Shown here one piece after another: positions 1 through 64,000 of a stretch of DNA of 64,000 nt (its first letter is position 1; every line of letters starts with the position of its first letter). Below the pieces are notes generated by a model. It searched no databases. It was not told the DNA's origin and saw only the letters and a program-made list of their open reading frames with translations. This DNA comes from Spiroplasma tabanidicola (lineage in GTDB: Bacteria; Bacillota_I; Bacilli_A; Mycoplasmatales; Mycoplasmataceae). Where the stretch lies: contig NZ_CP046276.1 of the NCBI RefSeq assembly GCF_009730595.1, forward strand, positions 248,001 to 312,000. The letters run 5' to 3'. The position numbers and the translations under genes are program-made.

Positions 1-1140
1 GGGATAATTAAATCCAACATTTTCAAAAGTTATATCTCCTCAAATGTCTTTTAATTTAATAGATTGTTGTTTTACTTTTTTCATTTTAGGTTTTGTTTCA
101 ATTAATCTTAAAACTCGTTCTGATGACACAGAAGCATTAATTAAACCAACAAGAGCACTCATAATTTGCAATAATGGTTCAGCTAACATTGATTCTGCTA
201 ATTGGAAAGATGCTAATTTATATTTAAAAAAATCTAAACCTGTATTAGAATCTGAAAATACACCATAAACTAAAATTGAAAATAATATTGATGAGAAATT
301 TAATATAAAAACTCCTCCTCAAATAATTGTTAACATCATTGATTGATTAATATTAACTTTTTTTGTTTCGTTGTAATATTTTTGGTGAATATTTAAAAAT
401 CTTTTTGTTTCATAATCTTCAGTTCCGCTTGATTTAATTAAAGTAATTGCAGACAATCTGTTTACAACATCACCATTAATTTGAGATATTGTATTTTTTG
501 CTTTTGACAATCTTTTTCTAGTTCCTAAAAAACTAAATATAATTGCAATGTTAGATATAAAAAACACTGCTAATGCAAATATAGCAATTTTTCACGAAAA
601 TATAATCATTAAAATTGATGCTGCTAAAATTTCTAAACTTGATACTCCAATTTGTAAAGGAACTTCAATTGCTTGATCTCCAATGATTTGAGTATCTTTA
701 ATAATTCTAGTAATTAAATCTCCAATTTTTTTATCTGAGTAATAAGAAATATCTTGTTTAACTAGATTTTCTAAAGCTTCATTTCTTAAGCTAATTTCTA
801 TTTTTACTCCAATTTTATAAGAAACAAATTCATAAAAATATGATACTGTGCAATAAATAATAATATCTAAAACTGATATACCAATTAATCAATACATATC
901 TAAATTTCAAAATGACATAATTGATTGATTACTTGTTTCTTGAATCACTCCTAATTCATTTGAAAGTTTTAAATTAATTGCTAGTGTTAATTGATAGGTA
1001 AGTAGTGGTAGTAATATTGAACATGCCACAATGATTAAACTTAATAATACTAATACTAAAGTTAACTTATATTCTTTTTTATAATAATAAAATAATAATT
1101 TCTTAAAAGGTCCCTTCCTTGAACCTACATCTGAATTCAT
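1..1140 (-). CDS. ABC transporter, fused permease/ATPase (partial, 3' end outside window)
   Basis: N-terminal 380 codons of a half-size ABC exporter of the MdlB/MsbA type. The visible part is the membrane domain with about six hydrophobic helices, starting with a long one around residues 25-50; the coupling region is followed by the first beta strand of the ATPase domain (ITFENVGFNYP, carrying the A-loop Tyr) at the window edge. The Walker motifs lie outside the window. I chose the ATG at 1140 because GGAG lies 6 bases upstream; the in-frame ATG at 1152 has no such site. UGA is read as Trp in several places. Substrate unknown; partners of such half transporters are often encoded next door, which would be beyond position 1. 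Confidence 0.85.
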
Positions 1141-1164
1141 ATTTATCTCCATTTCTTTATAAAC

Positions 1165-1195
1165 TAAAAAATATTGATTTTATTCAATATTTATT
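1165..1195 (-). terminator. Intrinsic terminator or attenuator just upstream of the ABC exporter
   Basis: AATATTGA and TCAATATT form a perfect 8-bp stem with a 6-base loop (1170-1191), followed on the minus strand by six T residues. It lies only about 25 bases before the exporter start, so it either ends a separate small RNA or works as an attenuator for the exporter gene. Confidence 0.55.
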
Positions 1196-1480
1196 TTATA
1201 ATGCAGAGTTTCTCTAATTCTCCTACGATAAATTAAAGTTAATTTTAACTTTTATTAAAATTAAGATGGTCTTATAAAAAGACAAAATAAACTATTTCAG
1301 TTTTTTTTGTGAGCTTTTTAGGTGCTCTATTATTTTATAAGTGGCTTAGATTAAAAAAATAAGACCACAACCCACTAATACAAATTTATATATTAGTTTT
1401 GCATTGAACCCATCTCTTAAGAGATAATTCTATTCTATTTTAGCACTGCCAAAAATCAGTGTCAAACTATTAAATTTTAG
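1196..1480 (-). promoter_or_regulatory. Hairpin-rich leader or small RNA candidate
   Basis: There is no ORF here, but short self-complementary elements are unusually dense: GTCTT/AAGAC (1269-1283), GAGC/GCTC (1311-1327), GTGGCTTA with TAAGACCAC (1341-1368), ACTAATA/TATTAGT (1374-1397), a 14-bp palindrome ATCTCTTAAGAGAT (1412-1425) and CACTG/CAGTG (1444-1461). On the minus strand the region ends at the terminator at 1165-1195 just before the exporter. It could be a riboswitch-like leader or a free small RNA. I looked for core motifs of RNase P RNA, tmRNA, SRP RNA and T-box leaders and found none, so the identity is open. Confidence 0.35.
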
Positions 1481-1576
1481 AAAGCTACTAAATTAAGTCT
1501 CTTAAAAGAAATTTTAAAAGCTAAAATTTATTTAAAATAATTAATTGTATAAATTTTATAAATTAAGGCTATATCA

Positions 1577-1604
1577 TTGCACTGCTCAAAAATTACTTTA
1601 TAAT
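1577..1604 (+). promoter_or_regulatory. Promoter of the pot operon leader
   Basis: TTGCAC (1577-1582), a 16-base spacer and TATAAT (1599-1604) form a good housekeeping promoter. Transcription would begin near 1611, about 35 bases before the leader ORF and over 200 bases before potA, so the message has a long 5' leader. Confidence 0.6.
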
Positions 1605-1644
1605 AAATTAGTAAAGATTTTTTCTAACGAAAGGAGTAATAACT

Positions 1645-1770
1645 ATGAAACTATATGCAATCATAAATATAAGCCAATACATAATAGAAGAATGACTAGA
1701 TGTTGTTATTACTCGTACAGAATGATTTGAAAAAATTTTAGAAACTGAACAACTCCTCCTGATTGCGTAA
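1645..1770 (+). CDS. Putative leader peptide of the polyamine transport operon (41 aa)
   Basis: Short ORF with a strong AAAGGAG site 7 bases before its ATG and two UGA-Trp codons. It lies between the pot promoter and potA. Its last codons include CTC-CTC-CTG, three consecutive Leu codons that are rare in this AT-rich genome. The same bases hold CTCCTC (1753-1758), complementary to the potA ribosome-binding site GAGGAG (1814-1819). The stop codon (1768-1770) lies inside the left arm of a 7-bp hairpin. This arrangement suggests a regulatory leader whose translation controls access to the potA start. The peptide matches no family I know; that it is translated is inference. Confidence 0.55.
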
Positions 1771-1823
1771 TGAATTAAGATTACGCGTGAACAATTTAAT
1801 ATTTAAGTCTATAGAGGAGAAAA
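1753..1823 (+). promoter_or_regulatory. potA translation-control structure (anti-SD plus hairpin)
   Basis: GCGTAAT (1765-1771) pairs perfectly with ATTACGC (1780-1786) around an 8-base loop and would bring CTCCTC (1753-1758) close to the potA SD GAGGAG (1814-1819). A ribosome ending the leader ORF would cover both the anti-SD and the hairpin's left arm and so free the SD. Polyamine- or growth-dependent control is plausible but inferred. Confidence 0.5.
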
Positions 1824-2888
1824 ATGCCAATGAACAAAAGAAATAACATATTGGAAATTCGTAATTTAACAAAAAGTTATGACGGAAAAGTTGTTTTAAA
1901 AGGTATTGGTTTTAACGTCCATGAAGGTGAGTTTATAACTTTATTAGGGCCATCAGGTTGTGGAAAAACTACAACTTTGAACATTATTGGGGGACGTGAA
2001 AAACAAGATTTAGGAGACTTATTATTTGAAGGAAGAGATTTAACTCCAACTCCAAGTAATAAACGCCAAATTAATACAATTTTTCAAAACTATGCATTGT
2101 TTCCACATTATGATGTGTATGACAATATCGCATATGGATTAAGAATTAAAAAGACTAAAGAAGACTTAATTGAACAAGAAGTTATGAAATACATCAAAAA
2201 GTTTTCTCTTGAAGGGCATGAAACTAAAAGAATTCATGAATTAAGTGGTGGACAAAAACAACGTGTTGCCATCGCTAGAGCTTTAGTCCTTAAACCAAGA
2301 ATTTTACTATTAGATGAACCTATGTCAGCTCTTGACGTGCAATTAAGAAAAAAAATGCAAGCAGAATTAAAAGAGTTACAAGAAGAAATTGGAATTACAT
2401 TTATTCTAGTTACTCATGATCAAGAAGAGGCTTTGACTTTGAGTGATAGAGTTGTTGTTATGAACGATGGAAACATTCAACAAATTGGTACACCAGAAGA
2501 AATCTATAATGAACCTGAAAACAGATGAGTTGCAAACTTTATTGGAGTTTCAAATATTATTGAAGATGGTGAAATGATTAGAGATACAAAAGTAAAATTT
2601 GATGATAAAGAATTTGATTGTGTTGATAAAGGATTTGGAGAAAACCAAAAAAATATCGACATTGTTATCAGGCCAGAAGATATTAAAATTGGAGCACCTG
2701 GTAAAGGTTATTATGATGGTATTGTTGAAGATATCATTTTTAAAGGTGTTCATTATGAAATATTAGTAGCATGTGATAAAAGAAAATATAAAGTACATAC
2801 AACAGAATTCCATGACTTTGATACAAAAGTGTCTGTAAGTTGAGGACCAAATGATATCCACGTAATGTGAAAAGAAATTGATGACTAA
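1824..2888 (+). CDS. potA: Spermidine/putrescine ABC transporter ATP-binding protein PotA
   Basis: A 354-residue ATPase that powers polyamine import. Walker A GPSGCGKTT is at residues 42-50, the signature LSGGQ at 140-144, Walker B ILLLDE at about 160-165 and the H-loop THDQEEAL near 200. A C-terminal regulatory (TOBE-like) domain follows, with the family-typical IVIRPEDIKIG. Trp codons are UGA. GAGGAG lies 4 bases before the chosen ATG; an ATG two codons later is also possible. The end overlaps potB by 8 bases (ATGACTAA), which indicates translational coupling. Confidence 0.95.
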
Positions 2889-3915
2889 TAGCGAAAATAA
2901 AGATGTTATAGAAAATCAAGAAATAACATCAGAAGTTATAGATAACAAAGACAATGTGGATGTCGAAACAGAACTAGAGGATATTGAAAACATTGAAGCA
3001 ATTGGTGAGTCGGAATTTGTTTATCAAAAACCTCCATTAAGAGAAAGAATTGAAGAATTCAAAATAGTAAAAGCATTAAAAGGTAAAATTTGACCTATTA
3101 TGGTTCCGTTTTTTGTAGTAATGGGATTTTTAGTAGTTTTACCTCTTTTAGGAATGTTATTGTTTGCAATAATAGATCCTTCAGGAAATAGTATTAAATT
3201 TAAAGCAAACTTCGAAAACTTTTTAAAGTTTTTCGCTTCTAAAAATATAATGGCAGTACTAGGATTATCATTATTGTATGCATTTGGTGCAAGTATAATT
3301 TGTGTTGCTATGGCTTATCCGATTGCATTAGTTTTAGCGCAATTAAGAAGCAAAATGTTAGCTAAAAATATGTGAGTTTTAATAACTTTACCAATTTGAA
3401 TTAGTATGATTTTAAAAATTATTGGTTTAAATAGTTTACTATCATTAATTGGTTCATCATTTTTAGGAACTCCTGGAGCCATAGTTTTAGGAATGGTATA
3501 TATGTTTTTACCATTTGCTATTTCTCCAATTTATAATGCAATTGAAAATCAAGATCCAAATTATTATGCAGCAGCTTTAGATTTAAAAGCTAGCAAATTT
3601 CAAGCATTTTGACACATTACATTTAGACAATCATTACCTGGAGTTTTTGCAGGATTTACATTAGTAATCGTTCAAGCATCAACTTCACTATTGATTGTTA
3701 GATACATGGGTGATGGAAAAATTAGCTTAATTACATCCATAATTGAGAACTACTTCTTTAAAGGGACCGATTTTGGATTTGGAGCAACAATTGCAGTAGC
3801 ACTTGCAATCTTATTATTTGCAATTATGGGATTAATGAAATTAATCTCTAATAAATTCGAAGTAAGGGGGTCAAGAAAATGAAAAAGTTCTTCAAATCAA
3901 GTTACTTCGCTTTAA
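2881..3915 (+). CDS. potB: Spermidine/putrescine ABC transporter permease PotB
   Basis: Inner-membrane permease of 344 residues. A very acidic cytoplasmic extension (about residues 1-65) precedes six membrane helices; the first begins near residue 70. The EAA loop that contacts PotA is visible as AAALDLKASKFQAFWHITF. The start overlaps the potA stop, and the last codons overlap the start of potCD (ATG at 3879), so the three genes are translationally linked. The acidic N-terminal extension is longer than in Escherichia coli or Bacillus PotB. Confidence 0.92.
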
Positions 3916-6900
3916 TGCTATTATTTATTTACATACCTATATTTGTAATGATAGTAATGTCATTTAACTCAGGAAATAATCTAAGTGAATGACAAGGTTT
4001 TAGCACTAAGTGATATACATCATTTTTAGAAAACTCTCCTTTTGTTAAATCAATTTTAGTTTCTTTATTTGTCGCTGTTGTTTCAACAATAGTTTCAATA
4101 GTAATTGGAGTTTTAGCAGTAATTGGACTTTCTAAAATGAGAAGAAGAATTTCTAACAATTGAGTTAGAGTTGCAAACATTCCGCTTGTAAATGCTGATG
4201 TAATTACAGCGGTTGGTTTAATGTTATTATTCATATTTTCAGGATTGAAATTTGGGATATTCACTTTAATATCTGCTCACGTTTCATTCAACGTTCCATA
4301 TGTAATAATTACAGTTTTACCATTTATGAAAAGAATTGATCAAAACTATTTAGATGCTTCAAAAGATTTAGGAGCAACTACAACTAAAACAATTTGAAAA
4401 GTAGTATTGCCAATATTATTACCTTCAATTGTAACAGCAGCTGCAATTTGTTTTGCAATGAGTTTTGATGACTTTATCATTTCATACTTTACTGGTGGAG
4501 ATCAAACAAACGTTTCAACATTTATTTATACAGCAAAAAGAATGCAACCATACATTAATGTATTTGGTGTATTTATGGTAATTATTGTTACTTTGATTTT
4601 ACTTGTATGAAATGGATGTCAATTTATTAACAATAAATCAAAAACAGTAAAAGAATTAATTAAAAAAGGCGATTATAAAATTAAAATCAGAAATGCTTTA
4701 GAAAATAAAATTATTTATTGAAAAGCATGTATGGAAAATGAAGTTAAAACAAGACATAGTAAAAGTATAATTAACTGAATTAAATATAGAATTTTAAGCT
4801 TACAATTACGAATTAAAAAGAATAAAAACTTTAACTCAAAAATAAGTAGACTAGAATGAAAAATTGCTTTACTAACAGATGAAATTGCAGAAGCAAAAAG
4901 AGTAAAAACTATTCATACTAAATTGAGTGAAAAGAAAAAACAGATAGAAGCAAAAATTCAAAAATTAAATAATGCAAAAAAAGCACAAAAATTTGAAGCT
5001 GTTATTGCAAAAATTAATAAAAAACTTTATAAATATGAAAAAGAAATAGAATGATTTAAAGATAGAGATATCAATGACAAACAAAGAGCCAAAGAAATTG
5101 GTGAAGAAATTGTTAAATTACAAAGTGAGTCTGCATCATTACAAAAAGGTGATAAAGACTATGATTGATATTTAAATAAAATTAAATCATTAACAAAAAA
5201 ACAAAAAGAATTAAATGAAGGTAGAGATAAAGCAAAACTTCGTGAAACAGTTGCTAAACTTGAAGCTATGAAAGCAAAAAGTATTAGTAGTATTGAAGAA
5301 ACTTATAGTGTTTGATTAGCACAAAAAAATAAAGTGTTTAAAGAAGTTTCTTTAGTGGAAGCAATTGATAAAAAAATTAAAAAATTAAAAACTAATAATG
5401 CTAGTGAAAATGAAATTGCAAGTTTATTAGAAGTAAGAAATACAAAAATGCAAGAAGCAAAAGATGTATATTCTCAAAAAATTCAAAAAGCAGAAGCAAA
5501 ACTAAACGCTGTTAAAGATGATATTAATAAAAAACAAGAAAAATACTTTCCAGATGTTACTGCTGAAGGTTATACTTCAAAAAGAACAAGATGAATTAAT
5601 AGAAGTTGAAAAAGATTATCACTTGGAGTTTTATTATTAGGATCATTTGGATTACTAACAGCTGCTTATGTAAAAAATAATGTTTACGATTTAGTTGTTG
5701 GTAACTGAGGAAGTTATATTGATACTTCTTTATTAACTGATTTTGAAAAAGAAAATAATGTAAAAATCAACTATCAACAATATGATTCAAATGAAAGTTT
5801 ATATAACAAAAGTTATACATTTAGTTATGACATAATGGTTCCAAGTGACTATATGGCAAAAAAATTAGCTCAAGAAAATAAATTACAAAAAATTGATTGA
5901 TGTAGAGTAGAGGTTTTACAAACACCTAATTTTGATGGTGCTCCAACTGATTGTGAGAAAAACAATGATCAACCAATCAGTGAAACATTTGACAAATTAA
6001 GTGATACTCTTGTAAATGTAGATAACAAAACTGTTTTAGATACAAATGGAGAACCAATTTTAAATTATGCAATCCCTTATTTATGAGGGGATGTAAGAAT
6101 GATTTGAAATATCAAAAATCAAAAAGTTATTGATTTACTTTCAAGTAAAGGAATTTACAATCCTGATACAAAAGAAACTGATGAAAGTAAATTAAGTTGA
6201 AATATTTTATGAGAAGCAGCTGATTTAGGATTAGATGTAAAATTAAATGAAGATCCTAAAAACGTATTTATGTTTGCTTTTGAAAAATTATTTGGAAATG
6301 TTATGGCTGTAAAAGCTGCTCCAGAAAATGGAAACTTATCAAAACAACAACAAATTGATCTTGCTGAAGTAGAAGTGAAAAAATTAGTAAGCAAAAGCAA
6401 TGTTGGAATTTATGGAGACCAATTAACAGATAAAATTGCTACTGGTGATTTTGATGTAACTGTTGTTTATAATGGAGATGCTATTTATGGACACAGTGAT
6501 GATTATGAAAGTTCTTCTGAAGGTGATGAAGAAGGTGATGAAGAAGAAACTACTCCAAATGAAGAATCATCATCTGATGAAGCAAGAACAAGATCAAATA
6601 TGAGTATAACTTCAAGAATTGAGGGTGGAAATCCTAATTTAGAATCAATTTCTTTAATTCCAAATGCCCCAGCAGAGTACAAGCCAGCTAACGGAGAAAG
6701 TGTTGGAGAAGTTAAACAAACAACAAATATTTGAACTGACTTTATGGTAATAAGTAAAGATAATAGAAATTTAGACTTAACATATAAATTTATAAACATG
6801 ATTTATTCAAGATATGCACAAGAAAAAATAGCAGAAGAAACTGGATATACAGTTCCGACAAGTTATGTTATTGATAATCCGCCTTATGATGGAGTATTAG

Positions 6901-7007
6901 GTGAATGATATGTGCCAACTGAAGATGGAGAACCATTTGATTTAGATGCAACTTGAGATAATTACATGGTTGACAAATTTAATAATATTATTGCAACAAA
7001 AAACTAA
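3879..7007 (+). CDS. potCD: Fused polyamine permease-substrate-binding protein PotCD with coiled-coil linker
   Basis: A single 1042-residue protein. Residues 1-245 are a PotC permease with six helices and an EAA loop (DASKDLGATTTKTIWKVV). Residues about 265-570 are a Lys/Glu-rich coiled coil. A further membrane helix near 577-595 is followed by a PotD-type binding domain to the C terminus (start VYDLVVGNWGSYIDTSLLTDFE), tethered outside the cell. PotD carries an acidic, low-complexity insert (about residues 870-910; SSEGDEEGDEEE). PotC-PotD fusion occurs in some Mollicutes; the 300-residue charged linker is striking because it should lie in the cytoplasm between two membrane parts. RBS GGGG precedes the ATG, inside the end of potB. 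Confidence 0.93.
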
Positions 7008-7030
7008 TCAAGTAATTGATTAAACATTTA

Positions 7031-7061
7031 AAAAAAGATTATTTTTGTTATAATCTTTTTT
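7031..7061 (+). terminator. pot operon terminator overlapping the tRNA-Cys promoter
   Basis: AAAAAGATTA and TAATCTTTTT pair around a short loop and a T tract follows. The -10 hexamer TATAAT (7049-7054) that probably serves tRNA-Cys lies within this hairpin, so the two signals share bases. Confidence 0.6.
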
Positions 7062-7066
7062 GTAAT

Positions 7067-7141
7067 GGTACCATAGCCAAGAGGCTAAGGCATGGGACTG
7101 CAACTCCCTGATCGTCGGTTCGACTCCGACTGGTACCTCCA
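7067..7141 (+). tRNA. tRNA-Cys (GCA)
   Basis: Cloverleaf with acceptor arms GGTACCA/TGGTACC, anticodon GCA in loop CTGCAAC, T arm GGTTCGACTCC, discriminator U and encoded CCA. The U discriminator is typical of tRNA-Cys. Confidence 0.97.
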
Positions 7142-7152
7142 TATTTAGAAGC

Positions 7153-7177
7153 AAAAGGACATTATGTCCTTTTTTTA
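7153..7177 (+). terminator. Terminator after tRNA-Cys
   Basis: AAAGGACAT pairs with the following ATGTCCTTT and runs into a T tract directly after the tRNA. Confidence 0.75.
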
Positions 7178-7197
7178 CAATTTTTTGGGTGAGAGAA

Positions 7198-7729
7198 TGA
7201 ATAGAGAAGAGTATATAGTTTTTACTAAAAACAATAATGGTGTTATTTATATGAGAAATGAACAAAATGGCATTAGAACCATAAGCAATTCTTGTAGATT
7301 TAAATAGTAAAAAAGATGCTTTTTTTAAAATAAATGAATTATTTGTTAAAGTAACAGAATCAGAAATTGATAGTTCATTTAGATGGTTTTTACCTTTTTA
7401 TACAGATTATGGTAAAACTTAAAAACTGGCAAAACGTATTTATTAACAAAAACTGTAGTTTTCAAGACAGAGGAGTTATTTTTATAGGATATAACTTCAT
7501 GACTGGAATGAATGTAACAATAGCAACTTTGAATCACGGGTCATGGGTTAAAAAAAGATGAAAGAAATTTGATTTATATTCAACCGGTTGTTATTTCTAA
7601 TAACATTTGAGTCGTTTTGAGAGTAACTATTCTACCTTGACTCACAATTGGACAAAACACAATAATTGCTGCTGGTGTGGTTCTTGCAAGGGATGCAGAG
7701 CCTAATAGCATTTATGCAGGAGCCTAGCT
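7198..7729 (+). pseudogene. Decayed maltose/galactoside O-acetyltransferase (LacA/NodL family)
   Basis: Translation in shifting frames gives recognisable pieces of a hexapeptide-repeat acetyltransferase in the right order: an N-terminal part beginning MNREEYIVF (from 7198), then KNVFINKNCSFQDRGVIFIG and MTGMNVTIATLNHG, then TIGQNTIIAAGVVLARD near the end. Several frame changes and stops break the reading frame, so no full product is possible. Active members acetylate sugars using acetyl-CoA. A second remnant of the same family lies at 37155-37475. Confidence 0.75.
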
Positions 7730-7830
7730 ATGAAAATAAAAAACTTACCAGATTAATTTTTAAAAAAAAATAAAAAACACAACATTTTTAAAATAGTTTG
7801 TTATAATAATAATTGTCAATTTTAAATTAA

Positions 7831-7860
7831 TTGGTAAAAAATTCAAAACTATATTATAAT
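7831..7860 (+). promoter_or_regulatory. Promoter of the nine-tRNA cluster
   Basis: TTGGTA (7831-7836), an 18-base spacer and TATAAT (7855-7860) lie about 20 bases before the first tRNA (Arg). No other good promoter is seen inside the cluster, so the tRNAs are probably cut from one transcript. Confidence 0.6.
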
Positions 7861-7880
7861 TATTTTGGTTTGCTTAATAT

Positions 7881-7957
7881 GCGCCTTTAGATCAATTGGA
7901 TAGATCGTTTGACTACGGATCAAAAGGTTAGGGGTTCGAGTCCCTTAAGGCGCGCCA
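7881..7957 (+). tRNA. tRNA-Arg (ACG)
   Basis: Acceptor arms GCGCCTT/AAGGCGC, anticodon ACG (A34 would be deaminated to inosine in families of this type), T arm GGTTCGAGTCC, CCA encoded. First tRNA of the cluster. Confidence 0.97.
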
Positions 7958-8005
7958 TTATAGAAAATCGAATATTATAATAATGTTGTTGTAATATTCA
8001 TACAT

Positions 8006-8082
8006 CGGGAAGTGGCTCAGCTTGGTAGAGCATTCGGTTTGGGACCGAAGGGTCGCAGGTTCGAATCCTGTCTTCCCGACCA
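8006..8082 (+). tRNA. tRNA-Pro (TGG)
   Basis: Acceptor arms CGGGAAG/CTTCCCG, anticodon TGG in loop TTTGGGA, CCA encoded. In genomes with few tRNAs this tRNA reads all four CCN codons. Confidence 0.97.
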
Positions 8083-8114
8083 TTATTTTTACAATTTTAT
8101 ATTTTATTATATAT

Positions 8115-8190
8115 GGGCCCGTAGCTCAGCTGGGAGAGCACCTGCCTTGCACGCAGGGGGTCGACGGTTCGATCCCGTTCGGGTCCACCA
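8115..8190 (+). tRNA. tRNA-Ala (TGC)
   Basis: Complete cloverleaf with anticodon TGC, T arm GGTTCGATCCC and encoded CCA; 32 bases after tRNA-Pro. Confidence 0.97.
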
Positions 8191-8195
8191 TATAT

Positions 8196-8272
8196 GGCGG
8201 GGTAGCTCAGCTGGTTAGAGCGCTCGGCTCATACCCGGGAGGTCAAGAGTTCAAGTCTCTTCCCCGCTACCA
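8196..8272 (+). tRNA. tRNA-Met (CAT), elongator
   Basis: Anticodon CAT with acceptor arms GGCGGGG/CCCCGCT (one G-T pair). It begins GGCGGGGTAGCTCAGCTGG, as the Bacillus elongator tRNA-Met does, and lacks the C1-A72 mismatch of initiators. Only five bases separate it from tRNA-Ala. Confidence 0.85.
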
Positions 8273-8290
8273 TATATTGTTATTTTTAAT

Positions 8291-8367
8291 GGACCTTTAG
8301 CTCAGTTGGTTAGAGCATCCGGCTCATAACCGGATGGTCATTGGTTCGAGTCCAATAAGGTCCACCA
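8291..8367 (+). tRNA. tRNA-Ile2 (CAT, presumably lysidine-modified)
   Basis: Anticodon CAT, but the body (start GGACCTTTAGCTCAGTTGG) matches the tRNA-Ile2 type of Bacillus and Mycoplasma rather than tRNA-Met. C34 would be converted to lysidine by TilS to read AUA, a very common codon here. Assignment rests on recalled family sequence and on the cluster order. Confidence 0.8.
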
Positions 8368-8424
8368 TAATTTCGACTCTATGCGAATTCGCAAATTATG
8401 TGGGACAATGAATACATTAGTAAC

Positions 8425-8517
8425 GGAAGATTACCCAAGCCTGGCTGAAGGGGTCGGTCTTGAAAACCGAGAGTCGGGGAAACCCGAGCGGGGGTTCGAA
8501 TCCCTCATCTTCCGCCA
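8425..8517 (+). tRNA. tRNA-Ser (TGA)
   Basis: A class II tRNA of 93 bases with a long variable arm, acceptor GGAAGAT/ATCTTCC, anticodon TGA in loop CTTGAAA, and encoded CCA. Confidence 0.96.
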
Positions 8518-8522
8518 TTCAT

Positions 8523-8598
8523 CGCGGGGTGGAGCAGTTGGTAGCTCGTCGGGCTCATAACCCGAAGGCCGCAGGTTCAAGTCCTGCCCCCGCAACCA
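8523..8598 (+). tRNA. Initiator tRNA-fMet (CAT)
   Basis: Anticodon CAT with three G-C pairs at the base of the anticodon arm (GGG/CCC) and a C-A mismatch at the acceptor end (CGCGGGG against CCCCGCA). Both are hallmarks of bacterial initiators. Confidence 0.93.
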
Positions 8599-8600
8599 TT

Positions 8601-8677
8601 GGCCCCATAGCGAAGTTGGTTATCGCGCCTCCCTGTCACGGAGGAGACCACGGGTTCGAGTCCCGTTGGGGTCGCCA
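8601..8677 (+). tRNA. tRNA-Asp (GTC)
   Basis: Acceptor arm GGCCCCA with GGGGTC at the 3' side, anticodon GTC in loop CTGTCAC, G discriminator and encoded CCA. Two bases after tRNA-fMet. Confidence 0.96.
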
Positions 8678-8686
8678 TTTTTTATT

Positions 8687-8762
8687 GGTTTTGTAGCTCA
8701 GTTGGTAGAGCAGTTGACTGAAGCTCAACGTGTCGGCGGTTCAATTCCGTCCAAAACCACCA
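8687..8762 (+). tRNA. tRNA-Phe (GAA)
   Basis: Acceptor arms GGTTTTG/CAAAACC, anticodon GAA in loop CTGAAGC, T arm GGTTCAATTCC, CCA encoded. Last tRNA of the cluster. Confidence 0.96.
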
Positions 8763-8782
8763 TTCTGTTATGAATATTTATA

Positions 8783-8808
8783 AATGCCTTTAAAAGGTAT
8801 TTTTTTTA
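8783..8808 (+). terminator. Terminator of the tRNA cluster
   Basis: ATGCCTTT and AAAGGTAT pair (one G-T) and eight T residues follow, 20 bases after tRNA-Phe. Confidence 0.75.
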
Positions 8809-9012
8809 CTTAAATTAGTAAAATTTTTTTATTTTCAAAAATTTATTTATATATAAAAAATTTCAAAAGTATGCCATTTTATCTATAAAAAATAATGATA
8901 AAAATAAATTTATTATAAAAACTTATTTTTTAAAACTTGAATTTTAAAACTTGTAGAGTAAAATTAAGATAATTTAGTGCTTAATATAATCAAAAAATTT
9001 AGGAGCGATACT

Positions 9013-10875
9013 ATGAAAAGATTATTATCTGCAATAGCAACTTTTGGAGTTTTAATTTCATCAAGTACTTCTGCTATTTCATGTAGTTTTAAAAGTGGTC
9101 ATAATAATGAGTATAAAAATACTGATGGAAACAAAGGTGATGGTGGTTTAGATTACGGAAAAGATAAACCTGAAGTACCTAGTGAAGAAGATGATCCAGA
9201 ACCAGGTACCGGTGGAATTGATGAATCCGCAGATCCTTCAAAATATACTGATACATTATTTCAATTAGACAAAAATAGATCTTATATTTATACAAGCGAT
9301 AAAAACGATGTAACCATAGCAAATATAACTAATTATGATGAAATCGCAAAATACTCAAATAGTTTGCCAAATCTTATTAGTTTCGTGAACTCTGAAGATT
9401 CTAAGTTAGTTTCAATTAGGGTTGATAAAGATAAAATAATAGCTAAAATAAAAGACATTACAAATCCTGTATTAACAACAATTAAAAGTATTAAACCAAT
9501 TCAAATACAAATTAAATCTAAAAATGATGGAAAGCAACAAGTTGATTTCACTTTAAATATTCAAACAGATCATTTAGATCTAGCTAATTTACAAAATAAT
9601 GTAAAGGTTAATTATTTTTTAACAGATGATGATAGCAATGGAATGCCAAAAAGTTTAGGATATACTTCAAGTTATTTAGAAAATTTAAGCAATAGTAGTA
9701 ATTCTGATCATGAAAAAGCAAAAAAAGATTTTTTTGACAAGTTTATTAATGATAGCGGAATTAATATAAATCTTTCTGATGTAACAATTACTCAATCAAA
9801 TAGTGGAGAAAATGGAAAAGATATTGAATTTAACATTAAAGGAAGAAACAAGCCTGATTCAAAAATTGTGCCTGATTCAAATATAAAATTAATTATAAAT
9901 AAAGATGTAGATCCGAATGAAGTATTTAAAAACAAAAGCCTAGAAGTAAATGTATTTAGCGGAACATTTCAAAGCATTAAGTCAAGAGGTATGACTGATG
10001 GAGATAAACAAGGAATAAAAGCTTTGGTTTTTGAAGAACTTATTGCAAATAGTGGAATTGCAGACTATTTAAAAAAATTAAGTGATGATAATTATGCTCG
10101 CTCAACTACTCAAGTATTAAAAAATTCTACAATAAATTTAAATACAAAAACTTTATCAGGATCAATGGATTTAAACTTAGCATATTTGGGATTAGTTTTT
10201 AAAGGTAATTTGAAAGTTAATTATCATTTGGTTGAAGAAAGTAGAGCAAATTTATATTCAGAAGTAACAAAAAATGATGCATATAAAAAATATGACGTTA
10301 ATAGAGAATTTCTTACAGATCAAACATCTGAAAATATATTAAAAGCTAAACTTCAATTGTACAATCAATTGAGTCAAGATTTTAGACAACAAGTTGATCA
10401 AAATGAGTTTGTTAAATATACTAAATTTACAGAATCCGCAAAAGAAACTTCATTTACAAGATCTTTAAGTAGTTATTGACAAGTAAAATATTGAGCTGGG
10501 TTTTCCGAATTTGGAGTTGCTATGAGATATAAACTTATTGTATTACCTGGATCTAAAAAACTTTATGGTCACTATCCAAAAACATTTTGAAATTACATAA
10601 ACACAGCAGATCCGGATAAACCTACTGGAGGTCCTTATCATGTTATTGTTGATGCAATAGTTCCAAATGTTCCTAATGCAGATGCTTGAAAAAAAGAAGG
10701 TGGAGCTAGTGGTGGATCTGACTTTACAGGTTATGAAGGTGGATTTGATAAAGAATTTACCGAAGGACTTGGTTGATGATCTAAATCAAAACATAATCAA
10801 GTTGAAACCCCAAATAGAGATGGGTATGTCCAAAATGGAGAATACAATGAAGGATATGATATTTTGAAATTTTAA
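9013..10875 (+). CDS. Large surface lipoprotein
   Basis: A 620-residue exported protein. A signal peptide ends in the lipobox SAISC with the lipidated Cys at residue 24. A Gly/Asp/Pro/Glu-rich spacer (to about residue 75) follows, then a mixed globular body rich in Lys, Asp, Asn and Ser, and a C-terminal section rich in Gly and aromatic residues. I chose the ATG at 9013 because AGGAG precedes it and the lipoprotein signal starts there. Read-through of several UGA codons is needed. No enzyme motif is visible; function unknown beyond surface anchoring. TATAAT at 8985-8990 is a possible -10 element. About 200 bases upstream hold only AT-rich DNA with a 14-base tandem repeat of TTTTAAAACTTG type near 8930-8956. 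Confidence 0.85.
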
Positions 10876-11049
10876 TTAAAAAATTAAATTAATTTGATTT
10901 TGATTTGCTTAGAAAAAATTTGCATTTATAAAATTATATAATTAAAAGTGATTTATAAATTTATCTCAGGTTTATAGATAGTTTTGAATTTAAATGTCTT
11001 TATTTATCAATACGCCATAAAAATCTTATTGAAAGGAGTGATTGTTTTT

Positions 11050-11166
11050 ATGAGTTGTGAATTAAATTGTCATGCATGCAAATGTGACTGTAAAGGAACA
11101 GGAGATCACAAATTATGTAAAGATTGTAGTTGCTCAGGAGAACATGGAAGCAAAGATAAAAAATAA
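11050..11166 (+). CDS. Cys-rich metallothionein-like protein (38 aa)
   Basis: Eight Cys (positions 3, 7, 10, 12, 14, 23, 26, 28) and three His in 38 residues, with clusters CHACKCDC and CKDCSC. This density is typical of metallothionein-like metal binders (Zn, Cu or Cd), but I know no precise family. AAGGAG lies 11 bases before the ATG; an in-frame GTG at 11038 overlaps that site and is less likely. It stands alone with its own terminator, so it is a single-gene unit. A link to metal stress is inference from composition. Confidence 0.65.
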   Translation: MSCELNCHACKCDCKGTGDHKLCKDCSCSGEHGSKDKK

Positions 11167-11172
11167 TTTTAA

Positions 11173-11206
11173 ACCGCTATAAATAATATTTATAGCGGTA
11201 TTTTTT
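11173..11206 (+). terminator. Terminator after the Cys-rich gene
   Basis: ACCGCTATAAAT pairs perfectly with ATTTATAGCGGT, then T-rich DNA follows. One of the strongest terminators in the window. Confidence 0.88.
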
Positions 11207-11234
11207 ATTTTTGTTAACTATTATAGTTAACAAA

Positions 11235-12671
11235 CTAATAATTAAAAATAGTTAAAAAAAATACAAAAAAAGATGTCAATAAGTAATCAATTTTTCCCAA
11301 AACTTTATTTTTAGAGTTTTTGTAAAATATTCAATTAGTATATTTTCATGGACTATTTGTTTTAATTTGCTTATGTGTTTTTTGTATATCATAAACACTT
11401 TTATCTTCATAAGCTTCTTTATAAGTGGAGTTTTGTTGAACTTCAATTAAAGGCATTCATTCACTAAATGAGTTTGAATGTAATTGCCCATCAAAAGTTT
11501 CTACTACAAAAATTTTTGTTTTATTTTTATAAAAGACTGGCTCGCCATTAGAATGTGGTATATAAAATTTATTTTGGTATTTTATTGTAGAACCTTTATT
11601 AATAGTTCGTTCAAATCTTCTTGATAAATAAAAGTCAATGTTTTTATGTTCTTTAAAAATAGCAGAAGAGTTAATGATATTATTTAATTGAAGGGAAAAC
11701 TGTGAATTATATCTTTTAATATATTCATTTAAAAATGAATTTGCTTCATTTATATCTGATATATTATTTTCTTTGAGTTCCTTTGGTAGGCGATCTTGAA
11801 GTGTATTTCACAACCTTTCAATACGGCCTTTTGTTTGAGGAACACTTGAAGTTGTTAGCTTTATTCCTAAGTTATGACATAAGAATCCGTATTGTGTTAA
11901 AGAGTCAGAGTGAAGGTCTGACTCTTTTTCTTTTTGACTTCAAAATACAGTCCTTTTGTCAGTAAGTATCTCCTTTGGAATCCCATACTCTAATAAAACT
12001 TTTTTTGTTATATTGTAGTATCCCATAAGAGTTTCTTCTTTATCAAAATATAAAGCTAAAACTTTACCTGTTGCATCATCTATAAAACCATGTAAATACC
12101 ATTTCTCATTATCAACTCAGTAGTGGACTGATGCATCAGTTTGCAAGCGCTCACCAAACTCTGTTTTTCGATTTTGCATAGGATGAATATTTTCTATTGA
12201 AAGCAAAGTATTTAAATACTCTCGTTTCTCAGGTTTTTTAATATTTTCATTTTTTAATAAGTTAGTAATTTTTTGTTTAATCATTTTTTTAGTTACTTTA
12301 TGAATTCTTGGTGAATATAAATTATTCTTTTTTAATAAATTGATTAAGTAAGTATATGAAACACTTATTTGATGGTTTGATCAAAGCTTTTCTAAAAAGT
12401 GTTTATAATTATATTCTTCATATTTATTAATGTACAAGTCAATAATTTGATCACTTATTTGATGTTTTATTTTTTTATTTGATATTCTTCCAGTATTTTT
12501 GTGGATAAATGCTGTGTAACCATACTTTTTATATTTGTTAATTAATAAGTTAACATTTCTTATTGTTTGACAGATTTTTATAGCTGCAGCTTTTTTAGAT
12601 AGTTTTTCATCAATTACAGCTTTAATTATTTCCATTTTATCTTTTTCATTCATTTTTAAATATCTCCTCAT
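11235..12671 (-). CDS. Transposase, IS1202/ISNCY type, with read-through C terminus
   Basis: A 478-residue DDE transposase. An N-terminal helix-turn-helix (about residues 10-50, LSKKAAAIKICQ) precedes an integrase-like core with LQTDASVHYWVD, the strand FIDDATGKVLALYFDKEET and PQTKGRIERLWNTLQ, the family-typical third acidic region. Start ATG at 12671 follows GGGGG 8 bases upstream, as in copy 2. The expected stop is missing: copy 2 has TAG where this copy has TAC (11283-11285). The frame therefore runs through the inverted repeat and target duplication to a TAG at 11235, adding about 16 hydrophobic residues. Trp is encoded by both UGA and UGG. Confidence 0.85.
11245..11273. repeat. Left target-site duplication of IS copy 1 (29 bp)
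   Basis: A 29-base A-rich stretch that recurs without any mismatch at 12753-12781, directly outside the other end of the element. Its length agrees with the long duplications known for IS1202 (about 27 bp). Confidence 0.85.
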
Positions 12672-12752
12672 ATTTAAATCCCCCATTATAAATTATATAT
12701 TTGGGAAATTTTTATTTGTTATATATAGGGAAAATATCATATGTTATTGACA
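11274..12752 (-). mobile_element. IS1202-like (ISNCY) insertion sequence, copy 1
   Basis: A 1479-bp element bounded by imperfect inverted repeats that start TGTCAATAA and share a TTTCCC block about 20 bases in. Exact 29-bp direct repeats flank it. One transposase gene fills it. It is inserted immediately upstream of the tRNA-Ile promoter: the -35 box TTGTAA begins one base after the right-hand duplication. Copy 2 lies at 21933-23383. Intact duplication and an open transposase frame argue for recent insertion. Confidence 0.88.
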
Positions 12753-12781
12753 AAAATAGTTAAAAAAAATACAAAAAAAGA
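12753..12781. repeat. Right target-site duplication of IS copy 1 (29 bp)
   Basis: Identical to 11245-11273. It ends one base before the -35 element of the tRNA-Ile promoter. Confidence 0.85.
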
Positions 12782-12810
12782 TTGTAAATTTTTTTCAGAT
12801 AACTTATAAT
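12782..12810 (+). promoter_or_regulatory. Promoter of tRNA-Ile
   Basis: TTGTAA (12782-12787), a 17-base spacer and TATAAT (12805-12810) lie 12 bases before the tRNA. The IS insertion leaves the core promoter intact but replaces everything upstream of it. Confidence 0.65.
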
Positions 12811-12822
12811 CTAATTGTTTTT

Positions 12823-12899
<77 letters not shown>

Positions 12900-12915
12900 T
12901 TTTTAAAATAAAATT

Positions 12916-12941
12916 AAGCGCTTCGATTGTGAAGCGCTTTT
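12916..12941 (+). terminator. Terminator after tRNA-Ile
   Basis: AAGCGCTTC and GAAGCGCTT form a perfect 9-bp stem followed by T residues; it separates the tRNA from the MATE gene. Confidence 0.78.
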
Positions 12942-12961
12942 CAATTATAAAGGAGATTAAC

Positions 12962-14779
12962 ATGGACATTAAAGAAAAAAATGATGTTGAAAAAGATGCT
13001 GTTCTTGAAACAAAACATATTATCAAGAATAACAAAATTAAAAGACGTTTTTTTGCAACAGGTAAATGATATAAAATTGCTATCACTTTAATTTTATGAT
13101 CAGTTTTACAAGAAATATTAATGGCATCAACTGATTTGATTGATAATGTTTTTGTTAACCATATTATTAGTAGTCAAGTTAAAGGGTTTGATGATCTAAC
13201 AAATTATATAAAAGGTACAGGTTGAGCAGAACATATGACCGAAGATAAACTTAATTCAGTAGGTCTTGGTAGTTTGACAGGTTATGCTCTTGATAATATA
13301 AATTATACTCCTGGGCAAATTGGAGTTAATGGTGTAAGTGCAAGTAACCAACTTTATATAATTATGTTTGCAATGGTATCAGGATTTTGTTATGGTTCTG
13401 GAATATTTAGTGCTCAATATTTTGGGGCAGGGGAATATCAAAAATTAAAACACATCACTTGTTTAAAAATGTATTTAACTTTAATAATAACAATGATTTT
13501 TGCATTAATTGGAATTCAGCAAATTACAAAATACTTTATTGGATTTACAACACATCCAGATTATGAAAAAGCAAAAGTACCATTAGATACGTATTTAACA
13601 GAAAACTCTAGTGCTCAAGAAATTAAACAAGTTTTTGAATACATTCAAAATAAAGTTTCAATTTTATCAACTGAACAAGGGGAAAAATATTATAGAATTG
13701 TTTCGCTTAGTTATCCAATTTTAACGATTAATCAAGTTGCCACAACTGCTTTAAGAGAAACAAGAAGACCATTTTATTCTTTCTTTATGTCTTCAATTTC
13801 GTTAATTGCAAATGCTTTATGTAATGTATTTTTCACAGCTCCTACTTTTATTCCAAATTATCATGGTTTTGGAGTTGTAGGAGCTGCAATTGGTACAGTA
13901 AGTTCAAGAGTTTTACAACTGGGATTTATAGTTGGATTGCTTGCTATTAAGAAGTTTGAGTTTATCCCAAGAATTAGACATTTTATAATTCCAAAATACA
14001 TTTTAAGAATATCGTTGATAAAAAGTCTACCAATTTTATTAAATGAAACATTATTCGCTTTTGGACAAGTTATGCAAGTTAAATTACGTGCGCAATACTC
14101 AGCTGACTCATTGTCGGCAAATGCAATGTATGAAACGATGCTTATGGCATTCTTCTCCCCAATGTATCATGGATTAAATGCTGGAATATCAACCTTAGTA
14201 GGAAATGAGTTGGGGGCAAAACATTTTGATGAAGCAAAATATAACGCTAAACATTTAATGAGGTTTAGCTTCATGATTGCTTGTGTATTTTTGATATTAT
14301 TTTCAGGATTGTCTTGAGTTATTCCAAAACTAATTTTTCCAAACACAACTCATGAAGGAATTAAAATTGGTGAGTGAATGGTATTTATATATTCTGCAAC
14401 TTATCCAGTTATTCTTATGAATAGTTGTGTATATTCTATTCTCAGGGCTGGGGGAAATGTTGTTCAGGCATTCTTGATGGACTCGGCATTCAATTGAGTA
14501 TTTCAAATTCCAGTATTATTTGTATTGATTTATTATAATACGTTTAACAATCCACAAGGATTTATAAATTTAGACATAATATATATTCATTTAATTGTAT
14601 GTATGTTTGAAATATTAAAATTAATTCCTTCGATGATCTTTTATTTTAGAGGTAAATGATTAACAAGTATAATTGATGAAACTAAGTTTGAACATAAAGA
14701 TAAACCAAAAGATAAAATGGATAAATCAAAAAATATTATAGTAGAAGATAAAACAGAAGAAATGAAATTAGAAAACTAG
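12962..14779 (+). CDS. MATE family efflux transporter
   Basis: A 605-residue multi-pass membrane protein of the NorM/DinF class, which exports drugs or metabolites using ion gradients. About twelve hydrophobic helices are interrupted by a hydrophilic loop near residues 70-115, longer than usual for the family (typically 440-480 residues). Motifs include LMASTDLIDNVFVN in helix 1, AQYFGAGEYQ after helix 2, and in the second half GLNAGISTLVGNELGAKHFD, the internal repeat of that motif. A hydrophilic Lys/Glu-rich tail closes it. AAAGGAG precedes the ATG. The stop codon lies inside the terminator stem. Confidence 0.9.
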
Positions 14780-14791
14780 TTTCATTTTTTT
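14762..14791 (+). terminator. Terminator overlapping the MATE stop codon
   Basis: ATGAAATTAG and CTAGTTTCAT pair over 10 bases (one G-T) around an AAAA loop, followed by six T residues. The TAG stop (14777-14779) is in the right arm. Confidence 0.75.
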
Positions 14792-14851
14792 CCCTATTTT
14801 GGTGCTTATTAATATATAATAAATAAAGTTTTAAAAGAAAGAGGTGGTATT

Positions 14852-14941
14852 ATGAGTATTCCTTCCGCCAGTTGGGGTAGAAAAAAAATAATTAATAACG
14901 AGAGCGCTCATAATAATGCACCCTTATTTAATAAATTTTAA
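14852..14941 (+). CDS. Putative leader peptide of the Mg2+ ATPase gene (29 aa)
   Basis: Short ORF with AGAGGTGG as ribosome-binding site; TATAAT at 14815-14820 is a likely -10 element. The peptide starts MSIPSASWGRKK. It uses codons unusual for this genome (TCC, GCC and the rare Trp codon TGG), which suggests constraint on the RNA or on the pace of translation. It ends 34 bases before the ATPase start. Enteric mgtA genes also have a regulatory leader peptide (MgtL), but there is no sequence similarity. That it is translated and regulatory is inference. Confidence 0.5.
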   Translation: MSIPSASWGRKKIINNESAHNNAPLFNKF

Positions 14942-14975
14942 AGTATGTTAAGAGCTCTCTCTAGAAAGGGAGAAC
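14900..14975 (+). promoter_or_regulatory. Alternative hairpins controlling the Mg2+ ATPase start
   Basis: TCTCTC (14956-14961) can pair with GGGAGA (14968-14973), hiding the SD of the ATPase gene in a 6-bp stem with a 6-base loop. GAGAGC (14900-14905), inside the leader ORF, can instead pair with GCTCTC (14954-14959) and free the SD. The two pairings exclude each other, so ribosome position on the leader ORF could switch ATPase translation. Confidence 0.5.
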
Positions 14976-17690
14976 ATGGAAAAATTAACAAAAAGAATTT
15001 CAAAAGAAGTAAAAAATAATACAATAAAAGACTCTCTCACTACTTTTTCTAGATTAGATCAAAAACAAGTTTTGGAAAAACTTGAAATTAAACAATTTGG
15101 TTTAAAAGATGAAGAGTTAGAAAGACAAAAACAAAAATATGGAAACAACAAGTTAGAACCAAAAAGATTTAACTTTCCTTTAGTGTTGGCAAAAGCTTTT
15201 CTAAGCCCATTTAATTTAATTTTAATTATTATTGATGTATATAGTTTTTATAATTTTTTTAGTCAAGTATCAGCTGAAAGAGACAACTTTGATTTAGTAG
15301 GAGCTTTATTAGTTTTAATAATGATTCTTTTAAGTGGATCAATAACATTTTTACAAGAAGTAAGATCATTTTTTGTTATTCGAAAAATGACATTTGATAA
15401 TAAAAAAACTTCACACATAATTAGAAACACAGATTTTGAAATCAAAACAATTGATAATGCAAACTCTGTAAAATTAATTAAAGAAGCAGAACAAATTGAC
15501 TCAGAAGAATTAGTACCTGGAGATTTAATTTATTTATCAAATGGAGATTTAATTCCTGCTGATATAAAAATTGTTTGAGCAAATAATTTATACTTAAATC
15601 AATCTTCATTAACAGGAGAGTCATTTCCAGTTTTGAAAAAAGAAGAAAATAATAAAAAAGAATATTTAGAATTTGAAAATATTTGCTTTACAGGAACTGA
15701 TGTAATTTCAGGGTCTGCTCTTGGAGTTGTTGTTACAACTGCAAAAGATACATATTTTTCAACAATTAATGATAGAGTGACAGAAAAAAGACCTAAGTCA
15801 TCATTTGATAAAGGAATAAAAAGAATAACTTTGTTATTAATTTCATTTATGTTAGCAGTTACTCCAATTGTATTTGCTGTTTTTGGTTTAAGAGCATCTG
15901 GACAAGCAGGAATTTGATTAGATGCTACTTTATTTGCGATCTCAATTGCTGTGGGATTAACTCCTGAAATGCTACCGATTATAATTACCGCAAACTTATC
16001 CAAAGGATATGCAAAAATTAAAAAACAAGAAGTACTGGTTAAGAATTTGAATGCTGTTCAAAATATGGGAGCAATTGATATTCTATGTACAGATAAAACT
16101 GGAACTATAACAAGTGGAGAAATTCATTTAGATAGAGTTATGGATTTTAACGGAAGTAAAAATGAGTATGTAAATAAAATTTTATATTTAAATAGTTATT
16201 TTCAAACAGGATTTCAAAGCCCTATAGATCAAGCGGTTTTATTAACAGAAAAATTTGAAAAACCATTTGTTGAAGAATATACAAAAGAGTGAGAAGTACC
16301 ATTTGATTTCAACCGTAAAATGTTATCAGTTATTTTATCAAAAAATGAAGAAAAAGAAATTTTTACAAAAGGGGCTATTGAAGAAGTAATGGCTGTATGT
16401 AATCGTGTATCAATTCAAGGAGAAATTGTACCAATTACAGAATTACATAAAGAAAAAATTAGAAATAGAGTTAAAGATTTAAACAAAGATGGTTATAGAG
16501 TTGTTGCAATTGCTCACAATCATTTAGAAGACGAAGATATTGAAGAAGATTTAGTATTTCTAGGATTTGCTACATTCTTTGATGAACCAAAAGCAACTTC
16601 AAAAGAAATTATTAAAACTTTAAAAACAAGAGGTATTGATACAAAAATACTAACTGGAGATAGCGAAATCATTACAAGAGCAATTTGTAAAAAGGTTGAT
16701 TTTAAAATTACAAAAATTTATACAGGAAAAGAAATTGAAGAAATGAGCGAAACTCAATTGCAAAGAGCTGTAATGGATGCAAATGTTTTTGTTAAGTTAA
16801 GCCCTTTACACAAATCATTAATTATTGCAACCTTAAAAGCTAATGGTCATGTTGTTGGATTTATGGGTGATGGAATAAATGATGCTCCCGTTTTAAGAAA
16901 CTCAGATGTTGCTATTTCATTTATAGATGCTTCAAATATTGCTCAAGATGCAGCTGATATTATTTTAGTAAATGATTCATTAATGGTAATTGAAACAGCT
17001 GTTCATGAAGGAAGATCAAGTTTAGCAAATATTTTAAAATATATTAAAGTTACAATTGCTTCTAACTTTGGAAATGTATTAAGTGTATTAGTGGCTTTAT
17101 TCTTAACAAATGTTGAACCAATGCAACCAATTCATTTATTATTACAAAACTTATTATATGACATAGTTATGTTTGCCTTTATTTTTGATAAAGTAGATAA
17201 AAAATTCACTGACTCACCAAGACCGCTGCGAACTAAAAATATAATATGGTTTACCATCATAAACGGTCCGGTGAGCTCCATATTTGATATATCAACATTC
17301 TTAGTTTTATTATTTGCGTTTAAAAATCAAGTTGGAGTTCCGTTTGGAATGAATCAAGATAAAGAAGCTTTAAGTCCAGATAGTATAGCGACATTTAATG
17401 CTTCATGATTTTTAGTTGGTTTAATGACTCAAACTGCTGTTATGCAAATGTATCGAACTGAAAAAGTACCATTTATACAATCAAACGCATCGTGACAAGT
17501 AAATGTTTCTACAGCATTTGTTTGTTCTATGGCAGTAATTGTGCCTTATACTCCAATTAATAGTCTTGTTAAAATGAGTCAACCTCCACTAGCATTCTTA
17601 CCTATTGGAATTGGATTTGTACTAATGTATGTGATATTAGCACAATGTGTAAAAATGTTATATATTAAAAGATTTAAAGAATGATTATAA
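14976..17690 (+). CDS. mgtA: Magnesium-translocating P-type ATPase
   Basis: A 904-residue P3B-type cation pump of the plasma membrane. Visible in order: the N-terminal cation-ATPase domain (LERQKQKYGNNKLEPKR), paired helices, the actuator loop LTGESFPV, helix 4 with VGLTPEMLPII, the phosphorylation motif CTDKTGTIT (aspartyl phosphate), FTKGA in the nucleotide domain, LTGDS, and the hinge MGDGINDAPVL. The ending with helices 5-10 is complete. VGLTPEMLPMIVT-type helix 4 is characteristic of MgtA/MgtB importers. GGGAG precedes the ATG and is in a hairpin. Trp is UGA throughout. Confidence 0.93.
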
Positions 17691-17707
17691 ATATTAGTTA
17701 CATATAC

Positions 17708-17737
17708 AAAAATCTATTTTATATAGATTTTTTTTTG
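17708..17737 (+). terminator. Terminator of the Mg2+ ATPase gene
   Basis: AAATCTAT and ATAGATTT pair around a short loop, followed by eight T residues. Confidence 0.78.
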
Positions 17738-17861
17738 AAAAAATTTTTCACTCTATATGTGTTATTTTTTAAAAGTAATAAAAAAAGAACAAAAAATTAT
17801 TAAAGATACTAATAGTTTTTAAACTTAATTTATTACATAGAAAATAACGGAGGTATAAAAT

Positions 17862-17993
17862 ATGGATGACAGAAATCATGTTACATATTCAGCATCTTGT
17901 AGTTGCCATAAGTGCGCTTTAATTACTGTTTTAAAAGGCGTATTTATTGAACTAAAACGAAGTAATTCAAATAATAAATATCGATATAATTAA
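17862..17993 (+). CDS. Small protein with CSCHKC motif (43 aa)
   Basis: Short ORF with a good site (GGAGG 8 bases before ATG) and its own terminator just after the stop, so it is a single-gene unit rather than a leader. The N-terminal half carries CSCHKC (Cys at 13, 15 and 18, His at 16), a compact metal-binding pattern. The C-terminal half is basic (Lys, Arg, Asn). I know no family with this pattern. The placement after the Mg2+ pump may be chance. Confidence 0.5.
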   Translation: MDDRNHVTYSASCSCHKCALITVLKGVFIELKRSNSNNKYRYN

Positions 17994-17995
17994 AA

Positions 17996-18030
17996 AATAA
18001 GAGTTATTTTATAACTCTTATTTTTTAATG
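17996..18030. terminator. Bidirectional terminator
   Basis: AATAAGAGTTAT and ATAACTCTTATT form a 12-bp perfect stem with T-rich flanks on both sides. It ends the 43-residue gene and overlaps the last codons of the convergent gene. Confidence 0.8.
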
Positions 18031-18413
18031 TAGTATATAAGAATAAATTTTGAATCATTAAAATAAATATTTAATCACTCAATATATTCTTCTAATTTGT
18101 GTTTATCTTTTGGTAATCAATTTGCAAATAATTCAACTTCATATCATTGTTTTTTATCTTTTGCAAATCTTCTTTCTAAAGCTTTTACAACACGATTTTT
18201 TTCATCGTATAGTTCTAATCCTTCATAGCCAACAAGTGTTACAACTTTTTTTTCTTGATCATTTTGAGATTCTAGTTCAACTTTAATTTCTCTTAAACTT
18301 TTAAATTGAATATATAACTCAATAAAGTTTTTTCCATACTTTCTTAATAGTATAAACTTTTGTTTTTTGTTTATTAAATCCATACTTTCTTTTGTAATTA
18401 CAAATTTAAGCAT
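18018..18413 (-). CDS. Conserved-looking hypothetical protein (131 aa)
   Basis: A charged soluble protein without signal peptide or membrane helix. It starts MLKFVITKESMDLINKKQK and ends with an aromatic-rich tail (EYIEWLNIYF) that requires UGA read as Trp. The beta-strand pattern in the first half and the KALERRF motif gave me no family. The stop lies within the bidirectional terminator at 17996-18030. A purine-rich stretch (GAAAGAAAGATG) upstream is a weak ribosome-binding site. Confidence 0.7.
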
Positions 18414-18520
18414 ATATCATCTTTCTTTCTAATAAATTTATTATAATACTAATAAAAACTTTTACTATATAATAAAATCATTTAAAATATATGTAGATTT
18501 CATATAAAAAAGGGGAAAAA

Positions 18521-19378
18521 ATGAGAAAAATATTAACGGTACTTTTAACAACTAATTTTTTATTTTCATCTTCCGTATCACTTATTTCTTGTAATATTGA
18601 CAAAAAAAAGGATGTAATTGACATAAGTCTTATAAAAAACACTAATTTAGGAGAATTATATGTAGATACACAAAACAAACTTCCTAGTTTAGATGCTATA
18701 GTTTCTGCTATGAATGATAAAAACATAAATCTTAATTTAAAATCTAGATATGTTAAAATTGATGACACTTTAACGCAGAATGAAACTACTGCAAAAATTA
18801 CAGTTATTGATTTATCTAGTAATTTTAAAGGAAGCGTAGTAGTGAATTATTCTATAGTGAAAGCAAATTCAGAAAAAATAAGATTATCATCATTAATTGA
18901 TGTTACAGACCTTCAAAGCATTACATTCACCAATGATGATTCTTTAAAATCATTGCCTTCAATTGATGATGTTTTTTTAGGTATGAAGGCAATGAATCCC
19001 AAGACAATGGAAATAAAAAGAAGTGAAATAAGAAAAGGATTTTTTGGAACTACTCAAATCAGTTTTTGCATTGAAGCTTTTGGAGAAAAATATACAGGAA
19101 GTACAGTATTCAATTTTAAAAAATTAGACTCAAGTAAGGTTTCGATAGCTAAAGCTTTTACAAATAATAATTTGGGAGAAATGAGTTTCATTGAAAGTTT
19201 GCCATCAAAAGAAGTTTTTTTAAAGGCATTTAAAGAAAAAAATTCTTCATCAAGTGATTTTTCAATAAATGACTTTGAATTTTATGAAAAAGGATCAGAT
19301 TCTGAAACAATTGAAATTATAGGAAATAATAAGTATAGTAATTTATCGCATGCAAGATTTTCTTATATAAAAAAATAA
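18521..19378 (+). CDS. Repeat lipoprotein
   Basis: A 285-residue surface lipoprotein with lipobox SLISC (Cys 24). The mature part holds three imperfect repeats of about 85 residues, each starting with a strand of the type NLGELYV or NLGEMSF, followed by SLPS and a helix with MNDKN or FKEKN (repeat starts near residues 44, 132 and 225). The same layout occurs in spiralin-like and other Entomoplasmatales lipoproteins, as far as I recall. AAGGGG precedes the ATG. Function unknown; adhesion or structure is a guess. Confidence 0.85.
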   Translation: MRKILTVLLTTNFLFSSSVSLISCNIDKKKDVIDISLIKNTNLGELYVDTQNKLPSLDAIVSAMNDKNINLNLKSRYVKIDDTLTQNETTAKITVIDLSSNFKGSVVVNYSIVKANSEKIRLSSLIDVTDLQSITFTNDDSLKSLPSIDDVFLGMKAMNPKTMEIKRSEIRKGFFGTTQISFCIEAFGEKYTGSTVFNFKKLDSSKVSIAKAFTNNNLGEMSFIESLPSKEVFLKAFKEKNSSSSDFSINDFEFYEKGSDSETIEIIGNNKYSNLSHARFSYIKK

Positions 19379-19380
19379 TT

Positions 19381-19406
19381 CATACTTTTTCCTTAAAAAA
19401 AGTATG
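19381..19406 (+). terminator. Weak terminator candidate after the repeat lipoprotein
   Basis: CATACTTTTT pairs with AAAAAGTATG, but there is no clear T tract after it, so termination may be poor. Confidence 0.4.
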
Positions 19407-19459
19407 CTATTTAAAAATTGTTATATATCTAATAAAATATCAATTTAAAGGAACTACAA

Positions 19460-21892
19460 ATGGAGAAAAATACAATGGAATATTCACACAAGAAAATTGA
19501 AAAAAAATGACAAAAATATTGAGAAGAAAATAATATTTATATAACTACTGAAAATAGTGATAAAAAAGCATATATTTTAGATATGTTTCCATATCCAAGT
19601 GGAGCAGGACTTCATGTTGGACATCCAAAAGGATATATAGCAACAGATGTTTTTGCAAGAATGAGAAAACTTCAAGGTTATGATGTTTTACACCCAATTG
19701 GATATGATGCATTTGGATTGCCAGCAGAACAATATGCTATTAAAACAGGAAATGACCCAAGAGAGTTTACAGAGAAAAATATAAATATTTTTAGAAAACA
19801 ATTAAAAATTCTTGGGTTTAGTTATGATTACAATAAAGAAGTAAATACTAGTCATCCTGGTTATTACAAAACAACTCAGTGAATTTTTCAACAACTTTAT
19901 AAACAAGGTTTAGCAGAAATAAGATATGCAAATGTTAACTGATGTGAAGGTTTAGGAACTGTTCTTGCGAATGAAGAAGTCACTGTTAAAAATGGAAAAA
20001 TGTACTCAGATATTGGAGATTTTGAAGTAGTAAAAAAACCAATGAAACAATGAGTATTAAAAATTACAGAATATGCAGATAAACTTTTAGATGGTTTAGA
20101 TGATCTTGATTGACCAAATTCTGTAAAAGAGTTACAAAGAAATTGAATCGGAAGAAGTGAAGGGGTAGTTTTGAATTTCAAAGTTAAAGATTCTGATCAA
20201 GATATACCAGTATTTACAACAAGACCAGATACTGTTTTTGGCGCAACTTATTTAGTTTTAGCTCCAGAGTATGAATTATTAAATAAATTAGTAAGTGAAG
20301 ACAAAAGAAAAGAAGTTAATGATTATATTGATTTAGCAAAAACAAAAACTGATATCCAAAGACAAGATGATTCAAAAGAAAAAACAGGATTATTTATTGG
20401 AAACTATGTAATTAATCCATTTACTAATGAAGAAATTCCTTTATGAGTTGCTGATTATGTTTTAAATGATTATGGAACAGGTGCTGTGATGGGGGTTGCT
20501 GCTCATGATGTAAGAGACTTTGAATTTGCTACAAAATTTAGTTTACCAATAAAATTTGTAATTGAAGCAAAAGATATGTCAAAAGCATTTGTTGGAGAAG
20601 GACCTCATATTAATTCAGACTTTTTAAATGGTTTATTAAAAGATGAAGCAAAAGCTTTAATTACAAAAAAAATTGTTGATAATAACTTAGGGTATATTAA
20701 AGTTAATTATAAATTAAGAGATTGATTATTTTCTAGACAAAGATTTTATGGAGAACCTTTTCCAGTTATCTTTTTAGAAGACGGACAAATTGCTTTAATT
20801 GATGAAAAAGATTTACCTTTAGAATTACCAAAAACAGATTATATTAAACCTTCTGGAACTGGTGAATCACCACTTGCAAATATCAAAGAGTGAGTCAATA
20901 TTAAATATAAAGGTAAAAAAGTTACAAGAGAAACAAACACAATGCCTCAATGAGCTGGATCATGTTGATATTATTTGGCATATATTTTAACAACAAGTCC
21001 AAATAATTTAATTGATATAAATTCAAAAGAAGCAAAAGAGTTATTTAAAAAATGATTACCTGTGGATTTATATGTTGGTGGTCAAGAACATGCAACTTTA
21101 CACTTACTATATGCAAGATTTTGACATAAGGTTTTATATGATATTGGAGTTGTTCCAACAAAAGAACCATTTCAAAGACTTATAAATCAGGGGATGATTT
21201 TAGCAGATAATGGAGAAAAAATGTCTAAATCTAAAGGAAACACAATAAATCCCGATGAAATAGTAGAATCTCATGGGGCAGATACACTAAGACTATACGA
21301 AATGTTTATGGGACCAATCGAGGCATCATTTCCTTGAGCATTCAACGGATTAGATGGAGCAAGAAAATGATTGGATAGAGTGTATCGCATGTTTGATAAA
21401 TTTGATTTTAGTCAAGAAAATAATGGTAATTTGGATTCAGTTTATAATGAAGTTGTTAAAAAAGTAACCAATATGATTGAAGATTGCAAAATGAATACAG
21501 CGGTTTCTCAATTAATGGTTTTTGTAAACGCAGTTTATAAAGAAACCGATCCTATTTACATAGATTACATAAAAGGTTTTTTAAAAATGCTTAGTGTATA
21601 TGCACCACATTTAGCAGAAGAATTATGAGAAAAATTGGGACAAAAAACTAGTGTATGTTTGGATAATTGACCAAATTTTGATGAAACTAAATTAGTAAAA
21701 GATACTGTTATAATTGCTGTTCAGGTGAATGGAAAACTTAGAGCAACATTTGAAACTTCAAAAGGAACTTCTAAAGAAGATTTATTAAAAAAAGCAAAAG
21801 AAATTGATAAAGTAAAAGAAATTATTTTAGACGGAACTTTATTAAAAGAAATAGCTGTCATTGATAAGATTGTTAGTTTTGTTTTAAAATAA
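19460..21892 (+). CDS. leuS: Leucyl-tRNA synthetase
   Basis: An 810-residue class I synthetase that charges tRNA-Leu in the cytoplasm. Visible: [12 protein letters not shown] (the HIGH signature), the CP1 editing domain with [18 protein letters not shown] and [27 protein letters not shown] in the catalytic core, KMSKSKGN, and the C-terminal anticodon-binding domain. Length is normal for the bacterial enzyme. The ATG at 19460 has AAAGGA upstream; an in-frame ATG at 19475 is a weaker option. Many Trp codons are UGA. Confidence 0.97.
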
Positions 21893-21894
21893 GG

Positions 21895-21931
21895 AATTTT
21901 ATTGAAATATATTTTCAATAAAATTTTTTTT
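21895..21931 (+). terminator. leuS terminator, partly inside the IS target duplication
   Basis: A 13-bp stem (21895-21907 with 21913-21925) and a T tract directly after leuS. The IS copy 2 duplication (21904-21932) covers its loop, right arm and T tract. Confidence 0.8.
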
Positions 21932-21932
21932 A
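21904..21932. repeat. Left target-site duplication of IS copy 2 (29 bp)
   Basis: Matches 23384-23412 with one mismatch (T to A at the 21st base). Confidence 0.82.
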
Positions 21933-23383
21933 TGTCAATAACTAATCAATTTTTCCCAAAACTTTATTTTTAGAGTTTTTGTAAAATATTCAATTAGTAT
22001 ATTTTCATGGACTATTCGTTTTAATTTGCTTATGCGTTTTTTGTATATCAGAAACACTTTTATCTTCATAAGTTTCTTTATAAGTGGAGTTTTGTAGAAC
22101 TTCTATTAAAGGCATTCATTCACTAAATGAGTTTGAATATAATTGCCCATCAAAAGTTTCTACTACTAATATTTTAGTTTTATTTTTATAAAAGACTGGC
22201 TCGCCATTCGAGTGTGGTAAATAAAATTTATGTTGGTATTTTATTGTATATACTTTATTAATAGTTCGTTCAAATCTTCTTTATAAATAAAAGTCTATGT
22301 TTTTATGTTCTTTAAAAATAGCAAAAGAGTTAATGATATTATTGAACTGAACTAAAAATTGTGAATTATATATTTTAATATATTATTTATACCAGATATA
22401 TTATTTTTTGAGCTCCTTTGGTAGGCGATCTTGAAGTGTATTTTACAATCTTTCAATACGGCCTTTTGTTTGATGAACACTCGAAGTTGTTAGCTTAATT
22501 TCTAAGTTATGACATAAGAATACGTATTGTGTTAAAGAATCAGAGTGTAGATCTGACTCTTTTTCTTTTTGACTGCAAAAAAACAGTCCTTTTGTCAGTA
22601 AGTATTTCTTTAGGAGTCCCATATAACAATAAAACTTTTTTTGTTATATTTTAGTATCTCATAAGAGTTTCTTCTTTATCAAAATATAAAGCTAAAAAAT
22701 TACCTGTTGTATCACCTATAAAACCATGTAAATACCATTTCTCATTATCAACTCAGTAGAGGATCGACCCATCAGTTTGCAAGCGCTCACTAAACTCTGT
22801 TTTTGATTTTGCATAGGATGAATATTTTCTATTGAAAGCAAAGTATTTAAATACTCTCGTTTCTCAAGATTTTAAATATTGTCATTTTTTAATGAGTTAG
22901 TAATTTTTGTTTAATCATTTTTTTAGTTACTTTATGAATTCTTTGTTAATATAAATTATTCTCTTTTTATAAGTTAATTAAGTAAGTATATGAAACACTT
23001 ATTTGATGGTTTGATCAAAGCTTTTCTAGAAAGTGTTTATAATTATGTTCTCATATTTATTAATGTATAAGTCAATTATTCTATCACTTATTTGATGTTT
23101 TATTTTTTTATTTGACATTCTTCCTGTATTTTTGTGAATAAATGCTGTGTAACCATACTTTTTATATTTTTTAATTAATAAGTTAACATTTCTTATTGTT
23201 TGACAGATTTTTATTGCTGCAGCTTTTTTAGATAGTTTTTCATCAATTACAGCTTTAATTATTTCTATTTTATTTTTTTCATTCCTTTTTAAATATCTCC
23301 TCATAATTAAACCCCCAGTTAAATTATATATTTGGGAAATTTTTATTTGTTATATATAGGGAAAATATCATATGTTATTGACA
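21933..23383 (-). mobile_element. IS1202-like insertion sequence, copy 2 (decayed)
   Basis: A 1451-bp element with the same ends as copy 1 (TGTCAATAA inverted repeats), about 28 bases shorter through small deletions. Flanked by 29-bp direct repeats with one mismatch. The target was the leuS terminator. Scattered substitutions and indels show that it inserted earlier than copy 1. Confidence 0.87.
21945..23304 (-). pseudogene. Transposase pseudogene of IS copy 2
   Basis: Close relative of the copy 1 transposase. The first 88 or so codons are open and nearly identical, then a one-base deletion near 23050 shifts the frame; further indels and stops occur downstream. It keeps what I take to be the native TAG stop inside the left inverted repeat (about 21942-21945), which copy 1 has lost. 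Cannot make active transposase. Confidence 0.85.
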
Positions 23384-23412
23384 GAAATATATTTTCAATA
23401 AAAATTTTTTTA
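23384..23412. repeat. Right target-site duplication of IS copy 2 (29 bp)
   Basis: Second copy of 21904-21932 with one mismatch. Confidence 0.82.
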
Positions 23413-23462
23413 TTTACAATTATAAATAAATCTATATAATTAACTAATATTGAGGTGATTTT

Positions 23463-24143
23463 GTGAATACAAAGTTGATGAATAAAAAAAATTTCACTAA
23501 AGCTATAAAAAAAATTATTTTAATCGCTACTCTAATTTTGATTTCATTCGCAAGTGATCAAATCATCGTCGCAATTTGTAACATAATACATGGATTTGTT
23601 GCAAATTCATATACGTTTATTTTATTAGCTAGATTTTTAATGTTTTTATTATGTTATATTTTAATAAAGAAAATAGTTAACTATTTTATTTTTAAAAAAA
23701 CAAAAGTAAAAATAACCAAGTTTGAATATATTATCATTGCAATAATTACAATTATTGATTTTATCGTTTCTTTCAAAACTTTAAGGATGAGTTTTTATGA
23801 TAAAGGATATTTATATTTTTGAAAATTATTAAAATGAAATTCAACTTTAATGTTTTTCTTATTTATCGGTTTAATATTTAGTTTATTAGCATTTGATTTA
23901 TCAGTTTTTGTTATATCAGTTTTTGAAGCAACAAAAAAAGTTTTTAATGCAATAATATTATTTTTTAAGTGAGTAAGTTATCTTTTGAAAAAAACAAAAG
24001 AATTACTATTTTTGTTTTTCAAAAATTTAATATTTAAAACTCGTGAAAAAATTAACTTTCAAATTTCTAATTTCAATAAAACAAAAGAAGTCAAATTTAT
24101 AACATCTAATTATGGTGATTATTTAGCTAATTATCTTATTTAA
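23463..24143 (+). CDS. Membrane protein of unknown function
   Basis: A 226-residue protein with about six hydrophobic segments, the first at residues 16-40 (IILIATLILISFASD) and others around 50-70, 85-105 and 130-165, and a basic hydrophilic C-terminal tail. The GTG start at 23463 has GAGGTG upstream. It precedes an ABC-2 transporter by 32 bases and may be co-transcribed, but no function is evident. Contains UGA-Trp. Confidence 0.7.
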
Positions 24144-24175
24144 TCATTAAAACAAATAAGAGAGGAAGACTAAAA

Positions 24176-26020
24176 ATGGAAAAAAGTTTACAAAAAAATG
24201 AAAAAGAAAAAGTGATTAATTCACATCAAATATTAAATTTAAATAACAATCAAAGCGGGATTCAAGTCAACAAACTAGAAAAAAAATTTAAATCAGGATA
24301 TGGAATTGAAGATATTAATTTCATAGTTAAACCTGGAAAAGTTTTTGGTTATTTAGGACCAAATGGTGCTGGTAAGTCAACAACAATTAGATCTTTAATG
24401 GGATTTATAAAACCCGATAAAGGAAGTTCTTTAATAGAAACAAAAGGTGTTGAAGAGCTTACAACTTATGATTCATGAAAAGATAAAGATGATACACAAA
24501 AATTAATAGGTTATGTTCCGGGGGAAATTGCTTTTCCAGAAAATATGAACGGAGTAAATTTATTAAAAATGATTTTTAAATTAAGAAATATGACAGATTG
24601 AGAACAAGTTAAAAAATATATTTATTATTGAGAATTTGATCCCAATATGAAAATAAAAAAAATGTCAAAAGGTATGAAACAAAAACTAGCTCTTGTAATC
24701 GCTTGAATGCACAACCCTGACATTATAATATTAGATGAACCAACAACCGGATTAGATCCATTGATGCAAGAAAAATTCGTATCTTTAGTTAAAAAATCTA
24801 AAGCTGAAGGAAAAGCTATTATTATGTCATCCCATATATTTTCAGAAATTGAAAAAACTTGTGATACAGTTGCTATTATTAAAAAAGGAAAAATAGTCTC
24901 ATTAATTGATGTTAAAGATATTCATTATAACGATGAAAAAACTTATGAAGTTAAATTTCAAAATAAAGTAGATAATATTTTAAAAGAATCAAAATTATGA
25001 AAAGTTGATTTAATTGATGAAAAAACTGCAATGGTAGTTGTAGAAAATAAAAATATAAATCAATTTTTAGAAGTAGTTACGAGTTTAAAAGCAGAGTTTT
25101 TAAAAGAACATCCATTAGATTTAGAACAATACTTTATGAAGTATTATGAAAATGAAATTTCAACTGTTGTAAAAGATAACATAGAAAAATTTGATAATAA
25201 TATTAAACCAACAGCAAAACATAAAGCTAAATTAGAGTTTATAAAAAGAAGTTATAGAAAAATGTCAACTTTATGATTATTCTTAACTATCTTGCCAATA
25301 GCGATGTTGTCAATTTTATTTATAACAATGTATACAAAAGGTACTTTTGATTTAGATCCTGCTTTGAATGGTAAAAGTCTAGTTGAAACACAGATGAAAA
25401 TTAAGGCCACATTAAATCAAGTTATGAACATGATGTTCTTTGGAAATCTTGGTTTCTTATTACCGGTTGTCTTTATAATTGTTACTTCTGGTTCAATAGT
25501 TTCTGGAGAAGTAGAAAAAGGAACAATGGTTAATATGTTAACTACAAGTTTAACTAGAAAAAGTGTAATAATAACAAAATTAACTTCATTTATAAGTTTA
25601 ATTGGATTAGGAACTTTGTTACAATATATAGTTTCAATTATATTTATTCAAGCATTTAAAATTCAAGAATATATTGATTTATCAACATTTGCAGTTAAAT
25701 TCTTAGGTTTATTTTTGTTATTATTTTTAATAGGTTCAATAGGATTTATGTCAAGTTGCTACTTTAATAGATCAGTTTATGCACTTTCGTTAGTTGGAGT
25801 TATAGTTATAGTTTCATGAGTATTAACAATTGCTGCAAAAGCTGATGAATCTTTAAAACCATTGAAATACATTTCAATTAATACATTATTTGATTATGAA
25901 GGAGCAAAAGCAAGCGATTTATCAACTTTTTTAGGACAATATCTATTTATGGCATTGGCTGGAACTGGATTATTTGTAGGATCTTATTTTGTATTTACTA
26001 AAAAAGATCTACCTTTATAA
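24176..26020 (+). CDS. ABC-2 type transporter, ATPase fused to permease
   Basis: A 614-residue fusion. Walker A GPNGAGKST is at about residues 61-69, the degenerate signature MSKGMKQ follows, then Walker B IIILDEPTTGLDP and the H-loop SSHIFSEIEKT. From about residue 370 a permease with six membrane helices of the ABC-2 (CcmA/NatB-like) class follows, with VSGEVEKGTMVNMLTTSLTR between helices 2 and 3. In most bacteria the two parts are separate genes. It presumably exports a drug, lipid or peptide. GAGAGGAAG precedes the ATG. Confidence 0.9.
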
Positions 26021-26046
26021 TAACAAACATTCAAATTTTCAAGTAA

Positions 26047-26079
26047 GCATATTCTATCAAGAATAGAATATGTTTTTTT
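26047..26079 (+). terminator. Terminator after the ABC-2 transporter
   Basis: CATATTCTAT and ATAGAATATG pair, followed by seven T residues; it isolates the helicase operon from upstream genes. Confidence 0.82.
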
Positions 26080-26156
26080 ATTATAAACACTATATTTTGC
26101 TTATCTTAATAAAAGGTTATAAGTGATATAATATTAATTAATGGTGGTGGTTTTAT

Positions 26157-29100
26157 ATGGGCAAAATTATCGAAAATGATGGGTCTAAAGAACTTTTTTT
26201 AGATTTTTCTTATATTCAAAATGTTATGTTCAAAGAAAACATTGCAGAGCTTGATAATATAATTTCAAAATTAGAAATTGAAAATATAAATTCTTATCAA
26301 GAATTACAACAGTTTTTGAGAAACTCAATGATTAAGCAAGCTTTTATTTGTTTGATTGATGACAAAACTAGACAATTAAATAAAAAAAGTAAAGATAATT
26401 ACGTTTATGATGCAATAATTAGAATCGAATTAAATACTACAAGTCAATCAAAGTTACCCAAAGATACTTATCTTGGTTTTTTTGTTAATATTAATCCTAA
26501 AACTCCGTATTTAACAATTTCATCGATCTTTGAAACAAGATTGAAACCAATTGCTCAAGAATTCGAGTCAATTATTCAAGAATCAAGAATTCAATTAATT
26601 AGATATCAAGGTCAAATAACTCCTGAAGAAGTTTTAAGAAGAAATGTTTTAAATTCTTCTAATATCGCAAGTATCGGAAAATTAGTTTCAAAATTTGAAG
26701 AAGAAAAAAATAAATGATTGAATTATTTAGATTTTTCTTATGATTTATTGGAAGTGCAAAGAAAAAATTCTTTACCTTATTTAAATGCTATTGCTAAAAA
26801 AGTTATAAAGATAGATAAAAGAGATTATAAGGATAACTTAAAGTTTTTAAAGTTTTATAATTTAAAAAGTAACACGTATTTATTTTTAGAAGAAAATCAA
26901 AAAGAAGTTTTAGAATCATATAATATAGATTATTTAGTTACAAATTTAATAATTTTAGATGTATTGTGCGATAATACTGAAAAATTAGAAAAAATAATTA
27001 AAACAAATGAATTAGCAATTGTCCCTTTAAAAGTAAGTAAAACTTTACCAGCAATGTATAATATACAAAAAAATATAAAAGATATTTTTGATTTCAGTTT
27101 TGAAAAATTACAAGATAATTTTATTGTTATTAATTTAACGATTTTTATAGAAGAAAATAGTAATATTGAAAGTTTGATGCATTATTGAGAAAAAAATAAC
27201 GAAACAATATTTGGAGGTAGTCTTGAACTTGAAGAAACTAAAAAGTATTTTTATGAAGAACTAAATGAATGAAAAGTTCATCAGCTAGTTTATGAAAGTG
27301 AAAACAATTTTGATTACAGTTTATTTAAAAATAAAAATAATATTGATTCATTAGCATGTGGTTATCTAGCTTATATCGGAATTGGTGAAGATGTACTAAT
27401 TGAAAGAGGGAGACAAGTTTTAAAAAGAATAAGCGAAGGAAATACAAAAAATCCATATCTTATAAATTATTTATTTAACACAAAGCTAATTGATTTATCA
27501 GAAACAAACAATTCTTTTACTTTAGATGATAAAGATTTTTATTATACTTTAAATAGAGAACAAAAAGAAGCTGTTAAAAAAGCTTTAAATTCTAAAGATG
27601 TTTTTTTATTACAAGGACCTCCTGGAACAGGAAAGACGCAAGTAATCTGTGAAATAATATTTCAATTAACAAAAATAAATAGAAAAGTCTTAGTTTCAAG
27701 TCAAAACCATGAAGCAATAAAAAATGTTGTTGACAGATTACCTTATGAACCAAATATCAACAGAATTAGATTAACTAATCAGATAAATTTAAAAACTAAA
27801 TCAGTCAACAATTTTTCTCCTGAAAGAAGTGTTTATAATTATTACAAGTCAATTGCAAAATCTATGTTTGATGATATGATGGTTGAACAAGAAGCCATAA
27901 ATGAAGTAAAAGAAATAGAAAACAAGTTAGAAAAGCTTTTAATCAACAGTAAAGGTTATCATCAAAAAAATACACAAGCAAAAAAAATTCAAAGCGAAAT
28001 TGAAGAAATAAATCAAGAAATTAATAAACTAAAAACTGAATATCTAGAAAAAATTCATTTTAGAAATTCTTTAAAAGAAGAGTTGTTAAATGTAGAAAAT
28101 TTAATTGAAGTATTAAGTAATTTTGATTTTAATATATCAATAAATATATCTAATTTAATTTACCAACTTTATAATCAAGAAATCAAATTTTTATTTGAAG
28201 AGTATATTTTAAATAATCTAAATGAAAATATATATGAAGAAAATGTTTTTTATAAAATAAGAAAAGTCTGTGAACTTGTTTTATTTAAAGATGAAATATT
28301 TATTTCTATAAAAAATTTAAAAAAAAGAATAGTTGATCTTAAAAGAGATGCTGAGTTTGAATTAGCAGAAAAAGAAGAAGGAAGTCTTAATGCTTTAGAA
28401 AAACTATTATTAAAAAACGAAGGTATAAGAAGTTTAATAAGTATACTTTCTCAATTTAGAAATAAATTAGAAGATCTTAAAATAGATATTAATTATAAGT
28501 TAGAAAAAATAAAAAGTGATGAAAACTTAGAAAACAAAATTGATAACTTAGAAATTAAAAAAAATGAGTTGTATGTTACTAGACAGAATTTATCTGAACT
28601 TGCAGGGGAAAATGCAGCAGAAGTTAGAGAACTAATAAAATTTGCTAATAAAAAATTTAATTTAAGTTTAGGAATTACTGATGTAGATTTAGAAGAACAA
28701 GTTAAAAATCAATTAGAGATATATGGAAAAAGCTTACAAAAAAGAAAAGAAAAAACAGACACATTAAAAAGCTTTTATGAGTTAGTATCTTCTTATGCTA
28801 GTGACAACTATAATATAACTAATGAATGGGAAAAGGAAATTGCAACAGAAAATTTCACTCCACAAATGATTCAAGAGTCTAGAAGATACACAAGCTCAGT
28901 TTTAAATAATTTAGTAAATGTATATGCAATGACACTAACTTCAACTAATATGTTTAGATTTAATAAAGATGAAAGTGCAAAAAAATTAGGTTTAGAAGAA
29001 ATAAATTTAAAAACTATGGATGTTGATGTCGTAATTATTGATGAAGCTTCTAAAGCAACTTTGTTAGAAATATTAATGCCCTTAATATATGGAAAGTCCT

Positions 29101-30005
29101 TAATTTTAGTAGGAGATTACAGACAACTTCCACCAATTTTAAAGTTAAAACCTTCTGATGTTGATTTAGTAAATGAAATAACTAAGAAAAATTATAACTA
29201 TCAAGAGCTTTATGAATTGCTAGATCAATCAGCATTTAAAAGTTTAATTTCTGCAAAAAATAAAAGTATTACTACAATGTTAAAAACTCAGTATAGAAGT
29301 CATAGACAAATAATGGAAGTAGTAAATAAGTTTTATGACAATGAATTAAGAGTTGAACCTCAAGTAAGCGAACAAAAAATGCATGACCTATCAGTTTTAT
29401 CAAAATATGATAATGAAATTATTAATTCAAAAAACTCAGTTTATTGAATTGATTCAACATACAACTTAAGTGAAGAAGTTAGTTTTGAAGAAGGAGAAGA
29501 ATATTCAACTAGTTTATATAATAGTTTAGAAATAGATTTAACTTGTGAACTTGTAAAAAATATTGATAAAAGTTTAGAACAAAAAAAATTAAAAATAAAA
29601 CCTTCATTAGCAATAATAAGTTTTTATGCTTTACATGTAACTAAATTAAAAAAAGTTTTAAATAAAATAAAAATAAAAAATATTAATTTAATAATAAATA
29701 CAGTAGATGATTTTCAAGGAAAAGAAGCTGATTATGTTATTGTAAATATGGTTAGAAATCCAAAAAGACTTTCTTCAAAAAGTGGTAGAGAGTTCTTAAA
29801 AAAATATGAACGTATAAATGTTGCTTTTAGTAGAGCAAGAGAATTATTAATAATAGTTGGAGCACAAAGAGCAGTTAATGATATTACAGTTCAAATTCCA
29901 ACTGTAAATGACCCAAGTATTTCAAATACTTATGATGTTTATTCCGATATAATTTCAAAGATTCATTATGATGGTGGAACATTAACAACAAAAGATATTT
30001 TATAG
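26157..30005 (+). CDS. Large SF1 DNA/RNA helicase (UPF1/Dna2-like), first gene of a five-gene cassette
   Basis: A 1282-residue protein. The N-terminal 480 residues match no domain I know. Then come Walker A QGPPGTGKT (487-494), a 470-residue insert with long coiled coil (about 570-800), the DEAD-type motif VVIIDEASKAT (about 958), LILVGDYRQLPP (about 984), TQYRSH (about 1044), TVDDFQGKEADYVIV (about 1181) and NVAFSRARELLIIVG (about 1220). These are SF1 helicase motifs of the AAA_11/AAA_12 type. GGTGGT precedes the ATG; TATAAT at 26130-26135 is a plausible -10 element. The next gene starts 10 bases after the stop. Such helicases often serve in defence or nucleic-acid repair systems; the role here is not known. 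Confidence 0.85.
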
Positions 30006-30015
30006 GAGGTGTAAT

Positions 30016-32286
30016 ATGATAATAGATAAAGTTGAAATTTTATATGATAAGCAATTGTTGCCATTAAAAATTTTATACTCTGAAATTAGAAAACCTACTT
30101 TCATAGAATTTTTAGTTTTGTCAATTATTATTGAACATCCTAAAAAAAATTTAAGTTTAAAAGAAATTTTAAATGAAGATTTTAAAATTACAAATACAGA
30201 TTTTTTTGAAAGAGCTTTAAAAGATTTAGTAGCATATAAAATTGTAGATCTTAATAAAACAAAATCTGGTTGAAGTACATTGGGAATTGATATTGAAGTT
30301 GAAAAACTACAAGTTGATTCAAGTATAAAAAAACAATTCTTACAAAAAGATTATACAATTTCTCAAAATAATAAAAGTTATGATATTAAATATGTTTATG
30401 ATCCAATAAGAAAAACTTATGAAGTTATAAATGACATAGATTGAGATAAACGAGTTAAAGATGTAAAGTTTTCTTATAACTTAAAAATAAGTTATCAGGA
30501 TAAAGATTTTTTAAACAAAAAATTTATTACAAATAATATAAATAATTTTATAAAAAATAATAAAGATATTTTTGGAGAAAATTTTATTTTTAACGATTTA
30601 AAAATAAATAACGACCTTGGAATAGAAGATATAGATAATGTTAAAAGTTTAGTAAACAATGTAGTATGTGCGAATGAAATAAGTATTGAAATAACAAAAA
30701 AAAACAATTTTAAAATTATTTCAAAAGAAAATTTTTTTGAAAATTTTTTAAAAGAAAACTCAAATGTTGAAAGTGAAATTATTTTAAATGTTTTACAACA
30801 ATATAATAAAAAAATTCTTGATGTATTCAATCCTAAAAAAGCAATTGAAGATACAAATAACTTTTTATTAGAACCAGATTTAATTTCAAATATTAATATT
30901 AAAACAAGTCAAAATCTTTTACTTGTTAATAATCATGATGTTAAAAGTTTTGATAAATTATTAATAAATAAGCATTTATTATCCACTGCAAAAATAATTA
31001 TTTTTTATAATTCAAGAGCAAATGACAAAACTATAGAAACAAAAAATGGAAGAATAATAGCTTATGTTGATAGTAGTAAAAGTAAGTTATTAGATGAAAA
31101 TACTTTAATTTATATTGATTCAGAAAGTCAGATTGAAGGATATGCAATAGCAAACAAAAGTATAAATGAAGTTAAAATAAATTTACCAGTGTTTTATAAA
31201 CATAAAAATAAAACCAAAATTGACTTAAATGATATTTTTGAAGACAATTTAGAAAGATTACTAGATAATTATAGAGATAATCTATTTGGAAACGATTTAA
31301 AAAAATCTACAATAACATTTTTGTTGTTAAAAAGAATTGGAAGAGAAGACAAATTATTTGAAATATTGTATGAATTCTTAAAAAAAGATATTGATTATGG
31401 AAAAAACTTTAAAAATCTAACTAATGTTTTTTTGGAAGAAAATAACAAAGATGCAATATTATTTTTAGAAAAAGTCTTAAAAGAAGTTTTTATTAATGTT
31501 TCTAAAAAAAGAACAGCAAAAGATATAATCAACTTAATAGAAAAATACAATTGATTAAACACTTCAGAATTTTTAGAAATGATAAATAATATTAATTTAG
31601 AAAATGATATGGAAAATTTATTTAAAGTTAATGCAATATTAGATTCTAGAAAAATTGATGGTTGAAAAGGGAATATAAGAAATTGTTTAGTCGAATTATT
31701 TAAATATTCTAAAAACAGACTTGTTCCTGATTTACTGGATATAAATAAATATAACTCATTAACTTGAGAACAACATGCATCTACAATAAATAGCATTGGA
31801 AGCATTACAAAAAGTTTATACACTAATGATTACGAAAAAGTGCAATCCAATTACTCCAGTATGTTAAATAAATTAGTTGATATAATTAAAAGTAATAATA
31901 ATATATATGATTATAAAAACTATTTATTAAGTATTGGAGATTGTATTATTGATTTTTATAAAGAGTATTATAATTATAAAATAAACGAAATACAAAATTT
32001 AGACCAACAAGACATTAACTATAAAGCTAAAATTTTAGCTGCAAACTTTATAAGTAATTTAGAAGAAAAAATTGATTCACTTATTTCTGAAGAAGCAGAA
32101 AGTTTACCAGTTGAAATAAAACTAGAGTGAGCAAAATTTATTGAAAATAAAACTCATGAAGTTGATAAAATTTTAAAAGATGATGTCACAATTTTATATA
32201 GTGCATTAAATTTATTATTCGCAAAAACTGAGGTACAATCAGAAAAAAGTTTAGAACATTATCAAAATAGATTTAGAGGTATTTAA
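30016..32286 (+). CDS. Cassette protein 2, unknown (756 aa)
   Basis: Soluble protein with no family that I recognise. Residues 15-85 look like a winged-helix unit (LSLKEILNEDFKITNTDFFERALKDL read in two parts). A Lys/Asn-rich middle follows, with beta-rich stretches near residues 300-390 (LLLVNNHDVKSF, IIIFYNSRAND), and a helical C-terminal half. GGAGG lies 7 bases before the ATG. It is placed between the helicase and the coiled-coil gene with gaps of 10 bases and 1 base, so it is surely co-transcribed. Possible adaptor or nucleic-acid-binding subunit; inference only. Confidence 0.75.
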
Positions 32287-32287
32287 T

Positions 32288-33379
32288 ATGAGTATGACAG
32301 CAGAAGAAGTATTGTTTAACTGTAAAAAACAGTTTGACTTCATTAAAACAGATATTGATACATTACTAAGATACGTAAAAGAATTACTTGAACAATGCAG
32401 AGATATTGATAATTCTTCATTCTTTGTAGAACAGTTTAAAGAAATTGAAAAAGTAATTAAAAATGAAATTGAAGATTTAAAAATATCAGAAGAGTATGTC
32501 AAAGAAGTCGAAACAGAAACTCACATTGCTATAGAAAGATATCATGAAATTCAAAGGTTTGCAGAACAAAAAAGAGATAAAATAGCAGAAATAAAAGCTA
32601 GGGTACTAGGTTTGAGAAAAGATGTTGTTAAAAAAGAACAAGAAACTATTGCTAAAAATTTATATAGTTCTGTATATGAAAGTTTTGAGCAATTAAAAAA
32701 TATATTGATTAATAGTCAAAAAAATATTGATGATAAAACAATCATGCTTAATTATTTAAACGATAACGAAGCTGTTTTAAAAAACTTTTCTAAGGAAAAT
32801 ATTATAAATAAAGCAAACTCATATATATCAGCGCAAAAAGAATCAATAAAATATTTATCAAAACAAGTAGTAAACGATATAGAAAGAAATTATTCATATG
32901 ATAACGATTTGATAGAAGCAATCGAAAAAGAAAAAATTGAATATTTAAATAATTTAAATGAAGATAATTTTATTAAAAATTCAAAGATTTTTTTTTCAAA
33001 AGTATCTAAAAATATAGAAAATGAATCTATTCGAAAAGATAATGTTATAAAAATTATAAATGCGATTCAAGCAACAGGATATTTAGTAGATGAAAATGAT
33101 ATTAAAAAAATTAAGGAAAAAAATCTAGTTTTAATTCATGCAGTAAAAGAAACTGGAGAGTCAGCTGATTTTGCTGTTAGATTAGATGGGAGTTTTCTTT
33201 ATAACTATGAAGGTTTTGAGGGTCATGAACATGATGCTGATGCTGATGCATTTTTAAAAAAAATGAGAGAGCAAGGTATCACTTCATGAGAAGCGTTTAA
33301 TAAGCAGTATCGTGAACCAAAATACGTTTCAAAAAATAGTGCAATAATAAATTCTAAAAAGAAAAGTTCAGGTAAATAG
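32288..33379 (+). CDS. Cassette protein 3, coiled-coil protein with conserved-looking C-terminal domain (363 aa)
   Basis: Starts one base after the previous stop, with AGAGG as SD. Residues about 15-120 and 150-270 are heptad-rich helices. The C-terminal 90 residues look globular and contain ETGESADFAVRLDGSFLYN followed by YEGFEGHEHDADADAFLKKM, rich in Asp/His/Glu. The end is basic. No enzyme motif is seen. It could be a scaffold or the substrate-recognition partner of the AAA+ protein encoded next. Confidence 0.75.
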
Positions 33380-33387
33380 GAGTAATT

Positions 33388-35184
33388 ATGAGTGTAAAAA
33401 GAGAAATGCAACAATTAAAAAATTTAGTTGGGATTAAAAAAGCAATAATTCTAGAAGGAAATATTGATGATATATATCAACTTGAAGGTAAATATGTTAA
33501 TATACATAATTTTTTAGCTAACATCTTTTTAGAAAAAAAATATGTAGATAGTTACTTTTATGATCGAAACTCAGGGATAAAAGGAAAAAAAATACAAAAT
33601 TTAATCATTGAAAACTTAGAACAAGAGGATAATAACAGTATGAATGATATGTTTAATACTGCAAATGAAAATGATAATAAGAAAAATGAAGGACAACTTA
33701 ATCTAAAAAAAATAATCGATTTTTATAAAATACTAAACTCTAATTTAAATCGTACTGATGAAAGAAAAGTTGGTTTTATTGCAGATTACACAGATTATGT
33801 TTTTAGTGATCAAAGTTTAGATGCAGACGATAGAGCTATTTTGACAGAGTTTTCAAAATCTTTAAAAGAAAGTGATTTTGTTATTTCCAAAGTAGATGAA
33901 CTTTTAAATTGTGTGATTTTTTTGACTAAAAAAATTAATCAGTTACCTCCTAGTTTATATTTAGATAACCCTGAAATAAAAATTTTATCTCTACCCAAAC
34001 CAAATAGAGATGAAAGAAAAGAATTTTTATTAACAGTCAAATCAATGATCCAAGTATCAGATATCGCAACAGAATTTGAAAATATTGTAGATGCTACTGA
34101 GGGTTGAACTTTAAAAGAGTTATCGCATTTTGTAAAATTTTGTTGTAACTTTAATATTCCAACAACTTTTAATAAAATATTTAACATTTATTTATACGGA
34201 GAAAAAACTTCACCATGAGAAGATTTAGATTATGAAAAAATGGTAAACATAAAAAATGAGTTAAAAAGTAGAGTTATTGGTCAAGATGATGCAATTGAAA
34301 AAGTTTCTAAGGTTATTTATAAAGCATTTACAGGATTAACTGGAATAACATACTCTTCAAAAAGATCAAAACCTAAAGGAACTTTATTTTTTGTAGGACC
34401 AACTGGTACAGGTAAAACTGAACTAGCAAAAGCAATAACACAATTTTTATTTAATGATGAAGCAAATTTAATTAGATTTGATATGTCTGAATACGGACAA
34501 GAAAATGCAGATCAAAAATTAATTGGTGCGCCTCCTGGTTATGTAGGATTTGAAGGCGGTGGACAACTAACAAATGCTGTAAAAGAAAAACCATTTTCAG
34601 TAATCTTGTTTGATGAAATTGAAAAAGCTAGTCCTAAAATTTTTGATAAATTTTTACAAGTTTTAGAAGATGGTAGACTTTCTGATAATACTGGACAAAC
34701 AGTTAGTTTTAGTGAAAGTTTTATAATATTTACTTCAAACATTGGAGCAGCAGAAGTGGAACCAAATGAAGATAAAGAAAAAGTATATAAAAGTTTTATA
34801 GAAAAAGTTCAACATCATTTTACTCATGAATTAAATAGACCTGAACTTTTAGGAAGGTTTGGAAATAATATTGTTCCGTTTAACTTTATAAGAAATAATG
34901 AATTAAAAGCAAAAATAGTTAGTCAAAAGTTAAAACCATTAAAAATTGCAATTTATGAAAAATATAAAGCTGAACTGCATATTGATATTACAAATCAAGA
35001 AATATTAAATATTATTTTAAAAGATGCAGATGAAAAAAGAGGAGGAAGAGATGTTCTTAACTCGTTAGAAACTAATCTAGTTGATCCCCTTTCAGAATTT
35101 CTTTTTGAAAATCTTAAAAATATTAAACCAGGTACTAAAATATATGTAGATGCAGCTAATAATAAAGTTGCTTTCAAAATATAA
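33388..35184 (+). CDS. Cassette protein 4, ClpB/ClpA-like AAA+ ATPase with degenerate first domain (598 aa)
   Basis: The C-terminal half is a full Clp-type AAA+ module: Walker A GPTGTGKT (about residue 337), pore loop GYVGFEGGGQLT (about 383), Walker B VILFDEIEKA (about 405), sensor 1 FTSNIG, the arginine-finger segment ELNRPELLGRFGN, and sensor 2 KRGGRDVLN (about 551). The N-terminal half has the spacing of an AAA+ domain (AIILEGNIDDIY, VGFIADYTDYVF, LPKPNRDERKEF) but lacks a Walker A, so it is probably an inactive ring. No IGL/IGF loop for ClpP binding is seen. It is likely a protein remodeller for the cassette. SD GGAG; the stop overlaps the next start (TAATG). Confidence 0.88.
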
Positions 35185-35780
35185 TGTCTAATATAAACTT
35201 TGCAAAAATTTTACTTAATAGCGAGATTGAAGGACCTGGTACTAGATTTGTAATTTGATTTCAAGGTTGCAACATTGGCTGTAAAGGTTGCTCAAATAAA
35301 GAACTTTTAAAATTAGAAAAAAAATTTTTTATTAAGACAAGCTTATTGTTTGAAAAAATTTTAGAAGCTAAAGATAAGTTTAATATTGAAGGGATAACTC
35401 TATTGGGTGGAGAACCTTTTTTGCAACCAGAAGCATTAAAAGAAATCGTTAATTTTTGTTATAAAAACAAACTTACTATTATTTGCTTTACAGGATATAT
35501 TTATGAAAAACTTCTTCCTGAATTTAAAGATATTTTAAATAAAATAGATATCCTTATTGATGGACCATTTATAATGAGTCAATTAGATATAAAAAGAAGA
35601 TTAATTGGTAGTAAAAATCAAAGAGTTTTAAAATTAACAGATACTTATAAAAATTGTGATTATTTTGAAAAACCTCACTCAGAAGTAGAAATTCAAATTT
35701 ATAACGACCGATTTTCCATGAATGGTGATGGTGCAGTTTTTGATAATGAAAAAGGAGAATTTATTTTCAAATTAGAATAG
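35184..35780 (+). CDS. Cassette protein 5, NrdG-like radical SAM protein (198 aa)
   Basis: Compact radical SAM enzyme with the cluster motif CNIGCKGC (CxxxCxxC) at about residues 30-37, FQGC before it, and the SAM-binding GGEPF (about 75). The fold resembles the activase of anaerobic ribonucleotide reductase (NrdG), but no NrdD partner is in the window, and translational coupling to the AAA+ gene ties it to this cassette instead. It may modify a protein or nucleotide partner of the system. The ATG overlaps the previous stop by one base. Confidence 0.87.
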
Positions 35781-35835
35781 GTTCTTCTTTTTTGTATTAA
35801 AATTAACTTGACAAGATAAAAGCGAGGAGAAAGTT

Positions 35836-36480
35836 ATGTCAAAATGTTTAGAATTATTAAAAACAAGAAGATCTACAAAGCGCTGAAAAGATCAATTTAA
35901 ATTAAGTGATGAACAAAAAATCACTATTTTAGATGCGATAAGATTTGCACCTTCTTCAAACGGAATGGAACCCTTTAGAGTTTTATATATAGAGGATATG
36001 GATATTAGAAAAGAACTAAATCAAGCATTTTTTGGTCAATCAGGTGTTTTAACTGCTTCTGCATTATTGATATGAATTACACCAAGTGAAAATTGAATTG
36101 AAAATAAAGTTGTGCCAGTTCAAGTAGCTAGGAACATACCAGAACAATTTGCCACTCTAAGAGAAGGGAAAATTAATGGATTAAGAGCAACTTGAAAAAA
36201 TCATAATGTTAGTGCAAATCAATGAGCGGCAAGACAAGCTTATATTTCTTTGGGAACAATGATTGTTACAGCAGCAGAACAGGGAATTAATACTTGTCCA
36301 CTAGAAGGTTTTATTCCAGGCGATGTTAAAGAAGTTCTAGTAAAAACTGGTTTAATGGATAAAGAAAATGAAGAAGTAAGTTTAGCTTGTTTTGTAGGAA
36401 AAGTTGATGAAAGTGCTGAAATGCATTATGCATTTAGTAAATCTAGAAAACCAGCTGAAGAAAGTTACAAAGTTGTTTAA
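35836..36480 (+). CDS. Nitroreductase family protein 1
   Basis: FMN-dependent oxidoreductase of 214 residues. Family marks are RRSTKRWKDQFKLS near the N terminus, IRFAPSSNGMEPFRVL, QAYISLGTMIVTAAEQGI (with the FMN contact region) and CPLEGF. NAD(P)H-linked reduction of quinones or nitro compounds is the family's usual activity. GAGGAG precedes the ATG. It is followed after 10 bases by a paralogue. Confidence 0.9.
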
Positions 36481-36490
36481 GGAGAATAAA

Positions 36491-37138
36491 ATGTCAAAAA
36501 TTTATGATTTAATGAAAAATAGAAGATCTGCAAAAAGATACGATACAAGTTTTAAAATAAAGGAAGATCAACTTAAAGAATTACTTGAGGTTGTTAGATA
36601 TTCACCTTCGTCATACGGAATGGAAGCCTATAAAGTTTATTGTATTGTAAATGAAAAAATAAAAGAAGAGTTATTTCACGCGTGACATAATCAACCTGCC
36701 ACAAAAGAAGCTAGTGCATTATTTATATGAACAGTTTTTAAAGAAGATTATATGCGTAAAATTCATATGCCAAAACAAATTTCTGAAATAATTGATCCAA
36801 CTAGCGATAAAGCAGAACCATATATTAGAAATGGTATTGAACATTTTTTAAAAAGTCAAAATGTAAGTATGCAACAATGATTAGAAAGGCAAGTGTATAT
36901 TTCTTTGGGAGCAGTGGTAATAGCTGTTGAGGATATGAGTTTAGATTGTTGTCCAGTTGAAGGTTTTTCAAGATTAGAAACAGATAGAATTTTAGAAAAG
37001 TATATGATAATTAACTCAGAAATTGAAACATCTACTGTTTGTTTATTTTTAGGTAAAATTGATAAAAATAAGAAAAATCATTATAGTTATAAAAGATACA
37101 AAAAAAGCTCCGAAGAAGCATACGAAATTATTGAATAA
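36491..37138 (+). CDS. Nitroreductase family protein 2
   Basis: A 215-residue paralogue of the preceding gene, sharing RRSAKRYDTSFKIK, VVRYSPSSYGMEAYKV, RQVYISLGAVVIAVEDM and CPVEGF. The tandem pair probably arose by duplication and has diverged strongly. GGAGAA precedes the ATG 6 bases upstream. Probably co-transcribed with its neighbour. Confidence 0.9.
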
Positions 37139-37173
37139 AAAAGATACTTTCTTACTTAGAAAGTATCTTTTTT
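37138..37173 (+). terminator. Terminator after the nitroreductases
   Basis: AAGATACTTTCT and AGAAAGTATCTT pair over 12 bases with a T tract behind, and A-rich DNA ahead that would allow use from both sides. Confidence 0.82.
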
Positions 37174-37475
37174 ATTTCTTTTGATGTATTACCTCCAACT
37201 ACTACGCTATTATCAAAATTTTTTGTAACAACCGATTCTTCTCCAACTATAACATTGTCTCCTAGTTTAATAACGCCAGGTAAAATTATAGAACCACCAC
37301 CAATTCAAACTTTATTTCAAATTTTTATAGGTTTTTCAAACTTTATACCAAAGTTTTATCATATGGATTCAAAGTGTGAGTTGCAGTGTATATTTGTACA
37401 TTTGGACCAAACATACAATTATTTTCCGAAAATAAAAGAGCAAACATCTAATATAGTTAAATTATAATTTAAATA
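37155..37475 (-). pseudogene. Acetyltransferase remnant (LacA/Maa family), C-terminal half
   Basis: The minus strand encodes NNCMFGPNVQIYTATHTLNP and then, after a one-base frame change near 37350, IWNKVWIGGGSIILPGVIKL, GDNVIVGEESVVTKNF and VVVGGNTSKEI. These are successive hexapeptide-repeat blocks with the catalytic His region (ATHTL) of maltose/galactoside acetyltransferases. The N-terminal half is not found. The stretch 37476-37717 between this remnant and folD holds no recognisable gene, only AT-rich, probably decayed DNA. Confidence 0.78.
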
Positions 37476-37717
37476 AAAGTTTTTTTAAGATAAATATTGA
37501 AACCATAGTCAAAAAAACTCTAGGTTCTAAGCATAAAACTTTCTTTAGTTTTTTCCAAAAATATTTTCTATCAATTTTTTACGTATATTAACAGAAAAGC
37601 TGTTATTAAACTTTTTATATATTTTTTTGCTTTAAGTTTTTCTTTAATTAATTTTTTATCTTTTACCTTAAAAATTTACTTTAATTATTTTGGTTTTTTC
37701 TGAATTCTTATTAAAAC

Positions 37718-38563
37718 CTACTTTAAGCAATTTTGTAAATATAAGTTATATACATTTTCAAGCAGACAAGCAATAGTCATTGGTCCAACTCCACCAGGAA
37801 CTGGAGTGATTCATTTTACTATATCTTTTACACTTTCAAAATCTACATCTCCACAATACTTACCATTTACAAAATTTGCTCCAACATCAATTATTGTCAT
37901 ATTTTCATGAACAAACTCTTTTGTTACTAGATTAGCGCAACCAGCAGCTGAGATTAAAATATCTGATTCTTTAGCAAATTTTTTAACATCCTTTGTTTGT
38001 TTATGACAAATTGTAACAGTTGCTGATTTATTTAATAACATATTAGCCAGAGGCTTTCCTACAATATTACTTTTTCCAATAACAACAATATTTGCACCTG
38101 CTATTTTTATATTTTTTCATTCTAATAATTTAATTATTCCTAGGGGTGTTGCCGGATATATTATTGAGTTTCCTAAAACAACATCTCCAATTGTGCATGG
38201 ACTAAATCCATCAGCATCTTTTTTTGGAGAAATACGACTATTTATAGTAAATACATCAATATGTTTTGGAAGCGGTAATTGAACAATTATCCCATCAACT
38301 GTCTCATCCTTGTTCAAAAAATCAATGTGTTTTAAAAGTTCTTCTTGAGAAGTTCTGCCATCCAATTTTAAATGATCATGTAGCATTCCAATATTTTCAA
38401 TACTTTTAATTTTATGCTGAATATACTTATTGCTTGATGGATTATCTCCAACTTGTACAACTACAATTTTGGGTAATCTATTATTTTTAATATTCATTAT
38501 TTTTACTTTTAAATTATCTAATAAAATTTTTGAAAGTTCTTTTCCATTAATTAAATTTTGCAT
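37718..38563 (-). CDS. folD: Bifunctional methylenetetrahydrofolate dehydrogenase/cyclohydrolase FolD
   Basis: A 281-residue cytoplasmic enzyme of one-carbon metabolism, interconverting methylene-, methenyl- and formyl-THF. Seen: VGDNPSSNKYIQHK (active Tyr and Lys), DGIIVQLPLPKHID, PKKDADGF, VIGKSNIVGKPLANML (NADP-binding loop), and TPVPGGVGPMT near the C terminus. Length is normal. It is divergent from fhs, whose product feeds the same formyl-THF pool, and the short gap (38564-38629) should hold both promoters. Confidence 0.96.
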
Positions 38564-38629
38564 ACTTTTTATTCCTTCTATTTTTCATTATATAATTAAA
38601 TTGTTAAAAAACAATGAAAAGGAATTAAA

Positions 38630-40195
38630 ATGACAAAAATAATAAATGTATTAAATGGTTTAAATATTAAAAATGAAGATTATGAATTTTATGGTCCAGA
38701 TATTGTTAAAATAGATTATTCTAAATATCAAAATATTAAAAATAAAGGTAAGTTAATCTTATTGACTTCAATTAACCCTAAACCTTCTGGAGAAGGAAAA
38801 ACAACTACTGCAATTGGTTTGACAGATGGTTTAAATTTAATCGGGAAAAAAGCTATTTTAGCTTTAAGAGAACCAAGCTTAGGCCCTGTATTTGGCGCAA
38901 AAGGCACTGCAACTGGTGGAGGAGAAAGTGAAGTTTTTCCTGTTGATAAAATAAATTTACACTTTACAGGAGACATTCACGCTATAACTGCTGCAAATAA
39001 TTTAATATCATCAGTAATTGACAACGAAATATATTGAGGTAATAAAAAAAATATCGATTTAAATAGAATTGTTTGACAAAGATGTTTGGATTTAAATGAT
39101 AGAGCACTTAGAAAAGTAGAATTAGAAATTAAAAAAAACATAAAACGAAAAGAAAGTTTCAATATTACGGCTGCAAGTAATATGATGACAATATTATGTT
39201 TATCAAAAAACACATATGATTTGCAAGAAAGATTAGAGAATACAATTGTCGCTTACGATATTCACGGTAAAGAACTTTTAATAAAAGATTTTGAAGTAGT
39301 TGGGTCAGTTATGGTTTTAATACAAAATGTTATCAAACCTAATTTAGTTTTAACAAAATATAATTCACCAAGTTTGATTCATTTAGGTCCATTTGCAAAT
39401 ATTGCCATTGGAACTAATTCGATGATTTCAACAAATTTAGCTCTTAAATTAGGGGATTATGCTATTGTAGAATCAGGTTTTGGTAGTGATTTGGGATTTG
39501 AAAAATTCATGAACGTTATTAACTTTGATAATGATTTAATTCCTGACTGTGTGATTATGGTTGTGACCATTGCTTCTTTAAGAATGCACGATGATTTTAC
39601 AAATAATTTTATTCACTTAGAACAACACTTAAAACATATTGAATTATATAATTTGAATTTAATAGTAGCTTTGAACGTAATGAAAGGCGATACTAAAGAA
39701 GAGTTTGATTTAATAACAAATTGGTTAAATAAAAATAACTATATTTGAGAACAAAACGAAGCATACGAAAAAGGCCCAGAAGGAGCAAAAAAACTTGCAA
39801 ATAGAGTTGTTGAAGTAACCAAAAATAAAAAACAAGTTAAATGATTAATAAATAATAATGACACCATAGAGCAAAAAATTCAAAAAATTGCAAAAAACTT
39901 TTATTACTTAGATGAAGTAACATTTTCAGATAATTCAATAAAAAAAATTAAAGAATTAGCAAAATCTAAATACTCAAACTTACCAATTTGTATGGTAAAA
40001 GAACATAGTAAAATTGATGGAAATACACAAAATATTAAAAATTATAAATTAAACATAAGAAACATGGAATTAAATAGTGGAGGAAGATTTATTCTCGCTT
40101 ACACTAACTCAGTATTTAGTATGCCAGGACTTGGCAAAGATGCTAATTACAAATATATTAATTTAATTAATAATAAAGTTAAAGGATTAAAATAA
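38630..40195 (+). CDS. fhs: Formate-tetrahydrofolate ligase
   Basis: A 521-residue ATP-dependent enzyme making 10-formyl-THF from formate. P-loop NPKPSGEGKTTTAIGLTDG near residue 45, then REPSLGPVFGAKGTATGGG, FTGDIHAITAANNL, and a C-terminal GGRFILAYTNSVFSMPGL. Slightly shorter than the usual 550-560 residues through loop losses, but all core motifs remain. AAAGGA lies before the ATG. Paired with folD it supplies formyl groups for purines and fMet-tRNA. Confidence 0.96.
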
Positions 40196-40223
40196 AAATA
40201 ATCAAATAGCAAGAAAGGCTAAC

Positions 40224-41735
40224 ATGTTAAATATTAATAAAAAAAATAAAACAAAAAATAAAGCATTTGAGTTTTTGACAATTTTTTCAATGGCATTTGG
40301 AATAGTTGTAGGATCAGGAATATATATTAAAAATAGAAACGAAGAAGGTGGAGTTTTAGATGCTGCTAATAACAATCCTTATTTAGCTATAATTATATGA
40401 ATATTTATTGGAGTAGTTTGTACAATGATGATAATTTCATACGTAGAAATATCGTCTGCAATTAAAAAAGATGAACATAATACAACATTATCTTGATCTG
40501 CAAAATTTATTTCAAGAAGATCGGCATCGGTCATTGCTATATTTTATATAAGCTTTTATATGCCTATACTTGCATCTTTAGGAGCAATTTTCACAGTTAG
40601 TGTATTTTTTGACTATGGTTTAAATAACTTTTTACAAGCAATGGGAAAAAATACGATTTCAGAAACTCTTACAACCGCTGAATATACTGCTTTAAAAGTA
40701 GTTTTATCATCAATAATTTTAATCGGTTTTCAAATTTTAAACATGTTTACTCAAAAGCCGGGTAGGTATATTCAAACAATATGTACATTTATTAAATTTA
40801 TTCCTTTAATAGTTGTATTAATAGGAGGTTTTGTAGTATTTTTTACAAATAATGTAGTTGATGCAAGTGGAAACCCAGATAGTACAAACAGTTTTGAAAA
40901 TTCAACAAATAAATGAGAGTTTTGATCATTTTTTGCAACTATCGTACCAATTGTTTTTGCTTTTGATGGTTTTATTCATGCTGTAACATTACAAAAAGAT
41001 GTAGAAAACAAAAAAGTAGTGACACCAGCATTGTTCGTGGGAATAATATCTATCTCAGTATTTTATTTATTAATTACAATTGCTATTTTTATTGGTGGAA
41101 ATGATGGAAATATTTTTAAACTTTTAAATACTATATTTATTAAAGTACCTATTTTAAGTTTTATATCTAAAATATTAATAGCATTTACAGTTGCAACACT
41201 ATCAAATGGTTATACAACTTTAATACCAAAAACAATTGAATCTGCTTCACATGAAGGTTTTTTATACTTTGGAAAAAACGCTAAAAATATAAGTAAAAGA
41301 AAAGCTTCTATAATTAGTATAATAATAACTTTAATTATTTTTTATTCTACTATTATAATTTCTTTATTAATAACTCCTTTAAGAGATACTAATGAGATTA
41401 ATTATGCATTCATTAGTGAAACAATTTCTACTTCAACTGTTATATTTGCTTTTATTGTTTATTACTCTTTAATTTTAGCTATGGTTATAAATAGGAAAAC
41501 TAATAAAGTTAAAGTCAATAAAATAAAAGGTGGCTTAACAATTGGAATTATAAATATTGTTATCTTATCTCTATTTATGCCTTATGTTTATTTTGAGTAT
41601 TTAATAAGACCTTTTATTACTCATAATAAAGATGCGATGATATGTGCTGCTGGATCTTTTGCAATTATTGCAATAATTGCAATCTATTATGGAGTCAATG
41701 AATTTTATTTAAAAAGACAAAAAAAACTTTCTTAA
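40224..41735 (+). CDS. APC family amino acid permease
   Basis: A 503-residue transporter with about twelve membrane helices. Helix 1 carries FSMAFGIVVGSGIYIKNR, the GSG(I/V) hinge of the APC superfamily that contacts the substrate backbone; the sixth helix has VFAFDGFIHAVTLQKDVEN, also family-typical. Substrate not predictable. AGAAAGG lies 8 bases before the ATG. The 3' end overlaps the bidirectional terminator shared with the NADH oxidase gene. Confidence 0.9.
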
Positions 41736-41757
41736 AAGATTTTAAGAAAGTTTTTTA
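41724..41757. terminator. Bidirectional terminator between permease and NADH oxidase genes
   Basis: AAACTTTCTTAAAA and TTTTAAGAAAGTTT form a 14-bp stem with T/A tracts on both sides. It contains the end of the permease gene and touches the stop of the minus-strand gene. Confidence 0.82.
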
Positions 41758-43113
41758 TTTTTTAAAGTAGTTTAATCCCAATACTTCTAATGAAGATAAT
41801 GTTATAAAGTTATATGGTTTATTGAAGTGAGGTAAGAAGAATATATCAACTAATGGCAATTCATCAATTGTTAATTCTTTTTGTACAGCTAAAGCAAACA
41901 TATACATAACTTCTGTATGATTATTTAATGAGGCAACTTGTGCTCCAATAATTTTTCTAGATTTTTTCTCTCACACAATTTTAATATAAACATCTTTGTA
42001 AGTTGACATAAATTCTGGTCTATCTGAGTCTTTAAACATAACTTCTTCAACTTCAATTCCATATTTATCAGCTAAGTTTTTAGAAACTCCAACTGAAGCC
42101 ATTTTTCAACCAAATACATCAATTCCGTTTGCTCCTGTAAAACCAGGACTTTTAAGTGTATTTTTTGAAACAATGTTTACAGCTGCCAAAATTCCTGTTC
42201 TAACAGCAGTAGTTGCAAGAGCTATTTGTGCATCTTGTTTTAATGAAACATTATAAACTTGTGCACAATCTCCAACTGCATAAATGTCAGGATTTGATGA
42301 TTGCATAAATTCATTAGTTTTAATTGCTCCTCTATTATCAAGATCTACTATTCCTTTTAATAAATCTGTTTGAGGTTTGACTCCTACTGAAAATACTACA
42401 TAATCAGCCTCAATTTCACTTTTATCAGTGACTACTTTTGTTACTTTTCCATTTTCACCAACAAATTTAACAACTTTTTGGTTTAAAGCTAAGTTAACGT
42501 TTTTACTTTTCATTTCATTTTCAACTAATTTTGTAAATTCCCCATCATAATAAAGTGGCATAATTCTATCGGCTATATCAACAAGACTTACTTCTTTTCC
42601 TGCTTTAACAAAGGCGTCCACTAATTCGACTCCGATGTATCCAGCACCAACGACCACTACTTTTTTAATACTTTTATTTTCATTGGCTGCTTTTATCTTT
42701 TGAGCATGATGATAATTTTTACAAATTTGTATATTTTCTAAGTTAATTCCATCGATATTTGGAAAAATTGGTCAAGTTCCTGTTGCAACAATTAATTTGT
42801 CATAATTGTCATCAAATTCTTCTCCAGTTTTTAAATTTTTAATTCTAACTGTTTTTGCTTTTGGATTAATTCCAACTCAATCGTGTTCCATTTTTGTTTG
42901 TACACCTTCGTTAGCTAAAATTTCTGGTGAAGCATAAAACAATCCATTAGGGTCCTTAACTTCTCCTTGAACTCATAATGCAATTCCACAACCTAAAAAT
43001 GAAATATTATCATTTCTTTCGTATGTAGAAACTTCCATTTCTGGATTTAATCTTTTTAAAGTTCTAACCGCTGTTGTTCCTGCGTGATTTGTACCTATTA
43101 CTATTGTTTTCAT
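41755..43113 (-). CDS. nox: NADH oxidase (H2O-forming)
   Basis: A 452-residue FAD enzyme of the NADH oxidase/CoA-disulfide reductase group. FAD site GTNHAGTTAVRTL at the N terminus, redox-active Cys in SFLGCGIALW (about residue 42), NADH site VVVGAGYIGVELVDAF (about 160), and FAD motif NPDIYAVGDCAQ. Oxidises NADH with O2, a common way for Mollicutes to regenerate NAD+ from glycolysis. The gene reads towards the shared terminator. Confidence 0.93.
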
Positions 43114-43241
43114 ATAAATTCCTTTCTAAATGATATTAATAATATCCACTATTATTTTATGCTTTTTTATAGATTAATAACACAATTTTGAATAGTATTT
43201 AAAATAGTTTTTTAGTAAAATATATAAAATGAGGTATAACT

Positions 43242-43964
43242 ATGTTTTTAAGAAATATGGGAGAAGTTGGTTTTTACACAAAAAGAACTAATTGATTAAA
43301 ATATTTACACGAAGGTAATTTAAATTTTAAGTCAAAAATATACATAAAAAAATTAAGTAAAATAATCAATGACCAATCAACTTTTAACTCTTTTAAATAT
43401 TGAATTTTATGAAGATGAATAAATAAGAACTTTGAATTTAGTGAATCTTTTGTAAATAGTTTAAGAAAAAATATTAAAAAGCTCGATTTAAATATTGACT
43501 CTAAAGAAGAAAATTTTTTATACCAACTTGATGAATTAATTTTTAATGCATGAAGACCTTTAAAAGAACTACCTGTTAGATTTCAACTTGATAAAAAAGA
43601 AAAAATCAATTTACTTCAAACTGAAATAAATGTTCATAAAATGATTGATTTAAAAAATACTAAGTTAAAAATGATAGGTAAATTTGATGCGTATTTCTCA
43701 AGCAAAAGTATTTATTTAACTGACGAAAAACAAGTAATTAAGTATGAAATTATTTATGATCAAATAATTGATATAAAAACAAAAAGGTATGGAGTTTTAA
43801 TTGAAACTGTAAAAACAAATTATCTATTTAGAGGTAGAAATAGATTATTAACTTATGTTATTTTACAAAGAATGCTCCCAAGACTTAAATTAGACATCAG
43901 CAAAATTATCAATTTATATGATTATTTTGATTTTTGAAACAGTTTTTTTAGTAAAATAAATTAA
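43242..43964 (+). CDS. Hypothetical protein (240 aa)
   Basis: Soluble protein without known domains. The N-terminal part is basic and aromatic (SFKYWILWRWINKNFEFS, where all Trp are UGA). The C-terminal part (from about residue 135) is beta-rich and resembles a small PH-like barrel in pattern (YFSSKSIYLTDE, YDQIIDIKTKRYGVLIET), which I cannot confirm. It is followed 12 bases later by nagB. TATAAA near 43223 may be its -10 region; the RBS AAATGAGG is modest. Confidence 0.75.
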
Positions 43965-43976
43965 GGAGGATATCAT

Positions 43977-44705
43977 ATGAACGTAATTATCGTTAAAAAC
44001 GACACACAAATTGGTCAAAAAACAGGGGATTTAATTTTAAATAAAGTAAAAGCAAATAAAAGCGCAGTTTTAGGATTGGCAACAGGTAGTTCGCCAATCT
44101 CGACATATAAATATATTATAGAAAAAACAAAAGCAGAAAATATAGATTGATCTAATATAAAAACTTTTAATTTAGATGAATATAAAGGATTAGAACCAAC
44201 TCATGAACATTCATATCGCTTCTTTATGAATGATAATTTGTTTAATCATATTAATATTGATAAAAATAATACATATGTTCCGAGTGGAGCAATAAAAAGC
44301 AATCAAGAAGCTGGTGAATATGACAAAGAAATTGAAAAAGCCGGAGGAATTGACTTACAACTATTAGGAATTGGTACAAATGGTCATATTGGATTTAATG
44401 AACCAGGAACTAGTTTTGATTCTATAACTTCAATTGTTAATTTAACAGATGAAACAATTGAAATGAACTCAAGATTCTTTGCTAACAAAAGCGATGTTCC
44501 TACTCAAGCGATTTCAATGGGTTTAAAATCAATAATGAATGCAAAAGAAATAGTTTTAATCGCAATGGGAAAAAATAAAGCAGAAGCAATATATCATTTA
44601 GTCGAAGGAGAAGTAGGGACTCAATGACCATGTAGTATTTTACAAAATCATAGTAATGTTACAATTGTTGTTGATGAACAAGCCGCTTCTTTATTAAAAA
44701 AATAG
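43977..44705 (+). CDS. nagB: Glucosamine-6-phosphate deaminase
   Basis: A 242-residue enzyme that converts glucosamine-6-phosphate to fructose-6-phosphate and ammonia. Motifs GLATGSSPISTYKYI, FNLDEYKGL (catalytic Asp) and LGIGTNGHIGFNEPGT (His/Glu of the active site) are intact. AGGAGG lies 7 bases before the ATG. No nagA is in the window. Confidence 0.96.
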
Positions 44706-44775
44706 TAAAAGAATATTTTTATAAAAAATTTATTTTAACTTTATTAGTATCATTTTAATTGATTATTTATGGTTT

Positions 44776-44801
44776 TGACAAGCATGTGTGCTTGTTTTTT
44801 A
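44776..44801 (+). terminator. Terminator after nagB
   Basis: ACAAGCA and TGCTTGT pair around a TGTG loop and six T residues follow. Confidence 0.78.
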
Positions 44802-44922
44802 TTTACTATTTAATTACAATTAGGTTAATAGTTTATATAATGTAGCGTAAATGATGGTTGCAAATGATAACTATAAAAATTTTTATGAGTTTTTTTATCT
44901 CGACAAAGGAATAGGTGATTAT

Positions 44923-47574
44923 ATGAAGCATTTATTATTGATTATTACTTCATTTATGGTGGTTTCTATAGCCGCAGGTGAACCTGCTGTTATGATTCTA
45001 GATAATAATAAGGGTGAAGAAAATAATACAGAAAACCTAGATAACAATAATGATCAAGATAATCAGACTTCAATAATTAACCTTAAAAAAGTAGTAAAAG
45101 TAAGAAGTTTCAAAGATTTAAAAAAACCAACAAAAGAAAATTTATTAGATTATGTAAAACAATATAATACAAAATTAAATATTGATGAAGTTGAAGTTAA
45201 AGACTTTGTTGTTGAAAAAGATAAAGTAGGTTATGCAACAATTAATACAAAAGATGGATCTAAAGTATATATTGGTAGTGTAAAAATCTCATTTACAGTA
45301 TATCAATACGTTCATACTGATTTTAAATTACAAAAAACAAGAAAAGAAACAGAACCTGAAGAATTTGAAACAAGAGCTACAATAAGGCTGAACTCATATG
45401 AAGATATAGCGATTACAAACTTTGATAGTCTGGGAGATTATGTTGAAAATATGCCATCAGTCTTTAATTATGATACAAATAAATTGAAAGTTACTTTTAA
45501 TAAAGAACAAAAATCAATAAGAGTATTAGCGAAGGCGTTAACAGAAACCGAATTAAGAGTTGAAGTTAGTTCTTTAGATGGTATAGCACAAGATGAAATA
45601 ATAGTAAATATAAAACCAGATCATATTGCTTTTGAACTTGAAGAGGATAATATAAAATTAGAATTAAAAGGCGAACAAAGAGTTAATATAACTAATTGAT
45701 CTGCATTAATAAACGATCAAAATCAACCAGATCCTGATTTAATTGAAGTTAATTACAAAAATGTGGTCGATGTATCCATTGATACAACAAGTGAACAAAA
45801 AGCAATAGTTATAAAATCTAATGGAAATTATATTGACGACATGATTAATGTAGTGATTTATTCAAAAGATAAAGAAACATATAGAATAATCGGGGTTTCA
45901 CTTATTAGTGATAATAATAATAGATTCAAATTAGACGAAGCGTATTTTGATGTTTTAGTAAATACAGAATTTAAAATTAAAGTTCACAAATCAAATCTTT
46001 CAGATGTCCAACCAAGCTTAAATAAAATTTCTGATCCAGATGCAGTTGAGTTTATTAAGTTTGATGATCAAGAAATATCTTGAAATTACATTATTTTTAG
46101 AACAAAAAAAGAAAAAGAAAATGTTAAAATAACACTAAATTCAGTAGCACTACCAAATGCTCAAGATTCTCAAACCGTGATTGTAAATGTCAAACCAACA
46201 AGAATTGATTTTAAATTAGAAACAACCTATGTTTTAATGAATGTTGGAGAAACAAGAAAAGTTAAAATTACAAACTTTGATGATTTAATAGATAAAAAAA
46301 ATTATCCAAAAGTACAATCATGAACTAATCATAATGAATTTAAAGTTACTTTAAGTGAAGATGATAAATCTATTATTATAGAATCTTTAAATACAAGTAA
46401 GCCAATCAATGACAGAATTCATTTAAAATCTGATACAGGAGCAGAAGCGTTTGTAGAAGTTAAATGTATAGTACCAGAGGTCTCTTTTCAATTAGAAAAC
46501 CCTTATAATATGGATTTAATACTGAATTCTGGAACAGAAAACGTTAAAAAATTAAAAATTAAAAACTACGATAATTTAAAATATGAGCAAAATATGCCTA
46601 AGGATTTTGATTTAAATATAAACGGTAAACAACTTTCTCTTGATGAAAAAAATAATATTTTAAAAACAGAAATAGATAAAGTAAATAAACAATTAGTAAT
46701 AACAGCTATATCTGAGAAAGGTTATTCAAATGTTAACTTGACTATAAAATCTGAAAACGGAAGTCAAATGTCTTATTTATTAGATATCGTTAAACCAATT
46801 AAATTAGAAGATATTAATAAAGATGCAATTAGTGTAGTTGAAAATGATGAAACGTCAATTTTAACTGCATTAAGACTAGCAAATACTAATACTGATTCTA
46901 ATCCGGTTAGTGAAGATGTTGCAAGTATTAATGAAGTGGCTTGAAATATGCTTAAAGTAGATGATATCTCTTATAATAGAGCTAGAATTAGTGTTAATCT
47001 TGATATAAACGGAAAACCGATAACAAGATGATTTACAGGTGAACCTATATACTTTAAATTTACTCCTGGAAATTATGAAATTGATGATGTTTATTTGTCT
47101 ACATCACTGGTTGATGAATATTCTTCTCATTCTGAATCAAAATCTGAAAGTTTTTCTGAAGAAAAAACATATATATTACCTGATTCGATTGATAAATTAA
47201 GTAAAGTTTATACGAACATAAAACTTACGTTTAACTCTTATTTAGCATATACTCCAAATGATTATAATCCTCCACTTTCAGATGCTGATTTGCTTAAAAA
47301 TGAAAAAGGTATTATTTCAGTAGCGTTAAAATTAGGAAATAACTCTACTAATGTAGAAATAGATAAAATAGATGCAGAATTTCCAATTAAAGATGATGTA
47401 ACAGGGATAACAAAAGCAATCAACAGTTTCGATATTAGTTTTGATGGAAACTCAGTTAAATTGAAACTAAAATCATATGCTTATGCATATAGAAAAGGCG
47501 GGGCATGAGGAGCTTTACCAAGAGTCGATGCACAAGCGAAAGTAGAATTATTAAAAGCAGAATTAACAGTTTAA
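44923..47574 (+). CDS. Exported Ig-like repeat protein A (883 aa)
   Basis: A signal peptide (MKHLLLIITSFMVVSIAAG) without a lipobox Cys precedes an Asn/Asp-rich spacer, then a domain containing VEVKDFVVEKDKVGYATI, then at least four imperfect repeats of about 85-90 residues with the pattern F-x-L, NVGET or similar, V-x-I-T-N-(W/F/Y), then a hydrophobic strand pair. This resembles bacterial Ig-like folds. A distinct C-terminal domain begins near residue 620. Start chosen at 44923, where GGTGA precedes the ATG and the signal begins. Paralogue of the next gene. Likely secreted or surface-bound; no catalytic motif. Confidence 0.8.
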
Positions 47575-47602
47575 AAAATAGATATGATATCTATTTTTTT
47601 AA
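47573..47602 (+). terminator. Terminator between the Ig-like protein genes
   Basis: AAAATAGATAT and ATCTATTTT pair, then T residues follow immediately after the stop. Confidence 0.7.
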
Positions 47603-47750
47603 TCTCTAAAATTTTTTTAAATTAATAAATTTATTTTATTTATTTTGAGTCAATGTTTAAGGTTTTATTTTAGTTTTATGTTATTAATAAGTTTGAATTT
47701 ATTGATAGAATTAAATACTATAAAGATAGTAATTTGAAAGGAATGGTAAT

Positions 47751-50354
47751 ATGAAAAACTTATTAGCTTTATTATCATCGTTATCAATTGGAATCTCATC
47801 AGTGGGTAGTGCAGTTAATTATGTTGTAGATGACAATGTTCCTTCAAAAAATAATGATAATTCTGAGTTGAATAATGCAGATCAAACAGATAATAGTGAA
47901 AGTAAACCAAATACTGATGATAATAAAAATAAAGATAAGCGAATAGATTTAGAAAAAGTCATAAAAAGAACTCAGCTAGATCAAGTAAAAATTAATAATG
48001 AAGATAACGCAAGCGAACTTGTTTTAAATGCTATTGTTAACATAAATCCAAGTTTAGATAAAAATGAAGTAACAATACAAGATTACGCAACAAATTCAAG
48101 TCATGATAAAGGTACTGCGACAATTGTCGCGAATGAAGACTCAAAAAAATACAAAGGATTAGTAGATATAAACTTTTCAATCTTTCATTACTCAAAAGAT
48201 AATTTTTTATTAGAAAAAAATAATGTAGAAATGAGAATGGGAGAAACTCAACAAATTAAAGTTGTAAACTTTAATAAAGATGAAAATTCCAATTATTATG
48301 AATGAGCAAAAGAAAATTGACCTGAAAAGTTTGTCTATAATCCAATTTATATAAAAATCGAGTTTAATTCTGAACAAGGAACTATTGACATAACAGCGAA
48401 AGATGATATAAAAGAACCTCCAGCAAGCGAACAAAGAGTAATTGTTATGTCAAACGATAAAAGACCTGGAAATCAACAGGAAATAAAAGTTCAAATTTTT
48501 GCAAAATCAATGGACTTTAATTTAGCAAAAACTAGTGTTGACCTAAAAGCACAAAGTGGTCAAACCACTTCGATTTTAGTAACTAATTGAGATGATTTAA
48601 TTGAAGATTCAAATAGACCAGATAATGAACACTTTTCTTATTCCGCTCCAGCATTAATTTCTGCAAGAGTAGATTATTCAAGAAAATCAGTGATAATTGA
48701 AGCAACAGGAAACATTGCAAAGTCAGTTGTTTTAACAGTTGGATCAAGAAACAGAACAGTTGATGTTACTGTCAATTTGATTTATCCTGAAAAACAAGCA
48801 GTATTTGAAACAACTTCAATTACAATGACAACCAATTCAACTAAAAATATAAATATAGTTAACTATGATGATTTAAGAGTAGATGAAAATATGCCATCAC
48901 AATTTAGTATAAATCACCCAAATGCTGTTAAAGTAAGTTTGGACAAAGTAACAAAATCATTAAAATTTGAAGCACAAAATGTTGTTATGAACAATGTTGA
49001 AATATCAGTATGATCAAAAAACTTACCAAATAACAAACAAGTAATAAAAGTAAATATTACACCTGAAGATAAACCTTTCCATTTAGATAAAGATTCAGTA
49101 AACTTAAAAGTTTATGAAACAACTGAGGTAAATATTTCCAATATGCCTGAAATTCAAGATGGAGATAGAAACATTCCTTCTAAAATTCAATTCGATGCAA
49201 GCATTGTTAATGCTTTCTATAATAGACAAAAAAGAGCTATTATAATCACAGCAAAAGATAAAGCTGTATCAAATTATGTAATTAAAGCAACTTCATTGAT
49301 GGGGCATACAGAAGAAATTAGAGTAAACATTAGTGTTCCGCAAGTTAATTTTGTATTATCTCCAATTAAAGATATGAATGCCGGAGAAACTCAAATAATA
49401 GACGTTACAAATTACGGATCATTAATACATGAAGATAATTACCCTGTAAACTTCTCGTTTAATGTGAATGGGATAGTTGACGCAAGATATGATAAAAACA
49501 ATCATAAAATTTATATTGAATCAAAAAGTGTTTATAAATTTAAACGTGGTTTAGTAATGACTGTTAAATCAAAAAATAATAAATACAGTCAAGATTATAC
49601 TTTTGATGTAATAAAACGATTTGATTTAAATAATTTTGTTTATAAAAATTTAGGTGAATTTGGTAATAAAGATGCTTCAACAATAACAGATGCTTTTTAT
49701 AATAAAAATAAAAACAATATAACTTTAGAGAAAGAAATTTATGACGGATTAATAGCTTACGATATTTCTTACTCAAGAGCTAAAATTAAAGCAAATAGTG
49801 CTTTAGCTCAAAAATGATTATATGGTGAGGCAAATGTTAATTTTAAAGTTCCTTTAAAAGAAACATTTAATGTAGAAACAGATTACACTGATGCTTATGG
49901 GCATAAAAATGATGATACAAGCGAAAGAACAACTTTTGCGACAGGAACAGCAAATACTTCATTAGATAATTTAAGACGTGATTTTTCAAAAATTAAAGTT
50001 AATTTATTATTGGATTATAACTGAACAAGAGAATATACACCACCCATTAGTCAAAGTTGTTGATTGGAAAATAAAAATAAAAATATATCTTCAAATTTTA
50101 GTCTATATAATACTTCAGAAACATTAGTACATAATGATGGGGAAAAATGAGACGATCTATCAACAAACGAAGTTAAAATATATTTTTATGTATGAATAGA
50201 ATGATCAGATAACGGAAATAATACTAGTTCATATAAAATTAATATTAAAACGTTGGCTTATATTAATAGAACTAATCTTTCTTGACGTGATTTTGCTATT
50301 AATATTGCAGCAAGATCAAAAATTAAACTTTTAAATGTAGAATTTGTTAATTAA
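47751..50354 (+). CDS. Exported Ig-like repeat protein B (867 aa)
   Basis: Paralogue of the preceding protein with the same plan: a Cys-less signal peptide (MKNLLALLSSLSIGISSVG), an Asn/Asp/Ser-rich spacer to about residue 65, a first domain, five Ig-like repeats starting near FLLEKNNVEMRMGETQQIKV, FNLAKTSVDLKAQSGQTTSI, FETTSITMTTNSTKNINIVN, FHLDKDSVNLKVYETTEVNI and FVLSPIKDMNAGETQIIDV, and an aromatic C-terminal domain. GAAAGGA precedes the ATG. Repeats of this kind often form extended surface stalks; adhesion is possible but unproven. Confidence 0.82.
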
Positions 50355-50374
50355 GAAATTAGTTTTTAAATAGA

Positions 50375-50450
50375 ATAGACAACCTTAGATAAAGATAATT
50401 ATTTAAAATGATTTAAATAATTAGTCTCTATAGAAAGGTTGTTTTTATAT
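50375..50450 (+). terminator. Long-stem terminator after the Ig-like genes
   Basis: An outer stem ACAACCTT/AAGGTTGT encloses an inner 11-bp stem AATTATTTAAA/TTTAAATAATT, with T residues after the outer arm. It is unusually long for a plain terminator. Confidence 0.6.
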
Positions 50451-50570
50451 TTTAAAAGCAATAGAAAAGTAGATTAATTTTATTACCCTAAACAAATTTA
50501 TAGTTAGTATAAAATTTTTAAAAAATTTCTAAACTTTAAATTTAAAAAGTGAACACATTGAAATAAAGTA

Positions 50571-50879
50571 ATGAGTAAAAGATATAATATTAAGAAATCA
50601 AAAAGCAAATTATATTATCCACTTTGTGAGAATAATATTTATATGAAAAAATACATTAAAAAAGAAGGTTTAATAAATAAAGTTAGTTTTAATAATATTA
50701 TTAAAGCTTCATCAGATAGTAAAGATATAAATATGTCATTAATATTAGAACGTGGTATGTGAGAAATGTACCCAATTTATTCAAATATTATATCTGATGC
50801 ATCTTTAACTGGTGGAAAAGTTTTAAAAGCAGCAGAAATTGAATTTTGGGAAAAGTGTATGCCTTCTTGCATTAATTAA
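50571..50879 (+). CDS. Small hypothetical protein (102 aa)
   Basis: A lone basic ORF starting MSKRYNIKKSKSKLYYPLCE, with three Cys and both UGA and UGG Trp codons. There is no good ribosome-binding site before its ATG. It may be real, a fragment of a longer lost gene, or chance. The 396 bases after it (50880-51275) hold nothing I can identify except the tpiA promoter. Confidence 0.4.
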
Positions 50880-51222
50880 CAAAAACTCAAATTAAAATAG
50901 TAAGAAATAATAAGAATTAAAAAACAGTGCACATTATACCTTATTTGAAGAATCTTTTTGAGTTAAATACAAAATATAAATGCGATATTTTATTTGTTTA
51001 TTTTTACAATTATAATAAATAAAAATTATAAAAAATTTTACAAAATAAATTTATAGACTAAAAAACAAACTATAATAAGTAAGATAATTATCGAACCTAA
51101 CTATACTATTTTTTCAACTGTTCTACTTATGTTTTCTTTTAAATATTAATAATTTCTTTTCATTTAGACTATTTTAAATTAAAAAGTTATTTTTTATTTT
51201 TAATTTGTAATCATTATGCTTT

Positions 51223-51252
51223 TTCATAGTGATAGAATGTATATTGTATAAT
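51223..51252 (+). promoter_or_regulatory. Promoter of the tpiA-HAD-gpmI operon
   Basis: TTCATA (51223-51228), an 18-base spacer and TATAAT (51247-51252) lie about 24 bases before the tpiA start. Confidence 0.55.
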
Positions 51253-51275
51253 AAAAAATAAGTTAGGAGTTAATT

Positions 51276-52016
51276 ATGAGAAAACAAATTATTGTAGGAA
51301 ATTGAAAAATGTTTAAAACTAATAAAATTGGAGTTAGATTTATTGAAAATATAGAAGCAAAAATCAAAGGAAACCCAAATTTAATTGTAGGAATAGCTGC
51401 TCCATCAATTATGTTAAGTGATTTAACAAAAGTTGCTAAAAATATTAAAATAGCAGCTCAAAATTGTTATTTCAAAGAAGAAGGTGCTTACACTGGAGAA
51501 ATATCAATTCCAATGTTAAAAGAAATAGGAATTGAATATGTAGTAATTGGTCATTCGGAAAGAAGAGATATTTTTAAAGAAGATGATGAATTAATTAACA
51601 ACAAAGTTAAAGCTTTATTAGAAGCAAACTTAGTGCCAATTTTGTGTTGTGGTGAAAGTTTAGAAATTTATGAAAATGGAAAAACTATGGAGCACGTAAA
51701 AAATCAATTAACAAAAAACTTAAATGGTATTAGTGCCAATCATGTAAAAAAAGTTGTAATTGCATATGAACCAATTTGGGCAATTGGAACTGGAAAAGTT
51801 GCGACTCCTCAAATAGCACAAGATGTAATAAAAGCAATAAGAGATCATTTAGCATCAATGTATGATCAAAACATTGCGAATGAAGTTTTAATTCAGTATG
51901 GAGGAAGTGTTAAACCTGAAAACATAAAAGAAATTTTATCACAACCAGATATTGATGGAGCGTTAGTAGGTGGAGCTTCATTAATTGAAGACTCATATTT
52001 AGGTTTAATTGAATAA
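51276..52016 (+). CDS. tpiA: Triosephosphate isomerase
   Basis: A 246-residue TIM barrel of glycolysis. All marks are present: GNWKM at the N terminus (catalytic Lys), VIGHSERR (catalytic His), AYEPIWAIGTGK (catalytic Glu), and the phosphate-binding YGGSVKPEN and DGALVGGASL. TTAGGAG lies 7 bases before the ATG. First gene of an operon with a HAD phosphatase and gpmI. Confidence 0.97.
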
Positions 52017-52018
52017 AT

Positions 52019-52843
52019 ATGATTAATAAAAATATTGAATTAATAGCTTTGGATATGGATGGAACTAGTTATAAAAGTTTGGGAAAACATATCGAAAGTA
52101 ATTTAGAACCTATTAATAAAGTACTTGAAAATGGAAAAAAAGTAGTTTTTGTAACAGGTAGGCCTTTTGAAAGTGAAGCGAATGAGCTTCATCTTTATAA
52201 CTTTAAAAAAAATGAATCTTTTATGATTGCTTTTAATGGTGCTGTAATTTATGATATTTTGGAAAAAAAAGTAATACAAGAAAATGTGATACAGAAAGGT
52301 ATCGTAGAAAAAGTTTTTGAAATATTAAATAAAGAAGAATATAAAGATACAAGTATTTGAGCGTATTCAAAAAATAATAAAGGAATTTTTATAAATAAAT
52401 CTATAGAAGATAATAAACTTGTGGAAGTAGAAACTAAACTTTTTGATGGAATCATCCATATAGTTGGAAAAAACACAATTTTTACAGATTGTTATAAAAT
52501 TTTATTAATTGATTTTGATAAAAAGTTAATTGAAGAGTTGAAAGAAATTGGGTTAAATGTTTTTTGGCATGATGGTTCTATTTCTGCAGAAGTAACTAGT
52601 AAAAATGTAGATAAAGCAATTGCTTTAAAGTATATATTAAAGCATTACAATATTGATCCAAGTCAAGTTATGGCTATGGGTGATGGAGCCAATGATATAC
52701 CAATGTTAGATTATGCAGGACTATCAATTGTCCCTGCAAATGCAAAAGATGAAATAAAAAAACATGCAAAAGTAATTTCTAAATACACATTTTTAGAAGG
52801 TGCAGTTGGAATGGCTATAAAAAAATATATATTAGGAGAATAA
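52019..52843 (+). CDS. Cof-type HAD phosphatase
   Basis: A 274-residue HAD hydrolase. Motif I LDMDGTS has the Asp nucleophile and acid/base Asp, VTGRPF is motif II, and GDGANDIPML is motif IV; a C2-type cap lies between. Starts two bases after tpiA stops, so it is translationally coupled. It probably dephosphorylates sugar phosphates or flavin nucleotides; the exact substrate is unknown. Confidence 0.92.
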
Positions 52844-52845
52844 AT

Positions 52846-54435
52846 ATGAAAGCAAAAAAACCAGTACTTTTAGCAATACTTGACGGATGAGGATTAGCAG
52901 GTCCGGGAAAAGGTAATGCAATTTTAGAAGCTAACATGGAATTTGTAGAAAGTCTTAAAAAAGAATATCCATGAGTTGAAGCGCATGCAAGCGGAGAATG
53001 AGTGGGACTTCCTGAAGGGCAGATGGGAAACTCAGAAGTAGGACACATTCATTTGGGAGCAGGAAGAATTAAGTATGAATCTCTATCCTTAATTAACAAA
53101 TCTATTAAAGATGGAACATTTGAAAAAAATGAAGCATTAAATAAAGCTATCATAAACTGCAAAAACAATAATAGTGCATTCCATATTATGGGATTATTTT
53201 CAGATGGTGGAGTTCACTCACATATGTTACATATGTTTGCAGCATTTGAAGCTGCAGCAAAAGCTGGATTAAAAGAAATTTATGTTCATTTGTTTACAGA
53301 TGGAAGAGATACAAAACCAACTGTTGCAATAAATTATTTAAATGATTTAGAATCATTATTTAAAAAGTATGGCGTTGGCTCTGTTGGATCAATTTCTGGT
53401 AGATTTTATTCAATGGATAGAGATAAAAGAATGGAAAGAGTTGCACAAGGTTATAAATCATTAGTAGATAGAAAAGATGTTAATGTATTTACTAATCCTG
53501 CAGACTATATTAAAGAACAATATAACGAAGGAAAAGATGATGAAGGAATTTTACCTGGTTACAATCAATCTGCTCCAAATGGTTATATAAAAGAAAATGA
53601 CTCTGTTTTATTCGCAAACTTTAGACCTGATAGAGCAATTCAAATGGCAAGTACATTTACAAATCATGATTATATGGCTTGAAGTTCACCAGAGTTTAAT
53701 GGATTAACTTTCTTAGGGGATAAAATCTTTTTTGTATCAATGATGGAATACTCAGAAAGTGTTTTATCAAAATACATTGCTTTCAAGCCTATTGAAGTTA
53801 TAAACGGATTAGGGGAATGAGTAAGTATGAAAGGTTATCAACAATTAAGAATTGCTGAAACTGAAAAGATTGCTCATGTTAGTTTCTTTTTTGATGGAGG
53901 AAAAGATTACTTTAAAAATGGATTAGCAACACCTGAGGAAATTAAATTAAAAGGTGCGGCGATTAATCTGATACCATCTACAAAAGAAGTCCCAACATAT
54001 GATTTAAAACCTGAAATGTCAGCTGTTGAAATTACAGATCAATTAATAAAACAAATTAAAAAACAAAAGTATGATTTAATAGTTTTAAATTATGCTAACT
54101 GTGATATGGTTGGACATACTGGAGTTTTAGACGCTGCTATTAAAGGAGTCAAAACTCTAGACGAACAATTAAAAAGAGTATATGAAGCAACAAAAGAAGC
54201 GGGTTATGTACTTATTATTACAGCTGACCACGGCAATGCAGAAGTTATGATTGATGCTGAAGGTGGACCGAACAAAAAACACACAAGCCAACCAGTGCCA
54301 ATTATTGTTACAGATAGAACAGTTAAATTAAGAAAAAAAGATGCTGCAATCGCAGATGTTGCACCAACTATTTTAGAGTTAATAGGAGAAGAAATACCTT
54401 CTGAAATGACTCAACCATCATTAATTGAAAAATAA
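52846..54435 (+). CDS. gpmI: 2,3-bisphosphoglycerate-independent phosphoglycerate mutase
   Basis: A 529-residue metal-dependent enzyme of the alkaline phosphatase superfamily, interconverting 3- and 2-phosphoglycerate. Seen: LAILDGWGL, GNSEVGHIHLGAGR (phosphoacceptor Ser), HLFTDGRDTKP, FRPDRAIQM, NCDMVGHTG and TADHGNAE (metal ligands). Length is slightly above the 510 norm. TAGGAGA lies 7 bases before the ATG. Glycolytic partner of tpiA in this operon. Confidence 0.96.
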
Positions 54436-54440
54436 TATAA

Positions 54441-54475
54441 ACAAAAAACAAGCATAATGCTTGTTTTTTGTTTAT
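54441..54475. terminator. Bidirectional terminator between gpmI and the ferredoxin-NADP reductase gene
   Basis: AAACAAAAAACAAGCAT pairs with ATGCTTGTTTTTTGTTT, a very long stem with a one-base centre, serving both convergent genes. Confidence 0.85.
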
Positions 54476-55455
54476 CAACCATTTCCTAGTTTATTTCTAT
54501 CTTTTACTAATTTATCTATATTTAAAATTGCTTTCATTGCTTCGTAAAATGCAGAAACTATGTTATTTATTTTTCCTTTATATGTACAACAATCTCCTGC
54601 TGCATATACTCCTTCGATTGAAGTCATCATATTTTCATCGACTATAATATGATTGTTTTCAACTTTATAATTTATAAAAAAATCTTTTTCCATTTTTCAA
54701 TCTGCTCCAAAATTCACAACAGCATATTCGAAATCAAGTTTTAAAACTTTTTTTGTTTCACAATTTTCAAGTTCTATTTCTTTTACTAAATTATTTTCTT
54801 CTTTCAAAATTGATTTAAATACATAAGGTGTTAAAACTTCTACTCCATTTTTAGCAGCCTCATTAACTCCGCTTAATGCACCTCTAAATTCGTTTCTTCT
54901 ATGAATCAGTTTTACTGTTTTTGTTCAATTTATAAGTTCATTGGCAAAATCAATTGCAGAGTCCCCTCCTCCAAAAACTAATATTTTTTTATCTTTAAAC
55001 TTTTTTAAATTATCTATACCATATAAAATATTTTCATAGTCTTTTTCTAAAAGTTTTTTTCTTTCATAAAAACCAATACCAATTGTGCATAAAATCTTTT
55101 TATAGACTTGAGTTGTTTTATCTGAAAATGTAACTTTGAAATAATTTTTAATTAAGTTTTTTTCAATGTTTTCATCAATCATCTCAATTTTTTCAACACT
55201 ACAAAAAAATTTTTGTTCAAAAATACTTTCATCTTTTTCAATCATGTTATACATTTCATCCATAACATTTTTTGCAATTTTTATATCAATTCCAGGTAAA
55301 TTTCTTAAAGTTTTTGTTGGATAAAGTCTATTGACTTGTCCTCCATATGATTTTTCAGCATCAACAATAGTTCCTGACAAATCATAATTTCTAGCTAGTT
55401 TTCATGCATATAAACCAGCTGGCCCAGCCCCAATAATAAGAACATCTTTTATCAT
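54472..55455 (-). CDS. Ferredoxin/flavodoxin-NADP+ reductase, thioredoxin-reductase-like (type 2)
   Basis: A 327-residue FAD/NAD(P)H enzyme. FAD site VLIIGAGPAGLYAW, then YGGQVNRLYPTKTLRNLPG, NADPH site ILVFGGGDSAIDFANEL, HRRNEFRG, and MMTSIEGVYAAGDCCTYKGK. It lacks the CxxC pair of thioredoxin reductases, and the motif set matches Bacillus YumC-like ferredoxin-NADP reductases instead. It could be misnamed as thioredoxin reductase by simple similarity. The electron partner is not in the window. Confidence 0.85.
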
Positions 55456-55521
55456 TTTTATTGCTACTCCTAACTAAAAAATTATATCATAATATATATT
55501 AATGAAATTGGAGATAGATTT

Positions 55522-55929
55522 ATGATTATAAATTCTTTAGAAGAAATAAATAAAGTTGTTAATTTAATGGTACCATATTGCAAAAAAAATGTAGCAATAT
55601 TATTATCTGGAGATTTAGGTGCTGGAAAAACTACATTTACTAAAAGATTATTAAAAAAACTTGGTGTTAACGAAGTTGTAAATTCTCCAACTTTTGTAAT
55701 TATGAATCAATATAAAGTAAATAATTTAAATATTAATCATGTTGATGCATATCGATTAAATGAAAATGAAGAATCAGATATGTATTTAGAACAATTTTAT
55801 AATGCTTTAAATATTATTGAATGAAGTGATAATTTAAACATAAAATATGAACAATATTTTAAAATAATAAAAATATCAATTAAAATAGTAAATGAAAATG
55901 TTAGAAAGTTTGTGATAGAAGGTGTTTAA
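55522..55929 (+). CDS. tsaE: tRNA t6A37 modification ATPase TsaE
   Basis: A 135-residue P-loop ATPase of the threonylcarbamoyladenosine pathway. Walker A SGDLGAGKTTFTK (about residues 29-41) and the typical VNSPTFVIMNQY follow, with HVDAYRL later. It is upstream of tsaB by one base, which fits a shared complex (TsaBDE). Modification affects ANN-decoding tRNAs. Confidence 0.94.
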
Positions 55930-55930
55930 T

Positions 55931-56497
55931 ATGAATTTGTTTATAGATACAAGTAATAATAATTTAATATTAATTTTAGAAAAGGATAATAATGTAATTG
56001 ATAGCTTTGTTGAAAAAAATCAAACAAGACTAAGTGATATAGTTTTAATAGAAATTAATAAACTATTAAAAAAACACGATTTAACTTTAAGAAATATTGA
56101 AAAATTTTATATTACAAAAGGGCCGGGTAGTTATACAGGAGTAAGGTTAGCAATAACAATTGTAAAAACTTTAAAAACAGTGAATAACAGTTTTAGAGTT
56201 TATGCAATAAGTAGTTTAGCTTATCAAGCAGGAAGTAGTGATTGTGTGAGTTTATTAGATGCCAAGGGCCAAAAATCATATGTTGGAGTTTATCAAAATA
56301 AAAGAAATATAATTGTAGATCAGCTTTTACCAGACGAATATATTTGCGATTTTTGTAAAAACTATAAAGATTTTGCATTAATAAAGGATTATTATGAAAT
56401 TGACTTTGTAAAAAATTATTTAGATTTAAAAGAAAAGTTTGAATTAATTGAAGATATTGATAATTTAGAACCAGTTTATATAAAAAACTTTATTTAA
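55931..56497 (+). CDS. tsaB: tRNA t6A37 modification protein TsaB
   Basis: A 188-residue ASKHA-fold protein that forms a dimer with TsaD. The N terminus LFIDTSNNNLILIL and the motif ITKGPGSYTGVRLAITIVKT are diagnostic. ATG at 55931 has AAGGTG upstream inside the tsaE end. Slightly shorter than the 230-residue bacterial norm, as in other reduced genomes. Confidence 0.93.
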   Translation: MNLFIDTSNNNLILILEKDNNVIDSFVEKNQTRLSDIVLIEINKLLKKHDLTLRNIEKFYITKGPGSYTGVRLAITIVKTLKTVNNSFRVYAISSLAYQAGSSDCVSLLDAKGQKSYVGVYQNKRNIIVDQLLPDEYICDFCKNYKDFALIKDYYEIDFVKNYLDLKEKFELIEDIDNLEPVYIKNFI

Positions 56498-56578
56498 ATA
56501 TAAAACTATTAATTATATATAGATTTTATTAATATTTATATAAACATCACCTTGTTTTTTGTTATAATTCTTTTGTAT

Positions 56579-56669
56579 GGATTGATACTCAAGTTGGTGA
56601 AGAGGGCACCCTGCTAAGGTGTTAGGTCGGGCAACCGGCGCGAGAGTTCGAGTCTCTCTCAATCCGCCA
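56579..56669 (+). tRNA. tRNA-Ser (GCT)
   Basis: A 91-base class II tRNA with a long variable arm, acceptor GGATTGA, anticodon GCT in loop CTGCTAA, T arm AGTTCGAGTCT, and encoded CCA. TATAAT at 56563-56568 is its likely -10 box. Confidence 0.96.
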
Positions 56670-56682
56670 TTTAGAAATTAAT

Positions 56683-56707
56683 ATGGAGTTTAGCTCCATT
56701 TTTTTAT
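56683..56707 (+). terminator. Terminator after tRNA-Ser
   Basis: ATGGAG and CTCCAT (with TTTAG loop) pair and a T tract follows. Confidence 0.78.
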
Positions 56708-56817
56708 ATTTAATTTTATTTTTTGTATATATTTTGAAGCACTACTCCTGAATAAGTATTTAATAATTAACTTTTAAATAAAGTGTAATAATTTTAGTGG
56801 GAGGAGAATTAAAAAAT

Positions 56818-58386
56818 ATGAATGAATTTATATATTTTATTAAAGGATTCTTTGGAGCACCTGCTGTTTTAATAGCATTGTTTGCTTTATTTGGATCTAT
56901 AATGCAAAGAAATAAATTTACTGATGTGTTGCTATCAACTTTAAAAGCAGCTGTAGGTTATTTAATTCTAGCAGGTGGAATTGGTCTTTTAGTATCTACA
57001 TTAGATGATTTCACAGTTTCGTTTAATCAATTATTTGGATTAACCGGAATTATGCCAAATTCTGATGCATTGGCAGGTAATATTATGAAAGCTATTCCTC
57101 AAATAGCTACAATAGCAGCTTTAATGATGTTTATATCAATAATTATCAACATTATGCTTGCTAGATTCTCAAGATTTAAATATATCTTTTTAACAGGTCA
57201 TCATACTTTATTTATTTGTGTAGTAATAGCTACTATGTTCCATATTGCTGGATTAGACCTATCAAGTGATATTTGATACTTCTTAGTTGTAGGATCAGGA
57301 ATAGTTTCAATTTATATGTTACTATCTCCAGCATTAACAAAACCATATATGGAATATTTAACACAAGATAAAAAACTATATATCGGACATGCAAATGTTT
57401 TTGGATTTGCAATTGCAGGAGCAATAGGTAGATTGGTTGGAAAAATCAAAAAAGGAAAAGTAAAATCTACTGAGGATATAAGATTTCCAAAATGATTAAG
57501 TGTATTTTCAAACTCAACAGTTTCAGTTGCTGTAACTATGATTATTATATTTGGAATTACATATGGTTCAATGTGAGGTGTTTATGGTAAAGAACAAATG
57601 GTCTCACTAGGAGTTATAGGTTCTAGTGACTCAGTGATTGTAAAAATTTTATTAGATGCTTTAACATTTACAGCAGGAGTAGAAGTTTTAATATATGGAA
57701 TTAAAACAATGGTTGGAGAATTAATTCCTGCATTAGAAGGTATAAGTCAAAGATTAATACCTGGAGCAAAAATGGCAGTAGATTGTTCTGTTGCATTATA
57801 TTATTCACCGACTGCAGTATTATTAGGATTTGTATCAAGTTTTGCAGGGGGAATCATAGGATTACTAATTTCTATTGGATTGAATTTAGCAGCCCCAGCG
57901 ATGATACCATCTGTTATCATTCCAGGAATTATTGCACACTTCTTCACAGGAGGAGTTAGTGGGACATTTGGAAATATAAAAGGTGGTGTATTAGGAGCTA
58001 TATTGGGAGCTTTTGTAAATGGTTTATTATTATCATTTGTACCAATTTTATTCATATTAATGGAACAAGTTTATGGAGCTCAATTTGATCCAAATAATGT
58101 ATTACAGTGAGCAGAATCAGACTACTCATTAATGTCATTAGTTGGTTGAATATTGTACTTTGTATGAACAAAATGATTATTGTTAGCTATTGTTCTTTGT
58201 GTAATGATTGCATTAATTGTGGATGGAGTAATTTGAGAAAGAAAAGATAGAAAAAATAGACCTGAGTTTTATGCAGAGTTAAAAGAAATTCAACAAAAAA
58301 TTAAAGCAAATAGAATTGCTGAAAAAGAAAAAAGAAAAGCAGATAAAAAACTTTCTGTAAATGAAAGCAAAGTTAAAAGAGAGTAG
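56818..58386 (+). CDS. PTS ascorbate-type IIC component (UlaA/SgaT family)
   Basis: A 522-residue membrane protein with about eleven helices and a basic Lys-rich C-terminal tail (from about residue 465). Family marks include FNQLFGLTGIMPNSDALAG, LTGHHTLFICVVIATM, KLYIGHANVFGFAIAGAIG and VALYYSPTAVLLGF. UlaA-type IIC proteins take up L-ascorbate or related acids with IIA and IIB partners, none of which is in this window. GGAGGAG lies 11 bases before the ATG, a wide spacing. It leads a sugar gene set with kinase, epimerase and aldolase. Confidence 0.9.
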
Positions 58387-58394
58387 GAAAAAAA

Positions 58395-59321
58395 ATGAAA
58401 AAAATAATTACAACCGGTTCTATTGGAGTTGACTATGTATTTTTAGTTGATAAACTTCCTAATAAAGGTCAATCAATAATTTCTAAAAAATTTGAAGTTT
58501 TTTGTGGAGGTAAAGGTGCTAATCAAGCTGTATCACTTGGAAAACTCGGAGCAAGTGTTAAAATGATTGGTCATGTTGGTAATGATGAAAATGGAAATAT
58601 CTCAATTAAAAATTTAATGGATAATTCAATTGATACAAAATATGTAAAAAAAGTATCTAATTATACAACTCAAATAGCTAATATAGTTGTTGATGATAAC
58701 GGAGATAACTTGTTAATTGTAGATGTAGGAGCTAACTTCTCTTTTACTAGAGAAGAAGTAGAAGATTACAAACACTTAATTGATGAAGCAGATATTGTAC
58801 TAACACAATTAGAAACATCAATTGAGTTTATTGAAGAGTTTTTAAAATATGCAAAAGAAAAAAATAAAATAGTTATTTTAAATCCAGGGCCTGCAAAATT
58901 AATTTCAAAAGATTTAATTCAATGTTGTGATTTTATAACTCCAAATGAAACAGAATTATGTATTCTTTTGAATAAAGAATACACAGAAGATTTTGAAACT
59001 TTAAAAAAATATGCTTTCGAGTTACAAGATATATCTCAAAAAAATGTAATTGTAACTCTTGGAATAAATGGATCAATGTGAATAAATGAAAAAAAAGAGT
59101 TTAAAAAATATGAAGCATATAAAATAAAAGCGGTTGATGCAACCGCTGCAGGTGATACATTTATGGGGGGATTTACAACTTATCTTGCAATGAATAAAAA
59201 CATTGATGAATGCATAAGATATGCAACAGCAGCTAGTGCTTTAGCGGTAACTAAATTAGGAGCGCAATCTTCTATACCATCTAAAAAAGAAGTTGAAGAG
59301 TTTATTAAAAAAAATAATTAA
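58395..59321 (+). CDS. Ribokinase-family sugar kinase
   Basis: A 308-residue PfkB-fold kinase. N-terminal TGSIGVDYVFLVDKLP, then FCGGKGANQAVSLGKLGA, NPGPAKLI, TPNETEL, and the anion-hole/catalytic motif VDATAAGDTFMGGF (catalytic Asp after AAG). Close to RbsK in form; substrate may be ribose or another pentose. Starts 8 bases after the IIC gene. Its end overlaps the RpiR gene end by a few bases. Confidence 0.92.
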
Positions 59322-60142
59322 CTATTATTTCAATCTTTTAAAATTAAATTAGATTTTTCAAGAGTTTCAAAAGCATTCTTATCAGTATTTAAAATTAAGT
59401 TAAATAATAAATTTGATATGAACATTTGTCCACTACTTGAACTAATTGAGGGAAATCTTAAAGTCTCATTCTTATGATAAGAATGATAAAGTTTAAAATT
59501 AGCTTTTTGTAAATTAGCATTATTAACTTCAATACTATTAGTAGAAGTTATTCAAACTACTTTAATATTATTATTTATAGCATATTTTGCAACTTCATTA
59601 GCTTCTTTAGTAAGACCGCTAGAACAAAAAATTATAATTACTGAATTTTCTGATTCAACAAAACTTAAATTAGTAATACATCCATGAACAGATTCGTAAA
59701 CAGTGTTATTAATACCAACTTTTTGCAAATTTCTTGACAAAAATAATGCCGATAAATATGAAGCTTCAACTCCAAAAAAAACAACACTTTTAGAAGCAAT
59801 AATAACATCTGCAACTTGTTTAAGTTGCTCATGATCTACAATGTTTTTACTTTCAAGTATTGAATAAATTTCAAAGCTTGAAACATTATGTGTAATATTC
59901 TGACTGCTGTTTGGAGGATAAATTTTAGTCAATTCATTAGTTTTAGTTTTTAGAGAATAATCAATTTGCATTGCCTTTAAAGATGCATACTCTAACTTTT
60001 TAATCAATCTAATTAAAGTTGCTTCACCCACATTATATTTGATAGATAAATTTTTCAAATTATTAGAAATAAAATATTCAATATCTTTATCTATTTGATC
60101 TATAACGTATTGTTCGCTATCAGTTAATTTTAAACTTTTCAT
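59318..60142 (-). CDS. RpiR-family transcriptional regulator
   Basis: A 274-residue regulator with an N-terminal helix-turn-helix (about residues 20-50, LSIKYNVGEATLIRLIKKL) and a C-terminal SIS sugar-phosphate-binding domain (VVFFGVEASYLSALFLSRNL, IIIFCSSGLTKEANEVAKYA). Regulators of this family sense phosphosugars and control adjacent catabolic genes. It lies between the kinase and the epimerase in opposite orientation, which fits local control of this locus. Confidence 0.92.
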
Positions 60143-60200
60143 AATTAGTAACCTCTAAAAGTATATATAAATTATTATAATATAAAAAGGAAATAAAAAA

Positions 60201-60884
60201 ATGAATAAAAAAATAGTAGCAGTTAGTATCTATGTTTTCAATTTCTTAGAAATTGGAAAAAAACTAGAGCAACTAACAAATTCAGGAGTAAATTGAATTC
60301 ACTTAGATATAATGGATGGAATTTTTGTAAATAATTATGCTTTGTGTCAAAAATTTTGTTCAGATATTAGAGAAAAATATAAGGATATTAAAATAGATAT
60401 CCACATGATGTGTGTTGAAAGTTATAAATATATTGATTCTTTTTCTAAAGCCGGAGCAAATTACTTTAACTTTCACTATGAATCGATAACAGATAAAAGC
60501 CCCCAACATATAAATGAAATAATTCAAAAAATAAAAAACTCGGGTATGAAACCTATTATGGCTTTAAACCCTGAAACAAGTGTAAATCAAATTGAAAAGT
60601 ACCTATCTTTATTAGATGGAATAATGTGTATGAATATTTTGCCAGGGTTTAATGGTCAAAAATTAATTCCTGAATCTTATGAAAAAATAAAAAATTTGAA
60701 AGACATTAGAGAGAAAAAAAGTTTAAATTATTTTATAATGACAGATGGTGGAGCTAGAGAAGATACATATTCTCAAATATGTGAAAGTGGTGCAGATGTT
60801 ATTGTTGTAGGTGCTTTTGTAAATGTTGAAGAAAATAAAATAAAAGAACAAGTTGATAAAATTCAGAAATTTAAAAATAAATAA
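60201..60884 (+). CDS. Ribulose-phosphate 3-epimerase family protein
   Basis: A 227-residue TIM barrel. Catalytic features remain: WIHLDIMDGIFV (His and Asp metal ligands), IDIHMM (His), MNILPGFNGQKLIPES, and MTDGGA (catalytic Asp). The N-terminal strand reads VAVSIYVFNF instead of the usual IAPSIL-type sequence, so it may be a divergent epimerase (allulose-6-phosphate type) rather than housekeeping Rpe. AAAGGAAA precedes the ATG. It reads into deoC after 11 bases. Confidence 0.85.
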
Positions 60885-60895
60885 AAGAGGTAAGT

Positions 60896-61558
60896 ATGAA
60901 AATAAACAAATATATTGACTCTACATTATTAAAACCTGAGGCAACTAAAGAAGATGTAATAGAATTTTGCAAAGAAGCTATTGAAAACGATTTTGCAGCA
61001 GTTTGTTTACATGTATCTAGAATAAAACTTGCAAAAGAAATGCTGAAAAATAGCAATATTGAAATTTCAGGAACTGTTGGTTTTCCGTTTGGAAACACAA
61101 GCGTAGAAGTAAAAATATTAGAAGCAAAAGAAAGTATAAAAATGGGTGCAACTGAGATTGATTTTGTAATAAATATTGGTTATGTCAAAGATCATAATTG
61201 AGAATTGGTCTTAAATGAACTAAAAGAAATCAAAAAAGCAATCCCTAATAATATAGTTAAAGTTATTTTAGAAAATTGTTTGTTAACTAATGAAGAAATT
61301 GTGAAATGTTGTAAATTAGCATGTGAAGCGAAAATAGATTATGTGAAAACATCAACAGGTTATTCATAATATGGAGCTAAAATAGAAGATGTTAGGTTAA
61401 TGAAAAAAATTGTAGGAAATGATTGCAAAATCAAAGCTGCTGGTGGAATTAAAACATTGGACGAAGCAATTATATTTATTGAAGCAGGTGTTGATAGAAT
61501 AGGAACTAGTTCAGGATATAACTTAATTAATAATTTAAAATCAAATTCAAGCTATTAA
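60896..61558 (+). pseudogene. deoC: Deoxyribose-phosphate aldolase interrupted by a stop codon
   Basis: The frame is open for 157 codons with DeoC marks: YIDSTLLKPEAT, CLHVSRI, GTVGFPFGNTS, EIDFVINIG and VKTSTG (Schiff-base Lys 151). A TAA (61367-61369) then follows TGYS. Downstream the same frame continues with [10 protein letters not shown] (second catalytic Lys) and GTSSGYNL to 61558. The break removes 63 C-terminal residues, including that Lys. One AAA-to-TAA change could have caused it. The good RBS (AGAGG) suggests recent loss, or a sequencing error. Confidence 0.88.
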
Positions 61559-61563
61559 GAAAA

Positions 61564-61606
61564 TTAATACTAAAAAAACTTTCTTTTATGAAAGTTTTTT
61601 TAGTAT
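61564..61606. terminator. Strong terminator after deoC
   Basis: AATACTAAAAAAACTTTC pairs with GAAAGTTTTTTTAGTATT in an 18-bp perfect stem. Confidence 0.85.
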
Positions 61607-61662
61607 TATATTTATTAGAAAGAAATATGCAGTAATGGCATTAATTTTATAAAGGGGATAAT

Positions 61663-62250
61663 ATGGCTAAAAATAAAAATAATATAGATCTTAAAGAAGA
61701 ACAACCAAAAAAAGGATTTTTAAAAAAAATGTTTGTAGGAAAAGCTGAACAAAAAAAAGTACTACAAATTATTAAGACTAAGAAAAACCAAAATTTATAT
61801 TTTTATACAGATGTAAACAATATCTTATTAATTTTAGAAAATGGTATTAGATTAGTAAAAGATCAAAAATTAAACAAAGGTGAAGAATATGTTGTTTGAA
61901 CATATTTAGAAAACAATAACTCAATTGGATTAGAGTTTGATTCTTCTACTAGAGCTCATTTTTGAAAATGAGCTAGTGAAGCAAAAGTTGATGTTGAAAA
62001 AATCTCTGTTATTGGAATAAATCCAGTAAATCTTGCAAAAATATGTAAAAAAGATTGAGCATTAGATAATGCCGGAAACATTGTTTATGTATATGAAACA
62101 ATACCAGTTGATGCTATTGATTTTATCATGATAAAAGATAAGGCAAATTTAAAACGCATTGAAACATATGTTAATGCAAATGATATAAATATTGATGTTT
62201 TTTATGGAGAAACTGGAAATATAAATAAAAAAGAAAAAGAGGTTAAATAA
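61663..62250 (+). CDS. Hypothetical protein, possibly DarT-like ADP-ribosyltransferase fold (195 aa)
   Basis: A basic N-terminal extension (about 40 residues) precedes LYFYTDVNNILLILENGIRL, which resembles the first motif of the DarT/DUF4433 toxins (an H or T, then D-x-x-N-L-x-x-I-L-x-x-G). The rest (WTYLENNNSIGLEFDSSTR, ETIPVDAIDFIMIKDKAN) has the strand pattern of that fold. The first-motif His of known DarT is Thr here, so activity is doubtful. No macro-domain antitoxin (DarG) is adjacent. It is followed by proS after one base. UGA-Trp used. The family call is tentative. Confidence 0.5.
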
Positions 62251-62251
62251 A

Positions 62252-63676
<1,425 letters not shown>

Positions 63677-63678
63677 AA

Positions 63679-63720
63679 AATATAAACTGTTCACATTAGT
63701 AAAATAGTTTATGTTTTTTT
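63679..63720. terminator. Terminator between proS and a convergent gene
   Basis: ATAAACT and AGTTTAT form a stem with a long loop, followed by a T tract; the minus-strand gene ends inside it. Confidence 0.6.
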
Positions 63721-64000
63721 ATCATTTTTTTCCAACAATAATATCAACAATTTTTTTGAATTCATAGTGTTTACTATCTGCAACTTTTTTTACTTCACAT
63801 TGTTCTAATAAAATATTAAAAATACCAACAAAAGTTGCATCATCGATATCATCAAACTTTGGTTTACACTTGAAATAAACTCTTGAAAAAGTAAAAATTG
63901 GATATTTAGAGATATATTCAAATATAGTTTTTTTAAGTTCTCTATACCTTGGATTTTCTTCTTTGATTATTTCATTTCTAATTCTTACAATAAGCTTAAT
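63719..64000 (-). CDS. Hypothetical protein (C-terminal 93 residues, partial)
   Basis: Open frame without stops to the window edge, ending in a UGA-Trp and TAA. The visible part is charged, with two long helices (ENPRYRELKKTIFEYISKYP and ATFVGIFNILLEQCEVKK) and the strand pair HYEFKKIVDIIVGKK, which is compatible with a winged-helix-like end. No family recognised. Its start lies beyond 64000. Confidence 0.65.

Follow-up and report, generated by a model that had tools for sequence, protein, structure and literature searches.

The Mg2+-translocating ATPase gene mgtA of Spiroplasma tabanidicola is preceded by a real and conserved translational attenuator, which is best read as a Mg2+-responsive device of Mollicutes, with Mg2+ as its presumed signal and a presumed stall of the ribosome on the N-terminal peptide motif MSIPS. 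The leader is conserved among relatives, two of its three helices co-vary across genera and the third does so more weakly, a peptide motif keeps a fixed position, and the computed access to the mgtA start depends on where a ribosome stands on the leader. It is probable that mgtA is switched on by early failure of ribosomes on this leader, low Mg2+ being the most likely cause.

The window, that is, the whole stretch of 64,000 nucleotides that was analysed, lies in a 1.28 Mb Mollicute genome and was read with genetic code 4. The mgtA product scores above the curated cut-off of the MgtA family (TIGR01524), and the 29-codon leader open reading frame (ORF) that the first-pass annotation had placed in front of this gene is indeed there. 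The 5' neighbour is a gene for a MATE-family transporter, which ends at 14779, and the -10 box, the leader ORF and the mgtA ribosome-binding site (RBS) all lie between it and mgtA. The mapped parts, including Shine-Dalgarno (SD) sequences and four pairing arms, are as follows.

14815..14820, plus strand: -10 promoter box TATAAT; the transcript is predicted to start a few bases downstream.
14838..14848, plus strand: leader SD, AAAGAGGTGGT, an extended complement to the 16S rRNA 3' end.
14839..14861, plus strand: arm 1, made of the leader SD, the start codon and codons 2-4; pairs with arm 2, with co-variation.
14852..14941, plus strand: leader ORF, ATG, 29 codons plus TAA, MSIPSASWGRKKIINNESAHNNAPLFNKF; 34 nt 5' of the mgtA ATG at 14976.
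14858..14866, plus strand: conserved codons 3-5, Ile-Pro-Ser.
14900..14925, plus strand: arm 2, late leader codons 17-25, common to helices 1:2 and 2:3.
14943..14961, plus strand: arm 3, right after the leader stop; its partner would be arm 2 (ON) or arm 4 (OFF).
14946..14990, plus strand: helix 3:4, a hairpin over the mgtA SD and start, formed by CTCTCTC/GGGAG plus TGTTAA/TTAACA.
14966..14973, plus strand: mgtA SD, AAGGGAGA, which is arm 4 (anti-SD duplex, -10.7).
14900-14905, 14954-14959, 14956-14961 and 14968-14973: the short segments GAGAGC, GCTCTC, TCTCTC and GGGAGA, respectively.
14976..17690, plus strand: mgtA, Mg2+-translocating P-type ATPase, 904 aa (code 4); TIGR01524 equivalog, 851 bits against a cut-off of 611.

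Of 62 loci scanned, 60 have a TANAAT box 5' of the leader start, mostly 29-41 nt away. Promoters of Mesoplasma florum are described as TAWAAT with a partial TGN extension (PMC7745072). A generic scan for -35/-10 elements and terminators listed nothing at the expected place, including the TATAAT box at 14815..14820. The leader SD, which had been called good, proves to be exceptional: its duplex with the 16S 3' end (GGATCACCTCCTTTCT, present in the genome) has an energy of -16.6 kcal/mol, compared with a mean of -8.6 and a strongest value of -14.1 for 24 genes of the window. A cmscan of the window returned tRNAs only, with no match to an Rfam cis-regulatory family, the M-box or the enteric Mg sensor.

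A gene for a related ATPase was found in every one of the 60 genomes of the family that were searched. Among the best 30 loci, which are the closest ones, 29 have a leader ORF 5' of mgtA, the exception being L033, and several mgtA loci of the family are without such a leader. The 29 close leaders have 24-32 codons, lie 17-53 nt 5' of mgtA and share the SD GAGGTGRT, and their peptides begin with MSIPS, MSLPS, MAIPS, MNIPL, MIVPL or MNVPL, that is, with the general form M-x-[ILV]-P-[SL]. Because Pro4 is kept in 29/29 leaders by three different codons (CCT, CCA and CCG), it is the amino acid itself that is conserved. For the same reason, namely that codon 4 varies while proline is kept, an RNA motif was rejected as the sole cause of the synonymous conservation of ATTCCTTCC, although pairing of arm 1 may account for part of the nucleotide conservation of MSIPS. 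A search of 320 genomes of the order for the combination of SD and M-x-[IV]-P-S gave a single match in each of 24 genomes, and all 24 matches lie, by coordinates, directly 5' of mgtA; the reversed-pattern control gave 0 in the genomes listed. A similarity search with the leader peptide beyond the genus gave matches in 3 of 60 genomes at E<=1, the third of them elsewhere in its genome.

The first-pass annotation had proposed two competing hairpins, GAGAGC/GCTCTC and TCTCTC/GGGAGA, the second of which would hide the mgtA SD. These segments are present and share bases 14956-14959, and the two hairpins are therefore mutually exclusive. Both belong to real helices, 2:3 and 3:4, but a stronger pairing had been missed. 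In helix 1:2 (14839-14861 with 14902-14925), the SD and start codon of the leader are paired with codons 17-25 of the same ORF at -20.4 kcal/mol, against -9.7 for codon-shuffled leaders (p 0.002). The element is therefore four-armed, with 1:2, 2:3 and 3:4 as possible helices. In the window, duplex 2:3 has -18.8 kcal/mol against -9.4 for shuffled leaders (p 0.002), whereas helix 3:4, which does cover the mgtA SD, has -9.4 against -7.6 and is not significant alone (p 0.20).

Co-variation among relatives was assessed by a swap test, in which each arm is paired with its own partner and with the partners of other leaders (20000 permutations). For 28 leaders, matched and swapped arms give -20.6 and -13.9 kcal/mol for 1:2, -16.2 and -8.2 for 2:3 and -10.1 and -7.9 for 3:4, with 0/20000 permutations in each case, counts that are not exact probabilities because the representatives are related to each other. 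Helix 3:4 is again the weakest, as the matched pairing is better than 90% of swaps in just 5 of the 28. The 13 leaders of the window's genus alone give 0/20000 for 1:2, 0/20000 for 2:3 and 107/20000 for 3:4. A single hairpin conserved in all leaders was rejected: arm sequences differ by clade, and the pairing alone is retained.

The swap tests (28, 12 and 13 leaders) and the position models described below (32 loci) used hand-picked representatives of 63 leaders, whose length ranges over 17-44 codons. Left out of this set were L033 and L089 (the same locus, with no leader ORF), L070, loci with another or no leader (L075, L077, L079, L090 and L092-L094), L086 (an 11-codon ORF, MIELPESKGIK, with an unclear mgtA start), weaker P-type ATPase matches (L087, L088 and L096-L098), and L099-L105, L108-L118, L121, L123-L125, L136 and L137.

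In 12 leaders of two other families of the order (f7 and f8), 1:2 and 3:4 hold and 2:3 shows no signal as a group (10361/20000). The full four-arm model was rejected for these families because 2:3 is missing there, and the complete switch is therefore a trait of the window's family rather than of every mgtA leader of the order. The f7/f8 leaders may work by another logic; strong occlusion of the leader start by 1:2 is seen in most of these loci (L119, L120, L122, L126-L135 and L138), whose peptides include MDIPSYERS, MKKPDGERSY and MDVHLNESCSTDY. The mgtA copies of genus g8 (L075, L079 and L092-L094) carry a different element, with a short, often GTG-started ORF (MKLFKKDKKYYWFRN...) or what is left of this ORF, repeated TTTAGGA/TCCTAAA segments and, by reading, no acidic-proline motif.

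How the leader controls access to mgtA was modelled by setting a ribosome at each codon, folding the free downstream RNA and computing the energy cost at which the mgtA RBS opens. For the window's leader, this cost is 9.0 kcal/mol for free RNA, 4.0-4.9 when the ribosome stands at codons 1-12 and 8.7-9.3 when it stands at codons 15-25. The corresponding medians over 32 loci are 8.2, 4.8-6.1 and 7.2-9.2. An early ribosome lowers the cost below that of free RNA in 29 of the 32 loci and brings no benefit in 3. The late-minus-early difference averages +3.26 kcal/mol and is positive in 31/32 loci, compared with +0.04 for the largest mean among 25 shuffled sets; it is practically zero in L082 and L083. 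A ribosome at the leader stop has mixed effects on the mgtA start. By this design, mgtA would be opened only if a ribosome initiates on the leader and fails to move beyond about codon 12. In this model, the regulatory output should be translational, and a start-to-stop change in the leader is predicted to leave mgtA OFF, at the cost of free RNA (9.0 against 4.0-4.9 kcal/mol).

In the proposed mechanism, arm 1, with the leader SD and start, would pair with arm 2, and arm 3 with arm 4, which includes the mgtA RBS, 2:3 being the alternative. On a leader without ribosomes, 1:2 and 3:4 would form and hide both starts (OFF). A ribosome running through the leader would cover arm 2, so that 3:4 forms and mgtA is OFF as well. 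If a ribosome initiates and then pauses within roughly the first 12 codons, arm 1 would be covered and arm 2 free for arm 3, and repeated drop-off and replacement on these codons would give the same state. Formation of 2:3 would then expose arm 4 and allow translation of mgtA (ON). The strength of the leader SD would suit such a device, as arm 1 could be re-occupied at once after a drop-off, so that pausing and drop-off both lead to ON. Low Mg2+ would be the most likely cause of early elongation failure, as the ribosome depends on Mg2+ for its integrity and the early residues are presumably hard to elongate: Pro4 in the window's leader type, and acidic residues and Pro12 in other genera.

The peptides of the other genera point to a reason why the ribosome may stop early. 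The motif [DE]x(0-2)Px(0-2)[DE] occurs in 10 of 18 leaders taken from the family's other genera; 2000 shuffles of the peptides gave 1.85 such leaders on average and never more than 7. Proline stands at codon 12 in 11 of these 18 leaders, encoded by all four proline codons and preceded in every case by an acidic residue at codons 9-11; no more than 6 prolines ever fell in one column in 5000 shuffles. In the fold model, codon 12 is as far as a ribosome can go while the mgtA start stays easy to open; arm 2 of the ten motif-bearing leaders starts at codons 18-25. In the window's leader type the acidic-proline motif occurs in 0 of 29 leaders, and the first acidic residue of the window leader is at codon 17, so the destabilisation mechanism is invisible in its peptide. 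That MSIPS is the pause site of the window's clade, with Pro4 standing in for the acidic-proline motif, is a guess and the weakest link of the reading.

The working principle is known from Salmonella mgtQ, whereas the lineage, the peptides, the arrangement and the putative pause motif are new. In translational attenuation of the ermC type, a ribosome stalled on the leader makes 1:2/3:4 give way to 2:3, which leaves the RBS downstream accessible; the helix switch is the same as that proposed here, but the ermC stall is induced by a drug and the gene encodes a methyltransferase. For mgtQ-mgtB of Salmonella, the logic of 1:2/3:4 versus 2:3 is reported to be demonstrated experimentally and to open the mgtB RBS, with an early Asp and Glu being used and a start-to-stop change lowering mgtB translation (PMC8092293). 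The window's element resembles it in the Mg2+ P-type ATPase gene, the short ORF with a strong SD, the expected translational output and the architecture, in which 1:2/3:4 exclude 2:3, helix 3:4 hides the pump RBS in arm 4, and an early-failing ribosome would free arm 2. However, mgtQ is an ORF of 8 codons located between mgtC and mgtB, and it needs Asp2 and Glu5, whereas the window leader has 29 codons, its own promoter and an arm 1 that includes the leader SD, and is unrelated in sequence and from another phylum. Early acidic residues of the mgtQ type are absent from the window leader and present in the ten motif-bearing leaders of other genera.

In Escherichia coli MgtL, drop-off at EPDP in low Mg2+ is described as switching mgtA on, and EttA as able to retain the ribosome at this motif while Pro3 occupies the P site (PMC11282234). 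The mgtL-mgtA system of Escherichia and Salmonella is further likened to the window's element by accounts of a leader peptide with early proline and acidic residues before mgtA, two exclusive RNA structures and a stem that hides the leader SD (PMC11282234, PMC11552253). Its output, by these accounts, is Rho-dependent transcription termination, however, EPDP is absent from the window peptide, and the predicted effect of abolishing leader translation is the opposite. To our knowledge, Rho is absent from Mollicutes. The window leader contains no peptide like that of enteric mgtL, which we take to be MEPDPTP-like. The initial statement that the leader is unrelated to the enteric one thus holds for the nucleotides but not for the type of motif, and because the leaders of relatives carry acidic-proline motifs of the MgtL/MgtQ type, the physical principle may be shared. 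Titles and abstracts, within a coverage that leaves out most subscription journals, yielded no such mgtA leader for Spiroplasma, Mycoplasma or Mollicutes, and none was among the matches listed for the M-box of Mollicutes or for small ORFs and translational attenuation in Spiroplasma.

The identity of the gene product and an exchange of regulators between families support Mg2+ as the likely signal. The initial suggestion of a sensor for Mg2+ or for translation rate may hold, by inference. In a sister family of the order (f11), the M-box (RF00380), which controls genes of Mg2+ transporters, is found on mgtA in 5 of 7 first-copy loci scanned (L099-L102 and L105; 107-134 bits), with no match in L103, L104 and the second copy L106. 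The covariance model gave no match at the gathering score in the window, L004, L066, L069 and L083. The M-box differs from the leader described here in being a ligand-bound RNA with no leader peptide. Its presence on mgtA of f11 means that sister families control this gene by different regulators. The second mgtA copies of f11 genomes (L106 and L107) are preceded by a leader of 44 codons (MTDSDS...) in which 1:2 and 2:3 are significant.

The same four-arm attenuator could, at a low but appreciable probability, respond to a signal other than Mg2+, such as the supply of amino acids or tRNAs (proline, serine or isoleucine), a translation factor such as EF-P, or general initiation capacity. Such an architecture would work whatever makes the ribosome pause early, the invariance of Pro4 and the frequency of Pro12 would fit a proline sensor, and Salmonella mgtP is described as a responder to charged tRNA-Pro (PMC8092293). 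However, the prolines are mostly single and form no runs, the acidic residues that always accompany Pro12 would be superfluous for such a sensor, and mgtA of the sister family is under a Mg2+ riboswitch. It is rather improbable that the RNA senses Mg2+ directly, with high Mg2+ stabilising 1:2 and 3:4, low Mg2+ favouring 2:3 and the peptide irrelevant. Strong and co-varying helices would agree with this, as would the two Mg2+-dependent structures described for the enteric mgtA leader RNA at high and low Mg2+ (PMC11552253), but no conserved aptamer-like core was seen, no Rfam cis-regulatory family matches in the window, and conservation acts on the amino acids, with three codons used for Pro4 and four for Pro12. 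A constitutive device, in which a strongly initiated leader does no more than hold the mgtA start open or provide translational coupling, independently of any environmental signal, agrees with the very strong leader SD but is very improbable, because arm 2 has evolved to occlude the leader start too, which would be pointless for such a helper, and a ribosome at the leader stop has mixed effects.

Early failure of leader translation at low Mg2+ is thus our preferred reading, and a wider evolutionary one can be put forward tentatively, as possible but slightly short of an even chance. Mollicutes may have replaced or never acquired the M-box and evolved a ribosome-based Mg2+ sensor independently of enterobacteria. 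This sensor would act as an AND gate of leader initiation and early elongation failure. In some genera an acidic-proline motif would set the pause at codon 12, and the window's clade would have shifted it to codon 4, where M-S-I-P-S would serve as a new motif. If so, two distant phyla would independently gauge Mg2+ by the fragile translation of a short acidic or proline-containing peptide, and ribosome instability would be a Mg2+ gauge of general use and not a peculiarity of enterobacteria. Near-minimal, wall-less bacteria would be able to regulate by Mg2+ without a protein dedicated to sensing it. Dozens of natural leaders, whose pause position and RNA arms could be altered, would be at hand to test the idea, and the MSIPS type would be a candidate for a new pause or drop-off motif.

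A parallel design had also been suggested for the pot leader of the same window (1645-1770). On its own this parallel is weak (1:2, p 0.09; 2:3, p 0.10; 3:4, p 0.74), and the comparison with shuffled leaders does not establish the pot leader as a proven sister case. A 41-codon leader ORF lies upstream of potA (1645-1823), with an SD (GGAGTAATAAC) able to pair with GTTATTACTC in the leader, and the potA start is most open with a ribosome near the leader end; if real, the pot leader follows a logic different from that of the mgtA leader. Elsewhere in the window, on the minus strand at 11235-12686, a 483-aa ORF resembles, by eye, an insertion-sequence transposase with an rve-like core.

Follow-up and report, generated by a model that had tools for sequence, protein, structure and literature searches.

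Five genes lie head to tail in a 64,000-nucleotide stretch of the Spiroplasma tabanidicola genome (the window), which raises the question of whether an SF1 helicase, two proteins of unrecognized family, an AAA+ protein, and a radical SAM enzyme form one system and what such a system would do. Reading open reading frames with code 4 (TGA = Trp) gives the order helicase, adaptor/effector, coiled-coil, AAA+, and radical SAM (Table 1), with gaps of 10, 1, 8, and -1 bases, exactly as an earlier note made from the sequence had placed them. That note also put a terminator upstream, at 26047-26079, where we find a terminator-like hairpin with an A+T-rich stem of 10 bp and a run of seven T after it, present once in the window. 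The hairpin is missing from a G+C-based terminator scan because its stem contains too few G-C pairs. Downstream, the nitroreductases named as the other boundary do start at 35836, but relatives do not always have them next to the cassette.

Table 1. Features of the five-gene cassette (window positions)
Feature	Position	Strand	Length or basis
Terminator-like hairpin, A+T-rich; upstream cassette boundary	26048-26079	+	read directly from sequence
Protein 1: UPF1/IGHMBP2-type SF1 helicase	26157-30005	+	1282 aa
Protein 1 insertion (residues 561-930), predicted helical/coiled coil	27837-28946	+	heptad-like periodicity
Protein 2: adaptor/effector-slot protein	30016-32286	+	756 aa
Protein 2 shared N-terminal region (~residues 1-260), winged-helix-like start (putative)	30016-30795	+	homology to relatives
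Protein 2 C-terminal region (residues 421-756), PIN/HEPN slot in relatives	31276-32283	+	calls in relatives
Protein 3: coiled-coil protein	32288-33379	+	363 aa
Protein 3 conserved C-terminal alpha-beta-beta-beta-beta-alpha domain (~residues 240-345)	33005-33322	+	profile A4
Protein 4: AAA+ protein, ClpB-D2-type module	33388-35184	+	598 aa
Protein 4 clade-diagnostic N-terminal domain (residues 1-280)	33388-34227	+	profile A5
Protein 5: NrdG-like single-domain radical SAM enzyme	35184-35780	+	198 aa
Protein 5 CxxxCxxC iron-sulfur motif (C29, C33, C36)	35268-35291	+	translation; conserved in aligned relatives

The five genes are one unit, conserved in order and orientation from Mollicutes to proteobacterial plasmids. 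Of the 20 Spiroplasma-family loci fetched, 18 have all five genes in order (the other two being one decayed locus and one contig fragment). The full set also occurs in six further Bacilli/Mollicute genomes and on five plasmids, from Acinetobacter, Moellerella, Polaromonas, Leisingera, and Photobacterium. The earlier note had named conserved synteny among distant bacteria as support for a system; it is found across Mollicutes, further Bacilli, and the Alpha-, Beta-, and Gammaproteobacteria. Another copy lies on a recombinase-linked IMG/VR contig, adjoined by a serine recombinase; a search of E. coli genomes for close copies of the Moellerella cassette found none. In mycoplasmas the cassette has four genes and lacks the radical SAM gene. 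Purifying selection acts on each of the five genes, with dN/dS between 0.02 and 0.23 in the two pairs compared, where dS is close to saturation.

The family calls proposed for the helicase (AAA_11/AAA_12), the AAA+ protein (AAA_2, ClpB-like), and the radical SAM enzyme (Fer4_12) were all confirmed. Protein 1 matches Pfam AAA_12 (E = 7.9e-39) and AAA_11 (E = 3.5e-29), PADLOC MkoA (E = 6e-96), and TIGR00376 (1.7e-62, yet under that model's cut-off); it had no match in the phage records searched. Its motor motifs are intact, with Walker A at residue 487, DEAS at 962, and later motifs at 986, 1044, 1184, and 1221. The 475 residues separating Walker A from DEAS hold an insertion with heptad-like periodicity (3.46; p = 0.006) and 1 proline in 370 residues. 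For protein 4 (Pfam AAA_2, E = 1.8e-50), ClpB structures align to residues 281-595, an intact D2-type AAA+ module shared with the ClpB/ClpA/ClpC chaperones. In place of the remainder of those chaperones, protein 4 has a unique N-terminal domain, whose profile matches in 59 of 392 genomes of the phylum. Against the curated ClpB equivalog it scores 266 bits, with D2 alone aligned, versus a cut-off of 1232; it is not a ClpB/ClpA disaggregase.

Proteins 2 and 3 gave no significant match in Pfam, PADLOC, or NCBIfam, nor any convincing match in solved-structure searches. The AlphaFold2 (AF2) model of protein 3 contains long helices (mean pLDDT 57), for which Foldseek returned nothing with an E value of <0.001. 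Its C-terminal domain, the element order of which is taken from AF2 at a pLDDT of ~60 to 73, has homologues in Bacilli (4e-22), on proteobacterial plasmids (9e-15), and in mycoplasmas (1e-4). The AF2 model of protein 2, with one relative in the alignment, has a pLDDT of 34 and is too poor for fold reading. The N-terminal region of protein 2 has homologues in the corresponding protein from Bacilli (E = 8e-9) and from proteobacterial plasmids (3e-5), and residue pattern and analogy suggest a winged-helix-like start. Judged by domain and motif calls, protein 2 is modular, joining a constant N terminus to a C terminus that is PIN in proteobacterial plasmids, HEPN in Bacilli, and an unrecognized helical region here. 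PIN_4 was called in four plasmid copies (E = 1.5e-19, 4.6e-22, 7.3e-24, and 3.1e-6), and DUF4145 in a relative (E = 4e-5); each of the 7 Bacilli-type copies carries Rx4H toward its C terminus. Rx4H is absent from all 22 Spiroplasma-family copies, which display no known nuclease motif.

This helicase/adaptor pair resembles one that has been described. In CoCoNuT systems, CnuH is an SF1 helicase of the UPF1-like kind whose Walker A motif is followed by a large helical, coiled-coil insertion, CnuE is an elongated winged helix with an interchangeable C-terminal nuclease such as HEPN, and types II and III include the McrB-type GTPase CnuB with the McrC homologue CnuC (PMC11090510). Protein 1 is likewise UPF1-like with a large, predicted helical/coiled-coil insertion after Walker A, the next gene encodes a candidate adaptor with (in relatives) a swappable nuclease, and restriction neighbors are frequent; CnuE was compared by description only, and its nuclease has counterparts in the PIN and HEPN of relatives but none recognized in the window protein. 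However, none of the five proteins matches McrBC or has an McrB-type best match; a coiled-coil protein, a ClpB-D2-type AAA+ protein, and a radical SAM enzyme stand instead, and plasmid cassettes use PIN as effector. Because McrB and McrC are absent, we reject assignment of the cassette to CoCoNuT. The main text of that paper mentions neither radical SAM, ClpB, 4Fe-4S, nor Spiroplasma (PMC11090510). The literature searched, mostly open access, contained no description of the whole five-gene set. Parts of the set do have known counterparts, in view of the likeness to CnuH/CnuE and the occurrence of the AAA+/radical SAM pair with kinase-helicase-nuclease operons (below).

Neighbors of the cassette outside the genus include restriction genes of types I, II, and III, along with McrBC, DarT, Abi_C, and an Mza-like set. 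Plasmid cassettes lie near DarT, HsdS/ArdA/AbaSI, or HsdR_N with TIR, together with integrases and IS elements; other relatives have McrBC, HsdR, AIPR with Z1, HATPase, and a D12 methylase, or an NgoFVII-type enzyme with a C5/N4 methylase. Among 17 Mollicute cassettes, 6 have a DNA methyltransferase at a distance of 15 kb or less, where 1.5 were expected (p of about 0.002, for two families and approximate expectations). The protein 4 tree places an order-level relative within the clade of a different family, and it places the second copy from a genus member among the mycoplasmas. A conserved operon, horizontal spread, and defence-island neighbors, as in a mobile defence system, were thus all observed.

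Taken together, the block is probably a single system of the biological-conflict (immunity) kind, a candidate helicase-coupled defence with exchangeable effectors. The earlier suggestion of a defence or nucleoprotein quality-control system gains support from the distant synteny, the restriction and abortive-infection neighbors, and the methyltransferase excess. We propose that the products would act as a complex, in which the ClpB-D2-type ring of protein 4, with protein 3, would recognize or remodel a nucleoprotein complex of the invader. Protein 1, the UPF1-type helicase, would then translocate along exposed RNA or a single strand, and protein 2, docked onto the helicase through its N-terminal adaptor, would deliver its swappable C-terminal effector against a presumed RNA target, with anti-phage activity as the expected outcome. 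In relatives that effector would be an RNase of the PIN or HEPN type, and in the window's genus it would be the unrecognized helical domain. Because four-gene versions without it exist, the radical SAM enzyme is read as an accessory that may modify a component or product; columns conserved only in five-gene forms gave a list with no clear candidate for its substrate.

Within the window's genus, the cassette is vertically fixed rather than island borne, since it is present in 20 of 20 sampled genomes, mostly at a leuS/folD housekeeping locus, and co-varies with LeuS. The variable flanks and defence-island neighbors that the earlier note had named as support occur outside the genus; the window's own cassette lies outside any defence island. 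Such universal presence at a housekeeping locus, tracking LeuS, is unusual for a defence system and speaks against immunity, as does a protein 2 without a known nuclease motif. The main rival is accordingly domestication: an ancestor of the lineage would have captured a mobile conflict system, lost the nuclease, and turned a UPF1-like helicase and ClpB-like remodeler to RNA or nucleoprotein quality control in cellular stress or surveillance. The genus-wide co-inheritance, the purifying selection on every gene, the missing nuclease motif in the 22 family copies, and the location outside an island all favor this account. We nevertheless regard it as unlikely. In G013, a member of the genus, stops interrupt genes 1, 2, and 5, so loss of the cassette is tolerated, and several sister genera within the family lack it. 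Proteins 2 and 3 evolve fastest in the cassette (mean distances of 0.65 and 0.56, compared to 0.24 for LeuS), and relatives elsewhere are mobile and island linked.

Still less probable is a selfish module that shields its carrier plasmid or island from competing mobile elements instead of the cell from phages. Recombinase linkage and frequent carriage on plasmids alongside antirestriction and restriction genes are consistent with this, but long-term vertical maintenance within one bacterial genus argues against it. A metabolic or cofactor pathway built around glycyl-radical activation by protein 5, with helper proteins, is very improbable. Protein 5 (Fer4_12, E = 4.1e-34) is, like NrdG-type activases and prokaryotic viperins, a small CxxxCxxC radical SAM enzyme; NrdG/PFL-activase models are its closest, and a Redoxin domain is fused or adjacent in some relatives. 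However, it falls under both curated cut-offs (99.5 bits versus 126.1 for NrdG, TIGR02491; 36.2 versus 180 for viperin, NF038283), other NrdG-like genes exist elsewhere in the genome, none of the five proteins is a glycyl-radical enzyme, and the four-gene versions dispense with protein 5. The idea that unrelated genes came together here by accident and persist through linkage, for which the sole point is the lack of a named system, is refuted by an order conserved across phyla, plasmids, and chromosomes.

Returning to the immunity reading, a broader version can be put forward only tentatively. Mokosh systems are defined by an MkoA-type helicase with a kinase and/or PLD nuclease partner. Protein 1 shares the AAA_11/AAA_12-type SF1 helicase with Mokosh type I and with kinase-DUF4011 helicase-nucleases, but the window's cassette has no kinase, PLD, or REase domain. 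In Rhizobium, the AAA+/radical SAM pair lies beside a kinase-DUF4011-helicase-MTES_1575 fusion, and in Clostridia it accompanies a split kinase plus helicase-nuclease. Perhaps the cassette belongs to an unnamed, phylum-crossing immune system in which the ClpB-type AAA+/radical SAM unit is a reusable sensing or licensing unit for different helicase-effector modules (adaptor-PIN, adaptor-HEPN, and kinase-helicase-REase). Radical chemistry would then serve for activation or modification, and the Spiroplasma version would be a core chromosomal form with a new or non-nuclease effector. If the immunity reading holds, the cassette would be an uncatalogued multigene immune system, unusual in having a radical SAM component, in which effectors (PIN, HEPN, or unknown) are swapped upon a constant motor core. 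It would be a candidate for phage resistance in wall-less, reduced-genome bacteria and would link CnuHE-type and Mokosh-type systems through a common AAA+/radical SAM unit.

As for the remaining partners in the Clostridial operon, its kinase and FHA protein were rejected as homologues of protein 2, no homology being found. Its MSGPK coiled-coil protein aligns in register but weakly with protein 3, and homology is not claimed; hhalign gave E values of 0.0017 to 0.07 for whole proteins and 0.0067 for pooled C-terminal profiles.

The five closely packed genes in the window, read with TGA as Trp, belong together as one conserved unit, in which the ATPase motors are intact and the effector slot is modular; the same translation bore out the five gene lengths and gaps given in the earlier note. 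Protein 1, a UPF1/IGHMBP2-type SF1 helicase, has its motor motifs in place, with 475 residues separating Walker A from DEAS; its residues 561 to 930 show heptad-like periodicity and contain only one proline. Protein 4 joins a clade-specific N-terminal domain to an intact ClpB-D2-type AAA+ module (residues 281 to 595 align to solved ClpB structures), and protein 5, an NrdG-like radical SAM enzyme whose CxxxCxxC motif is intact, scores below both the NrdG and viperin cutoffs. In one sister genus, a Redoxin/AhpC-TSA (thiol-peroxidase-type) domain is fused to the radical SAM protein or follows it directly, which suggests that the iron-sulfur enzyme is shielded from peroxide or works with a redox partner.

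Coordinates of the cassette, its surroundings, and related loci (first five rows, window positions, the window being C1:248001-312000 of the 1.28-Mb, one-contig source genome G000; L, fetched loci with their own coordinates)
Feature	Location	Strand	Remark
Five-gene cassette	26157-35780	+	
A+T-rich hairpin and T tract	26048-26079		Upstream boundary of cassette
Nitroreductases	from 35836		Downstream of cassette
Integrase-core (rve) transposase	11235-12686	-	Full length
92-aa fragment	23026-23304	-	Upstream of cassette
N6/N4 methyltransferase match	G000:C1:548416-549753		Outside window
G013 cassette	L139 5899-15424		
G406 cassette	L221 6207-14179		
Mza-like set	L200 838-8620		
Radical SAM and Redoxin/AhpC-TSA	L137 10038-11144; L138 8872-9982; L221 14184-15294		L221 by sequence likeness
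Clostridia operon and Rhizobium AAA+/radical SAM/kinase-DUF4011-helicase-nuclease set	L008 32-13634; L049 14-13589; L231 11506-21602		

Proteins 2 and 3 gave no significant match in Pfam, PADLOC, or NCBIfam. By profile comparison, the N-terminal part of protein 2 connects the Spiroplasma-type form to the Bacilli (E value of 8e-9) and plasmid (3e-5) forms and these two to each other (2.5e-6), with a weak link to the mycoplasma form (4e-4). For protein 3, the shared part is the C-terminal domain, which links the Spiroplasma-type form to those of the Bacilli (4e-22), the plasmids (9e-15), and the mycoplasmas (1e-4). Structure prediction yielded no usable model for protein 2 and a weak one for protein 3. 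The C terminus of protein 2 varies between groups: PIN_4 occupies it in all four plasmid copies scanned, one Bacilli copy matches DUF4145 (4e-5), a Pfam family that we take to be of the HEPN type, and a C-terminal Rx4H motif is present in 7 of 7 Bacilli-type and 2 of 7 mycoplasma copies and absent from all 22 Spiroplasma-family copies. Since this region is conserved within the window's genus about as well as the middle of protein 2, it is probably functional there, and the retention of this putative effector under selection argues against simple decay.

Every one of the 20 genus genomes sampled, counting that of the window, has protein 2, which also occurs in four further genera of the family; of the 20 fetched family loci, 18 show the complete five-gene order. 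The cassette of genus member G013 is decayed (stops in genes 1, 2, and 5; genes 3 and 4 still open), and the locus fetched from G025 is a fragment of a contig that includes portions of genes 2 and 4. In the genus, the cassette mostly sits between leuS and folD/fhs. For each of its proteins, distances track those of LeuS (Mantel rho of 0.61 to 0.83, P ≤ 0.0035), so that in this genus it has been inherited vertically. Evolution is fast in proteins 2 and 3, whose mean distances are 0.65 and 0.56, against 0.29 in protein 4 and 0.24 in LeuS; dN/dS values of 0.02 to 0.23 in two pairs, with dS near saturation, indicate purifying selection on the cassette genes. The cassette is dispensable because it is absent from several sister genera, as judged with profiles of the protein 3 C terminus and the protein 4 N terminus. 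Conversion to a cellular surveillance role in the window's genus is a serious rival reading, though a less likely one than the candidate immune role that we prefer. In genome G406, gene 2 is broken in two, and a pair of opposite-strand open reading frames separates gene 3 from gene 4; this cassette may also be decaying.

Across the phylum, the protein 3 C-terminal and protein 4 N-terminal profiles found matches in 42 and 59 of 392 genomes, respectively. Six genomes (G212, G293, G282, G392, G412, and G482) have complete sets with the window's gene order, gene 5 of G212 being interrupted or diverged in the fetched copy; a seventh, G121, has genes 3 to 5 and lacks genes 1 and 2. A tblastn search against plasmids recovered the full set from Acinetobacter, Moellerella, Polaromonas, Leisingera, and Photobacterium, and a serine recombinase adjoins a complete set on an IMG/VR contig. 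Mycoplasma-type families have a four-gene form that lacks the radical SAM gene, and two members of the window's genus carry this form too, as a second copy. In the protein 4 tree, each group lies on one side of a well-supported branch, with G392, from the window's order, placed among Bacilli copies of another family and the second copy of one genus member among the four-gene mycoplasma forms. These two placements indicate horizontal transfer, with the caveat that branches in the four-gene clade are long.

Outside the genus locus, cassettes keep company with defense genes. Nearby on plasmids are a DarT-family gene and a recombinase (Acinetobacter), HsdS, ArdA, and an AbaSI-family nuclease (Moellerella), and an HsdR N-terminal protein and a TIR protein (Photobacterium); Abi_C lies upstream in G293. 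Mollicute loci have McrBC, HsdR, an AIPR/Z1/HATPase/D12-methylase set, or an NgoFVII-type restriction enzyme with a C5/N4 methylase nearby. In 6 of 17 Mollicute loci, versus 1.5 expected (P of ∼0.002), the cassette has a strong N6 or N6/N4 methyltransferase match no more than 15 kb away; the sample is small and the expected value is approximate. Next to one genus member's second cassette copy is an Mza-like set (AIPR, HATPase_c_3, and Z1 proteins and a D12 methylase).

Among known systems, the CnuH/CnuE pair of CoCoNuTs fits protein 1 and, more tentatively, protein 2. In PMC11090510, CnuH is a UPF1-like helicase with a helical coiled-coil insertion behind Walker A, and helicases of its family are typically paired with a CnuE-like partner; CnuE, encoded downstream, joins an elongated winged helix to nucleases that can be swapped. 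The cassette, however, lacks McrB and McrC, by which CoCoNuTs are recognized in the census, and the main text of that paper makes no mention of radical SAM, ClpB, 4Fe-4S, or Spiroplasma. In PADLOC, matches are confined to the helicase (MkoA) and a portion of the AAA+ protein (PDC-M37B). Taken together, these comparisons place the cassette as a putative variant of helicase-effector conflict systems, outside the families named in the open-license papers compared. The AAA+/radical SAM pair also occurs in Rhizobium with a kinase-DUF4011-helicase-MTES_1575 fusion, which recalls type I Mokosh, and in Clostridia, within a conserved operon for which no named-system match was found (helicase-MTES_1575 nuclease, Ser/Thr kinase, MSGPK coiled-coil protein, zinc-ribbon FHA protein, radical SAM, AAA+, PP2C, and DUF4236).

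In the proposed mechanism, the AAA+ ring and the coiled-coil protein would sense or remodel a nucleoprotein target, the protein 1 helicase would translocate, and protein 2, as adaptor, would deliver the effector. RNA is the probable target, because the effectors in relatives are RNases, and the radical SAM step would be accessory, given that four-gene forms lack it.

Two further features of the strain were observed. The 92-aa fragment close to the cassette nearly duplicates the beginning of the rve transposase and is an insertion sequence remnant. The genome's best N6/N4 methyltransferase match is interrupted by stops, and this restriction-modification locus may have decayed in this strain.
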